From assembly GCA_030280995.1 (NCBI GenBank), contig JASXTE010000007.1, positions 10,879,001-10,943,000 of the forward strand: a stretch of DNA of 64,000 nt. The letters run 5' to 3'. Positions 1 to 64,000 of this stretch are shown in pieces (within the stretch, counting starts at the first letter, position 1; each line of letters starts with the position of its first letter). This DNA is from Hemileia vastatrix (Eukaryota > Basidiomycota > Pucciniomycetes > Pucciniales > Zaghouaniaceae). Both the position numbers and the translations under genes were made by a program. The notes beneath the pieces were generated by a model that did not search any database, was not told the origin of the DNA, and saw only the letters and a list, made by a program, of their open reading frames with translations.

Positions 1-46
1 ATATGTCTCCAAAAATATCCATAAAATCTTGAGCATCATTGAAATT

Positions 47-438
47 CAGTTTAAAGTCTTGAAGGACTAACAGCTCCAATATAAAATCTTTAATGACAGT
101 CTTGAAATTTAGCCAGTTTAAAGTCTTGGAGGACTAACGGCTCCAAAATTTGTATAAAACCCTTAAGGAAAGTCTTGAACAGTAGCCAGTTTAAAGTCTT
201 GGAGGACTAACAGATCCAAAATATGTGTAAAAAAAAACCTTAAAGAATGTCTTGAACAGTAGCCAGTTTAAAGTCTTGGAGGACTAACAGATCCAAAATA
301 TGTATAAAAAACCTTAAAGAACGTCTTGCACAGTAGCCAGTTTAAAGTCTTGGAGGACTAACAGCTCCAAAATTCGAAAAAAAAACTTAAAGAACATCTT
401 GAACAGTAGCCAGTTTAAAGTCTTGGAGGACTAACAGA
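47..438 (-). repeat. Six-copy ~73-bp tandem repeat with hairpin core
   Basis: Six copies of a unit whose core reads CAGTTTAAAGTCTTGGAGGA begin at 47, 114, 187, 264, 338 and 411, so spacing is 67-77 bp. Each core contains AGTC...GACT, which can fold into a small hairpin. The array lies in the 3' non-coding part of A1. The reverse complement of the core matches hairpin repeats at 22855-23280 in A2, so the motif is a family trait and not a chance satellite. Confidence 0.9.
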
Positions 439-633
439 TGTCTTGAAGTAAAATCCCATAGGTATTGAGTTCCCCTAGACCCTGTTTCCTGTCTAATCTA
501 AATGAATAAAACTAAAAAGAATGAAAACTAAAAAAATAAAACTGAGAAATATAATAATTTTGATTTAATTAATTAATTTTTTTATTTTATTATTTTATTT
601 TTATTTTTATATAATTATTTTATTTTTATTTTA

Positions 634-665
<32 letters not shown>

Positions 666-863
666 TTTATTTATTTATTTTTAATTTTAATTTTGTTTTT
701 AATTTAAAATAAAAGATTTTAGAAAAGATAGTTTTGATATAAAAGTTAAATTTTAATTTTTAAAGAAAGATAAAAAAAAGTAATAATAATAAAAAAATTT
801 CAAAATAAAATTTTTAAAAGATGCCCCCCGGCCATTTGATGAGCCGTACCCTCGACATCATAC
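439..863. other. AT-rich non-coding part of A1
   Basis: No coding region. 550-690 is a run of TTTTATTTA-like low complexity. Nothing else is recognisable up to the stem-loop at 864. Confidence 0.7.
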
Positions 864-889
864 CCACATCCAAGTGCAACTTGATGTGG
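864..889 (-). other. Conserved stem-loop M3 (A1 copy)
   Basis: A 26-nt near-palindrome with CCACATC at one end and GATGTGG at the other. Homologous copies in A2 lie at 20124-20148 and 20287-20312, each followed in element sense by a conserved GCTCATCAA block. The inner stem is AAG/CTT here and AGG/CCT in the first A2 copy, a paired change that keeps the fold. Function unknown. Confidence 0.65.
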
Positions 890-963
890 TTACACAATTT
901 TGAGAAATTGGAAAGAAAGAAAATAAATGAAAGTTTTTAGAAGATAATTTTTATAATGATGAT

Positions 964-1013
964 CACTGGGTGGGCTCCCTCCAATTTATAAAAATGATTA
1001 GAGACCACCAGTG
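964..1013 (-). other. Conserved stem-loop M2 (A1 copy)
   Basis: The ends CACTGGGTGGGCTC and GAGACCACCAGTG pair around an AT-rich loop. The A2 homologue is at 19891-19940, in the same order relative to M1 and M3. Function unknown. Confidence 0.55.
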
Positions 1014-1237
1014 AGAATCACCTTTACAATAATTCATAATATATATTAAAGAAAAGAAATCACATCTAACATAAAAAAAAATCAAAAACAAAATAAAATA
1101 AAAAAAATCTTGAATCCGGCGTTGAGAACGGTGTCTCTTGATTTGTTCCAGTTTATAGTCTTAGTGGAATTCCTATAATTAAAGGACAAAGCCAGGATTC
1201 AACTAGAAACAGGGAAAATTTTGGAAACGAACATTAT

Positions 1238-1278
1238 GGGGTAATTGTGTATAGAGCAGCCAGCCCATCAATTACCCC
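1238..1278 (-). other. Conserved stem-loop M1 (A1 copy)
   Basis: A perfect 10-bp stem GGGGTAATTG/CAATTACCCC encloses a 21-nt loop containing, in element sense, GGCTGGCTGCTC. Three homologous copies occur in A2 (19449, 19705, 23044). In the first A2 copy the TTG/CAA end of the stem reads CTG/CAG, a compensatory change. On the element-sense strand it follows a G-rich block (GTGTGGGGG) that could be mistaken for a polypurine tract; the A2 copies show it is internal to the element. Confidence 0.7.
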
Positions 1279-1493
1279 CACACTTGCCAATATTAAATTA
1301 AGAAGGTTACCCTGTGAAAACTTCTTCCAATAAATTTTTAAAATTTTCCAACACTATCTTCACCCATATTTTAAGAATTTTAAATTTCGAAAATTTCAAA
1401 GAAGGTCTTCTTGAATTTTGTTAAGTTTCATAATAGTTTCGTCGACCATATACAGTGTAACAATAGTAAAGTATTTTGATAAAAAAAAAGAAG

Positions 1494-1660
1494 ATAGTTT
1501 ATCCTCGTTGCGGAGGTCGTCATAAAAATTTTTTAAATGTCATAGTTTATCCTCATTGCAGAGGAATCCATAAAATTTTGTTGATATCATAGTTTATCCT
1601 CATTGCGGAGGTCATCATAAAATTTAAGAAATTTCATAGTCTATCCTCATTGCGGAGGAA
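1494..1660 (-). repeat. Four-copy 47-48-bp tandem hairpin repeat
   Basis: Units starting ATAGTTTATCCTC... begin at 1494, 1542, 1589 and 1636. Each has CCTC, a 6-nt loop and GAGG. The last copy overlaps the 3' end of the A1 integrase gene. The same core recurs inside the A1 coding region at 3292, 3349, 5350, 5461 and 5500. Confidence 0.85.
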
Positions 1661-4600
1661 GACTTCGGCACTCCTGGTGCCTCTAGGATAGAACCTTTTC
1701 ACTTGATCGGCTGCTACCCTCTTCTTCAATACTACTCCATCCAACTCTTCTAGCACATATGAACCGCCAGAAACTTGCTCCTTAACTTTATACGTTCCAT
1801 TCCACCTATCTGCAAACATTTTTCCCCACTGACTTTCCAAACTCCTATTATACACCAAGACCATATCACCTGGGTTCAAAGGTTTCCTTAATCAATGTGC
1901 CAACCGCTCATCCCAATATCTGACTGATTGATTTTGGATCTTCATCATCCGCAAATATGCCTTTTCTAAATATTCTTCTTTCTTTTCTAGCTGCATCATT
2001 CTTGCACACAATAATTCTTCAGTAGTTTTGACCGTGTCCCAGTCAACTCCAAGATATGATTCAGCTTCTGAATCAACCGGTAAAACTCCTTTTTGTCCAA
2101 AAACAAGTTCATAAGGTGAAAATCTGGTTGTCCTTTTGGCAGTGACTCGATCAGAAAATAAAACTAAAGGTAAATAGTGCCTCCACTTTTCGGAACTTGT
2201 CCCACACATTTTAACTAAAGCATCCTTAATAACCTGATGCCCTCTTTCAACCATGCCTTCAGCTTCAGGATAATATGGGGTTGCTACCCTAACCTTTGAT
2301 CCAACTTTCAATACGGCCTCTTTAAACTCTGTCCCAAATTCAGGACCTCCATCTACTGTCACCAACTTCATCACCCCATACCTATATACCCAATTATTCA
2401 AAAATATTCTGCCACATTTTTGGCATTTAAATTAATAAGAGGTGCTGCCTCTACCCAACCAGAAAAATCATCTCTGGCCACAATTAAATATTTATACCAT
2501 CCCTCTTTTATATGAACGGCATCTAAAATAACTCTTCCAAAGAGCGTATATTCACCGGTCGCCCGTCCAGGTTCTTTTGGCCTTAAATAACTTCGTCTTT
2601 GACATTCTTCGCATGACTGAACCCACTGTTTAACAGCCATCTTCATGCCAGGCCACCAAAATCGATCAGAAATTCTTCTAAACGTTTCTCCAACGCCTCT
2701 ATGCCCGAGATCTTCATGCAGTGATTTCAAAACTAATTCTTGCCCCTTCTGTTGAGTTATAACTACTTGAGGATTTGGATACTTTCTCCTCATTAAACGT
2801 CGACCAGATAGGTAAAACGTAGATGACTTCCTCTTGATAGCCCCCCATTCATTGTCTTCACAATCTTCTGGCCTCTCTAAAGTCAAAAAATATTTGACTA
2901 ACAAAAAATAAAAACCAGTCTGACCCCAGACTTCATCTTGAAAATCGATTAATATAACATCAATAGGGACTTCTCTATCACCAATATCACCTGCACATGA
3001 ATGAGCCAATAATTGTTGACCCCTAAATAAATATTTAATCGAGCTATGTTGACGTTTTTCTTCTGAACCTTTGGATCCTTCGTAAACCGTATTCGAAAAT
3101 ACCTCTTTCTCTTTATCCACCTTTTTATTTAAATTCTCTAATTCTCCAACATATACACCATTCCTTAACTTACTACTATCCCACACCACCAATCCATCTT
3201 CCTCTACATACACTACATCATCTTCTACCTCCTCTCTGCCGAATTTATCTACACCTTTTCCAACACCTTTATTAACATAAAAACTATTTTCCAGTTTATC
3301 CTCTTGGTGGAGGTCATCATCACCATAATCTAAACACAATAGTCCTGCCAGTTTAACCTCATGAGGGAGGTATGGAAAGTCTTCAGCTCTTTTGGTGCTG
3401 GCTTTGATAATAGGTAGATCTTAATCGAACTCTTCTGAGTCTGAATCTTCTTCAGTGGGTGGTCTCCTTGATAAACCATCTGGCATAGTAAAAGTTTTGC
3501 CAGGCTTATGAACTAAATCAAACGAAAAATGTTCAATAAAAGCTACCCATCTCGTCATGGGTGCGTTTGGTAAACTTGGGGAATTAATCATCTGGATTAA
3601 CGATTTTGCATCCACTTGCAACTCAAAATGTTGCCCCCACAAAATATGCTGAAGTTTCTTCAGTATTTTCGCCACACCACATAATTCCAATTTTGGTTGA
3701 GAATATCTTGATTCGACCTCAGTAAATACTACAGATTCATACCTAACTGGCCTGATGTAACCAGCTTTATCCATCTGAGACAAAACCGCCCCAGCTACAA
3801 CCTGACTTGAATCAACTGCTAAATAAATTCTGCCAGCATCTTTTCCATAATCCAACTTGTGCAGGACTAAATCCTTCCCTACAACCTCCTTCAACTTCAC
3901 AAACGCCTTCTCACACTCTTCATCCCACTCCCAGTCTGCATCCTTTCTCGTTAACCGTCTCAATGGAGCTGCCAATGAAGAAAAGTCCTTGATAAACATT
4001 CTAACATATACACAAACGCCTAAAAACCCTCTAACTTCGGTCGTATTCTTGGGTCTTGGCCAGGACTGAACTTTGTTAACTTTCTTCTTGGACATAATCC
4101 TACCCTCTCTACATACCACATGGCCTAATATTTCTAAGGCTGGCACACAACAGGAAAATTTTGAACCTGAAATAGTTAAACCAGCCTCTTCAATTCGAAA
4201 CAAGATTCTTTCTAATGTAATTGCAAACTCCCAAATGAATTTGCGTATCCCGGGATTCTCTTCCAACACCTGGTTATCATAGTCGGTTGTTGGTCCCTTA
4301 ATTCCTCCATCATCTATAAAGATTCCAGCATATTGTGGAATTTCATCTTGAAGGATCCAAGCCATCTGAGCTTGATAAACTGCAACCAAATTTGTTGCTC
4401 CTTGAGGTAATCTTGTTAACTGTAAACGTCCTAGTGGTGTATCAAATGTAGTTAGAGGCCTTGAGTCTGGATGTAACTCTCTTTCATCATATCCACCCAT
4501 AATATCTCCCAAACCATAACACACTCTCCCTGCAAACGCTTCAACAAACTCCTCAGCACTAGGCGGTATCCCAGCATCCTTTATTGTAACCCTATTTAAT

Positions 4601-5568
4601 TCCCTAAGATCATGAACAACTCTAAGCTTGCCATTCGGTTTCTTGATACAAAATACCAGACTAGAATAACTTGACGTTGATTGCTCATACAGTCCAGTGC
4701 GTATCCGTTCTCTGAAAACTTCAATATAGGCTTCTTTTAATGCAGCTGAAATAGGAATCGGTTTCTTCTGCCACAGTTCATGACATACCACAGGAATCTT
4801 GTAAGGCTCCCCATAGGAATGCTTCAACACACCCCTCTCCTCTTCTACAAAAGCAATGGACTTCTCTCGTTTGACCATCACATCCAACAACAACTTCTTC
4901 TCTTCTCCAGACAACCAGCCATCAGGTCCAAAATTAACAACACCCAGCCTCTCAAAAGTGATTCTTGACGTCTCAGAAAATTCAGGCGGATTCTTTACCA
5001 AGGGACTTTCATAAGGATTTATTGATAACCTTGGTCTTCTCAAAGGTGGATTTAATTCAGCAGGTAGCGGTTCATTAATAGGTCAAACTTTATTTGCTAC
5101 TTTCTTATATTTGGCTGCGTCCACATCTAAATAAACTTGAGGTAAAACATTTTCTTTTGTATCGCCATTAAAAATTTCATCAAATGAATCTTCTTCATTG
5201 CCAGAATTGGAATAAGAAAAATTAGAAAAATATTTTATTTCATTATTAAATTTTACCCTTTTTTCCTTTCCCTCGTCTAATTTATAAACAGATTTTCCAA
5301 CACCTTTGCTTCCCTTATCCAACAGTAAATCGCCCGTAAAGAAAGTTGGCAGTTTAACCTCTTGCTGGAGGACCGGAAATGAATTTTCACAAAAATTATT
5401 TTTTTGAGTTTTAATTATACTGAGATTTTTAATCAGATTTTGATGTGATTTTTGCATTTTACCCTCTTGCTGGAGGTGCGGAATAGAAGGAGATAATTGC
5501 AGTTTAACCTCTTGCTGGAGGTCATAAAACATACCCTTCCAACCTTTATCCAACCTAATTTGGCCCAT
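1634..5568 (-). pseudogene. A1 pol: reverse transcriptase-RNase H-integrase, broken
   Basis: One ancestral reading frame runs from 5568 to about 2400, with stops at 5083 (Arg to TGA by comparison with A2) and 3421 (Glu to TAA). A frameshift in a T run near 2400 and a TGA near 1882 break the integrase end. Domains in order: a linker with repeated L-Q-Q-E-V-K-L peptides (5568-5300); reverse transcriptase with F-I-D-D at 4309-4314; RNase H with conserved D, E, D and a final P-D-G-L-S-R (about 3840-3440); a spacer also present in A2; integrase with an H-X4-H...C-X2-C zinc finger (about 2720-2600), the D of V-D-G-G-P-E-F-G and the E of Y-P-E-A-E-G; and a W-N-G-T-Y-K-V module near the end (1800). 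It would encode polyprotein enzymes for cDNA synthesis and integration, but is dead as it stands. Confidence 0.88.
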
Positions 5569-5819
5569 TTTGCTTTTTCACCATTTTTAAATTTAATAGA
5601 AAAACAGGGTAAATCCAATAAACATATAGAAAATTCCATAACGTATTTGCACTCCAAAGTAATATTAACAGAAAATAATTGAGAATCCACTTGAATTATC
5701 TCCAAGTGAGCTGACCTATTGCAATCCGGGATCTCATCCTGAGGAGACATTACAACATTAGAGTGATCAGCCCCTGCTACCCCAAAAAATGAGGGCATCC
5801 ATCCCTTTCCAACAAACAT
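5433..5819 (-). CDS. Small accessory ORF between gag-pro and pol in A1
   Basis: An open frame of 128 codons overlaps the 3' end of gag-pro by 42 bp in another frame and overlaps the start of the pol frame. A2 has the counterpart at 15097-15381, sharing S-P-Q-D-E, C-(N/S)-R-S-A and L-E-I-x-Q-V-D. Between A1 and A2 many codons differ only at the third position (Ile, Pro, Cys and Gln codons around 5700), which suggests the peptide was selected. No known domain is recognised. It could be a separate small protein or a segment of a frameshifted gag-pol polyprotein. Confidence 0.5.
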   Translation of the reverse strand: MFVGKGWMPSFFGVAGADHSNVVMSPQDEIPDCNRSAHLEIIQVDSQLFSVNITLECKYVMEFSICLLDLPCFSIKFKNGEKAKWAKLGWIKVGRVCFMTSSKRLNCNYLLLFRTSSKRVKCKNHIKI

Positions 5820-8377
5820 AATTCACCAGAAGCTGTCCGTTTTATATGCCGCTTCTTGGTGCAAACACAACACTGGCACAGAGTAGTAATACCTGGCCGT
5901 GTTTCCCAACCTTCATCTCCAGGAGGCGCTAACCGCATATGTAACCTCCGCATATCTTCACCAGTGATCTCCAAACTAATCCCCATGCCAGCTTGATACC
6001 CTATCCTGGCCTCAAAATCCATCAAAAAAGGACCCCCAAGAACAGTTTTGACTGCTCCTCTGGCCACATAAAAGTGAACCTTACCAACAGATCCACCAAT
6101 GCCTAACCTGACATGCTCAGCTGTACCCATCAGCTCTGTTGCATGCCCTCCAATACCTCTGAGGTTTCCCCCAGTCCCACTTTTAATTGGCAAGACTATA
6201 CTTGTCGCTTGCTCCAATGAAATTAAATTAATTTGAGACCCTGAATTGACCAAGGCCTTTACTTCTTTACCGTTAAGAGTTACCACCAGGTAACCCAGGG
6301 GAGCGGAAAAATGTGTATCTACATCTTCCCCAAACTTTTCAGCATTTTCACAAATATATTCCACCTCTCCAGTGGAAACCCGACGCCTTGTCAAATGCTT
6401 CTTTTGCTTTTCAGCAAGCGCCGGACTAATCGTAAATAACTCCCCCAAAGATAAGGGAATCTGCAGTTGATTCACCCTATTCAAAACTGCGTCCATCGCA
6501 TTAGCTTGACCAGAAACTACTGGCCGCTCATACTGGACCTTTGATTTAACAACCTTGGCCCTGGGTACCTCTTGAGGTCCAACCGAGCCATCTTCACCCC
6601 CCATAATAACATCTTCACTTTCTATAACCCTAACTCCGTCACCAGCTTCTTGCACTAATCCTGATCCATCGCTAGTCCTTCTTACACCCTCCATTGGGAT
6701 GGGACCACTAAAACTTGGTCTGGGTAGAGACGCCAACGGTACGTCCTCCTCAGAATCCGAATCATCCTCTGGCATAGGCTCACCATTTAAATCAAACTTG
6801 CCATAACTAGGGGGCCCCATATCAGCAATCCCCTTCTGCATTTTATATAATTCGTCCTTAGAGTAAGGGTTCAATTTGTTGGCGGCAGTTTGAGCACTAG
6901 AATTTTTGTCCTTAGAGTAAGGGTTCACTTTGTTATTGGCCTTGCCAGGATTAGCCCTCAATTGGCTCTGAATGCTACTCTTTGCCTTAGTAGCAGCTGC
7001 TTTTCTAGCAGCATTAACATCATATTCGCCAGCCATACAGCTACCCTCCACCTGGGCAACCGTCGCCAGCTCTAAACCACCAAAAGAAGTAGAAAATGTG
7101 GCTTTACTGACCTCTTTCTCTTTACCTTTGTCAGCTTTTCCACCATTACCATTACCATTTTTGCCACCCTTGGCATTAACATCTTCATCCGTCACCTCTT
7201 CAAATCTGGCTCTCCTTTCAGCTGTTAAACTTCTTCTGAACAAATCAGAAGGAGACTGTCCATCACTGGGCTTGATGAACGAACCATCAGGAAATTTATA
7301 AACTTTACCATCAAATAAAACTCGCCCAGCATCCATATCCTTATCAAGAGCAAAACAAACTGTTGCTCTGTGCCCTCTCCTATTACAATAGGAGCACACC
7401 TTTGGCTCATCGTAGCCACCTCTATATCCATTACCACCATTTCTCCCATTGCCTGGGAAGCGGTTACCATTATTATTGCCATTATAATTTCGACGTTCAT
7501 AACCTCTGGACTGATAAGAAGTTGACGTCGACGAAGAAGCAATTGGGGCCTTGTTAGCCTTCTGGGTCTCTTGAACAAATATTTTTAATTGTTTAGTTAA
7601 ATCGGCCAAATGATCGACCATCTTATTATCTACATTGCCCTCAACTTTAGCAGCAGGTAATCCCATTTGAGCCTTCTTGGCCTCCTGGGCTTTGACCATA
7701 ATATCGTTGTTTTCGGCCAAACCTTCGCTGACCTTGCTAACATATTGAGTGCATGACTCTTGATATTTGTCCAATGCTAACAACTTGAGATGGGCCTGAA
7801 TGTTCTCTTTGATAACCTCCAGAGCCGGCAGTTTCTGCTCACCATTAGGCAGTTCCTTTATCAAATCTTTTCTTGAAAGATCCTTCAAGACGTCCATTCG
7901 AATATCCCTGCTGCATGCTGTCCAAAACAAATCTTTTGCTTGATTCTCTTGCACTAACTCATCCACCAATATGAGATATTCCACCACTTCATCAAACTGA
8001 ACACAGAGCTTTTTGAAGTCAGCCATAGAAGAAACTCCACCTTTTGCTTGCCAGTCTCCAACAATTTTATTGAGGTCCATCATAGTAAACCTAACACCCC
8101 ATCTATCAACCATAGCTTTAGAAAGCTTAACTCAATCCTTGTCCTTAAATGCCTGCATAGCAATAACCTCTTTTTCCACCTCCCTATCAGCAATAAAAAA
8201 CCTAACTTGCTTCACCATATCCACATGAGAAGCACCATCAACAGCAGCAGCAGCTTCATACCTGCTAATGAACCATTTAACCTCCTCCCCATCAAACTTT
8301 GGGCCGTCCCAAGAAACAATTCTAACTGAGGGAGTAAGAGGGTTAGAAGATCCAGAATTAACAGCAGAAGAAGACAT
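5777..8377 (-). pseudogene. A1 gag-protease, broken by one stop and a lost catalytic Asp
   Basis: From ATG 8377 the frame runs about 867 codons to 5777 with a single in-frame TGA at 8134-8132, where A2 has TGG (Trp). The N-terminal half is the capsid-like gag region. A C-X2-C-X4-H-X4-C zinc knuckle lies at 7397-7356, flanked by Gly/Asn/Arg-rich sequence that probably binds RNA. A long polar linker follows. Near residue 711 is the aspartic protease motif, but the catalytic triplet reads N-S-G (6247-6245) where A2 has D-S-G, so this protease should be inactive. The start is chosen because the N-terminus aligns with A2 from there and the leader precedes it. Confidence 0.88.
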
Positions 8378-8529
8378 CCCAATAAGTAATGAAAAGCGTT
8401 AACAATCAATAAAATAACAAGCCTCTTGCAGGCCAATAACAAAAATCCAATTAGAGTTCCAGAAAATAAGCCTCTTGCAGGCTAATAACTTTCTTGATCC
8501 AAGTAAGTCTTTAAAGAAAGCTAGAGAAA
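8378..8529 (-). other. A1 leader with two hairpin repeats
   Basis: Non-coding stretch between the primer binding site and gag. The 13-mer GCCTCTTGCAGGC (stem GCCT/AGGC) occurs at 8421-8433 and 8470-8482, 49 bp apart. It resembles the hairpin motif seen elsewhere in A1. Confidence 0.6.
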
Positions 8530-8551
8530 TCGAACCCCACGTTGGGCGCCA
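8530..8551 (-). promoter_or_regulatory. A1 primer binding site, tRNA-Lys(CUU) type
   Basis: On the minus strand the site starts TGGCGCCCAACGTGGGG, the classical complement of the 3' end of tRNA-Lys(CUU). The match extends 22 nt into the T-loop. It sits 2-3 nt inside the inferred LTR end at 8554, the normal place for priming minus-strand DNA. Confidence 0.85.
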
Positions 8552-8553
8552 AC

Positions 8554-9060
8554 TATGGTAAGGTAAACTCTTACAGTCACCTTGCTGTAAGCAGAATCCG
8601 GAGAAGATATGTGGATTTAGCTGAAAACCCCGTCCTTCCAACAAAAAATAACAAAATGGGAATTCTAAATCACTAAGCTAACCAGTCTACTTGGATCTGA
8701 TTGATAAAAATAATGAAACTCTAAAATATTTAACGCTTACTGAGATTTAAAGAAAGTGGCTGTTGAGAAAGAAATACTGAATACAACAATTAAGGTGTAC
8801 CAGTGAAAGATCTGAAAAGATTGACTTTTATGTTTTTATAATAATTTGAATTTTTATGAGACAGCAATAATCAAGTCCCAGTGATGAAGACCTTTCTAAA
8901 GATACCCTGTATGAAGTGTGATTTAACTTGTTGAGTAGTATTTCTAAAATGTTATATAAAATATAAAGTTATAAGGGTATTACAATTTATTTAATTTGTT
9001 GAGTAATAAAAAATGAGACCGTGGTGGTTAAAGATTAAGCTGTATGCTGTATCCCCCCTC
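8554..9060 (-). mobile_element. A1 5' LTR (outer boundary uncertain)
   Basis: The LTR must start immediately outside the primer binding site, with TGGTAAGG on the plus strand (CCA at the LTR end in element sense). No second copy is in the window, so the outer end is a guess; it may extend beyond 9060. A TATAAAA on the minus strand at 8840-8834 could be the promoter. No similarity to the A2 LTR is visible. Confidence 0.45.
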
Positions 9061-9114
9061 TCAATTTCGAGTTTGAGAGGTGCTTAAGTATTCCTAGTCA
9101 CGTGCCTAAGTTTT

Positions 9115-9216
9115 CCCCTCCAGAGCTCTCCCAGAGTCAATCCGGAGCCCGTACAGAGTCCGTACGGAGTCGAAGCGGATTCCGTACGGTGTCCGTCCGG
9201 ACTTCCGGACTCAATT
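9115..9216. repeat. GC-rich cluster of CCGTACGG / TCCGGA words
   Basis: In otherwise AT-rich DNA, about 100 bp is packed with variants of the palindrome TCCGTACGGA and of GTCCGGACTTCCGGAC. At least four CCGTAC/GTACGG words occur in 60 bp. No coding frame. It could be a degenerate satellite or part of an LTR. Confidence 0.6.
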
Positions 9217-10924
9217 AGAACCCTAAAAACTATAATAAAAAATCTAGAAAAATTACACATGATGAAACTACTTCCCCTTTATATTCCTAACTAATTTTCG
9301 TAGTCTGCGCAGCTCTAATTACCCCGTGAAAATCCATCAAAGTTAAGTAATTTTCTGAAAACGTAAATATTTCTATAAAACTTTAAAATTTATTTAAAAA
9401 TATAAGAAAAATAGTAAAAATTCTGGAAAAATTTCCCAAGGTTCTTGAGTGACTCGACTTGATAATAAAAGTATTTTCAGACGGTAAAAATAAGTTTTCT
9501 CCGTAAAATAAATTGTTTTGTGTAGGCATTTGCTCGTGACCAATTTCTTCATATTTAAAACTCAAATAAATTAAATAAAACCCTTTTATATAAAAATAAT
9601 AACACAAATCTTGCATGCCGTAATAACTCCATTTACGTACTTAGGTGCCATACTAAACTTTAGGCTACCACACCGCCATTGGACCTCCTTTTAAAAAGCT
9701 CTAGACTTGAAAGACCCCTTGACATAATTTGTGTAGTTAAATGATAATTTAAAATTATCAGACTTCAAAATGGAAAAAATCTGAAATTGGTGTTTATATA
9801 ATAAGCCTCATATAATAAGCCTCATATAAAAAAAGGAAAAAAATCTACTATGTAACTAAATTATTAAATATTATGATATTATTAAAATTATTAAAAAATT
9901 AATTTTAAAATTATAATGAGATCTAAATGTGAAATTAATGGTTGAATAATGGTAAGACTATGTAGAAACACTTTAATTAATACATACTTTTAACTATTTT
10001 CAGATAAAATAATTGGTAAATTTTTTGAATAAAATCTTGTTAATAGTGATGCAATTTTATTTAGATCAAGAATAAATTTTTCTGCAAAAAAACTAATAAA
10101 ATTGAGATATGGCCATCCCTTTTCAAGAGATAGAATAAAAAAAATTCAAAAAAATTACAATAAGTATTATTAATTACCATTTTTGAAAAGTCTTTAAGAA
10201 AAACCCATTATAATATATTATTCATTTATTGCATCATATTGAGCTTCAACTTGAAGTGGTGATGGGCAGCTTTGAACTTATGTTCTTTAAAACAAAAAAG
10301 TTAAAAAATATATAGTTATACTAATGAAAAAGAAAAAATAAGAATACTATTATAAATTAATAAAATAAAACTACATAAATTTTATTCTTCTCTCATGATG
10401 CAAGGGTACTATGTATGAATTTCCTCATGTTAAATCTAAACCTTCTTTAAGGCTAGTTTACAGGTAGAGCTATAAATTTTCCTTGAATTGTAAAAATAAC
10501 TTATGCATTTTACTATTTATTTTTTTCTTGTTTTCTTTCCAAAGCTGTTAGAGTTGCTTAATTAATACTACTATCTTGATTGTAAGATATATAATTTTGT
10601 TGAATGCATTTTTTTTGTTTCAAAAATTATATTATAAAGTTAAATCATTTACTTCATTTTCTAAAGCTTCATTGTCAAAGACATTACTTCATTTTCTATT
10701 ACTTAACAAATATATAAAATTTGATAGCAAAATTTTTAGAATTTTCTTTTTGAGAGGGTCAAGCTATATTGTGAATATTTTTATCTAGAAATACTTGTAC
10801 TCTAAAGCCAAATAATTTTCTCCCTTAAGTAAGTGTTTTCAAAAATATTAACTTATCTTATCTTTATTTTCTTTACTGAAATTTTTAGTTCAATCCCTTT
10901 TTTTATATGACATTAGTATAAAGC
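9217..10924. other. AT-rich stretch without recognisable genes
   Basis: No supported coding region on either strand. A short direct repeat of CATATAATAAGCCT sits near 9800. The last bases before 10925 (TAAAGC) form the left target duplication of D2. Confidence 0.6.
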
Positions 10925-11542
10925 TGTCAGCCTGGATATCCCCTATACTGAGTAAAAAGTATTTATAAGTTATGTTAAACACATGTACTATACATGGGAG
11001 AAATAAATTAGAGTACACAAACAGTATACATAAGTAAAATTATGATAATACACAAAAAATGTCATTATAACACCTTATATACACACATATATCCACCTTT
11101 TATAAGTCTTATGTACCTAATCTAATATTAAGTTGGAATATGTTAGGGTAATCTTAAGAACCTTAAATATAAGGCTACATAATTTTTAAGTACACTTAAA
11201 GCTGTTGTTTTCATTGATTTATGTAAAAAACAAGAAATGCGCTTTAAATCACTTAAAAGTTGATTATATGCACTATAAATTTAATAATATTAAAAATGCG
11301 CTTTGACAGATCAATTTTTCTTAATTAGGAATATTTATTTGGCTACTAAAATGCATAATAATAACACTTTTCAAATTTGGTGTGTTTTATGCCAGAAATG
11401 GATTCTGTGTACTGGCCACATACTGCCTGCATTTTTCCCATGTGAATAGCTTCATTTTTAGCAAAGTTAGCTTTTTCACACTATAATTACCCCAAATTCT
11501 ACACCCAATGTGGAGAAACACACTAAAATAGGCAACAGGCAC
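10925..11542 (+). mobile_element. D2 5' LTR, first part
   Basis: About 613 bp align with the start of the D2 3' LTR (50596-51208), ending at GGCAACAGGCAC in both. At that point A2 begins. Confidence 0.85.
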
Positions 11543-12642
11543 TGTGGTCTTCCAACATTGGCGGAGCCCTTTGTTGGTCTGTTTGGCATTGGTTTGATAT
11601 GTCTTTAATGGCATTGTTTAATAATTGGGTATTTTTCTGCAATTATTTGACAAATATTGGGACTGAGGTAATCTGGGTATTACCATTGGATAGCCCTGGT
11701 TTTTCTCTATATTTTATGTCTTGATGACATTTGTCATATTCTAAGTATTTGAGGGATTATTTCTCATTTTTTATTTTAAAAGACAGCTGTTTAATTTTGT
11801 TTTTTGCATTTTACAGGCTAAACTTAAGTCTTAGGGTTGGGTTCTTTATACCATTAGAACGGGCTAATTTTTCTCTACGTTTCATGTCACGATGTTGTTG
11901 TAGCGTAATTATGTGTTTTAAAGGTTTTAGTAGTCATAGTTTTTTTTCTAAGTATTTTGGGTGTTTTTGGAGGTTTTTTGTGGTTTTCTGGCTTCAGGGA
12001 AGCCTTGTTGCCTCAGGCAGACCTCCCGACGTTGGGAAGACCACCTGCCTCAGTGCTAGAAGGCTGAGAAGCGTTTCTAGAGGGGTTTTATGCCATTTGG
12101 CACTCAGAAACGCTAAACTTGTTGGTGTGCATGGGCTCTTAGATAGTGGTCTGTGTGTATATAGTGAAGAAGACAGTTTGGGCAACCTTAATTATCATAC
12201 AACCATCCAGAGGTGATATCTTTGTTCCTCACTCAGTTTTCACTTTTTTTTGGCCACAATTGGCTGTGTTTGTTTCAAGGTTAGTTCTTCATTTAACTCA
12301 ACTTTGGCAACTGTTTTCTCTGGTGTAGCATTGCAAGCTACATCAAATATTATTTCTGTCTCTGGTGTGGATTTGCAACCTACATTAAGTATTATTTCTT
12401 TCTCTGGTGTGGACATTGGTCTAAATTTCAGTTCTTTGTTTTAGTAGTCTGTCTGGAGACTACTTTTTTGGATGATCAGGCAGTCAAGTGTATTAGAAAA
12501 GGGGATTTTAACCACAGGAACCAATTTACTGAAGCAGGTAAATCTCACTTATATTTTTCTAAAGGGAGAGGGGATTTTCTCTCTGTTTTTTCTCCAACTC
12601 CCTTGGTCAAGACCTATATCTAGTACTATAGGATTGTCAACA
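11543..12642 (+). mobile_element. A2 5' LTR
   Basis: Starts TGTGGTCTTCC and ends TTGTCAACA just before the primer binding site. It aligns throughout with the split 3' LTR, with visible differences of several percent, so A2 is clearly older than element C. Confidence 0.85.
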
Positions 12643-12646
12643 TTTC

Positions 12647-12663
12647 TGGCGCCCAACATGGAG
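12647..12663 (+). promoter_or_regulatory. A2 primer binding site, decayed tRNA-Lys type
   Basis: TGGCGCCCAACATGGAG differs from the A1 site at two G-to-A positions. It lies 4 nt inside the LTR end. Confidence 0.8.
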
Positions 12664-12735
12664 TAGGACCTGTTAGTTCTTTGGAATCTATGATGTCTTT
12701 GGTTGGTCTTCTCTGGTGATTTTGGTCTGGAAGAA

Positions 12736-15074
12736 TGGCTTCTGGTTCATCTATTCCTGTGTTGACTGTCAGTGGGGGGGGAAGGTCCTCCTGCTGTGAT
12801 GGTTAGGCAGTGTGTTAGGATTAAAACTTGGGATGGTAGGAAGTTTAATGGGAAAGATGTGAAGTAGCTTCTGGAGAAATACAAATCTGCTGCTGGTGTG
12901 GATGGTGCTTCTTACCTGGACATGGTGAAGCAGATCATTATCTTTATTGGTGATAGGGCAGTGGATAAGGAGATTTTGGCCATGTCTGGCTACAAGAAGA
13001 GGGATTGGAAGTTGTTGTGCAGGGAGATGGTGGATAGATGGGGTGTCAGGTTAACTATTGTGGATCTGAACAAGGTTGTCAGTGAATGGCAGTCTTATGA
13101 TGGTGTTGGTAACTTACTCAGTTACAGGAAGTTTTTACTACAATTTGATCCTGTGGTAGAATATTTGTTGGAAGTAGAGGAGCTGGCACATGAAAATGCT
13201 TCCAAAGATGTTTTTTGGTCTGCCCTGGCTAGAGATGTCAGGAGGGATGTGTAGAAGGAGATTTCAAGAAAGGACTTGATGAAGACTCTTTCCAATCGGG
13301 ACCAGAAGTTGCCTGCCTTGGACAAGGTGAAGGAGGCTATGGAGGCCCATTTGAAGCTGTTGGCTGTTGACACCTATCAAGAGGTGTGTGCTAAGTATGT
13401 CAGCAAAGTCAGTGAGGCTTTGGCTGAAGAGGAGAGTAGGGTGAAGATGGAAGAGAAGAATATGGTGGAGGTCCCCAAGCAGGAGAGGGACCCAGTGGTG
13501 GAGCAGTTAGCTGATCTGACAAAACATCTACATATCTTTGTGCAGGAGGCTAAGAAGGTCAATAGGGCTCCTTCTCAGCCTAGAGATTTTGACAGGAGGG
13601 CTGGTAGGAGTGACCCTTGGGTCTGCTCTTATTGCAGAAGGAGGGAGCACAAGTCCAATGATTGTTGGGCTCTGAACAGAGATGTGTCAGAAGGAAAGAT
13701 GGAGTTTGATGGCAGGGTGTTCAAATTCCCTGATGGTTTATTTGTGAAGCCCAGTGATGGGCAGGCTCCTGTTGATTTTTTCAGGGTAAGAAATGGTCTC
13801 AATCAGAGGAGGTCAAGGTTTTAGGAGATCACTGATCAGGGGATTTCTTCTGTTAAGGAAGATGAAGATGTCAACGGAAAAGGAAAGGAGGTTAATAAAG
13901 TCTCTTTTTCTACTTCCTTTGGTGGGTTGGAGTTGTATTATTGTGGAGGACAGTCAAGTGTTGAATGCTTGGCTGGCGCCTATGATGTTGAAGCAGGAAG
14001 GGTGGGAAGGCCTAAGAGCAGTTCTCAGGCCCAACCAAAGCCTAAGGCTTTAATGCTGGATCCTAAGCTGAGTGCAGCCAGGAGGAAGTACAGCAAAGAT
14101 AAGATGTACAAGATGCAGAAGGGGATTGCTGATATGGGCCCCCCCAGTTTTGGTGCATTAGACATGAATTGTGAGCCAATTCCAATGGATGTTGATTTTA
14201 ACTCAGAGGAGGATGTCCCTTTGGCTTCATTGCCATAGCCTAATGGAGTTAGAGGTGCTGGTGAGGGATCTGGTTTGATTCCTGTTGAAGGAAAATCTGT
14301 TGGTGGTTCTGGTCCTCAGGAGATTTCTAGAACCAAGGTAGTGAAGCCAAGGGCTCACTTTGAGAGGCCAGTAGTTTCTGGCCAATCTAATGTTATGGAC
14401 TTGGTTCTGTAAAGAATGAATCAGGGCCAGGCTTCCCTTTCTTATGGGGAATTTTATGCTATCAGTCCTGGGTTGGCTGATAGACAAAAAAATTGTTTAT
14501 CAGGAGAAGGGTTTCTTCTGGGGAGGTGGAATACATCTGATTTTTCTGAGAAATTTGGTGAGGGGTTGGAAACTCATTTTTCTGCTCCTCTGGGTTATGT
14601 CAATGTCACTCTGAAAGGCAGGGAGGCTAGGGCATTGGTGGATTCAGGTTCTCAGATTAACCTGATTTCCCTGTTTGAGGCTATTCATCTGGGCCTCCCT
14701 ATCAAGAAAGAAATTAGTGGGAATTTAAGAGGGATTGGTGGCCATGTCACTGAGTTGATTGGGACAGCATAACTTGTAAAGCTAGATGTTGGTGGAGCCT
14801 CCGGAAAGGTTCATTTTTACATTTCCAAAGGTAATGTGAAAGCTGTTTTGGGTGGACCATTCTTGATGGATTTCCAAGAAAGAATTTGTTATCAGTTTGG
14901 AGTTGAGCCGTGAAGATGAGAGAAGGCTTCACATGAGGTTATCATCTCCTGGAGATGATGGTTGGGAGACTAGGCCTGGCTTGTCTTCAATGTGCCAGTG
15001 CATGGAATGTTGCAGGAGAAGAAAAATAGTGGGTTCCGCCTCTGGTTTTTTGCAGTGTGGCTCAGGCTCTAGTT
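12736..15074 (+). pseudogene. A2 gag-protease, many stops
   Basis: Homologous to A1 gag-pro along its length. ATG 12736 is followed by a frameshift in a G run near 12775. The main frame then runs to about 14890 with stops at about 13252, 13822, 14236, 14408 and 14770, and another frameshift near 14895. The zinc knuckle C-X2-C-X4-H-X4-C lies at about 13622-13665. The protease motif D-S-G-S-Q is intact at 14641, unlike A1. The C-terminal Cys-rich tail (C-Q-C...C-C) near 14990-15020 is shared with A1. As it stands the gene cannot make full-length Gag. Confidence 0.87.
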
Positions 15075-15096
15075 AGAGTCTGTATTTTTTAGAGTA

Positions 15097-15381
15097 ATGA
15101 AAGCTGATTGCCCTAGTGCTACAACCTCTCCCCAAGATGAGGAAATTCCAGGTTGTAGTAGGTCAGCTCCCTTGGAGATATACCAAGTGGATTTTCAACT
15201 TTCTATTTTTAATGTTTCTCTTCTCTGCAAGTATTCTTCATGTTTTTTATCAAGTATCTGTTCTCTCTCAAGATTTTCAATTTTTTTTAATTCAAGTTCA
15301 AAAATGAAGATTGGTAATATATTTTTATTGAAAGATATGCAGAAAAGTTTTGGAGTGGTGAGATTGGGTTCTAAAAGTTAG
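15097..15381 (+). pseudogene. A2 copy of the small accessory ORF
   Basis: 94 open codons; the part around 15119-15235 matches the A1 ORF at 5433-5819 with mostly synonymous differences. After that the two diverge. The position between gag-pro and pol is the same as in A1. Function not recognised. Confidence 0.45.
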
Positions 15382-15632
15382 TCCTTCCAATTGTGCTCCG
15401 CTAGGGTTTCTTCTACGACTTTCAAAAACATTACCTTAGCCACGTCTGTGAGCATTGGGGAAACCTCTGGTTATTTTTGTAGGATGGAAGAAAACTCAAG
15501 AAAAGAAGAAAAAATCTCAAGATAACTGAAGAAAAGCAAGAAAAAAAGCTGAAGATAATTAAAAAATAAGAAAAGAATTATTTTTGTAAAGATTGTCAAG
15601 ATCAATTTTTTGGCTTCCAGCATGAGGTTAAA

Positions 15633-18600
15633 ATGCACGAAATTTTGAAGAAAGAAGATTTTCAAGATCAATTTTTAGTCCTTCAGAATGAAGATAAACT
15701 GCATAATTTAAGAAGATGTGATTCAGAGGATGAATCAAGATTTGAAGATTTTAAAGATGGAAGTGAGGATGAAGATGTGGAATTGCGGAAAAGTTGTGGA
15801 GTGGTGAGATTGGGGTCTAAAAGTAAGTCCTCCCAATTGTGCACCGCTAGGGTTTCTTCTAAACCTTTCAAAAACATTACCTGGGCCACACATGTGAGCA
15901 ATGGGGAAACCCTTGGTTTTTTTTCCAGGTCTGGTGGTAAAGATGTCCTGAAGATCCCTCAAGTTGATGGTGGAGCCGCAAAGTACAAGAAGGTAGTGCA
16001 GAACATTAGGCCTATCAATGAGCCTATTCCTCAGGGTTTCAATCCGCCTTTGAAGAGACCTCCATAGTCAAGAGATCCCTACTGTACTCTGCTGGTGAAG
16101 AATCCTCCTGATTTAGTGGAAACCACTCGGGTGACTGTGGGAAGGTTGAAAGTAGTTTATTTTGATCCTGATGGGTGGTTGTCTGATGAGGAAAAGAAGT
16201 TGTTGTTGCACATTATTGTGCTCAGGGAGAAAGCGGTGGAATTTTTTGAAGAGGAAAGGGGTGTGTTGAAACACTCTTATGGGGAACCTTACTTGATTCC
16301 TGTGGTTTGTCATGAACCTTGGCAAATCAAACATATTCCTATTCCAGCTGCTATTAGGGATGGATTTGTGGAGATTTTTAGGGAAAGAGTCAGGACAGGA
16401 TTGTATGAAAAATCAACTTCTAGTTAATCAAGTCCGGTATTGTGTGTTAAGAAACAGAATGGGAAGTTGAGGTTAGTGCATGATCTTAGGGCCTTGAATA
16501 GAGTCACTATCAAGGATGTGGGGATGCCTCCAAGTGTGGAGGACTTTGTGGAAGCTTTTGCTGGAAGGGTATGTTATGGTTTGGGAGTTATTATGGGTGG
16601 TTATAATGAAAGGGCACTTCATACTGATTCACGGCCACTCACAACGTTTAAGACTCCTCTGGGAAGATTTAGGCTTACTAGGTTGCCTCAAGGAGCAACT
16701 AATTCAGTAGCAGTATATCAAGATCAAGTGGCTTGGATTTTACAGGATGAGGTTCCAACTCATGCTGGTATTTTTATTGATGACGGTGGAATTAAAGGAC
16801 CCTCCACTGATTATGGAAATGAGGTGCTGAAAGAGAACCCAGGTATAAGGAGATTTGTTTGGTTATATGAAATTACTCTAGAGAGAGTATTGTTTAGAAT
16901 TGAAGAGGCTGGTATGACTTTTTCTGGGTCAAAGTTCTGTTGTTTTGTTCCTGCTCTAAAAAATCTGGGTCATGCTGTATGAAAGGAGGGAAGGATTATG
17001 GCAAAGAAGAAAGTTAATAAATTTCAGTCATGGCAAAGGCCCAAAAGTACTATTGAAGTTAGGTGATTTTTGGGAGTTTGTGTGTACTTCAGGATTTTTA
17101 TTGAAGATTTTTCTATGTTGGCTTCACCCTTGAGAAGGTTGACCAGGAAAGATGCAGAGTGGAAATTGACTGAAGAGTGTGAAGAGGCTTTTCAGAAATT
17201 GAAGAAGGTGGTAGGTGAAGATATTATTCTTCACAAGTTGGATTATGGAAGGGAAGCTGGAATCATTTATCTGGCGGTGAACTCAAGTTATATTGCTGCT
17301 GGTGCTGTTTTGTCTCAGGAAGATAAAGCTGGGAATGTCAGGACAGTAAGGTATGAGTCTATAGTTTTTAATGAGGTGGAATCTAGGTATTCTCAACCAA
17401 AGTTGGAATTGTGTGGTGTAGCAAAAATTTTGAAGAAGCAAGAAACTGTTTTGTGGGGGCAGCATTTTGAGCTGCAGGTGGATGCTAAATCTTTGGTTCA
17501 AATGATCAACACACCTAGTTTTCTAAATGCTCCAATGACTAGGTGGGTGGAATTTATTCAACATTTTTATTTTGACCTGGTGCACAAGCCAGGTAAGAGG
17601 TTTACAATTCCAGATGGATTATCAAGAAGACCACCCACAGATGGTGATTCTGATTCTGAAGAATTTGATGAAGATGTTCCAGTAGTTAGGGCAAGCGCTA
17701 AGGGTGCTGAAGATTATTCTCTCCTCCCTTAAGAGGCTAAACTGGATGATTGATCTTGCTTCCACAAAGAGGTAAAACTGGATGGTTCTGATCTTGATTC
17801 CAGTGATCAGGATGTTTTTGTTGATGAAGATGGGGCTGTTGTTTATGATGGCTCAAAATTGGAGAATGGTGTTTTTGTTGGTGAACTGGATTCTCTTAAG
17901 ATTTAATGGAAGGAAAAGGAGGAGCTGAAGTTTAGAGATTGGTGTCCTGGATGGGCCTGTTGTGTTGCTCATTTGTGCACTGGAGATTTTGATGACAGGG
18001 TTGTACCCTTGGATATTATTTTTTTGGATTTTGAAGATGAGACTGGGTGTCAGATTGGGTTTTATTTTATAATGGTTGAATATCTGTTAACCTTAGAAAG
18101 GCCAGATACTTGTGATGATGATACTTGGGTGGCAATCAAGAAGAAGAGTCCTGGCTTTTATGTGTCAGGAAGGAGATTGATGAGGATGATACATCCGAAT
18201 CCTCAAGTGGTGGTGACTCAGAAGAAGGGTCAAGAGTTTGTTTTGAAGTCTTTGCATGAAGACCTTGGTCATAGAGGCTTTGGGGAGACTTATAGAAGAG
18301 TAGCAGATAGATTTTGGTGGCCAGGTATGAAGTTGGCTGTGCAGGGTTGGGTTCAATCTTGTGAAGAATGTCAAAGAAGAAGTCATTTGAAACCTAAAGA
18401 GGTTAGCCATGCTACTGGTGAAGCAACTGTGTTTGGAAGATTCAGTTTGGATGCTGTCCATATCAAAGAGGGCAGGTATAAATACTTAATTTTTTCCAGG
18501 GATTATTTTTCTGGTTGGGTTGAGGCGGTGCCTCTGGTTAATTTGACTGCCAAAAATTTGGCAGAATTTTTGAACAAGGAATGGGTATTTAGGTATGGAT

Positions 18601-19315
18601 TGATGAAGTTGGTGACTGTTGATGGTGGGCCAGAGTTTGGAGCTGAATTCAAAGAAGCTGTGGTAAGTATTAGCTCTAAAGTCAGAGTGGATACACCTTA
18701 TTATCCTGAAGCTGAAGGCATGGTTGAAAGAGGCCATCAAGTTATCAAAAATGCTTTGGTGAAAATGAGTGGAGATAGTGCTGAAAAATGGAGGAATTAT
18801 TTACCCTTGGTGTTTTTTGCTGATAGGGTCACTGTGAAAAGGACAGCTGGCTATTCCCCTTATGAATTAATTTTTGGCAGAAAGCTGTTCTATCAGTGGA
18901 CTTGGAAGCAATCTCTTATCTTGTAATTGATTGGGATGATATATGCTCAACCAAAGATTTTCTCTGTGTCAGGATGCAACAGTTGGAATGTAGAGAGGAA
19001 TGTCAAGAGAAGGCATACTCTAGAATGATGAAGATTAGAAATCAATCAGTTAGATACTGGGACAAGAAGTTGGCTCATAGACTCAGGAATCCCTTGAAAG
19101 CTGGCTGTTTGGTTTTGGTGTATAATAGAAGTTTGGAGAGTCAGTGGGGAAAGATGTTTGCTGACAGATGGAATGGACGTTACAGAGTCATATCTCAGGT
19201 TTCTGGAGGTTCTTATGTTTTTGAGGTATTAGATGGCGCAGTCTTAAAGAACAGAGTGGCTGCAGATCAGGTGAAGAGATTTTATCCTAGAGGCACAAAA
19301 AGTGAAGAAGATTGA
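15633..19315 (+). pseudogene. A2 pol: RT-RNase H-integrase, broken
   Basis: A single ancestral frame runs from 15633 to about 18885, with stops near 16065, 16425, 16980, 17064, 17730 and 17905, then a one-base frameshift near 18886 into the frame ending at 19315. RT has F-I-D-D at 16779-16784; RNase H lies about 17265-17630; the integrase zinc finger (H-X4-H, C-X2-C) about 18255-18375; V-D-G-G-P-E-F-G at about 18620; and the Y-P-E-A-E-G glutamate at about 18710. The C-terminal module with W-N-G-R-Y-R-V is at about 19170. Hairpin-motif peptides resembling L-Q-Q-E-V-K-L lie at 15614, 15680 and 17731-17785, as in A1. Confidence 0.88.
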
Positions 19316-19448
19316 CTTCGCAATAAGGAAAAACTTTGGAACATTCTTTAATTTTGGATTTTAGTGATGCTGTGCATCTGTTTTGTTGGAAAATTTTTTT
19401 AGAAGGTAGCCATGGGTGGGGCTTCTAGATTTTATTTTGGCAGGTGTG

Positions 19449-19489
19449 GGGGTGACTGATGGGCTGGCTGCTCTATCAACAGTTACCCC
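19449..19489 (+). other. Stem-loop M1, A2 copy a
   Basis: GGGGTGACTG pairs with CAGTTACCCC through one G-U wobble in element-sense RNA. Confidence 0.65.
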
Positions 19490-19704
19490 TGATTGTCTGT
19501 TTCCAATCCCTTCTCTTAATTTGGTTGAACCCAAGTATTAGTCTTTCTTCTCAGGTTTTAGTCCTCTATGACTTTAAACTAAAAATTATTTTGGTCTTCA
19601 AGTGCCAGACTCTTCACGCTTATTGGTTTTGGTTTAATGGGTTGGATTTTGTGTTTTGTTAGAAGGTACCCAGGGGGCTTCTAGATTTTATTTTGGCAAG
19701 TGTG

Positions 19705-19746
19705 GGGGTAGCTGATGAGATGGCTGCTCTGTAGAACAGTTACCCC
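19705..19746 (+). other. Stem-loop M1, A2 copy b
   Basis: GGGGTAGCTG pairs with CAGTTACCCC, with one G-U wobble at a different position from copy a. Confidence 0.65.
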
Positions 19747-20123
19747 AAAATGTCTGTTTCAATTATTTTGTTTGTCCTAGTTGAATCCTAGTTCTGGTTT
19801 TTGTTATTCAGTTTTTAGGTCCACCATGACTTTAAACTGGCTTACTGGCTTGGGGCAGCCTTCTTTTGTCTATTTGGTCAAGTTGGGGATCACTGGTGGT
19901 CTCCCATCATTTTTACTTATTGGAGGGAGCCCACACAGTAATCATTTCCTTGGAATGGACTTTCTATGGAGCTGGACTTTTTCTTTTCTTTAATTTTTTG
20001 TGTCTATTTTTAGATAGTAGTTTTAGATTATTTTCTTTTTTCTCTTTTTTTCTTTTAATTTTTTTATGGGAGTTATTAAGATATAAAGAGGGAAAAATCA
20101 CAAAATTATATTATATGGTATCA

Positions 20124-20148
20124 CCACATCAGGGTCACCTGGATGTGG
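20124..20148 (+). other. Stem-loop M3, A2 copy a
   Basis: CCACATC...GATGTGG with inner AGG/CCT; a conserved GCTCATCAATTGGCTGGG block follows. Confidence 0.6.
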
Positions 20149-20286
20149 GCAAGCATTTGTTGGGGAAGGCTCATCAATTGGCTGGGCAATTGTATCTTCT
20201 TCCTTTCTCTTATTATTCTCTCAATTTCTAATTATTTCATCTTTACTTTTTATTTCAATTTATTTAAAAATTATTGAGCAGTGTAT

Positions 20287-20312
20287 CCACATCAAGGTGC
20301 ACTTTGATGTGG
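20287..20312 (+). other. Stem-loop M3, A2 copy b
   Basis: CCACATCAA...TTGATGTGG with an inner GTGCAC palindrome; the same GCTCATCAATTGGCTGGG block follows. Confidence 0.6.
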
Positions 20313-20490
20313 GTAAGTTATCAGGGGATCAGCTCATCAATTGGCTGGGGGATACCATTAGTAACTATTATTTGTCTCATGTTATTATTATTATCCATTT
20401 CCTTTTAATTTTTTAACTTTCATATTTTTGGTTAATTTTGTTATTTAATTTCAAGGTTTTTTTTTTAGTATGATAGTAGTTTAAACTAAA

Positions 20491-21036
20491 CATAAAATAA
20501 ATAAAATAAAATAAAATAAAATAAAATAAAATAAAAAAATAAAATAAAAAAATAAAATAAAATAAAATAAAAAAATAAAATAAAATAAAATAAAATAAAA
20601 TAAAATAAAATAAAATAAAATAAAATAAAATAAAATAAAATAAAATAAAATAAAATAAAATAAAATAAAATAAAATAAAATAAAATAAAATAAAATAAAA
20701 TAAAATAAAATAAAATAAAATAAAATAAAATAAAATAAAATAAAATAAAATAAAATAAAATAAAATAAAATAAAATAAAATAAAATAAAATAAAATAAAA
20801 TAAAATAAAATAAAATAAAATAAAATAAAATAAAATAAAATAAAATAAAATAAAATAAAATAAAATAAAATAAAATAAAACAAAACAAAATAAAATAAAA
20901 TAAAATAATAAAATAATAAAATAAAATAAAATAAAATAAAATAAAATAAAAAATAAACTAAAATAAAATAAAAAAATAAAATAAAATAAAATAAAATAAA
21001 ATAAAATAAAATAAAATAAAATAAAATAAAATAAAA
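20491..21036. repeat. (TAAAA)n microsatellite, about 545 bp
   Basis: Pentanucleotide TAAAA repeated roughly 100 times. The block 20577-20880 appears perfect; the ends carry small indels and C substitutions. Minus-strand open frames here (repeating F-I-L-F-Y) are artefacts of the repeat. Confidence 0.97.
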
Positions 21037-21738
21037 TTTTTTAACAAAAATAAAAATAAAAATAAAACAATTATATATATATATATTTTTCTGTTAGTTA
21101 TTATTGTTCTCTCTATTTAGTGAATTATTAATTTCTTTCTGGTTTATTTTAATGTCTGGAAGAAGAAGCCTCTGGCAGTTAGTCCGGATTGTGGTGGAGT
21201 TTTTGCATTTTGTTGGGATTGGAAGAAGAACTTTGTTCTTTGTTGTGTAGGCGGCTGGAAAGAGTATATGGATTGTATTGGTCAGGTACTGGAGTGGGAG
21301 GTAATTTTTGGGAATAAGTGGAAGAAGCCTGGATCAAGTGTTGGAAGGTGTGCTTGATTATTCTAGACATCTTTCAGTGGTCATCAAGGAGCTTTTTCCT
21401 CAGATTCTTTTCAATTTCATTAAACGCACCGTGGAGGGAAAACACCTTGAGCATGTTTGATCACATCATGCTTAGGTGTTGTTTCATGTCGGCGTAATTC
21501 AGCATTAAGGTAGTTTATAGAGGCTGGCCAATCCCAATTGTATTTTTAGGAGGCAGGGTTCCAACTACACAGAAGAATTAGATCAGAAATTGGATTTATT
21601 AATTTGGTACTTACAGATTGGAAGCTCATCAAATTTGTAAGCAGCTGGGATTTGAGCTGTTGAAGAAAGCTGAATGGATTTTGAAGGAGGATCACTCAGA
21701 TAGAGGTATGTATTCTCATTATCATTCTCTAAATTTTG

Positions 21739-22692
21739 TTAAGAAGATGAAGGAGAAGAAGGGATTTCCTGTGGCCTGGTTGGAGCAGCAGAGCTTCTGT
21801 TGTTGTTGTGGATATTTTTATTGCTTAGCCCAGTTGGTTTGGAAACTGGTGGTGGAGAACCAGGGTTGTTGAAGGAAGGATAAGTAGAAGGTGACCTGGA
21901 AGCTGATTGTGATTTGCTGGATGAAGATCTAGAGGAAAGGGAATCATCAGAGGAATAATTGGCGGCCAGAGTGGAGTTGTAGTTAGTTCTTCTTAAAGTA
22001 ACTGGAGATTTTTTTTTGGAAGAAGCATTGTGTGCTCTAGTGTTTTCAAAAGGTCCTCTGGCAGGTTTTCTAGAGTTTTTGTAATTTTTGGGGATGTCTG
22101 TGGAAAAAATTTGGTGTGTACACATTGCTTTGGGAGCACTAGGATAAGGTTTTGTAGAGTTGTTGGTATTTAATGGTGTATTTTGGCTGTTATCTGGCTG
22201 AATTTGGGAGTTTTGAGCCTGATTTTCGCTTTCTGGAAAAGCAGGCAGGCAGCCCAACGTCAGGAGGGCTGCTTGGACGGGGTATAGCAGCCTGGGAGCT
22301 GATTTGGAAAAATTGGCTGAGATAAAAGCAGATTCTTGAAAAGATAAAGCAGGTCTTTTACAGAGTGATTTGTGAATAGAGCCGTGTGATCTTCTGGAAG
22401 GAGCAGAAGATAAAGAAGAAGAAGCAGGCCCAAGTTCTGGTGACCTGGTAGGTGATCTGCAAATATATTTGCATGAAGGTGAAGGCGGAGGTATTGGATA
22501 TTTGGGGTCTCTGTCACATCTTTTCTTTTTAGAGTTTCAAGAATCACAGGCTCTGTTATAGAATTTGGCTTGAGGAGTAGGAAGAGTGAAGGTACAAGGT
22601 CTGCACATGTGGATGCACTGTTTACAAGCAAAGTCCTTTGGAGCAGTGAAATAGGGAAGGTCTGATGGGTCAAAGTCTGGAGATTCAGCCAT
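21739..22692 (-). pseudogene. Antisense gene 2 of A2: Zn(II)2Cys6-like, Ser-rich protein, one stop in the cluster
   Basis: The gene lies on the strand opposite A2 gag-pol. From ATG 22692 one frame runs 317 codons to 21739 with one TGA at codon 52. Cysteines at residues 23, 26, 33, 49 and 59 plus the stop at 52 fit C-X2-C-X6-C-X15-C-X2-(C)-X6-C; TGA is one base from a Cys codon. The second half of the cluster is basic (N-S-K-K-K-R-C-D), as in Gal4-type clusters. The rest is Ser/Pro/Asn-rich and looks disordered. The terminal TAA lies in a sequence resembling an intron end (CTTAAC, then TTTAG). An open stretch then leads to GTAAGT at 21614, so further exons down to about 21179 are possible. A TATA box and hairpin repeats lie upstream. 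Presumed role: DNA-binding regulator; inferred. Confidence 0.6.
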
Positions 22693-22821
22693 GATCTGTG
22701 AAGGATAAATAATGAAGAGAAAAGAGATAAATGAAAATTTTTTCAGTGATATTTAGATAATAAAGAAAGAGTGGAAGTTCAGCAGGTTGGCTGTGGAGCA
22801 CAGTGCATGGAGGTGGATCCT

Positions 22822-22829
22822 CTCTTATA
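22822..22829 (-). promoter_or_regulatory. TATA box for antisense gene 2
   Basis: TATAAGAG on the minus strand, 130 nt upstream of the ATG at 22692, preceded by a GC-richer flank. The hairpin repeats at 22855-22980 lie directly upstream of it. Confidence 0.5.
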
Positions 22830-22854
22830 TGCAAAATGTGGCTATTCTGTCAAG

Positions 22855-23280
22855 ACTTTACACTGAAAACTTTCATTCCATCAAGACTTTAAACTGAGAA
22901 ATGGTATAGTCCCCCAAGACTATAAACTGAGGATGGTTTAATGGCGGAGTCCTTCAGGACTATAAACTGATCATGTGGATTTTGTGTGACTCTGGCAGAG
23001 GGCATCCAAGGGGGAGTCTCTGAATTTTGTTAAGGCAAGTGTGGGGGTAACTGATGAGCTGGCTGCTCTGTAGAACAATTACCCCAGAATGTTAGTTTGT
23101 TTCTTTGGTCTTTAATTTTTTGATCTCTGGTTCTGTCTTTTTGATCCAGGTTTTGAGTCCCCCAAGTGTATAAACTGAGGGTTTTTGAGTCCCCCAAGAC
23201 TATAAAATAAGGGCTGTTAGTCCCCCAAGACTTAAAACTGAGGATTAGTCCCCCAAGACTTTAAAATGAGGGTTTTTTTA
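22855..23280 (-). repeat. Hairpin repeat clusters upstream of antisense gene 2
   Basis: At least eight copies of AGTCCCCCAAGACTTTAAACTG-like words, in two groups (22855-22980 and 23150-23280) either side of stem-loop M1c. Each contains AGTC-N6-GACT or a variant. The reverse complement matches the A1 array at 47-438. Confidence 0.75.
23044..23085 (+). other. Stem-loop M1, A2 copy c
   Basis: GGGGTAACTG and CAATTACCCC, one mismatch in the stem in sense RNA. The same GCTGGCTGCTC loop and the preceding GGCAAGTGTGGG are conserved. Confidence 0.65.
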
Positions 23281-23322
23281 TTTATTGTAAATTGTAAATC
23301 ATGAACTTTGGACAAGAAGTAA

Positions 23323-23977
23323 TTACAGAAAAGAATCAAGAGATGTAACAAAATTTTCAGAATTGGCTTTGAATTGGTGGATGAGGTTCTTCCTTTTCTC
23401 AAGGTCCTCTGGGTTATTGGCAGGAGTGGATTGGTAGTAATCTAGGATTTGATGCTTCTGTTGAAAAGAATGTTGTTGAAAGTTGTCTTTTATGGTTGGC
23501 AATGGATTAGGTGGGGGCTCTTCAATGGTTCCTGCATTGTCATCATCACTTTCTGGATGGAAATGATCTGGAATTTTGTAAGATTAAATTTCAGTATGAA
23601 GAAGTATTGGGCTTACCATTAGAAAGACCAGGGATGGAAGAGCTAGTGTTTGTAGCGGGGTTGGCACACTTTTTTGAAGGGTGCAATTTGTTGACCAGTC
23701 TGGGGATCAGGATGGATTGTCTGGATCTTTTGGTGCTGGCGGAAGGTGGATCAGGTTGTGGAGGAGAAGAATATGATGAAGAGGACAATGGACCAGGTCT
23801 GAAATAAGTCTTCTTCCTAGAGTGAAAGGCATCACAGGAGGTTCTGTAGGGTTGAGCTGGAGGTGTTATGGTACAGATGAAACTGTTGTCAATGCAGTAT
23901 TGGCAAGGACCTATGTCAGTATCAGATTTGGAGAGGAGGCTGAAAATGGTGGTTGTGATGAAGGAGAGTGTCCACAT
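23323..23977 (-). CDS. Antisense gene 1 of A2: spliced Zn(II)2Cys6-like protein with two cysteines lost
   Basis: Exon 1 is 23977-23617, a 49-nt intron is 23616-23568 (starts GTAAGC, ends CCAG), and exon 2 is 23567-23323. Splicing is phase 1 and joins two open frames to give about 201 codons, whereas without splicing exon 1 hits a stop 10 codons later. Residues 25, 28, 35 and 48 are Cys; positions 51 and 58 are Phe and Tyr, each one base from Cys. The original pattern would be C-X2-C-X6-C-X12-C-X2-C-X6-C, followed by basic residues. After the cluster come Ser/Pro-rich sequence, an acidic patch (E-S-D-D-D) and a Gln/Asn-rich tail. The ATG is 18 bp from the A2 3' LTR, so an antisense promoter in the LTR may drive it. 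Known family role: fungal transcription factors; the role here is inferred, and the lost cysteines suggest decay. Confidence 0.6.
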
Positions 23978-23985
23978 TCTCTATT

Positions 23986-23995
23986 GGAGAGAGGG
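23986..23995 (+). promoter_or_regulatory. A2 polypurine tract
   Basis: GGAGAGAGGG immediately before the 3' LTR start at 23996, where plus-strand priming is expected. Confidence 0.7.
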
Positions 23996-24672
23996 TTTGG
24001 TCTTCCAACATTGGCGGAGCCCTTTTTTGGTCTGTTTGGTGTTGTTTTGATATTTCTTTAATGGCATTTTTTAATAATTGAGTGTTTTTCTGGAATTATT
24101 TGATAAACATTGGGACTGAGGTGAAATGTGTATTACCATTGGATAGCCCCGGTTTTTCTCTATATTTTATGTTGATGACATTTTTCATATTCTAAGTATT
24201 TGAGGGATTTTTTCTCATTTTTTATTTTAAAAGATAGCGGTTTAATTTTGTTTTTTGAGTTTTATGGGCTAACCTTAAGTCTTAGGGTTAAGTGCTTAGT
24301 ACCATTAGAACAGGCTAATTTTTCTCTACATTTCATGTCACAATTTTATTGTAGCTTAATTATGTGTTTTAAAGGTTTTAGTAGTCATAGTTCATTTTTC
24401 TAAGTATTTTGGGTGTTTTTGGAGGTTTTTGGTGGTTTTCTGGCTTCAGGGCCGTCCTTCTGCCTCAGGCGGCCTCCGAAAGTCGGGCTGACCACCCACC
24501 TTGGTGCTAGAAGGCTGAGAAGCGTTTCTAGAGGGGTTTTATGCAATTTGGCGCTCAGAAACGTCAAATTTGTTGGTGTGCATGGGCTCTTAGATAGTGG
24601 TCTGTGTGTATATAGTGAAGAAGACAGTTTGGGGCAACATTAATTATCATACAACCATCCAGAGGTGATATC
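23996..24672 (+). mobile_element. A2 3' LTR, first part
   Basis: Aligns with 11543-12219 of the 5' LTR. The first bases read TTTGG instead of TGTGG. It breaks after GATATC, where B1 is inserted; ATATC at 24668-24672 is repeated at 43419-43423. Confidence 0.88.
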
Positions 24673-25851
24673 TGTCAGTATAGTCTAGTATATAAGTATG
24701 ATATAATAGTATTTATTTATGGTCCTACTACTTATTGATAAATGATTTAGTGATTAAACCTCAGGGGAAGACTAATAAAATAGTTATACTCAAATAAAAC
24801 TCACAATACTTGGATTTAAATGTGTTCTAGTAATGAAAAATAGATGTATAAAATATAGTTATAGCTTATATAAAGATAATATCAATTTATAATGGCTTTG
24901 TAATATATTTCTAAATGTTAATAATTGTATAGTAGTGTTTGTTGGAGTTGTAGTAATTGAATGATGATCAATAACCGTCAAAATCCCTTCTTACTTATAC
25001 CCAAATCCACTGGAGTGCACAGACCTTCAATCCAGATGATGTCACTGCTATCCCCAGAAATTACAGCACTGTGAGGGCCCATAACCTCCCCATGGCTTCC
25101 ACTTCAAGCAGTTTCAACACCCAGACCTCCAGTAAGGACCCTCCATCACTATTAATAATAACACTGATCCATACCATAAATAGAAAATCCAGATAAAAGC
25201 GGATACCATAAAGAAACAGGTAAAATAAACAATCAAAAAGAGATTTAATGAAACCAAAAGCATATAAAGGAAACAAATAAAATTTCCAAGCCCCCAATAA
25301 CATCCCCAAGCATCCACATTAACCCAGAAATATCCTTCCAACCCATAAATCCGTGAATAACCATCCAAGGAAGTAATTTTAGTTGTCCAAACTGGGTGTA
25401 TGCACCTGATATAGGTGTCTAAACTTCTGTAGGCGTTGTGAGTCCACTGATTTTGTCCATATGACCTAAAATACGCAGAAAAACAAAGGTTATAGGCTAT
25501 TAAGGGGCTAAAACCCACTTATATACCTAAATATACATAATATACTGCATATTTCACTGAATATGAGATTTATGTATACATATAAGCTTATGTATGTCAA
25601 TAATTACTTCATATCACTTAAGATAAGTATATTATGACTCCATTAACACCTTAATAAGTATTATTAGGACATGGATAGGCTATTTAAACTATTATAAGTT
25701 ATATAATAGAATAATAAATATATATATATATATACTAAAATAATATATATTATTATTTTAACCTTATTTTTAAGATAAAAGCTCAATTTACTTAAGGTTA
25801 TCTTATTTTAAGCATAAAAAATATTCAGTTCTAAGGATATTTAGGCTGACA
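24673..25851 (-). mobile_element. B1 3' LTR
   Basis: 1179 bp, ends TGTCAG...CTGACA, nearly the same as the LTRs at 32334, 33796 and 58890. Open frames within it are copied in all LTRs and show no sign of selection. A TATAAG box followed by GGAGGGATTTTGAC in element sense is the likely promoter (at 33184 in the solo copy). Confidence 0.92.
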
Positions 25852-25962
25852 CTCCCTCACCCAAAAAAAAAACAATAAAAAAAATGTTAAGACATTTTAA
25901 TTAAAACTAAGGAGTGAAAAAAAAAATATATTTTTTATAATACATATACTGAATAAACAGTA

Positions 25963-28900
25963 TTATTTAGATTTAAATTTTTTCAAGAGATTTTTAAGAT
26001 CAGAGATTTCATTTTCCGGAAACCACTGGTCATATTCACTTGATTTATTTTTAAATCTTAAAAGATTCTAAACTCCCTTTTCTTTAGTAAGGTGTCTTTT
26101 TTTAAGTATCTTTTCAATTTCTGCCTTTTCAACTATTTCTTCAGGTTGCTGTTTATGCATTCCAGATCTTCTTGGAAATAGAGCAGTATCATTAGAATGG
26201 TATGGTTTTATAAGAGAAATAGCAAATAATGGATGTTTTCTATCATATGGCGCATATAGAATAACCTCAACAGCATTATTAACAACCATCTTTTTAACTA
26301 CAAATGGTCCAATGAATGGATCCTTCAATTTAACATTACCATTTAAATTGAAATGTAGCGTTGAAATAAGGACTTCATCACCCTCTTTGAACATTTGTTC
26401 TTTATGGGCTTTATCCCATCTTTTCTTGTCATACTCAAACATCTTATTTATACATTCTTGAGCATGTTTTCTGCATAATTCCTGCATCTGAAGAAAAGAT
26501 TTAGTACCTGGATGGATGCCCAATCTAGGTAACTTATTAAGAGTTTTAGCATGGGTATTAGGTACATAACTCAACCATAACTCAAATGGCTTCTTGCCAG
26601 TGACAGAATGTATTGTACTATTGTATGCAAATTCTAAACCTGGGATAAGGTTACCCAATCATGCGTTAATTTGTCATTGTCTTTAAAATTAAGACCAAAA
26701 GCACAGTATCTTCTTATCATATCTTCTAAGGTTTGTATCATTCTTTCTGCTAGCCCATCAGTTTGTGGATGGTGTGCTGTAGAAAGTTTTAATTGACACC
26801 CTGAAACATCCATAAGTGATGTCCAGAACTCAGAAGTAAATTTAGGATCTCTTTCAGAAACTATTGCTTTGGGGAAACCTGCTGTATTTAACATTTTTGT
26901 CCACCATAAAAAATCTAAGTCTTTTGCAGAAACCTCTTTGTGGGTAGGAATAAATTTACACATCTTTGTAAATCTATCTACAATTACCCAGCAGGAGTTA
27001 TAACTCTTATGCCCTGCTATTGGCAAACCTGTAACAAAGTCCATGTTAATTTTTTCCTATGGAGCTTTTGGTTGCTCAATTTGTTGTAATAAACCATCTC
27101 TTTTGCCTGTTAATCTTTTAGATTTTTGACAAGAATCACATGTTTCAACATATTTCTAAACATAATCCACCAAGCTGTGTTTTTTACTCTGGTTAATGTT
27201 TTATGGTAGTCAAAATGACCTGCTAATATATCATCATGACATATACTTAACATTAACTCCTTCATTGAAGGGGGAATTACAATTACATTACTTAGATTTT
27301 TCCTGTAATATATAAAACCATCCTCAATGGAAATTTTTCCTTTTTCTAATGCCTCTTTATACTTATTTGGTAATATTTTTATTAAAACATTCACTGAAGC
27401 ATTAGATGGATCATTTAATATTGTAGTTAATTTACTCAAGTCAGGATCTGAATTATAATTATCAAGAATTGATTGCATAAATTCATCCTCAAGATCTACA
27501 ATATAAATGCCATAAATGTTAATAATCTCTGACTTAGGAACATAAGCAGGATTTTCATCATTATTAGGCAGAGGTACTCTAGATAACAGATCTGCATTAG
27601 AGTGCAAGGTTCCTGCTCTATGTGTAATAGTCATACGGCCTCTGTATTCTTGCACAGCTAATTGCCATCTAAACATGTGTCTATTAGGAGTTTTCATGTT
27701 TAAGAGTGACTTAACTGCACTACAGTCAGCTATTAACTCAAAATTTTAGTCTTCAAGGTAATAATGTAGCTTCTCAAGAGCCCATACTACTGCCAAACAT
27801 TCAAGTTGAGTAGCACCATATTTCAATTCACTACATCTCAGAGTAGGTGAAATATAGCAGATTACTACTTCTGACATTTTTCCTTCAATAAGTTGTTTTT
27901 GATGCAAAGCAGCACCCAGTCCAATAAAACTTGCATCTGTATATAATACAAAAGGTAATTGGAAATCTGGTAATCCCAAGATAGGAGCTGTCATTAAAAA
28001 TTTTTTCAACTTATCAAAGCCTGTTGTCTTTCATTATTCCAAATGAAAGCTTCTGATTTCTTTATCAGTGTGGTCAATGGTGCAGCAATTGATTGGTAGT
28101 TTTTATATATTTTCTATAATAACCACACATTCCAAGAAATGATTGTACATCCTTTACATTTTGAGGAATACCAATATTCTTTATTGCAGCCACTTTATTT
28201 TGGTCTACACATATTTGTAAGCCAGATACAATATGACCAAGCACTATAAAGATTCAAACCCAAATTTACATTTTTTCAATGCAAGGGTCAATTTTATTTC
28301 ATCCATTTTTTGAAATACTTTCCTTAAATGGATTAAGTGTTCATCATAAGTTTTTGAGAACACTATGATGTCATCAATGTATACCATTAACCATCCCTAA
28401 ATCATTTCATTATGGAATGTTATATCCATTAACTTTTGAAATACTGATGGAGCATTTTTTGATCCAAATGGAATTCTGACATACTTATAAATTCCCATGT
28501 GTGTTGTTATCAACAAAAAGTTCTGTGAATTCTTTTCAACAGGAATTTGATGGTATCCTTTATTTCCATCTAGGCAACTTATATATTTAGCACCTTTAAG
28601 GGTAGCATGTATAGAGGCAATACTTGGCAAGGGATAAATATCATCTACTGTAAATGTATTTAATGCTCTATAATCACCGCACAGTCCTGCTTTATCTTGT
28701 TCATAAGAAATTAGCACTGGTGATATTACACAATATTTTGGTGTAGTTTTAACCTTCTCAAGAATTTTCATTTTTTATAACATCTTAATATTATCCTCTA
28801 TGTCTTTCCTCTTCATTGGTGAAGCAGGGTATGGTTTCTTTTTAAGACTAGTAGGAATATTATCCATATCACAGGTTAAACTAATCTTCATTTCATGATT

Positions 28901-29619
28901 TTTTACAAGGCCAAGTTCATTTGTACCATGTGCAAAAGCCATTGGAAAAGCTTTAATTAATTCCAAAATATTATCTTTCTCAGCTTTACTTATCTGAGTG
29001 CCAAATGTGCTTTTGAAATTTCTGTTTCCAGAAGTTCCATCTCATTGGATTCTCTTCCTTTGCATGGAATATCTGTTGCTGACTCAATTTGTAAGACTGT
29101 GTTAAATGAATTTATTTTAAATTTCCTTTTACCATTCATGCCAATTGTAAAATTGTTATTAGCAGGGTCTAATTTCACACCAAATTTGGTCAGAATATCA
29201 TTTCCAATGATAAAACAGTTACTAAAGTTAGTATTGTCCATTACTACAAAGTCACAAGTTACTCTTACATAACCATGTTGATGTTTAAAGAAAACAGCAG
29301 CTTTGTATCTACCAATGGGGTGTAGTACTAATACAAAACCTCTCCAATTTTTACTCTGAAGTGGTTCAAGCTTAGACTTATATTCACTATCAATTTTCTG
29401 TAATGTATTGGTAGAAACTACAGAACCAGCAGCTCCTGTGTCCAATACTATATTAACATTTTCACCAGAAATGATAGCTGGAACCGTGATAGGTGTCATT
29501 CTAAAGTTATCAGCTTGTATATCCTTAATGATTTCAGCATCCTCAAAATTCATTAAAGATTCATTTGAGTCCATATTTAATATTGGATTTTCAAAGATGG
29601 ACAAATCATCTTCCAACAT
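25963..29619 (-). pseudogene. B1 protease-RT-RNase H-integrase-chromodomain, broken
   Basis: Homologous to B3 and D2. Order: aspartic protease D-T-G-A-A-G at 29442-29440; reverse transcriptase with Y-I-D-D (DD at 28375-28370); RNase H; integrase with the first Asp preserved (M-D-F-V-T-G near 27040) and Q-T-D-G-L-A-E-R; chromodomain near 26060-25980 with Y-D-Q-W-F-P-E. Breaks relative to B3 include a 2-nt deletion near 28972, TTA to TAA at about 28773, a TAG near 28398, a small deletion in the integrase zinc finger near 27160, and stops near 27700-27750 and 26068. B1 cannot be autonomous. Confidence 0.88.
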
Positions 29620-31810
29620 ACAGACTTCATTTTCATCACTATATGAGATATTGCTGTCATAATCACTTGATTCTTTACTTTTTCAGTTTCAGTTTCAGAT
29701 TCACATTGATTTTTAACAATATTTATGTTTTTCTCACATTTGTGACCTTTGACCCAAGGTTTGTTACACTTATGACAAGTATTTGTTTCATACTTTTTAG
29801 GTACTACAGGTGAAGTAGGTTTTTTCTGCTTCTCCTGAAGTATTTTTGAATTCTGAGTTTTTACAGGTTCAACATTTTGTTTATAAGTGGAATACCTTGA
29901 TTCATACTTATGGTTTAATAATATTTCATTGCAAATATTAATAAAGTCAGAATATTCAGTAACATTTAATGTTCTGGCTACAACAATGTCTCTGACAGAT
30001 ATAGGTAATTTGTATATTATCTTATCTTTCCATAAGTTAAAATCCATATGAGGCTCAATGGCTTTTAATATTTTGTTTAAATTCATTAAAAATACCATAG
30101 GCTTGTCACCATTCAATGGATTATACCTAGTCTTCTCATAAAGTCTCTGCTGAGTAAGCCTGAATTTAGAACCTCCAAATTGTTTTTCAATAAGTTGTTT
30201 CCATACAGCCCAAGAGTAATCTCTACCCTCACTCAATACAACATCAAACCATAATAAAGCAACATCCTTAAATAAAGAAATTAATTTTGATGTTATTTCT
30301 TCATCTGGTAACTTATATGAGAATTTCAAGTTGTCAATTCTTTGAATAAAATGTTGCCAATCAGAGCTGGCTTCCCCATCATAAGTTGGGTACTGATCTA
30401 TCTTAGGCCAGTTCTTCTGATTGGTTTTTATCTCACTAATCTTAGGTAAATTCAACAACTCATTCACTTTTGATAAATGGTCTTGTATTTCTTCCTGCAC
30501 GGATTTGTGACTTACATTTTCAGATTTGACACTACCACCAGATGTTTTTAATTGTGGTGGTATAGGGAAGGAATGAGATTCACTTTTGCCAATGAAAGGA
30601 TTACTATTATATTGATTATACTTATGATTATCCTGGTTCATTAGTAGATTGGCAGTTTCAATGTCAACTTTAGTTAATCTTTGTAGCAACTCAGAGACAC
30701 TTTGATTTGTCTGGGCAAAAGATAACTTTGTTCTTGATTCAGTTTTCAATAAATGTGTTTCATATAATTTTTTAACTCACAGAATTTGTTTGAAAGTTCA
30801 TTATATTTATTACTCAATGAATCATATTTAAGAGTTAGAGACAAATGTTCTTTCTCTAATTCTTTGTTACGTGTTGCTAATTGAGAAATGTTTAATGTTA
30901 AGGATGAAGTTGTATCACTAGTGAGCTTAACTGTCTGTTCCTCACAGTCAGTCATTCTATTCCACAATGCTGAAACAATTCTATGGACAGTTGGATTATT
31001 GTTAAAATATTCCATGTCTTCCTTTTCAATTCTCTCACTCTCCTGTGAACTTCTCATCTCACTAGTAGGTGGTTGCAACTGAGGGTTAACTGTATTATAA
31101 TTATAAATAGTACTGTTATTGTGTACAAAAGAGAAGTCAGGTGTATCTACTCTAAAACCTAAATTTCTTAAATCCTCCTCTATTTTTTGCACAGATTTAA
31201 CATCAATAGAATTACCTATATTGTAATTATCAGTATTATGCTCAATCTGAGAGGGTAATCTACTTACCATGGGATGGTTGCCAGTCCTGATTTTTGGCGC
31301 TTTTTTCCTTTGTAAGGGTGAGCTGAGGAAGTCACATGAGGTAGTGGATCCCTGTTGCAACTGTGGCTTGTCCACTGTTGATCAAACCAGTCCCATTTCC
31401 ATTTGTCTACCAGGATTTTCTCCTGGGAGTGAGTTGACCCGCCTTGGATAGGGGGTTCCTGATTTGACTGACTGGGCTGGCCTCCCTTTAACTCTGCCAA
31501 TGTCTGATTCATCTGCTGAAACCCTACCTTGCAATTGTTTTGCAACTGCTCTACCTTTTTGAACATGAGTGATTGTGATTCCTCCAATTTCAGAACCTGT
31601 TTGGCCAGGTGAGAAAGTTGATCCTGAAGAGGAGGAGATGTCTTTTTTATAGTTATCTTTTTTAAGAGGGCGTCCTTTTCCTCTATACTCATGCTTTCTG
31701 CCTGGGGGTATTGTTGACCCTCCATGGTGATGTCCTGGAAAGTTTTTGTTAGCTTTAGACCTGGTATTATAAGCAGGCTTTTCACTTACACTGTCCTGGG
31801 GAACACTCAT
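29577..31810 (-). pseudogene. B1 gag, frameshifted
   Basis: From ATG 31810 the frame shifts near 31730 and again near 31300-31270, then near 30750. The C-terminal 390-codon piece (30749-29577) is intact: a capsid-like region with conserved W residues (about 30370-30200) and a zinc knuckle C-X2-C-N-K-P-W-V-K-G-H-K-C near 29785-29740, the form common in chromovirus Gag. Just after it B1 has one T fewer than B3 (five against six near 29685), which breaks the gag-pro fusion still open in B3. The N-terminal part is Gln-rich and probably a coiled coil. Confidence 0.82.
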
Positions 31811-32321
31811 ATTGTTAAGAATGACAATATTTTACGTCTACAAAAGGAAAAAACTCTATTAAATTAGTAGACAAAAGATATTAGGCATTATATTACTAAT
31901 AAAAAAGCAATGGAGCTTACCCTGAATTTATATCTTTATTTATTTAAATAAATTATAAGAAAAATTAGAAAAAATTCTGTTAAAAATATAATAATAAGTT
32001 TAACTAGACCTCTATAATGTTGAATAAGTAGCTTACCAAGCTTTAACCAAATACCAATTTAATTGGGTGTTATATTGGTGTCCAAATACCAAGTGTAATT
32101 GGGTTTATATTGGATACAGTTACTACTGTAAATACCTAATTTTTATGATAAAAAATTAGTACAATTATTTTAAGGGTTCATTTCAGCAATAACTGAGTTA
32201 TGATGACCCACTAATATGCAGTAGACCCAAATATTTTGTTATTTTGAGCTGTACTAAGGTAAAAATCACGTCCCAAGGCTTATACTAAATAATAAGTAAA
32301 ATATAAGGAAAGACCCCCAAT
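31811..32321 (-). other. B1 leader and primer binding region
   Basis: Non-coding. In element sense the first bases inside the LTR are ATTGGGGGTCTTTCC; TGGGGGTCTTTCC could be a primer binding site but I cannot name the tRNA. It is not complementary to the visible LTR sequence, unlike element C. Confidence 0.4.
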
Positions 32322-32333
32322 TGTCAGTATAGT

Positions 32334-33510
32334 TGTCAGCCTAAATATCCTTAGGACTGAGTATTTCTTATGCTTAAAATAAGATAACCTTAACTAGATT
32401 AAGCTTATATCTTAAAAATAAGGTTAAAATAATAATATATATTATTTTATTATATATATATATAATTATTATTCTATTATATAATTTATAATAGTTTAAA
32501 TAGCTTATCCATGGCCTAATAATACTTATTAAGGTGTTAATGGAGTCATAATATACTTATCTTAAGTGATATGAAGTAATTATTGACATACATAAGCTTA
32601 TATGTATACATAAATCTCATATTCAGTGAAATATGCAGTATATTATGTATATTTAGGTATATAAGTGGGTTTTAGCCCCTTAATAGCCTATAACCTTTGT
32701 TTTTCTGCTTATTTTAGGTCATATGGACGAAATCAGTGGACTCGCAACGCCTACAGAAGCATAGACACCTATATCAGGCGCATACACCCAGTTTGGACAA
32801 CTAAAATTACTTCCTTGGATGGTTATTCACGGATTTATGGGTTGGAAAGATGTTTTTGGGTTAATGTGGATGCTTGGGGATGTTATTAGGGGCTTGGACA
32901 TTTTATTTGTTTTCTTTATATGATTTTAGTTTCATTAAATCTCTTTTTGATCATTTATTTTACCTGTTTCTTTATGGTATCCGCTTTTATCTGGGATTTC
33001 TATTTATGGTATGACTCTGTGTTATTATTAATAGTGATGGAGGGTCCTTACTGGAGGTCTGGGTGTTGAAACTGCTTGAAGTGGACGCCATGGGGAGGTG
33101 ATGGGCCCTCACAGTGCTGTAATTGCCGGGGATAGCAGTGACATCATCTGGATTGAAGGTCTGTGCACTCCAGTGGATTTGGGTATAAGTAAGGAGGGAT
33201 TTTGACGGTTTATGATCATCATTCAATTACTACACTTCAAAAAAACATTACACTACAATAGTTAACATTCAGAAATATATTATAAAGCCCTTATAAATTG
33301 ATATTATCTTTATAAAAGCTATAACTATATTTTATTCTTCTATTTTCCACCACTAGCACGCATTTAAATCCAAGTATTGTGAGTTTTATTTGAGTATAAC
33401 TATTCTATTAGTCTTCCCCTGAGGTTTAATCACTAAATCATTTATTAATAAGTAGTAGGACCATAAAATAACACTATTATATCATACTTATATACTAGAC
33501 TATACTGACA
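32334..33510 (+). mobile_element. Solo B-family LTR inserted in inverse orientation in the B1 5' LTR
   Basis: A complete 1177-bp LTR (TGTCAGCC...CTGACA) in plus orientation, flanked by ATAGT at 32329-32333 and 33511-33515. It sits 12 bp inside the minus-oriented B1 LTR. No internal region accompanies it, so an element inserted here and then recombined between its LTRs. Confidence 0.88.
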
Positions 33511-33865
33511 ATAGTCTAGTATATAAGTATGATATAATAGAATTTATTTATAGTCCTACTACTTATTGATAAATTATTTAGTTATTAATAAGTAGTAGGA
33601 CCATAAAATAACACTATTATATCATACTTATATACTAGACTATACTGACAATAGTCTAGTATATAAGTATGATATAATAGAATTTATTTATAGTCCTACT
33701 ACTTATTGATAAATTATTTAGTTATTAATAAGTAGTAGGACCATAAAATAACACTATTATATCATACTTATATACTAGACTATACTGACAATAGTCTAGT
33801 ATATAAGTATGATATAATAGAATTTATTTATAGTCCTACTACTTATTGATAAATTATTTAGTGAT
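33441..33865. repeat. Threefold 140-bp amplification of a palindromic LTR-LTR junction
   Basis: The junction CTGACA|ATAGTC, where plus and minus LTR ends meet, recurs at 33510, 33650 and 33790. Each 140-bp unit is a near-perfect inverted repeat of about 70 bp per arm, made of the solo LTR's last bases and the B1 LTR's first bases. Confidence 0.9.
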
Positions 33866-34843
33866 TAAACCTCAGGGGAATACTAATAAAATAGTTATAC
33901 TCAAATAAAACTCACAATACTTGGATTTAAATGCGTGCTAGTGGTGGAAAATAGATGTATAAAATATAGTTATAGCTAATATAAAGATAATATCAATTTA
34001 TAATGGCTTTATAATATATTTCTAAATGTTAATAATTGTATAGTAGTGTTTGTTGGAGTTGTAGTAATTGAATGATGATCAATAACTGTCAAAATCCCTT
34101 CTTACTTATACCCAAATCCACTGGAGTGCACAGACCTTCAATCCAGATGATGTCACTGCTATCCCCGGCAATTACAGCACTGTGAGGGCCCATCACCTCC
34201 CCATGGCGTCCACTTCAAGCAGTTTCAACACCCAGACCTCCAGTAAAGACCCTCCATCACTATTAATAATAACACTGATCCATACCATAAATAGAAAATC
34301 CAGATAAAAGCGGATACCATAAAGAAACAGGTAAAATAAACAATCAAAAAGAGATTTAATGAAACCAAAAGCATATAAAGGAAAAAAAATAAAATGTCCA
34401 AGCCCCCAATAACATCCCAAGCATCCACATCAACCCATAAATATCCTTCCAACCCATAAATCCGTGAATAACCATCCAAGGAAGTAATTTTAGTTGTCCT
34501 AACTGGGTGTATGCGCCTGATATAGGTGTCTATGCTTCTGTAGGCGTTGTGAGTCCACTGATTTTGTCCATATGACCTAAAATAAGCAGAAAAACAAAGG
34601 TTATAGGCTATTAAGGGGCTAAAACCCACTTATATACCTAAATATACATAATATACTGCATATTTCACTGAATATGAGATTTATGTATACATATAAGCTT
34701 ATGTATATCAATAATTACTTCATATCACTTAAGATAAGTATATTATGACTCCATTAACACCTTAATAATTATTATTAGGCCATGGATAAGCTATTTAAAC
34801 TATTATAAGTTATATAATAGAATAATAATTATATATATATATA
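33796..34843 (-). mobile_element. B1 5' LTR, main part
   Basis: Minus-oriented LTR sequence continuing from the palindromic array up to an (AT)n tract, where element C is inserted. It resumes at 43302-43418 and ends GGCTGAAA instead of GGCTGACA. Confidence 0.88.
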
Positions 34844-35615
34844 TGTCACCAGACGACCTACGCACAAGGTCGAAGATGTTCATGAAAGTGAGATGAGGGA
34901 TTTAGAAACTTCTTCGAAGCACAGAGGAATGATTCAAGGAAATGATTCGAAGGTCACTCGAAGTAATAGCTACAGGTTCGAGGTTCGTTTGAGAAGAATT
35001 ATAGACTAGTTTCAGAGGTAATAGTAATTCTTAAAATCTCACGAAGGGTTGGAAACTCAATAATCAAAGATTTAGGATTTAGAAATGAATATTGAGAAAA
35101 TAAGAGAAAGATACAATAACAATGATTTTAACTTTAAAGATTTACCACTATTAATGTAAATACGATTTTATAATTTAATTCTAAGGAATATCGAACCAAA
35201 TACCCAACCCCTTTTATATCCTTTGTTCCTCCTCGCATTGACCTCCCTTCCATCGCACATTCCCATTCCATTGACCATTACTAACATACACTTAGACCTT
35301 CTTCGCTAAATATCCGTCCATGCTCAATTTACTTCTTTTTAATTAATTAACAAAACTTTAATGAAAAAACTACTACTGTACTATTTCGTTGAACCTAGCA
35401 CTGTGTGTCGCTTATTGAAAAGGACTAATGTACCCTATTGGGAGATTGACTAATTTAGATTTAGAGTTTAGGCTAGCGCAGTTAAATAGTAAGTACACAA
35501 AGAAAATCGCAGTTGCTATGGAGAATTGCTTTCTGTGCTTGGAGTATAGATTTAGGACTTGATATTATTGATTTAATGAGTTGATTTTGCCTCGAGTGTC
35601 ACGTGGCGCATGACA
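34844..35615 (-). mobile_element. Element C 3' LTR
   Basis: 772 bp; the TATA (35211-35218) and start-site sequence match the 5' LTR copy. Confidence 0.93.
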
Positions 35616-35625
35616 GATGCCCGGG

Positions 35626-35633
35626 TATAAAAA
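35626..35633 (+). promoter_or_regulatory. TATA box of the antisense gene in element C
   Basis: TATAAAAA in GC-rich context, 11 bp beyond the LTR and 101 bp upstream of the ATG at 35727. It is outside the LTR, so the antisense gene appears to have its own promoter. Confidence 0.6.
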
Positions 35634-35726
35634 TTGCGAACTCCGTTGAGCTTGAGCCATCTTCCCACACTAGTTTCCCTTTTTTTAATAAATTTTTTCC
35701 TCACTTCTTAATTACTTATTTTTATA

Positions 35727-36680
35727 ATGAACTGTCCCACTCCCACACCTACACCTCCACACCCTAAAGCGGATGGGGGAATGATCACACGACAGTTTTC
35801 GCAGACTTGCACGGCTTGTGAAAGCATGGAGTATTTCTGTGTGGAAAGTACGGCGACCCAAGGCCCTCGCCAGAAATGTGAGTTTTGCCGTTGGCGGCAA
35901 GTGGCGTGCGATGCATTGACGAAGAACGCGGAAATCGAAAAACGATTTACCAAGACTAAGTTTTGGGTAATTCCTAAAACCAAAGAGGTGGTTGAAGACA
36001 TTTGGGATGTCTCGATCGAAGATGAACAATCGGTGGGGGAAAATGATAAGGAGTTAAACAACGAGATCTCAACCTGGGTAACCCAGGCCACGAGTTTGAA
36101 GCGAGGTGTTGAGGAAGAGGTCGACGAGTTAGTGGAGGACGATGAAGATGAAGTCCCTGTTCCAGGGCGGGCACCCAGGAAACAACGGGTGGTCATCGAG
36201 GAAAATGAGGAAGAGAGAGAGGTAGAGGTCGAAGTGGTGCCAAGGTTATTTCTAGAGCCTTACCCCATCTTCGAGGTAAGTTTTATTTGTTTATTTTAGG
36301 GTTGAAGTTACTGATGAGTTTTTTTGTTTTAGACATCGAATAACCTTGAAGAGCCGATTGCGGAGCCTGCTTCGGTTATACCAACTGAGGCAAACCCTCC
36401 GGCCACGGAAGTAATTGAAGAACCTGAAGACACACTGGACCAGGTGTGGTCGAAGAAACCTCGTCAAGGTCGACGAGTAAGGTTCGTGGAAGAATTATGT
36501 GGGGAGGTCAACACAATTATTGATGCGGCTTCCTTCGACGTGGCAGAGGAGCTCTTGGAGATGGGAGAGGTGGTTCCGGTAGGAGAGGAGGAGGTATTTG
36601 AGAAATGCAGAAAGGAGATAAAGGTTATTTTGGAGAAAATGAAAAGATTGGTTCGAGAGAAATTAAAAGAAAAGATTTGA
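35727..36680 (+). CDS. Intact antisense gene of element C: Zn(II)2Cys6-like protein, 298 aa
   Basis: Exon 1 is 35727-36275 (183 codons), the intron 36276-36332 (57 nt, GTAAGT...TTTTAG, branch-like CTGAT at 36311), and exon 2 is 36333-36680 (115 codons plus TGA). Splicing is phase 0 and both exons are fully open. Residues C28, C31, C38, C51, C54 and C61 give C-X2-C-X6-C-X12-C-X2-C-X6-C, exactly the Gal4-type binuclear zinc cluster spacing, though the first loop (E-S-M-E-Y-F) lacks the usual basic residues. The rest is acidic (runs of E and D around residues 130-165) with basic patches (R-Q-G-R-R-V-R near residue 225) and a Lys-rich helical C-terminus. It lies between the pol end and the 3' LTR of C, on the opposite strand, and keeps its frame while gag-pol of C is broken. 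Likely nuclear and DNA-binding; role in the element unknown. Confidence 0.78.
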
Positions 36681-37618
36681 AATGAAAAGGAGATGTAAAG
36701 AAGTAGAAAAAATTTGTATTTTAGTTTTATTTTATTTTATTTTATTTTATTTTGTTATTAATTTTATAAGATTTGAGAGAGAGAGAAAAAGAAAAAAAAG
36801 AAGTTTAAAATAAAAAATTTTAGAATTTGAAAGAAGAAATTTAAAGAAAGAAAAAAGGTTGTTTAATTGAAGGAAGTTTTAATGTTTTTTTTTTTTTTTT
36901 TTTAAAAAAGGAAATTTTTTATGTAAGAAAAGAAAGAGAACAAAAAAGAAACGGTTTTGTGATTGAGATGAGTTTGTTAAATTGAGGATTTAATGAAAGA
37001 AAAATATATGTTTTTTTTTTTTTTTTTTAAGAAATTTTAGTTGAAAAGAGAGGAGGAAGAAAGAAAAGAAAAAAAACAGAATTTAGAATTTAAGAGAATT
37101 TGAAAAGAAAAATTATTTGTTTCAAAGAATTATTATAGGGAGATTTAGAGGTTGAAGTTAAGTTCAAGGAAATGGTCGTGTCGTACAAGATTTGATGATT
37201 CGAAGGAAAGAAAGTTTTTAAAAGAGAAAATAAATTTGTGGAAGAGAAATTTTTTGAAGAGAATTTAAGAAAAGAATGTATTTAAAGAATTGAAAAAGAA
37301 AAGAAAGAAAATATTTAAAGAGATTTAAGAGTTTTTTTATTTTATTTTATTATTTATGTTTATTCTATTTATTTTATTTTTTATTTTTTTTTATTATTTA
37401 TATTTATTCTATTTATTTTATTTTTATTTTATTTTATTTTATTTTATTTTAACTTTAATTTTTATTTTATTTTTAGTTGGTTTTGGAGGAAATTTTATAG
37501 AAGGAGAAGAAAGAAAAAAAGAAGAGAGAAAAAAGAAAACAAGGCTAAGAAATTTAAGAGGTGTTTTAGATTTTAAAGAAAGAAAGAAAAAGAAAAGAAA
37601 ATTTTAAATAAAGAAATT
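36681..37618. other. Purine-rich non-coding spacer in element C
   Basis: Long AAAGAAAG / GAGAGAG runs, T tracts at about 36890 and 37010, and ATTTT repeats at 36725 and 37330-37450. It separates the convergent 3' ends of the antisense gene and pol, and may hold both transcript ends. No convincing gene. Confidence 0.65.
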
Positions 37619-40600
37619 TTAAGGTTTTGGTTTTAAAGGATATTTCAAATGAAAAGATTTTAGGAGTTCAGGAGCATTAGAAACATTGATGGCTGGTTCC
37701 CAGGATGTTTTGTCTGAGTCATTGAGGAAGCCTTCCCATTCCACGAGGTATTGAAGTTTCCCCTTGCGTATTCTTGAATCAAGGATACGACTTACTTCCC
37801 ACTCTAGATGATCTTCTGCTTTGACCGGTTACGGAGGGGGTTGGTTCTTGCCCGGGTATATTTCTCGAGCCAGTTCCAGGAGAGATACATGGAAAACAGG
37901 ATGAATCGCCTGCCATTTAGGAGGTAACTTGAGTCGAAATGCAGTTTTAGAGACTTCATAGTCGATTTCAAATGGTCCCAAGCGCTTTTCAGCCAGTTTC
38001 TTTGATGGTCTTGTTGTTCGAATGTTTCGTGCGTCGAGCCATACTTTGTCGCCTGGTTTAAAAGAAGAAGCAGATTGTCAATGTTTGTCGGCCTGTTCCT
38101 TGTATCTTTGAATCGCTGATTCCAAATTTGTTTTAAGTTCTTCTTGGAGTCGTGATATAGTTCGAAGATAATGTTCCGCAGGATGATTAGTTCCTACATG
38201 GATTGAGTTGAATCGAGGATGTCGTCCATAAATGGTTTCGAAGGGAGATTGTCGTGTCAAAGAATGAGTCGAGTTATTATAAGCAAATTCGGCCAATGGT
38301 AACCATGTGGTCCAATTGTCTTGTTGGTAACTGACATACATTCAAAGATATTGTTTGAGGATTTGGTTAACTCTTTCTGTTTGACCATCGGTTTCAGGGT
38401 GATAGGCCGTGGAGAGATTCCTCGTGATATTGAGTTGTCAACACAGTTGGGTCCAGAATGTGGATACAAACAATGAGCCTTAATCCGAAATGATATCATT
38501 TGGTAAGCTGTGTTTAGAAAATACATATTCTAGAAACAATTTTGAAAAATCTTCTGCTGCGGCAGTAGTAGTGGTTTTAATAAAAATAGACATTTTTGAA
38601 AATCTATCTACTATTACTAATATAGCATCAAAATCATTAGACATAGGAAGTTGAGAAATAAAATCCATCGATAAAGATTCCCAAGGTTTATGGGGAATAG
38701 GAATTGGTTGAAGCAACCCATGCTTCCGGTGACGGGGAGCCTTATTCCTATTACATTTGTAACAAGCTTTTATATAGCCCTTGATTTCCCTGGTCATACC
38801 TGGCTAGAAGAAATCCCTCGCTATTAACTGGTAGGTTTTATCAACCCCAAAATGACCATCTAATGGAGAATCATGTTGACTGTTGAAAATCCATAATTTT
38901 ATCTCATTGTTGTCGGGTATGACTACTCTACCTTCGAAGACTAATAGACCTGATTCAATACTAAATCTTTTGGCCCCTTTCTTCAAGAGTATTTTGTCTT
39001 TTAACCCTAAACAATAATTTTCCTTCGACTGAGCTTCGAGGATATTGGATAGTGGATTTCAAAAAGATTGAATTGTCATCGAATTAAGTTGATGAGTCGT
39101 TAACATTGATTCGTTGAAGATTGATTGCACATTTGCTGGGTCCTTGTCAGCAAATGCGTCCCCCCGCTGTGGGTAAACGTTGTCCCGACGTGACAAGATA
39201 TCTGGGACAATGCAGTTTTTTCCTGGGCAATAGGAAATAGAGAAAGAAAATTCAGACAAAAATTCAGCCCACCTGGCTTGACGCCTGGTTAACACTTTAG
39301 AAGACATGAAGTATTTCAAAGCATTATGATCTGTTAAAATTTGAAAAGGACTATCTAGGCTGAGAAGAAAATAACGCCATTTTTTAAGACAATGGATAAT
39401 AGCTAAAAGCTCTTTGTCATGAATTTCATAATTTAATTCTGCGGCTATGAGTTTGCGTGACTCAAAAGCAACAGGATGAAACAAATTTGTTTTAGGATTT
39501 AATTGGGAGATGACCCCTGCAATAGCATAATCGCTCGCATCTGTCTCAACTATTGTAGAGGAAGAAGGATCAAAATGTCGAAGAATTGGGGCTGTGGTGA
39601 ACGCCATTTTTAGTGCTTCAAATTTCTTTCGTGCTGTAGAAGTAAAAACAAAAGGAATATCTTTTCTAAGAAGAGAAGTAAGATTGGAAATAGTTTTAGA
39701 GTAATCTTTAATAAATCTTCTATAGAAGTTTGCAAAACCCAAAAATCCTTGGAGTGATTTAATGTTTTTGGGCTCAGGCCATTCCAGGATTTTCTGGACT
39801 TTTTTGTCATCCATGACTAAACCGTCAGTGGACAACGTAAAAGCCAAAAAATCAATTGATTTGAGGTGAAATTCGCATTTATTATGCTTGGCGTAGAGAC
39901 CATGATCTTGAAGACAATTTAGGACCTTTCGAACATGATGAATATGTTCATCCAGTGTTTTCGAGAATATTAAAATATCATCTAAATAGACGACTACAAA
40001 TTGTTCAACAACATCTTGAAAGATATCATTAACAAAAGTTTGAAAAGTTGAAGGTGCGTTACATAATCCAAAAGGCATAACTAAATATTCAAAACTACCA
40101 AATCTAGTGTGCATTGCAGTCAGTGGTTCATGACCTTCCGCAATGCGAATAAGATTGTAAGCGCCTCTAAGATCAATTTTAGAAAAGAAATTAGCACCAT
40201 TGAAAAGGGTAAGAAGTAATGACATAGGAGGAACAGGATATGCATTCTTCTTAGTGACTGTTGAGCTTTCTATAGTCAACACACAACCTAAGACTACCAT
40301 CTTTCTTTTTTACAAAGAGGACAGGGGAGCCGGTTGGAGATTTACTGGATCTGATGAAACCTTTGGCTACATTCTCTGCAATGTAGTCTCGAAGAACTTG
40401 AGATTCGTCCTTCAATAAAGAATAGACAGGACCTGCCAGAGGTGCTGGGCCTATTAACTCTATTTGATGATCGTAGGGTCGATGAGGTGGTAAATTATCG
40501 GCCTTACCGATTGAGAAAACATCGAGGAAATCATGGTAGATTTCAGGTAGAGTTGATTTAATGGCTTCAACGTTGATTTGGTCGTCCTCTTCATCTTCGA

Positions 40601-41249
40601 GAGAATCTGTCAAGGGGATACCTGTATTGAGAGAGCAGAATTTGATTACTTCGAGGCAATTTAAATCCTCTTCAAGTGAAGTCATCGAGCTAGAAGGGTT
40701 AGCCAATTGCTCATTTAAAGAAGGATCAGATGCTTGCAAGTCATCTGGCAGAGACTTGTCCTCTAGCAGGACTTTGTCAGGCAGGTTGTTTAACTCCCTA
40801 TTGACCTGCATTGAAGAATCAGAAATATACTTAGAGCGTGGGGTGATCAATCCCCTAGTCCAATCAATTTCGGGATTCCAATGGGTTAAAAAGTCATGGC
40901 CAAGAATGGTATCGTCCATCCTTGGGGAGTCCAAGACTGATAATTCCCACTCAAAGGGGGGGAAGTTCGGAAAGTTTAAAACCCATAAAACTTTCTTACT
41001 TACCCAATATTTGGGTTCCTCTGATTCGACCAAATAGATTGGAGTTTGATCGATATCTGTAAATGTTAGTTGAAGCTTCTCGGCAAAAGATAAACTAACA
41101 AAAGAAATTGAAGCTCCAGAGTCTATAAGACAACTGATGGGGATATCCTCCTTAAAAAGAATGAATCTCAAGCGGTTTAAGGCAACTCCAGTCCTTAAGA
41201 CATGGAGGTTCTGTGCACTGGGAGAGATAAGATAGTTTGCTTTGCACAC
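37619..41249 (-). pseudogene. Element C protease-RT-RNase H-integrase-chromodomain, lightly broken
   Basis: Protease L-I-D-S-G-A-S with Asp at 41123-41121; RT split by a one-base frameshift near 40265; Y-L-D-D (DD at 39982-39977); RNase H with E-T-D-A-S-D, K-E-L-L-A and T-D-H-N-A-L; then stops near 39059, 38804, 38480 and 38342. Integrase has its zinc finger (H...C-X2-C near 38750), M-D-F-I-S and [12 protein letters not shown]-type module (L-G-P-F-E) is near 37980. The canonical chromodomain Y-L-V-E-W-E-G-F...S-W-E-P lies at about 37830-37660. The known role of such chromodomains is to steer integration to marked chromatin. Few lesions, consistent with youth. Confidence 0.9.
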
Positions 41250-42451
41250 AAGTAAACTATCTACTAGTTTTTTGACTTTGAACTAGTACCTTATCTTTCC
41301 TTCAACTTTACACAGTCTTCCAACTTGTGCTTACCCCCACAATACATACATAACCCATTATCTGCTCGTCTTTTCCTCTCAGCTTCTTTAAGTTCCCCTT
41401 TAGGATCCAGTACTTATCTGATATCGCCTGGGGTCGAGCCTTTTGGTCGAGGTTTATCCTTTCCCTTATTGGGTTTGGATTGAGTCGAGGAGGATTGATT
41501 TGGTCGTGGGTGTGAAGAAGGTCCCAATTTAAAATTTAGGCCTTGAGATTTGTTGGCATATCAACGATGTTGAAGTTGTCCTTGATAAACGCTGTCAAGT
41601 TTGAGGGTTCGATCCATTAAATCCCTTAAAGTAGTCCTCTTCTGACCGTGAAGATTTAATTGATCTAGAATCCTCGAAGGAAGCCCTTTCTAGAAATGAT
41701 ACTTAAGGGCAGCATCATTCCAACCTACTCGAGTTTGAAGTGCTCTGAAGTTCGAGATATATTCAGAGGCTTTACCATTATCACTCATGCGAAGAAAATC
41801 AAGTTCAATTTCGGCGTTGTCCATTTCATTAGGGTCCCCAAACAACGTAAAAAGTTGGTCTTTGAAATTTTCCCAATTATTGATAAGTAAGTGGGTTTCT
41901 GTCGAAGAAAGCATGAGTAGATAAGGTTCGAACCATCTTGCTGCTTTCCCGGCTAGGAATGAAGAAGCGTAAACAACCTTTGATTGGTCGCTGTTAAAGG
42001 TTCGAGGGTCATTATGGAACAGTAGCTTGCAGGTTTGCAAGAAGGGTCGCAATCTGTCGGGGTGATCTCCGTCGAATTTGTCAGGAGATTTCATAGAAGG
42101 AGTTTTGAACTTAGATCCCTCTGAAGACGTTGGATTTGAGAGGGTTTTCATGAAAATTCTCATGAAATCTTCCAGAGAGTTAGATGGTCCAGGTTCTGAG
42201 GATTGGCCAGCAGGGTGATTGGCAGGGGAGGATGGTGCCTCGTGCATTGTATCCTCTCCTTCTTCTTCGTCACTAGAATCCTCAAAATCTTGTGGGATGT
42301 CTTCTACAGATTGAACTGAATGTTGCTGTTCCCTAAGGTTGAGTGGTTCCAAAGAGTGAGTGCGAGAAACAGACCTTGTGGCTGTTGGCCTGCCTCTAGC
42401 CCGAGCTCTAGTAGTAGCGCCCGTAGGAGGAGTGCGTTGAACAGGTGCCAT
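41250..42451 (-). pseudogene. Element C gag
   Basis: ATG 42451 opens a 253-codon frame to 41690 containing the capsid-like region (conserved F-D-G-D, F-L-A-G-K-A-A-R-W, L-F-G-D-P-N). A stop follows at 41690 and others near 41563 and 41415. The frame otherwise continues to a C-X2-C-X3-H-X4-C zinc knuckle at about 41345-41310 and on toward the protease, so gag and pol were probably one polyprotein. The N-terminus is rich in Arg/Ala/Thr, the centre acidic. Confidence 0.85.
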
Positions 42452-42508
42452 TTAAAATTTTAGAAACACCTAAAAAGGACGTAGTAGTGCAAAGAATGAG
42501 AACTACGG

Positions 42509-42522
42509 AGAATTAAATTATA
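42509..42522 (-). promoter_or_regulatory. Element C self-priming primer binding site
   Basis: In element sense TATAATTTAATTCT lies 1 nt inside the 5' LTR end. It is exactly complementary over 14 nt to AGAATTAAATTATA inside the LTR (42862-42849), at the expected transcript start. This is the Tf1-type arrangement, in which the RNA 5' end folds back to prime cDNA. No tRNA-like site is present. Confidence 0.7.
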
Positions 42523-42523
42523 C

Positions 42524-43296
42524 TGTCACCGGACGACCTACGCACAAGGTCGAGGATGTTCCTGAAAGTGAGATGAGGGATTTAGAAACTTCTTCAAAGC
42601 ACAGAGGAATGATTCGAGGAAATGATTCGAAGGTCACTCGAAGTAATATCTGCAGGTTCGAGGTTCGTTCGAGAAGAATTAAAGACTAGTTTCAGAGGTA
42701 ATAGTAATTCTTAAAATCTCAAGAAGGGTTGGAAACTCAATAATCAAAGATTTAGGATTTAGAAATGAATATTGAGAAAATAAGAGAAAGATACAATAAC
42801 AATGATTTTAACTTTAAAGATTTACCACTATTAATGTAAATACAATTTTATAATTTAATTCTAAGGAATATCGAACCAAATACCCAACCCCTTTTATATC
42901 CTTTGTTCCTCCTCGCATTGACCTCCCTTCTATCGCACATTCCCATTCCATTGACCATTACTAACATACACTTAGACCTTCTTCGCTAAATATCCGTCCA
43001 TGCTCAATTTACTTCTTTTTAATTAATTAACAAAACTTTAATGAAAAAACTACTACTGTACTATTTCGTTGAACCTAGCGCTGTGCGTCGCTTATTGAAA
43101 AGGACTAATGTACCCTATTGGGAGATTGACTAATTTAGATTTAGAGTTTAGGCTAGCGCAGTTAAATAGTAAGTACACAAAGGAAAATCGCAGTTGCTAT
43201 GGAGAATTGCTTTCTGCGCTTTGAGTATAGATTTAGGACTTGATATTATTGATTTAATGAGTTGATTTCGCCTCTAGTGTCACGTGGCGCGTGACA
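42524..43296 (-). mobile_element. Element C 5' LTR
   Basis: 773 bp. The promoter is on the minus strand: TATAAAAG at 42898-42891, then about 30 nt to AGAATTAAATT at 42862, the inferred RNA start. Confidence 0.92.
42891..42898 (-). promoter_or_regulatory. TATA box of element C
   Basis: TATAAAAG, followed by GGGG; 36 to 29 nt upstream of the inferred start at 42862. Confidence 0.7.
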
Positions 43297-43423
43297 ATAT
43301 ATTTAAATAATATATATTATTATTTTAACCTTATTTTTAAGATATAAGCTCAATTTACTTGAGTTTATCTTATTTTAAGCATAAGAAATATTCAGTCCTA
43401 AGGATATTTAGGCTGAAAATATC

Positions 43424-43846
43424 CTTTGTTACTTACTAAGTTTTCACTGTTTTTTGGCCAAAATTGGCTGTGTTTGTTTCAAGGTTAGTTCTTCATTTAA
43501 CTCAACTTTGGAAACTGTTTTCTCTTGTGTAGTCTTGCAAGCTATATCAAGTATTATTGCTGTCTCTGGTGTGAATTTGCAACCTACATCAAGTATCATT
43601 GCTTTCTCTGGTGTGGACATTGGTCTACATTTCAGTTCTTTGTTTTGATAGTCTGTCTGGAGACTACTTTCTTGGCTGATCGGGCAGTCAAGTGTATTGG
43701 AAAAGGGGCTTTAAAAAACAAGAACCAATTTACTCTAGCAGGTAAATCTCACTTATATTTTTATAAAGGGACAGGAGATTTTCTCTCTGGTTTTTCTCCA
43801 ACTCCCTTGGTCAAGGCATATAGCTAGTACTATAGGATTGTCTACA
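43424..43846 (+). mobile_element. A2 3' LTR, second part
   Basis: Aligns with 12220-12642 of the 5' LTR and ends TTGTCTACA. Together with 23996-24672 it makes 1100 bp. Confidence 0.88.
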
Positions 43847-44721
43847 GCGCATATTTAGTGTCCTAGCTTAATTGTAAACGCATTGACCCTCTTTATATGC
43901 ACTAATTTCATTAAAAACCTCGTTCTATTTACTACCACACTTAAATTTGCCTAAAATAGTCAAGGATTTACCCATTAAAGCACCTTTCAAGGACTGCATG
44001 TAGTTACCCCACATCTCACACCCTTTTTTGGGTTTTTAGGTGGTTTCAAGTCAATTTTTGTTATTTTTGAATGGGGATTTCATATAGTATAATGTCATGA
44101 TTAGCCCCAACATTTCTACTGTTGAACCCCCTTATTATTAAGTAATAATTAGTCTTAATGTAGCCTTTTTATTCTTTTATTTTAAGGTATAATATGCATA
44201 TACTCTCTTTTTTTGCTTATTCATTATTTTTGATGGATTATCCCTATTACTACAGGATTTTGGCAGGTGATAAAATTCTTATTATGTTACTTTTTACTCT
44301 TTTTTTTTCTGGACATGTCTATTAGCTGGAATGAGGCATCATTAACTCGGTATAGAGCTGGTAAACCAAGGGGGTCATTGGGGAAGTAATTGTGTATAAA
44401 AGGAGGGGGTTTTTGGTCTTATTTTCTACATTCTTTATCATTAAAATTAAAACATGTAACCAATACAATTACAATACATATCAATAGTACTTATAAAGTC
44501 TTTCAAAAGTATATGAATTAATTAAATCTATTTTTTTACCAACTATAAGATTTTAAGCCATATATAATTAGTGAGATTAAAATTAATGAGACCTTTATAT
44601 TGAGTTTTATTTTAATACTTATTGGATTTTTACTACAGTATTCATATAGGACCATTAAAGTCTTCTAGACAACTGACCATTGAAGCTAGTTCACATCTTT
44701 GTACTTGAACTCAGCCTGACA
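43847..44721 (+). mobile_element. D2 5' LTR, second part
   Basis: Aligns with 51205-51990 of the 3' LTR, with an extra segment near 43990-44040. TATAAAAG at 44395-44402 is the promoter. It ends GCCTGACA. Confidence 0.85.
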
Positions 44722-46929
44722 AAAACCATGTTTTAATGCTACTATATAATTAGTTTTATTATATATATATATATATCTATGAAATATTTAGAAGGCCATC
44801 CTTTTTAAAATACTTGAATAAATGGCTCAGTTATAATGCCTAAAACTTATTAATGTTTCCCAAACTCAATAACAAATTTCTCATATGAAATATTAGCTTC
44901 TAATAGAAGCATTTTATCTATAGCTGATATTCATCATGTGATTTTCCTTGTTAGATTCAGCTAAAATAAAATAAAAGGAGCAATCATGCATATGTGTTTA
45001 AATGGTAACCATATTTTACTTAGAGGATTGTGAAATTCACTCATCAGAATGGTTTAATTATTAAAATAAATTAAGGTCATTGTTTTCTTGTATTTGAGAC
45101 TAATTAAGGAATTATTCTAAAAATATATTTTAATGTGTAACATGTTTAAAAAGTTGAAAATATGATTTTTGAAAATTTTGAGTTTTTTATATGAGATACC
45201 AAGCTTTAGTTTACATTTTTTCAAGTAGAATAGAATTTTAGAATTAGAAATTGAAAGCAATTTACCATTATCTGATTTTAATTGTGATATACTTATGGAA
45301 TGATTACATATCATCAAACATTATTTAAATCAAAAAGGTTTAAAGGATATTTAGAATTTTACAAAATTTCAATATTTATTAATCTTTGATTTGAAAACCA
45401 ACTATGATTTACACTCACTAGAAATAAGCAATCCCAATTTTAACATAATTGATCAATCCAAAAATAATGAGACAATTAGCATAAAAATATATATCATTTC
45501 AAAACCAAATCTCTAGATTTAATGTATAATTTTTTAATGAAAAATTGATACAAAAATTTAATGAAATGAACATTCTTAAAAAATTCAAAAAGAGAATATC
45601 AAAGCAAGTGATTTCTGCGAAAAAAACTACTAAATATTGTAGATAAAGCATAAAAATAAGTCATATTTTTTAAAAAAATGATATAACAATATTTATTTTT
45701 GTTAAAAAAATAAAAAACATTGTTTATTTTTGTTAAAAAAATAAAAAACATTGTTTATTTTTGTTAAAAAAATAAAAAACATTGTTAAACTTGTTTTTAT
45801 AATAATTTCAAAATCCACTAAACATTATATGAAGGTGGCAAAATATGTCAAAAATATGTTGAATTTGGTGAGCCAAAAATCAAAAAATTTGTATCATTTC
45901 CTATTATGATATGACTTTATTCCACCCTGTTTATCTGATTGTTCCAGTATTACTTTGCTATGGTCACTAGTTTTGAAATAAAAATTTACAAATTTTCATT
46001 ATATTTGATAATATGAAAAATAACTCAAACTTTTATAACAAAAATTAAGATTTTGAAGCTCCTTCTTTCAATTAGTGATTGAAGAAATTTTCATTTTATT
46101 TGATTAATGATTTTAAGAATAACAAAAAATTTGGAATTTACAAGGACTTATTTCCAGGGACTATAATTATTTACTTGTGTTATTCATGAGCTACATATAA
46201 ATGATGTAAAACATCAGAAAAGTAAGTTATAGTTATAAATCTACAGATTTTACTGTATCTGGTATATATATCTTCAATAAATCCTTTAAACCTATCTTAA
46301 GCTACATACCACACAATAGAAAATCATTATATTAAAAAAGGAAAAAATTCTATGATGATATCATAAAGAATAATTACCATGGATTGATATTCCATAAAAA
46401 TTGTTAATAAAATTTTAAGAGAACCTAAATCAGTTTTCTTTCATCAAAATATATCCTTTTTGTCTTTGTAATTAATTCCAACCAATTTTTTTGAAGTTTT
46501 AATCTATATATTTATTTCCAAAGCCACTATTAAGTTCCCTCTTAGACTTTTTAAGAAATTATATATATATATTATTTATCAAAAATTGAAATAAAAATAT
46601 AAAAATAATTTTTTTTACCTTTGATTATTTTAATTTAGTGTATTTTCAGAATGCATTGTGGTTACTTGTGAAGGTTAGAAGATTTGAATTTGGATTTATA
46701 AGTTTTTAGAAGGGAAAATATTGGAAAATTCTTTCCTAAATATTTATTTCATAGTTTCAAATGTTGAAATCTGCAAACTACTGGGATTTAAAATTATATT
46801 GAGATTTAAAATCTGTTTTCTACTCAAGTAAAATAAATTAAAATGATGATATCAAAATTTAAATTATGTTTAAACTTTTGATATGCTCTATCTACAATTT
46901 TATTGATAGTGCATCAAAAAGAAATAAAT
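44722..46929. other. D2 internal stretch with no recognisable gag
   Basis: 2.2 kb of AT-rich sequence where gag should lie. No open frame over about 66 codons and no zinc knuckle visible on either strand. It contains a 3 x 31-bp tandem repeat. gag has been deleted, replaced or mutated beyond recognition. Confidence 0.6.
45692..45784. repeat. Three exact copies of a 31-bp hairpin-forming repeat
   Basis: Units start at 45692, 45723 and 45754. Each has TTTATTTTT and AAAAATAAA arms around TTAAAA. Confidence 0.9.
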
Positions 46930-49900
46930 TCCATTCTTGACACTGGGGCTGCAGGTAGTGTAGTTTCTATTAATACTTTAATGAAACTAGATAGTAAGTA
47001 TAATGAAAAACTAGAACCTGTACAGACAAAGAACTGGAGGGGTTTTGGTTAAGTATTAAATCCAAATGGAAAATCCAAAACGGCTGAATTCTTTAAATAT
47101 CACAATGGATATGTAGGAGCAGTGTGTGAATTTTTGGTAATGGATAATAATAATTGTAGTGATTGGTTTATTATTGGAATTGACTTATTGACCAAATTTG
47201 GCATCAAACTAGATCCTGCAAATAGTTGCTTCACAATAGGCTTTAATGGGAAAAAAAAATTCAAGATTTGCTCTGAAAATTCAGTTTATTCCTTTGCTCC
47301 TAAAGAAGAACAACTTCAAGGTGGAAGAACCACCTCTGAAGTGGTAGAATTGGAAAACAAAATCCAAAAAGCCTCATTCAGTCTTCAACTCTCAAAAATT
47401 GAAGAAAACAATATTTTGAGATTAATAAAATTTTATCCTATGGCATTTGCTCATGGTTCACATGAACTAGGATTGATCAAAGACCATGAGATGAAAATCT
47501 TTTTAATATGTGATTTGGATAATATTCCTGGAAGCTTGAAAAAGAAACCTTACCCAGCTTCTCCTGAAAAAAGGAAAGAAATTGAAGACAACATTAAAAT
47601 GTTGTTAGAAATGGGTATTGTTGAAAAATTAGACACAACATGTAAGTATTGTGTTATTTTACCAGTTTTAATCTCTTATGAAAAAGATAAGACAAGATTA
47701 TGTGGTGATTACAGAGCTCTGAATATTTAACCTCTACCAAGGATAGCTTCTATCCATGCTACCCTACAAGGAGCAAAATATATTTCCTTTCTGGATGGAA
47801 ACAAAGGTTACCACCAGATTCCTGTGGAAAAGAATTCTCAGAATTTTTTACTCATAACCACACACATGGGGATATTTAAATATGTGAGAATGCCTTTTGG
47901 CCCAAAACATTCCCCTTCAGTCTTCCAAAAATTGATGGATAGTTTTTTTAATCAGGAAATGATTGAAGGATGGCTTTTAGTTTATATTTATGGCATCATA
48001 GTGTTCTCAAAAACATATGATGAACATTTAAATCACCTGAAAAGATTATTTCAGAAGATGGATGAAATTAATATGACAATTGCATGGAAAAAATGTAAGT
48101 TTGGATTTCAATCCTTTAAAGTACTTTGACATGTTGTATCTGGATTACAATTTTTTGTTGACCAGAACAAAGTGGCAACAATAAAAAACATTAGTATACC
48201 TAAGAATGTGAAAGATTTTCAAAGTTTTTTATGTATGTGTGGATATTATAGGATGTATATAAAAAACTAAAAATTAATTGCAGCCCCTTTAACAACATTT
48301 ATCAGGAAAAATGAAGCTTTCATCTGGAATAATGAAAGACAACATTCCTTTGATAGATTGAAGGAGTTTTTAATGTCAGCTCAAATATTGGCACTTTCAT
48401 ATTTTAATCTAACTTTTATCTTGTACACTGATGCAAGCTTCATAGGGTTAGGTGCTGCCCTACAGCAAAAACAGATAAAAAATGGAAAATTATCTGAAGT
48501 ATTTATCTGTTATATATCCAGAACCTTATGAAAGACAGAATTAAGGTATGGTTCCACCCAACTGGAATGTTTAGCTGTTGTGTGGGTTTTGGAGAAACTT
48601 CATTACTACCTGGAAGACCAGAAGTTTAAACTTATAACAGATTGCAGTGCAGTAAAATCTTTACTAAACATGAAAACCCCTAATAGGCACATGTTTAGAT
48701 GGAAACTAGCAGTACAAAAGCACAGAGGAACAATGACAATCACTCATAGAGCAGGAACATTGCATTCTAATGTGGATTTATTTTCCAGAAGCCCTTTGCC
48801 AAATGCTGCTTACAACCCAGCGTATGTACCTGAAAATGAGGTTATACATATATTTGGGATTTATATAGTGGATTTAGAGGAGGAGTTTATGCAAACTATA
48901 TTGAAAAATTATTCATCTGATAAAGATTTGGCTAAATTATCTACCATTTTAAATGATCCAACTAATGCCTCCATTAGTGCATTAATTAAAATCTTGCCTC
49001 CAAAGTATAAAAGTGTGTTGGAAAAAGGTAAACTGTCAATTGAAGATGGATATATATATTACAGAAAAAAGCTAAGTAATGTAATAGTTATACCACCTTC
49101 TATGAAAGAGTTAATGTTGAGTACTTTTCATGATGACATATTAGCTGGTCATTTTGATTTTAACAAAACATTAACCAGAGTTAAAAATACAGCCTGGTGG
49201 ATAAACATGAAAGAAGATGTATAAAAATACATTGAAACATGTTACTCTTGTCAGAAATCTAAAAGATTAATTGGAAAAGAGCTGGGCTATTACAAAAAAT
49301 AGAGCAGCCAAAAGCTCCATGGGAAATTATAAACATGGATTTTGTCACTGGCATGCCATTAGCAGTAAAAGAAAGTTTCAATTCTTGCTGGGTAGTTGTA
49401 GATAGATTAACAAAAATGTGTAAATTTATCCCTACCCATAAAGAGGTATCTTCAAAAGACTTGGAATTACTATGGTGGACTCAAATGATGAATAATGCTG
49501 GGTTTCCCAAAGCCATAATCTCTGAAAGAGACCCTAAATTTACTTCAGATTTCTGGAAATCTTTGATGGAAGTATCAGGTTGTCAATTGAAATTTTCTAC
49601 AGCACACCATCCACAAACTGATTGGCTGGCTGAGAGAATGATACAGACTCTAGAAGATATGATCAGAAGATATTGTGCCTTTGGATTGGAATACAAAGAC
49701 AATGAGAAATTCACACATTACTGGGTAACATTAATTCCTGGCCTGGAATTTGCTTATAATAGCACAACTCATTCTGTAACAGAGAAAAAACCATTTGAAC
49801 TCTGGCTGGGATATGTACCAAATACCCCAGTAAATCATTTAAATAAATTACCAAGGTCAGATATACACCATGGTACTAAATCCTTTATTCATATGCAACA

Positions 49901-50400
49901 AATGTGTAGAAAGAATGCAGAGGAATTCATCCAAAAAGCATTTGAACATGAAAAGAAAAAGGTGGGATAAATCTCATAAAGAATTTGAATTCAAGAAAGG
50001 AGATGAAGTCCAAATTTCAACACTTTATTTTAACTTACAAGGAAATGTTAAATTGAACGATCCCTTTGTAGGACCTTTTTTAGTGCGCAAAATGGTTGGT
50101 AATAATGCTGTGGAATAATATTATATGCCCCATATGATAGGAAACATCCAGTTTTCCCTATCTCATTATTAAAACCTTACCATGCAAATGATCTTGACTT
50201 ATTTCCAAAAAGAAAGGGAAGGCCTAAAAAGCAACCTGAAGAAATTGTGGAAAAAGCAGAGATTGAAAAAATACTTAAGAAAATAATCCTTACTAAGGAA
50301 AAAGGAACTGAATATTTATTAAGATTTAAGGGGAAATCAAATGAATTTGATAAATGGGTACCTGAAAAATAAATTTCAAATTTAACCTCTCTTCTTAAAA
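46930..50400 (+). pseudogene. D2 protease-RT-RNase H-integrase-chromodomain, broken
   Basis: Protease D-T-G-A-A-G at about 46938. A stop near 47050 precedes the rest of the protease (47122 on). The RT has lost about eight codons and gained a TAA near 47728. Its active-site box reads Y-I-Y-G (47983-47994) where B1 and B3 have Y-I-D-D, so both catalytic aspartates are gone. RNase H is open but has stops near 48127, 48270 and 48528. Integrase (49335-49970) retains M-D-F-V-T-G and H-H-P-Q-T-D but follows a stop near 49222 and a frameshift near 49280. More frameshifts lie near 49960 and 50116. The chromodomain at about 50230-50370 (Y-L-L-R-F-K-G-K...W-V-P-E) is the best preserved in the B/D family. 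Confidence 0.87.
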
Positions 50401-50595
50401 AATTTAAACAGAAATAAATTTCTGTTCAACCAGCTGAGGGGTTAAAAAACCAGTACTCATAATATTTTATTATGTTTTATTTCTTTGAAGAATAATCTTT
50501 AATGCTACAGAATTAATCTGAATACCTGAAAAATTACAAATAAATATAGAAAATGTATAACTTATCATTTTTAATTGTTTTTTTTGGTGGGTGAG

Positions 50596-51990
50596 TGTCA
50601 GCCTTTATATTCCCAGGACTGAGTAAAAAGTACTCATAAGTTATGTTAAACACATGAACTATACATAGGAACAATAAATGAGAGTACACAAACAGTATAC
50701 ATAAGTGAAATTATGATAATACACAAAAAATGCCATTATAACACCTTATATACATGCATGTATCCACCTTTAATAAGTCTTATGTACTTAATATTAAGTT
50801 GGAATATGTTAGATTAACCTTAAGAACCTTAATTATAAGGCTACATAATTTTTAAGTATACTTAAAGCTGTTATTTTCATTGTTTTATGCAAAAAACAAG
50901 AAATGCACTTTATTTCACTTAAAAGTTGATTATATGCGCTATAAATTTAAGAATATTAAAAATACGCTTTGACTGTTCAATTTGTCTCATTTAGGACTAT
51001 TGATTTGACTACTTAAATGCATTAAAATAACACTTTTAAAATTTGGTGTTTTTTATGCCAGAAATGGCTTCTGTGCACTGGCCACATACTGCATGTATTT
51101 TTCCCGTGTGAATAGCTTCATTTTTAGCAAAGTTAGCTTTTTCACACTATAATCACCCCACATTCTTTGCCCACTGTGGGGAAAAACACTAAAATAGGCA
51201 ACAGGCACTTATTTAGTGTCCTAGCTTAATTAATAATGCATTGACCCTCTTTATATGCACTAATTTCATTAATAACCTCACTCTTGGCACCTTATTTCAC
51301 TACCTTTCTAGGTGGTTTCTCAGTCAATTTTGGTCATTTTTGAATGGGAATTTCACGTAGTATAATGTCAGAATTAGCCCCATTATTTCTACAGTGAATT
51401 TTCCTTATTATTAAGCTCTTATTATCCGTAATTATACTTCTTTAGTCTTTTATATTGATGTATAATACGCATATACTCTCTTTTTTACTTATTCTTTAAT
51501 TTTTATGGATTTTCCTTATTATTCCAGGATTTTGGCAGTAGTTACTTTTCTAATTATGTGATGGGTCACTAGGGATGTTGATGGGCATGTCTATTTTTTG
51601 GATGGAGGCATCATTAACTGTGTATTGGACTGGTAAATAAAGGGATTCATTGGGGAGCTCAATGTGTATAAAAGGAGGAGGTTTTGGGTCTTGTTTTCGA
51701 CATTCTTTATCATTACAATTCAATCATATAACCAATCAATTTACAATACATATCAATAGCACTTATTTAGTCTTTGAATAGTATATTAATTATTAAATCT
51801 TTTTTCTACCAACTATAAATATTGTAAGCCATATATAATTAGTGAGATTAGAGTTACTGAGACCCGCATTTTGAGTTATTTTAATACTTATTGGATTTGT
51901 ACTACAGTATTCATATAGGACCATTAAAATATTCTAGACAACTGACCATTCAAGCTAGTTCACGTCTTTGTACTTGACCTCAACCTGACA
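50596..51990 (+). mobile_element. D2 3' LTR
   Basis: 1395 bp, TGTCAGCC...CTGACA, preceded by the G/T-rich GGTGGGTGAG. TATAAAAG at 51667-51674. Confidence 0.9.
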
Positions 51991-52095
51991 TAAAGTGTCT
52001 TCCAAACCACAGTAAGAATCAGAGTCAGCGGCTAAAGCTAAAGTTATAGCATTCATAGCTGAGTGAAGTTGCTTCCTAGTAGATAGGTTCTTCAT
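51991..52095 (-). pseudogene. N-terminal fragment of a Harbinger-type transposase
   Basis: From ATG 52095 the minus strand reads 35 open codons that align with the start of the transposase at 53054 (shared L-S-x-R, L-H-x-A-M, D-S-D, L-E-D). The fragment stops where D2 begins, so D2 landed inside this gene. I could not recognise the rest of it left of 10925. Confidence 0.5.
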
Positions 52096-52745
52096 TATTG
52101 TTGGTAGGAGGTTTATTTAATAAGTGGGAAGTGGGAATTAACCACCAAATGAGCAGGTGGGGTGTGTAGATAAAAAAAATGATATGTGGTTGTGACAAAA
52201 ATTATGTATCATAGAGTGAAGAGACACATAAGGATCAGAAAAAATTTTATGTATTTGCCACCAAAATCAAGTAGCATAAAGTGAAGAGACACATAAGGAT
52301 GGCATCTGCAACTATATGTCATGTGTATTTTTACAAATCAATCATGGAAGTGATTAGTTTGGGATCAGGAATTAGGAACAGAAATTGGGGTATAAGATGT
52401 TGGATAATGAATTATTTTGCAATCTTTATCCACTAGCCCTATGGCTAATGGATAAGAATCTTCCACAATTAATAATGTCTGAAACCAGCAAAAAAATTGC
52501 TGATCCCTAATTGTGGATCCCTGAACATTGATACCTCTTGATAGTTGAAATTTAAACAAGTAATTATTTCAATAAAATCTATATGTTATTAAAATAATCA
52601 ATTTATATATAGTGCTTACTTACTTTAATTTACTTATTTATTGATTAATTGACCCCATTTTGAGTAAAAAGAGTGCTCAATAATTTTTGATTGTAAAATA
52701 TTTATTTTTATTATTTAATATATATAATTAACTAATTAACTTATT
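52096..52745. other. Spacer between two Harbinger-type genes
   Basis: A direct repeat around AGTGAAGAGACACATAAGGA occurs at about 52217 and 52281. A 64-codon minus-strand frame (52559-52365) has no convincing match. Otherwise AT-rich. Confidence 0.45.
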
Positions 52746-53053
52746 AGGGGGTGTCAGTTCTGGCAAATCCGCACTTACAAATCCGCACTTAAATTTGACC
52801 AAATCCGCACTTAAATAAGTGCGGATTTCCAAAACACACTAGCCCCAATACTGGTGGATTTCAAAATGAAATAAGTCACTTATTTCACTCAAATCCGCAC
52901 TTTCTCAACCAAAAGTGCTGATTTCACCATCAAGTCCCATTTCACTGATTTGTCAGCATCATCCCATTCATACGCAGCACTCCGCAGAATAACACTTCAT
53001 AACTCAAAACATCGTACATCACTTACATCTTCATATCATATCATATAAGAGTT

Positions 53054-53749
53054 ATGCCTTCCTCACTTTCAAATCGTGATAAATTACATAAAGCAATGAC
53101 TTTCATGGCTCTTGAACTGCTCTTGGACTCTGATTGCGATTCTGATTCTGATCTAGAAGAAGATTTTGTCTTTTTATCAAAAATGGCCACGAAACGTTAC
53201 CTTCTTCCCAGAAAGCCTCAAGTACTTCATACCCCCAAGTACACCATCCAAACACTTCTTAACCTATCTACACCCAGTTTTAGACAGCTGTTCAGGACTT
53301 CTCAGGAATGTTTCCTTAAATTGCTTGAGCTTATTCAGGATCATCCCATATTTCACAATAATTCTCAAAAAAAACAACAACATCCTTCAATTCAATTGGC
53401 CATCACACTATGTCATTTGGGTTCAAATGGTAATGGAGCCGCTTTGAAACGTTTAGAAAATGTCTTTGATTTAGGGTATGGTTCAGTTAACACTTATACC
53501 AAACGATGTATCACTGCCATCAACTCCTTGGAATCTCAACTTCTCACCTGGCCAACAAAAATGAAATCGCATATTTTCAGCAAACGCATATTTTTTCAGT
53601 CACTCTCTTTTTTTTCTTTACTCATATCCGTTTTCTCCTCTCTTCCTACATCACTCAATCAATTTCACTTATATTTCTTTTTTCTCAACTCATCTCTCCA
53701 GGTAAGTCATTTTATTCTTTTTAAACAGAGTGTGAAAATAGGAGGATGA
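53054..53749 (+). pseudogene. Harbinger transposase, N-terminal part only
   Basis: From ATG 53054 about 175 codons resemble the N-terminal region of fungal Harbinger (DDE_4) transposases: F-R-Q-L-F-R-T-S...C-F, a Q-L-A-I-T-L-C-H-L-G block, G-N-G-A-A, L-G-Y-G-S-V-N-T-Y-T-K-R, and L-T-W-P near 53556. After about 53575 the sequence becomes unrelated low-complexity hydrophobic code, a duplicated hairpin segment follows, and no catalytic DDE domain is visible up to 54690. The element is thus non-autonomous. Confidence 0.72.
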
Positions 53750-53910
53750 ACTCTGTTCTTCGGGCGAAGAACAGAGTTCACTTCCATTCACTTATATTTC
53801 TTTTTTCTCAACTCATCTCTCCAGGTAAGTCATTTTATTCTTTTTAAACAGAGTGTGAAAATAGGAGGATGAACTCTGTTCTTCGGGCGAAGAACAGAGT
53901 TCACTTCCAT
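53665..53910. repeat. 123-bp tandem duplication, each copy with a perfect 15-bp hairpin
   Basis: Two near-identical units. Arms GAACTCTGTTCTTCG and CGAAGAACAGAGTTC, separated by GG, lie at 53748-53779 and 53871-53902. Each unit also has CCAGGTAAGT, a splice-donor-like site, after a pyrimidine-rich stretch. Confidence 0.92.
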
Positions 53911-54365
53911 AAAATATTAGCTGAAAATGTAAAATTATTGTTTTTCCATCAAAGAAAATTCTTTAAAATTTTTTGTATTATTACATGATTGAGTTCTAAT
54001 GCAGCGAGCATGTTGTTAGAGCATTATTGCCCCTCTTAGTAACTCAATCAAGTAATATATACAAAAAAATAACCAAATATTTAATATTCTTCCATAAATT
54101 TTTAATAAATAAATATGATATTTCAATTTATGAAATTAAAGTAATGGGCCCACAACCTTGTGTTGTATAAATGGTAATCATGATAACATTAATTTGTTTC
54201 ATGGGGTTCCTCTAGCCTATACCTGTGGAAAGTCCCAAACCTAGTTTCTAGACTTGATCTGCATTTTGGCTTAAGGAATTGTCATTACTTTAAAAGTAGT
54301 ATACTTGACATATCTTATTTATATATTAATTAATTTATGTAATTATATTAAATTTTGATGACTTT

Positions 54366-54545
54366 CACCCTTTACTTCAATAAAATGCAGGGGAGGGTAT
54401 TGCCAATTTTTTAAATCTGACATGTGAAATTGATGACTTAGAAAAATTTGGTGGTACCCACCCCTTGTTTCAATAAAATGCAGGGGAGGGCATTGCCAAT
54501 TTTTTAAATCTGAAATGTGAAATTGATGACTTAGAAAAATTTAGA
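54366..54545. repeat. 93-bp tandem duplication
   Basis: The block with CAATAAAATGCAGGGGAGGG is repeated 93 bp apart (54378 and 54471), ending GACTTAGAAAAATTT in both. Confidence 0.85.
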
Positions 54546-54696
54546 TAAGCAAACTTATTGACTAGAAAGTAAAGATAGAAAATTTTTATTATACATTCAA
54601 ATTTTTGTCAAAAATAACGTACTATATTCTTTTCCTTTTATAAGTCAGCATATAAGAAAATATTACCAAAATTAAATTAACTAGAAAAACAATTTA

Positions 54697-56011
54697 TCAA
54701 TTGAAAAGGTCAAGTAATTTTTTAATGTCCTCATAAGATTGGCCATTTTTAACACATTCCATAATGAAATCTTTTTTTTTAAAACTCTCTTGTTTTTCCA
54801 ATTCACAAGTAGCCATTTCTCTTTGAAATTGACGGTCATTTACTCTTTCCATCTGCTCTACCTCAAATTTTTTTTCTTCCAAATCTAAGGCTTGCTGATC
54901 TTTCCTTAGCATATGATCAAACTTCATCTTCTCAAAGTCAAGGGCATTATTTGCAATAGTTGATTTCGCTGAGAAAATTAAATTGAAATAAATAAATAAA
55001 TGAGTTAATGATTAAGATATATAGTAAACAAAACTTACTTATATCTTTTTTTTCAAAATAATCCTCAAGGGAGCCAAATGAGCTTGTTGAAGTATTACCA
55101 CGTTTTAATAGATGGTTCAAGTTCATTGAAGTTGAGGCTCGACGCTTTAGTTTGGAGTTTGAACAAGAGGCTTCAGGAAGTTCTTCTAAAGCAGCTTCTA
55201 AAGAGGTATTCACATTTCCAGAATTGAGATTATTTAATGGAGATTGAGTTTGAGTAGGAGGAGACTAGAAAGAAAGAGAAATTCAGAGAAGAATTGAAGA
55301 AAAAACAAAAAGTAAACATACATTTAAATTTTGGGCCTCTGAGGATTCAGATCTTCTGCGATATAATTGTTCTGCTTGATAGTTGGGATCATCTTCAGCT
55401 GAACTATGGTTAGAAGGTGGAGGGGATTGATCTTCTTCAAGTAAAGGTGTGTTGGGAGGATTATAGGAAGGTTTGGATCCAGAGGGTATATGCTTAGTAG
55501 TATCGTGTAGAAACCAAGGGTTTACATCAACTCGGGTGCCAAAAAGATTATCCATTTCCTCATAGAAAGGACACATGACATTGAGCTTTTCGGAAACAGT
55601 AGTAATTCAAATCTCCAAATCATCATCGTCAATACCAAAGCCAGTTTCATTTACAGCATGATGAGTCTTTTTATATTTTGAATGGTAACTCTTAAATCTC
55701 TCCTTCATTTGTTTAGGATTGATATCGATTCTCCCCCTTGTTTTCTTCCTTACTTCATTGGCCATCAACAAGTAGCCATTAACCTTTGAAGAAGGTGGAC
55801 GTCCAATACGAGTGGACTTTTCACATCCAAAACATGCTTCAAAATTTGATTTTATTTTAAGGAAGTTGATTATGATGAGATAATCATCCTTTTTAAGCTG
55901 ACCTGAACTTGCCTTTGATTTTTCAGGTGTAGGGCTTGCTTTACGAGGAGACTTTTGTGACGAAGCAGATTTTTGAGTTACCTTTTGAGATTTGGAATGT
56001 CTGGGAGGCAT
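54697..56011 (-). pseudogene. Harbinger SANT/Myb-like accessory protein, three exons, one stop
   Basis: Exon 1 is 56011-55322, intron 55321-55265 (57 nt, GTATGT...TCTAG), exon 2 55264-55039, intron 55038-54969 (70 nt, GTAAGT...TCAG), exon 3 54968-54697. All junctions keep frame, giving 395 codons. One in-frame TGA at codon 135 (55609-55607) is one transition from CGA. The N-terminus is Ser/Lys-rich; residues about 50-165 resemble the trihelix/SANT-like domain of Harbinger second proteins (K-S-N-F-E-A-C-F-G, K-E-R-F-K-S-Y-H-S-K-Y-K-K); the middle is Pro/Ser-rich; the C-terminus is a Glu/Lys/Gln-rich coiled coil. The known family role is to help the transposase enter the nucleus and bind ends. 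An upstream in-frame ATG at 56032 is also possible. Confidence 0.78.
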
Positions 56012-56368
56012 TATGAAACTGGCACATAACAAGAAAAAAGATTAAAAAGTAGAAGAAATAAGTAAAAAAGAATGTAAACATGCCTGGTCAAAATATTGAA
56101 AATGTCAGGAAGGGGTGTGTGCCGAGGATTGATGGGTAGGTAGCGAGGAAGGTCAGTGTGTCACATGTGACAGGGATGGGGTAAGAAAGGAAGGGATGTT
56201 TTGTGGCCAAAATGTGGTTGTGAAAAAAAACGGGAAAAAAGTGCTGATTTGAGGTCATAACTGACACCCTTTTTTGAAATAAGTGACTTTTTTGCAAAAT
56301 TTAAGTGCTGATTTGGTTTGAAATCCGCACTTAATTTAAGTGCGGATTTGCCAGAACTGACACCCCCT

Positions 56369-57650
56369 ATTACATTATAAGTTGATGTTATTACTCATAA
56401 TAAATTTAAATTAATTAATTATTAATTTATAACTGTTAAGTACATAAAAATTGGCAAACCTTTTTATAGAATATATTTCTTTATTTTATTTAAATGTATA
56501 TGCAGTATATATCATAATAAAAATAAGATAAAATTCTATTAAATAAAATATAGTTTTATATAATCTTATTTTAGTATAATATTTAAATTTTATATATTTA
56601 AATATGATTTGTCTCTTATTTTAATTTAACATAAGATTTTACTTGACTCTCAGTATAGCCTGGCTGACAGGTCAAACAATTAGGTGGCAAAAAGCAAAAA
56701 ACATCATTGATTCTCTTGTGGTTTTTTATTTCTTTAGTTTTTCTTACTTCTTACTCTTCCCCTGTTCTTCCATCTTCTCTTCCTCCTTCTTCTTTTTCTT
56801 CTCTTATTAGACAAACAACCAGTAAAAAAAGTAAAAAAAGTAAAAAAAAATTAAAAATTGTACCAAAAAGTGAAATTCAGTAAAAAGAAAATAGTAAAAG
56901 TACAAATAAGTACAAATTATGTAAAATTAAGTAAAAATAGAGTAAAAAATAGTGAGAAAAATAGTAAAAATAAAGTAAAATAATGTTAAAAAAGTTTTAA
57001 AAATTTTAAAATGTTTAGAAAAGTTAAAAAAAGTTAAAAAAAAGTAAAAAGAAAGGATAAAAAAGTATAAAAAAGTATAAAAAGTATAAAAAAAGTATAA
57101 AAAAGCATAAAGATAAAAAAATTGAGTAAAAAAAAAGGAAAAAAATAGAAAAAAGTTCAAAAAAGTTTAAAAAAAGTTAAAAATGTAATAAAAACAAAAT
57201 AAAAATTTATAAAAAAGTAATAAAAGTAAAACTGAGTGATAAAAAGTATTAAAAGGTATTAAAAAAATATAAATAAGTAATAAAATGATTAAAAAAGTTA
57301 AAAAAAGTTTAAAAATAGTTTAGACAGGTTTATAGAAGTTTTAAAATCTAAAAAAATTTGTTAAAAAAATGTTAAAAAATGTTAAAATATTTTAAAAAAA
57401 ATATAAAGAGAAATGTAAAATAAATGTAAATAAAATGTGAATAAAAGTAAAAATAAAGGAAAATTAAAAGTAAAATTAAGAAAAATAAAAGTAAAAAATA
57501 GTGGAAAAAAGTTTAAAAAAGATATTAAAAAAGTTAAAATTTAAAAAAATTAAAAAAGTAATTAAAAAGAAATTAAAATTAGTATAGAGTGATAAAAATG
57601 ATTAAAAAGTATTAAAAATTATAAAAAAGTATAAAAAAGTATAAAAAGCC
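56369..57650. other. AT-rich, A-run low-complexity DNA
   Basis: 56369-56680 is plain AT-rich sequence. From about 56820 a degenerate GTAAAAA/AAAGTTAAAA pattern fills the region, grading into the decamer array. No gene. Confidence 0.75.
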
Positions 57651-58040
57651 TAAAAAAGTATAAAAAAGTATAAAAAAGTATAAAAAAGTATAAAAAAGTA
57701 TAAAAAAGTATAAAAAAGTATAAAAAAGTATAAAAAAGTATAAAAAAGTATAAAAAAGTATAAAAAAGTATAAAAAAGTATAAAAAAGTATAAAAAAGTA
57801 TAAAAAAGTATAAAAAAGTATAAAAAAGTATAAAAAAGTATAAAAAAGTATAAAAAAGTATAAAAAAGTATAAAAAAGTATAAAAAAGTATAAAAAAGTA
57901 TAAAAAAGTATAAAAAAGTATAAAAAAGTATAAAAAAGTATAAAAAAGTATAAAAAAGTATAAAAAAGTATAAAAAAGTATAAAAAAGTATAAAAAAGTA
58001 TAAAAAAGTATAAAAAAGTATAAAAAAGTATAAAAAAGTA
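57651..58040. repeat. Decamer minisatellite (TAAAAAAGTA) x 39
   Basis: 390 bp of identical 10-bp units by eye, flanked on both sides by degenerate versions (57600-57650 and 58041-58080). Confidence 0.97.
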
Positions 58041-58889
58041 CAAAAAGTTTAAAAAAAGTTATAAAAAGTTATAAAAATCTAAAAAAAAAATAAAAAAAAA
58101 TTTAAAAAAAAGTATAGAAAAATTAAAAGAAAGAAAAAAATATTTAATAATAGTAAAAAAAAGTAAAAAAAAAGTAAAAAATTTAATAAAAATGTAAATA
58201 AAAATTTAAAGAAAAATTTAAAAAAAATGTAAAAAAATGTAAAAAAAAAATGTAAATAAAATGTAAAATAGAATGTAATTAAGATGTAAATAGTATGTAA
58301 ATAAAATGTTTATAAAATGTAATTAAAATTTAAGAAAAATGTTAAAAAAAAATTTAAAATGTAAAAAATGTAGAAATTTTTGCATCTAATACTGACCAAC
58401 TTCTTCACACAGCTCTTCTTTATATTTTCTCCTCATACTCCATTCCAATATCATCTTTTCCAGCCTTATTTTGCCAAGGATTCATCAAGATAAAAGCTCC
58501 AGCATTAAGGACAACAATTCATTTCCACCCAAAGACATATTCCTTGACTTGTACCTTGAGGATGTGTTTCTGTACTTGGGATGTCAGCTTTTCTTTGCAT
58601 GGGAATTGTGTCTTTGACTGTTTTTTTCTATCTGTTTCTGTATTGTATTTTGGTAGTTTTTATCAATGTTGAGTTTTTTCTACTGTTTTGAATGTTGGAG
58701 TTAGTCATATAATCAAGCCTCTGCTTGCTGTTTATATTTCCCCATTTAAATCTTTATCTTTCTATTCTCTTTGAACCCTCTATTGCCTCTTCCTGTCCTC
58801 TGCTTCACATTTGGCCACTTTTGATAGTCATTACACTCTTTGGGGATAATAGAGTCTTTTGTTCAGGTTCTTTTCTTTAATACTAATAG
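58041..58889. other. A-rich tail, then unassigned sequence
   Basis: 58041-58380 continues the A-run low complexity. 58381-58889 is of more balanced composition, but I find no supported open frame. B3 begins at 58890 after AATAG. Confidence 0.6.
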
Positions 58890-60068
58890 TGTCAGTATTG
58901 TCTAGTATATAAGTATGATTTAATAGTAGTTATTTATGGTCCTACTACTTATTGATAAATGATTTAGTGATTAAACCTCAGGGGAAGACTAATAAAATAG
59001 TTATACTCAAAACAAAACTCACAATACTTGGATTTAAATGTGTGCTAGTGGTGGAAAATAGATAAATAGAATATAGTTATAGCTTATATAATTATAATAT
59101 CAAATTATGAGAGGCTTTATATTATATTAATAAATTTTAATAATTGTATTGAAGTTTTTTATTAAATTTTAGTAAGTAATTGATGATAAATAACTGTCAA
59201 AATCCCTCCTTACTTATACCCAAATCCCCTGGAGTTCACAGACCTTCAATCCAGATGATGTCACTTCTATCCCCAACAATTACAGCACTTTGAGGGCCCA
59301 TAACCTCCCCATGGCGTCCACTTCAAGCAGATTAAACACCCAGACTTCCAGTAAGAACCCTCCATCACAATTGATGATAACACAGATCTATACCACAAAT
59401 AGAAAATCCAGATAAAAACGGATACCATAAAGAAACAGGTAAAATAAGCAATCAAAATGAGATTTAATGAAACCCAAAGCATGTAAATGAAACAATTGAA
59501 ATGTACAAGCCCCCAATAACATTCCCAAGCATCCATATTAACCCAGCAATGACCTCCCAACCCATAAATCCGTGAATAATCATTCAACGAAGCAGATTAA
59601 GTTGTCCAGACTGAGTGTATGCGCCTGAAATAGAAGTTTATTCTTCTGTAGGCGTTGTCAGTCCACTGGATACGTCCATATGACCTAAAATAAGCAGAAA
59701 AACAAAGGTTATAGGCTATTAAGGGGCAAAAACCCACTTATATACCTAAATATACATAATATACTGCATATTTCACTGAATATGAGATTTATGTATACAT
59801 ATAAGCTTATGTATGTCAATAATTACTTCATATCACTTAAGATAAGTATATTATGACTCCATTAACACCTAAATAATTATTATTAGGCTATGGATAAGCT
59901 ATTTAAACTACTATAACTTATATAATAGAGTAATAATTATATATATATGTAATATAATCATATATATTATTATTTTAACCTTATTTTTAAGATATAAGCT
60001 TAATTTACTTAAGGTTATCTTATTTTAAGTTTAAGAAATACTCAGTCCTAGGGATATCTAGGCTGACA
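58890..60068 (-). mobile_element. B3 3' LTR
   Basis: Same length as the B1 3' LTR, with scattered differences; TGTCAG...CTGACA ends intact. Confidence 0.92.
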
Positions 60069-60188
60069 CTCCTTCACCCAAAAAAAAAACAATAAAAAAA
60101 AAGTTAAGACATTTTAATTAAAAGTAAGGAATGAAATAGAAAAATAATTTTTAAAATTTTCTATAATACATATACTGAATAAACAGTA

Positions 60189-63100
60189 TTATTTTGATTT
60201 AAAATTTTTCAAGAGATATTTAAGATCAGAAATTTCATTTTCTGGAATTCACTGGTCATATTCACTTGATTTTTTTTTAAATCTTAATAGATACTCAACT
60301 CCCTTTTCTTTTGTAAGGTGTCTCTTTTTGAGTATTTTTTCAATTTCTGCCTTTTCAACTACTTCTTCAGGTTGCTGTTTATGCCTTCCTGATCTTCCTG
60401 GAAATAGAGCAGTATCATTAGAATGGTATGGTTTTATAAGAGAAATAGGAAATACTGGATGTTTTCTATCATAGGGTGCATATAGAATAACCTCAACAGC
60501 ATTATTACCAACCATATATTTAACTACAAATGGTCCAATGAATGGATCCTTAAATTTAACATTACCATTTAAATTGAAATGTAGTGTTGAATTAAGGACT
60601 TCATCACCCTCTTTGAACATTTGTTCTTTATGGGCTTTATCCCATCTTTTCTTTTCATACTCAAACACCTTATTTATACATTTTTGAGCATGTTTTCTGC
60701 ATAATTCTTGCATCTGAAGAAAAGATTTAGTACCTGGATGGATATCCAATCTAGGTAATTTATTAAGAGTTTTAGCAGGGGTATTAGGTACATAACCCAA
60801 CCATAACTCAAATGGCTTTTTGCCAGTGACAGAAGGTACTGTACTATTGTATGCAAATTCTAAACCTGGGATAAGGGTTACCCAATCATGCGGGAATTTG
60901 TCATTGTCTTTAAAGTTAAGACAAAAAGCACAATATTTTCTTATCATATCTTCTAAAGTTTGTATCATTCCTTCTGCTTGCCCATCAGTTTGTGGATTGT
61001 GTGCTGTGGAAAGTTTTAATTGACACCCTTGAACATCCATAAGTGATGTCCAGAACTCAGAAGTAAATTTAGGATCTCTTTCAGAAACTATTGCTTTGGG
61101 GAAACCTGCTGTATTTAACATTTGTGTCCACCATAAAAAAGCTAAGTCCTTTGACAAAACCTCTTTGTGGGTAGGAATAAATTTACACATCTTTGTAAAT
61201 CTATCTACAATTACCCAGCAGGAGTCATAACTCTTATGTCCTGATATTGGCAAACCTGTTACAAAGACCATGTTAATAAATTCCCACGGAGATTTTGGTT
61301 GCTCAATTTGTTTTAATAAACCAGCTCTTTTGCATTTTAATGTTTTAAATTTTTGACAAGAATCACATGTCTCAACATATTTCTGAACATCTTCAGACAT
61401 GTTAATCCACCAAGCTGTGTTTTTTACTCTGGTTAATGTTTTATGGCAGTCAAAATGACCTGCCAATATATCATCATGACATATACTTAACATTAACTCC
61501 TTCATTGAAGAGGGAATTACAATTAAATTACTTAATTTTTTTCTGTAATATATAAAACCATCCTCAATGAAAAATTTTCCTTTTTCTAATGCCTCTTTAT
61601 ACTTATTTGCTAATTCTTTTATTAAAACATTCATTGAAGCATTAGATGGATCATTTAATATTGTAGTGAGTTTACTCAAGTCAGGATCTGAAGCATACAT
61701 ATCAAGAATTGATTTCATAAATTCATCCTCAAGATCTACAGTATAAATGCCATAAATATAAATAATCTCTGATTCAAGAACATAAGCAGGATTATCATCA
61801 TTATTAGGCAGAGGTACTCTAGATAATAGATCTACATTAGAGTTTAAGGATCCTGCTCTATGTGTAATAGTCATCCGTCCTCTGTATTCTTGTACAGCTA
61901 GTTGCCATCTAAAAATGTTTCTATTAGGAGTTTTCATGTTTAAAAGTGACTTAACTGCACTACAGTCAGCTATTAACTCAAAATTTTAGTCTTCAAGGTA
62001 ATAATGTAGCTTCTCAAGAGCCCATACTACTGCCAAACATTTAAGTTGAGTAGCACCATATTTCAATTCACTACTTCTTAGAGTACGTGAAATATAGCAA
62101 ATTACTACTTCTGTTATTTGTCCTTCAATAAGTTGTTTTTGATGCAAAGCAGCACCCAGACCAATAAAACTTGCATCTGTATATAATACAAGAGGCAATT
62201 GGAAATCTTGTAATCCCAAGATAGGAGCTGTCATTAAACATTATTTCAACTTATCAAAAGCCTGTTGTCTTTCATTATTCCAAATGAAAGCTTCTGATAT
62301 CTTTATCAGTGTGGTCAATGGTGCAGAAATTAATTGGTAGTTTTTTATATATTGTCTATAATAACCACACATACCAAGAAAAGATTGTACATCCTTTACA
62401 TTTTGAGGAATGCCAATATTCTTTATTGCAGCCACTTTATTTTGCTCTACACATATTTGTAAGCCAGATACAATATGACCAAGCACATTTAAAGATTCAA
62501 ACCCAAATTTACATTTTTTTCAATGCCAAGGTCATTTTTATTTCATCCATTTTTTGAAATACCTTCTTTTAATTGATTAAGTGTTCATCATAAGTTTTAG
62601 AGAACACTATGATGTCATCAATGTATACCATTAACCATCCTTCAATCATTTCATTATGGAATGTTATATCCATTAACTTCTGAAATACTGATGGAGAATT
62701 ATTTGGTCCAAATGGCATCCTGACATATTTATAAATTCCTATATGTGTTGTTATCAACAAAAAGTTCTGTGAATTCTTTTCAACAGAAATTTGATGGTAC
62801 CCTTTATTTCCATCTAAGAAACTTATATACTTAGCACCTTTGAGGGTAGCATGTATAGAGTCAATCCTTGGCAAAGGATAAATATCATCTACTGTAAATG
62901 TATTTAATGCTCTATAATCACCGCACAGTCTTGCTTTATCTTGTTCATAAGAAATTAGCACTGGTGATATTACACAATATTTTGGTGTAGTTTCAACCTT
63001 TTCAAGAATGTTCATTTTTAATAACATCTTAATATTATCTTCTATGTCTTTCCTCTTCATTAGTGAAGCAGGGTATGGTTTCTTTTTAAGACTAGCAGGA

Positions 63101-64000
63101 ATATTATCCATATCACAAGTTAAACTAATTTTATTTCATGATCTTTTACAAGGCCAAGTTCATTTGTACCATGTGCAAAAGCCATTGGAAATGCTTTAAT
63201 TAAGTCCAAAATATTGTTATTCTCAGCTTCACTTATTTGAGTGCCAAATGATGCTTTTGAAATTTCTGTTTCCAGAAGTTCCATCTCATTGGATTCTCTT
63301 CCTTTGCACAGAATATCTGTTGCTGACTCAATTTTAAAGAATGTGGTAAAAGAATTTATTTTAAATTTCCTTTTACCATTCATGCCAATTGTAAAATTGT
63401 TATTAGCAGGGTCTAATTTCACACCAAACATAGACAGAATATCATTTCCAATGATAAAACAATTACTAAAGTTAGTATTGTCCATTACTACAAAGTCACA
63501 AGTTACTCTTACATAACCATGTTGATGTTTAAAGAAAACAGCAGCTTTGTATCTACCAATGGGGTGTAGTACTGATACAAAACCTCTCCAATTTTTACTC
63601 TGAAGTGGTTCAAGCTTAGACTTATATTCACTATCAATTTTCTGTAATGTATTGGTAGAAACAACAGAACCAGAAGCTCCTGTGTCCAATACTATATTAA
63701 CATTTTCACCAGAAATGATATCTGTAACCGTGATAGGTGTCATTCTAAAGTTATCAGCTTGTATATCTTTAATGATTTCAGCATCCATAAAATTCATTAA
63801 AGATTCATTTGAGTCCATATTTAATATTGGATTTTCAAAGATGGACAAATCATCTTCCAACATACAGACTTCATTTTCATCACTATATGAGATATTGCTG
63901 TCATAATCACTTGATTCTTTACTTTTTTCAGTTTCAGTTTCAGATTCACATTGATTTTCAACAATATTTATATTTTTCTCACATTTGTGACCTTTAACCC
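60189..64000 (-). pseudogene. B3 gag (end)-protease-RT-RNase H-integrase-chromodomain
   Basis: The gag end (G-H-K-C of the zinc knuckle at the edge) reads on without a stop into protease D-T-G-A-S-G near 63680 and as far as 63120, so gag-pro is one frame. A frameshift near 63130 is followed by RT with Y-I-D-D (DD at 62619-62614), another break near 62570, RNase H pieces, and a TAG at about 61986. The 562-codon frame 61937-60249 then gives the RNase H end, integrase and most of the chromodomain. The integrase zinc finger is intact (H...C-D-S-C). The first catalytic Asp is Val (M-V-F-V-T-G near 61270, where B1 has M-D-F-V-T-G). The chromodomain Trp is a TGA near 60250. It ends at TAA 60189-60191. 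Confidence 0.88.

Follow-up and report, generated by a model that had tools for sequence, protein, structure and literature searches.

What is an open reading frame with an apparent intron doing on the strand opposite gag-pol of a retrotransposon, and does it belong to the element as a gene or only to its sequence by accident? The question is raised by element C in the window, by which we mean the whole 64,000-nucleotide stretch of Hemileia vastatrix DNA analyzed here. The frame is on the plus strand, with gag-pol on the other, and falls in the region that separates pol from the 3′ LTR (Table 1). An earlier note, made from the sequence by itself, had described it as a spliced gene, and its layout was confirmed on this strand: the 3′ LTR starts at 34844, TATAAAAA follows at 35626 to 35633 outside the LTR, an ATG at 35727 opens 298 codons that end in a stop at 36678 to 36680, and an intron of 57 nt (GTAAGT...TTTTAG) occupies 36276 to 36332. 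Our answer is that the antisense gene is real and old and that its protein has been under purifying selection through long family divergence. The segment is probably an accessory gene of a family of fungal chromodomain Ty3/gypsy retrotransposons, with two exons and a constrained protein.

Table 1. Element C and its antisense gene, in window positions.
Feature	Position	Strand	Remarks
Target-site duplication ATATA, left	34839..34843		Second copy at 43297-43301
3′ LTR of element C	34844..35615	-	
Putative core promoter of antisense gene	35616..35673	+	TATAAAAA at 35626-35633; block conservation
Antisense gene, exon 1	35727..36275	+	183 codons
Zinc-cluster-like segment	35808..35909	+	Codons 28-61, C-X2-C-X6-C-X12-C-X2-C-X6-C
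Intron of antisense gene	36276..36332	+	Branch-site-like ACTGATGAG at 36310-36318
Antisense gene, exon 2	36333..36680	+	115 codons and stop
A/G-rich low-complexity spacer, antisense gene to pol	36681..37618		
Chromodomain ending pol	37622..37828	-	Pfam Chromo, 52.1 bits
Integrase pieces	37829..38803	-	Tf2-1-like SH3, 70.1 bits
Reverse transcriptase and RNase H	39059..40309	-	Pfam
Protease and start of reverse transcriptase	40251..41282	-	Pfam RVP_2
gag	41690..42451	-	Pfam Retrotrans_gag, 38.9 bits; Austropuccinia psidii relatives
5′ LTR	42524..43296	-	19 mismatches to 3′ LTR in 771 aligned bases

Element C is a chromodomain Ty3/gypsy element with LTRs of 772 and 773 bp and a 5-bp target duplication, inserted in a host repeat that has uninterrupted copies at 24889 to 25849 and elsewhere in the window. 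By Pfam its domains follow the chromovirus order of Gag, PR, RT-RH, integrase, and chromodomain, the integrase core passing its cut-off only in copy L031; rve and H2C2 fall under their cut-offs in the broken window copy, whose gag-pol is split into separate open segments, and rise above them in L031. Of 20 near copies, 19 are flanked on each side by LTR matches, some of them partial, and L023 has none. The antisense gene sits where an aORF-3R is placed: a single pair of LTRs encloses it, pol and the 3′ LTR are its neighbors, and it runs antisense to gag-pol. The region that separates it from pol is poor in G+C (18.5% over 36681 to 37650).

How constant is this gene within the family? A degenerate 26-base motif at its start has 1,461 exact matches in the genome and none for the reversed control, and all 12 of the matches examined encode the gene, as identified from the tblastn table. 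It was found in each of 15 elements picked by gag (3 plus 12), in L050 only from codon 68. In 20 of 20 near copies the ATG, the GT..AG splice sites, and the stop codon are present and neither exon has changed in length. Among 36 aligned copies, exon 1 measures 549 nt in all and exon 2 measures 348 nt in 33; the intron, 54 to 73 nt long, starts with GTAAG and ends with AG in every copy and contains ACTGATGAG in 35. In a further 12 copies, the donor falls at the identical codon in 11, and the intron position is unchanged in L047 and L051 despite protein identities of 58 to 64% and in-frame gaps in both; L069 has lost one base. Lengths are less regular in a separate nine-copy set, where exon 1 is 548 nt in one copy and exon 2 departs from 348 nt in five, three of them with 336 nt, perhaps an alignment-end effect. 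Upstream, the block at 35615 to 35673 keeps 83% and 75% identity in the diverged copies L051 and L047, compared to 49% and 45% over the rest of the leader.

None of 5,000 first-order Markov sequences built from the coding sequence contained 298 open codons in a row, the longest stretch being 216 codons. The dN/dS comparison that the earlier note proposed, made between the window copy and other subfamilies (L029 to L043), gave 0.07 to 0.28 for exon 1 in all 15 copies and 0.13 to 0.34 for exon 2 in 13 copies, with L030 and L037 left out for loss of frame. Because L032 to L043 were chosen from matches ranked by protein similarity, their dN is lowered. Selection through gag or through the start motif does not depend on protein similarity, and copies obtained in these ways agree: 0.10 to 0.15 for exon 1 of the gag-picked L029 to L031, and about 0.09 to 0.14 for the motif-picked L062 to L068 and L070 (0.26 for L069, where the frame is lost). 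CpG decay was considered as a source of these low ratios and ruled out, since none of 2,000 mutation shuffles that kept the spectrum and CpG status came up to the observed silent count in any of five pairs, and dN/dS without CpG, TpG, and CpA sites stayed at 0.06 to 0.15 in eight of eight pairs. Clades at 58 to 71% protein identity show pS of 0.64 to 0.82 and pN of 0.14 to 0.26. The constraint spans the whole protein (0.08 to 0.36 per segment), and the gene is conserved like gag, the ratio for Gag of L029 to L031 against the window copy being 0.12 to 0.31. With 15 of 15 gag-picked elements carrying it and dN/dS low, the spliced, protein-coding antisense gene is borne out as an established part of the element.

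The earlier note had also argued from the contrast between an intact antisense gene and a broken gag-pol in the same copy. This contrast is a matter of chance and carries no meaning, because the two decay alike: per 1,000 codons, the antisense gene has about 3.0 stops (18 stops in 20 copies), gag about 3.1 (14 in 18), PR/RT about 3.1 (19 in 18), and RT/RH about 3.7 (29 in 19). PR/RT and RT/RH stops were counted in the frame of the window copy, so a few may be out of frame near segment ends. Stops at about the gag-pol rate, which the note had named among the observations that would speak against the gene, were seen in 14 of 20 near copies. For the set formed by the window copy and its 20 nearest copies, transition pN/pS is 0.79 for singletons, 0.97 for changes shared by 2 or 3 copies, and 0.43 for those in at least 4. 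Near-neutral changes and stops among the nearest copies are the decay expected after insertion and lend no support by themselves.

Could the frame be a functionless shadow, or a captured fragment of a host gene? Decay of the near copies at the gag-pol rate would suit such a reading, as would the minus strand opposite exon 1, which is likewise open for 183 codons. Counting against our main reading, a wobble-facing minus-strand frame has a dN/dS that is also low, at 0.18 to 0.22. As a coding frame, the minus-strand frame was rejected: it is interrupted by stops elsewhere in the gene, and the exon 1 site classes, though small in number, favor the plus strand, third-position changes silent on plus and not on minus amounting to 11 of 183 and the reverse to 7 of 423 (16 of 294 and 17 of 682 over both exons). 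Against a functionless frame stand the strong constraint between clades, the preservation of exon lengths and splice sites in the majority of copies, the conserved promoter block, and the presence of the gene in every gag-picked element. As the main explanation it is largely refuted, and we regard it as most improbable.

What kind of protein is encoded? The product is a very acidic protein of 34 kDa (pI 4.55), whose composition includes two basic patches resembling nuclear signals, long acidic stretches, and a basic C-terminal segment with K or R at 11 of 25 residues; this segment and the basic patches lie in constrained segments. The six-cysteine spacing claimed earlier is present, at residues 28, 31, 38, 51, 54, and 61. 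Zn(II)2Cys6 proteins follow CX2CX6CX(5-16)CX2CX(6-8)C, a range into which the 2-6-12-2-6 spacing fits, and one half, CEFCRWRQVACD, resembles the first half of the Gal4-type model (PF00172). Membership in that class is unproven, however: the Zn_clus profile search suggested by the earlier note gave 13.3, 15.6, and 14.8 bits on the segment, below the gathering cut-off of 21 bits, and the basic stretch, typical of the first half of a Gal4-type cluster between cysteines 2 and 3, is found here in the second half (CEFCRWRQVAC), the first half (CTACESMEYFC) being acidic. Each of the six cysteines is present in 34 to 36 of 36 copies, and all six occur in 9 of 9 copies of the nine-copy set and 8 of 12 further copies. 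Such conservation is not special to the segment, since three cysteines outside it are equally kept (34 to 35 of 36). The whole protein has no Zn_clus match at E up to 1 and no Pfam family reaching its cut-off; searches for homologues in 5.8 billion proteins and in the PDB, and for relatives in viral contigs, returned none. The AlphaFold2 models, with mean pLDDT of 31.7 and 40.2, are too poor to interpret.

What might such a protein do for its element? A TATA promoter belonging to the gene and lying just internal to the 3′ LTR would drive its transcription, and the transcript would then be spliced. Its intron could survive retrotransposition, since the copied RNA would be that of the gag-pol-sense strand, on which the splice signals go unread. 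The protein would enter the nucleus, bind chromatin or the DNA of the LTR or promoter, and so regulate the element that encodes it, setting sense transcription, silencing, or integration. The HTLV antisense product HBZ, Tat, and plant antisense proteins are thought to act as such regulators, and by analogy with them a nuclear regulator of its own element is the likeliest of the mechanisms considered here, at a little under even odds. The narrower idea that the retrotransposon encodes an antisense, intron-bearing, Gal4-like zinc-cluster factor that controls the LTR, and perhaps also host genes close to the element's thousand-plus insertions, seems doubtful.

The protein might instead act after transcription, as a structural or nucleic-acid accessory that helps to bring the integration complex into the nucleus, to package RNA, or, with the chromodomain integrase, to target chromatin. 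The constrained basic patches and C-terminal segment fit such work, and nuclear import is among the roles discussed for plant antisense proteins in passages of PMC7264820; the putative promoter of its own and the antisense orientation, in contrast, uncouple the protein from gag-pol dosage, and we think this role rather unlikely. Less probable still is a module for silencing or its evasion, with antisense RNA or the protein governing how the family is silenced through small RNAs or methylation. Antisense RNA made across the 3′ end would form duplexes with the genomic RNA, regulation by double-stranded RNA is proposed in a passage of PMC7264820, and the copy number judged by the start motif is high. 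Yet a purely RNA-based function predicts no codon-level constraint, which was found; this objection touches the RNA version only, and a protein antisilencer is compatible with it.

How does the antisense gene compare with known systems? The earlier note's statement on antisense extra frames in plant gypsy elements holds, Grande and Retand being examples (passages of PMC7264820 and PMC11963269). Its suspicion that this arrangement is new holds in part. An antisense gene at this site has a fungal precedent in brtn of Boty from Botrytis cinerea (Zhao et al. 2011, as cited in passages of PMC7264820, PMC8365987, and PMC4227169), and no zinc-cluster antisense gene of a fungal LTR element was found in titles, the openings of abstracts, and passages of PMC5408684 and PMC12477816. 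Boty is, from its descriptions, likewise a fungal gypsy-type element with a chromodomain and an extra antisense gene that follows pol and precedes the 3′ LTR; it differs in its ascomycete host, and the likeness drawn here is one of position. HTLV also carries an antisense gene (passages of PMC7264820 and PMC11963269). It lies at the 3′ end, as in element C, and its antisense-encoded regulator may serve as a model for the element C protein, but the HTLV antisense promoter is inside the 3′ LTR, whereas the TATA of element C is outside. We know of no sequence relation between HBZ and the element C protein. Maize Grande gene23 and the antisense frames of rice RIRE2 are antisense accessory genes as well, that of Grande being driven by a promoter of its own and yielding a nuclear product (passages of PMC7264820); compared by description, they differ in their plant hosts and in that a zinc-cluster-like segment does not figure in those passages. 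The TRP28 antisense frames of plant Retand, present in 97% of recent clusters (passages of PMC11963269), share the antisense orientation, the long region between pol and the 3′ LTR, and predicted DNA binding, and differ in their nonchromovirus lineage, plant hosts, and TRP28 domain, the element C protein having no Pfam family over cut-off. Passages of PMC7264820 and PMC11963269 present the antisense accessory genes of LTR retrotransposons as having no determined function. The element C family offers a clean test case: its one spliced gene has more than 1,000 start-motif matches within a single genome, shows codon-level constraint that extends across several clades, and comes with candidates for a promoter and for a metal-binding segment. 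The family illustrates that a retroelement can retain an intron if the gene lies on the uncopied strand, and should the protein prove to bind DNA, a fungal transposon family would be encoding its own regulator. What is new, then, is a spliced, six-cysteine version of the known antisense accessory genes at the site between pol and the 3′ LTR, perhaps a nuclear regulator.

Element C encodes gag (Retrotrans_gag), protease (RVP_2), RT-RNase H, integrase pieces and a chromodomain on its minus strand, and nine of the ten database matches of its gag are proteins of the rust Austropuccinia psidii (35-52% identity), the tenth being a metagenome protein, which makes a rust or a near basidiomycete the probable host. 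An ATATA duplication borders both ends, the two LTRs show 19 mismatches over 771 aligned positions, and the repeat flanking the element on both sides is uninterrupted in its other window copies, indicating that all sequence between the flanks is one insertion. Within it lies a two-exon gene opposite gag-pol, whose expression and splicing we infer. G+C content is 50% and 47% in the exons, 25% in the intron and 18.5% in the spacer past the gene; none of 5,000 first-order simulated sequences had an open run as long, and base usage varies with codon position in each exon (p = 1.8e-4 and 8.7e-6, respectively). Elsewhere in the window, a T/A-rich repetitive tract (20413-21093) contains apparently spurious minus-strand open frames, the longest of 226 codons.

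Coordinates of element C and its antisense gene in the window
Feature	Position	Strand	Basis or product
3' LTR of C	34844-35615	-	LTR comparison
5' LTR of C	42524-43296	-	LTR comparison
Antisense gene, exon 1	ATG at 35727, to 36275	+	298 residues (both exons)
Antisense gene, intron	36276-36332	+	
Antisense gene, exon 2	to stop codon 36678-36680	+	

The gene is a regular component of this element family. In the genome (747.6 Mb, 791 contigs), a DNA search with the gene gave 4058 candidates, of which 40 were scored, at 93-100% identity and including the window copy, and 20 of the 39 other places were examined in full sequence. LTR matches, some partial, flank the gene in 19 of these 20 near copies, and all 20 retain the ATG, splice sites, exon lengths of 549 and 348 nt and stop codon. 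With an A. psidii gag as the query, 138 of 7262 candidate gag places were scored; the gene was present at all three places first chosen by hand and in 12/12 further hand-picked elements, one of them (L050) from codon 68 only. A degenerate 26-base start motif matched 1461 genomic places (748 + 713; reversed control, none) and a narrower motif 18. Twelve of the 1461, chosen for differing motif spellings, all encode the gene, with the donor after codon 183 in 11 and exon 1 short by one base in L069. Three gene matches with identical scores and ~7.7-kb spacing at G000:C19:2616406-2632289 suggest tandem elements with shared LTRs.

The earlier note had contrasted an intact gene with a broken gag-pol, a contrast that disappears among the near copies: 14 of 20 carry one or two internal stops in the gene (6 have none), and gag, PR/RT and RT/RH of these copies have stops at similar rates, implying that all parts decay together after insertion. 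The note counted stops at the gag-pol rate against a functional gene; they do occur, but they concern dead copies and not the transposing lineages. Transition pN/pS in the near copies points the same way, at 0.79 for singletons, 0.97 for changes in two or three copies and 0.43 for those in four or more. Selection was therefore assessed between subfamilies.

There, the dN/dS comparison proposed in the earlier note revealed strong constraint. Among the window gene and L029-L043, the median is 0.109 for exon 1 (120 pairs; range, 0.04-0.54; 119 below 0.5) and 0.192 for exon 2 (91 pairs; range, 0.06-1.04; 86 below 0.5; L030 and L037, with lost frames, excluded). Twelve of these copies (L032-L043), of differing open-frame lengths, came from 150 protein matches, a selection that biases dN downward; copies picked without protein similarity agree with their low values, both those chosen by gag (L029-L031, exon 1, 0.10-0.15) and those chosen by start motif (L062-L068 and L070, ~0.09-0.14; 0.26 in L069, which lost the frame). 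Without CpG, TpG and CpA sites, dN/dS is 0.06-0.15 in 8/8 pairs, and the observed silent count was reached by 0 of 2,000 shuffles in each of five pairs tested. Non-coding frames give 1.18-1.94, except the minus frame sharing third positions (0.18-0.22), against which site classes favour the plus strand, though on small counts. Pair by pair, the gene is more diverged than gag at silent sites (dS between the window and L029, 0.301 at 35727-36680 versus 0.067 at 41690-42451); CpG density accounts for part of this, and subfamilies may have exchanged the 3' module.

Constraint extends to deeper relatives. L047 and L051 are both decayed, carrying stops as well as in-frame gaps. Their LTRs are about 77% and their antisense proteins 58-64% identical to those of the window copy (pN 0.16-0.26; pS 0.64-0.82, close to saturation), and both the intron position and a branch-like TACTRATGA are retained. 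L059-L061, from the start-motif search, form a separate clade (69-71%; pN 0.14-0.15; pS 0.73-0.78). Among 36 copies, exon 1 is always 549 nt long and exon 2 measures 348 nt in 33, whereas the intron takes eight lengths (54-73 nt), a contrast that is support and not proof, since intron variation lies largely in T runs. In nine other gag-picked copies these exon lengths recur in eight and four, respectively; the remaining exon 2 lengths are 336 (three copies, maybe an alignment-end effect), 349 and 345 nt.

A block with an antisense TATA box lies outside the LTR, and antisense transcription would start from it. Identity to the window over 35615-35673 is 83% in L051 and 75% in L047, against 49% and 45% in the remaining leader, and in an alignment of five LTR ends no 40-column stretch is better conserved than this block with the final LTR bases (37/40 columns). 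No polypurine tract was seen next to the 3' LTR on the gag-pol-sense strand in 35600-35660, where conserved bases, GATGCCCGGGTATAA on the plus strand, overlap the TATA box; plus-strand priming may thus be unusual in C's family, and the block, occupying the position expected of the tract, may also have a role in reverse transcription. Adjoining the promoter at the LTR edge (35597-35615) is an inverted repeat, TGTCACG-TGGCG-CGTGACA, a candidate protein-binding site that is perfect in three of the five LTR ends, with one change in the window 3' LTR and more in L047. Inside the LTR, CCCTTTTATATC at 35208-35221, reading GATATAAAAGGG on the gag-pol strand and conserved in five aligned LTRs, is likely the sense TATA box of C.

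The predicted protein (34.2 kDa, pI 4.55) has basic patches (APRKQR, KKPRQGRRVR), a basic C terminus and acidic stretches at residues 127-146 and 158-171. Constraint is distributed over its full length; of 36 copies, 34 to 36 keep each of the six segment cysteines, and 34 or 35 each of three others. The cysteine spacing fits the Zn(II)2Cys6 assignment of the earlier note, but the Pfam Zn_clus score (13-16 bits) lies under the cut-off of 21, and its best stretch pairs the segment's second half with the model's first. No relatives were found in the protein database or PDB, and the AlphaFold2 predictions were too poor to use; "zinc-cluster-like" therefore refers to the cysteine spacing alone. In the reading judged most likely, the protein would be a nuclear regulator of its own element's activity, acting in the nucleus through putative DNA binding; the main rivals are that it is a post-transcriptional helper or an anti-silencing protein.

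The antisense position is already known: C shares it with plant Grande, RIRE2 and Retand and with Botrytis Boty (brtn), whose antisense genes also lie between pol and the 3' LTR and are described as of unknown function (PMC7264820, PMC11963269, PMC8365987, PMC4227169). To these systems C adds a protein family without relatives found in the protein database or PDB, a conserved intron, a candidate promoter of its own, six cysteines and strong constraint measured across clades.
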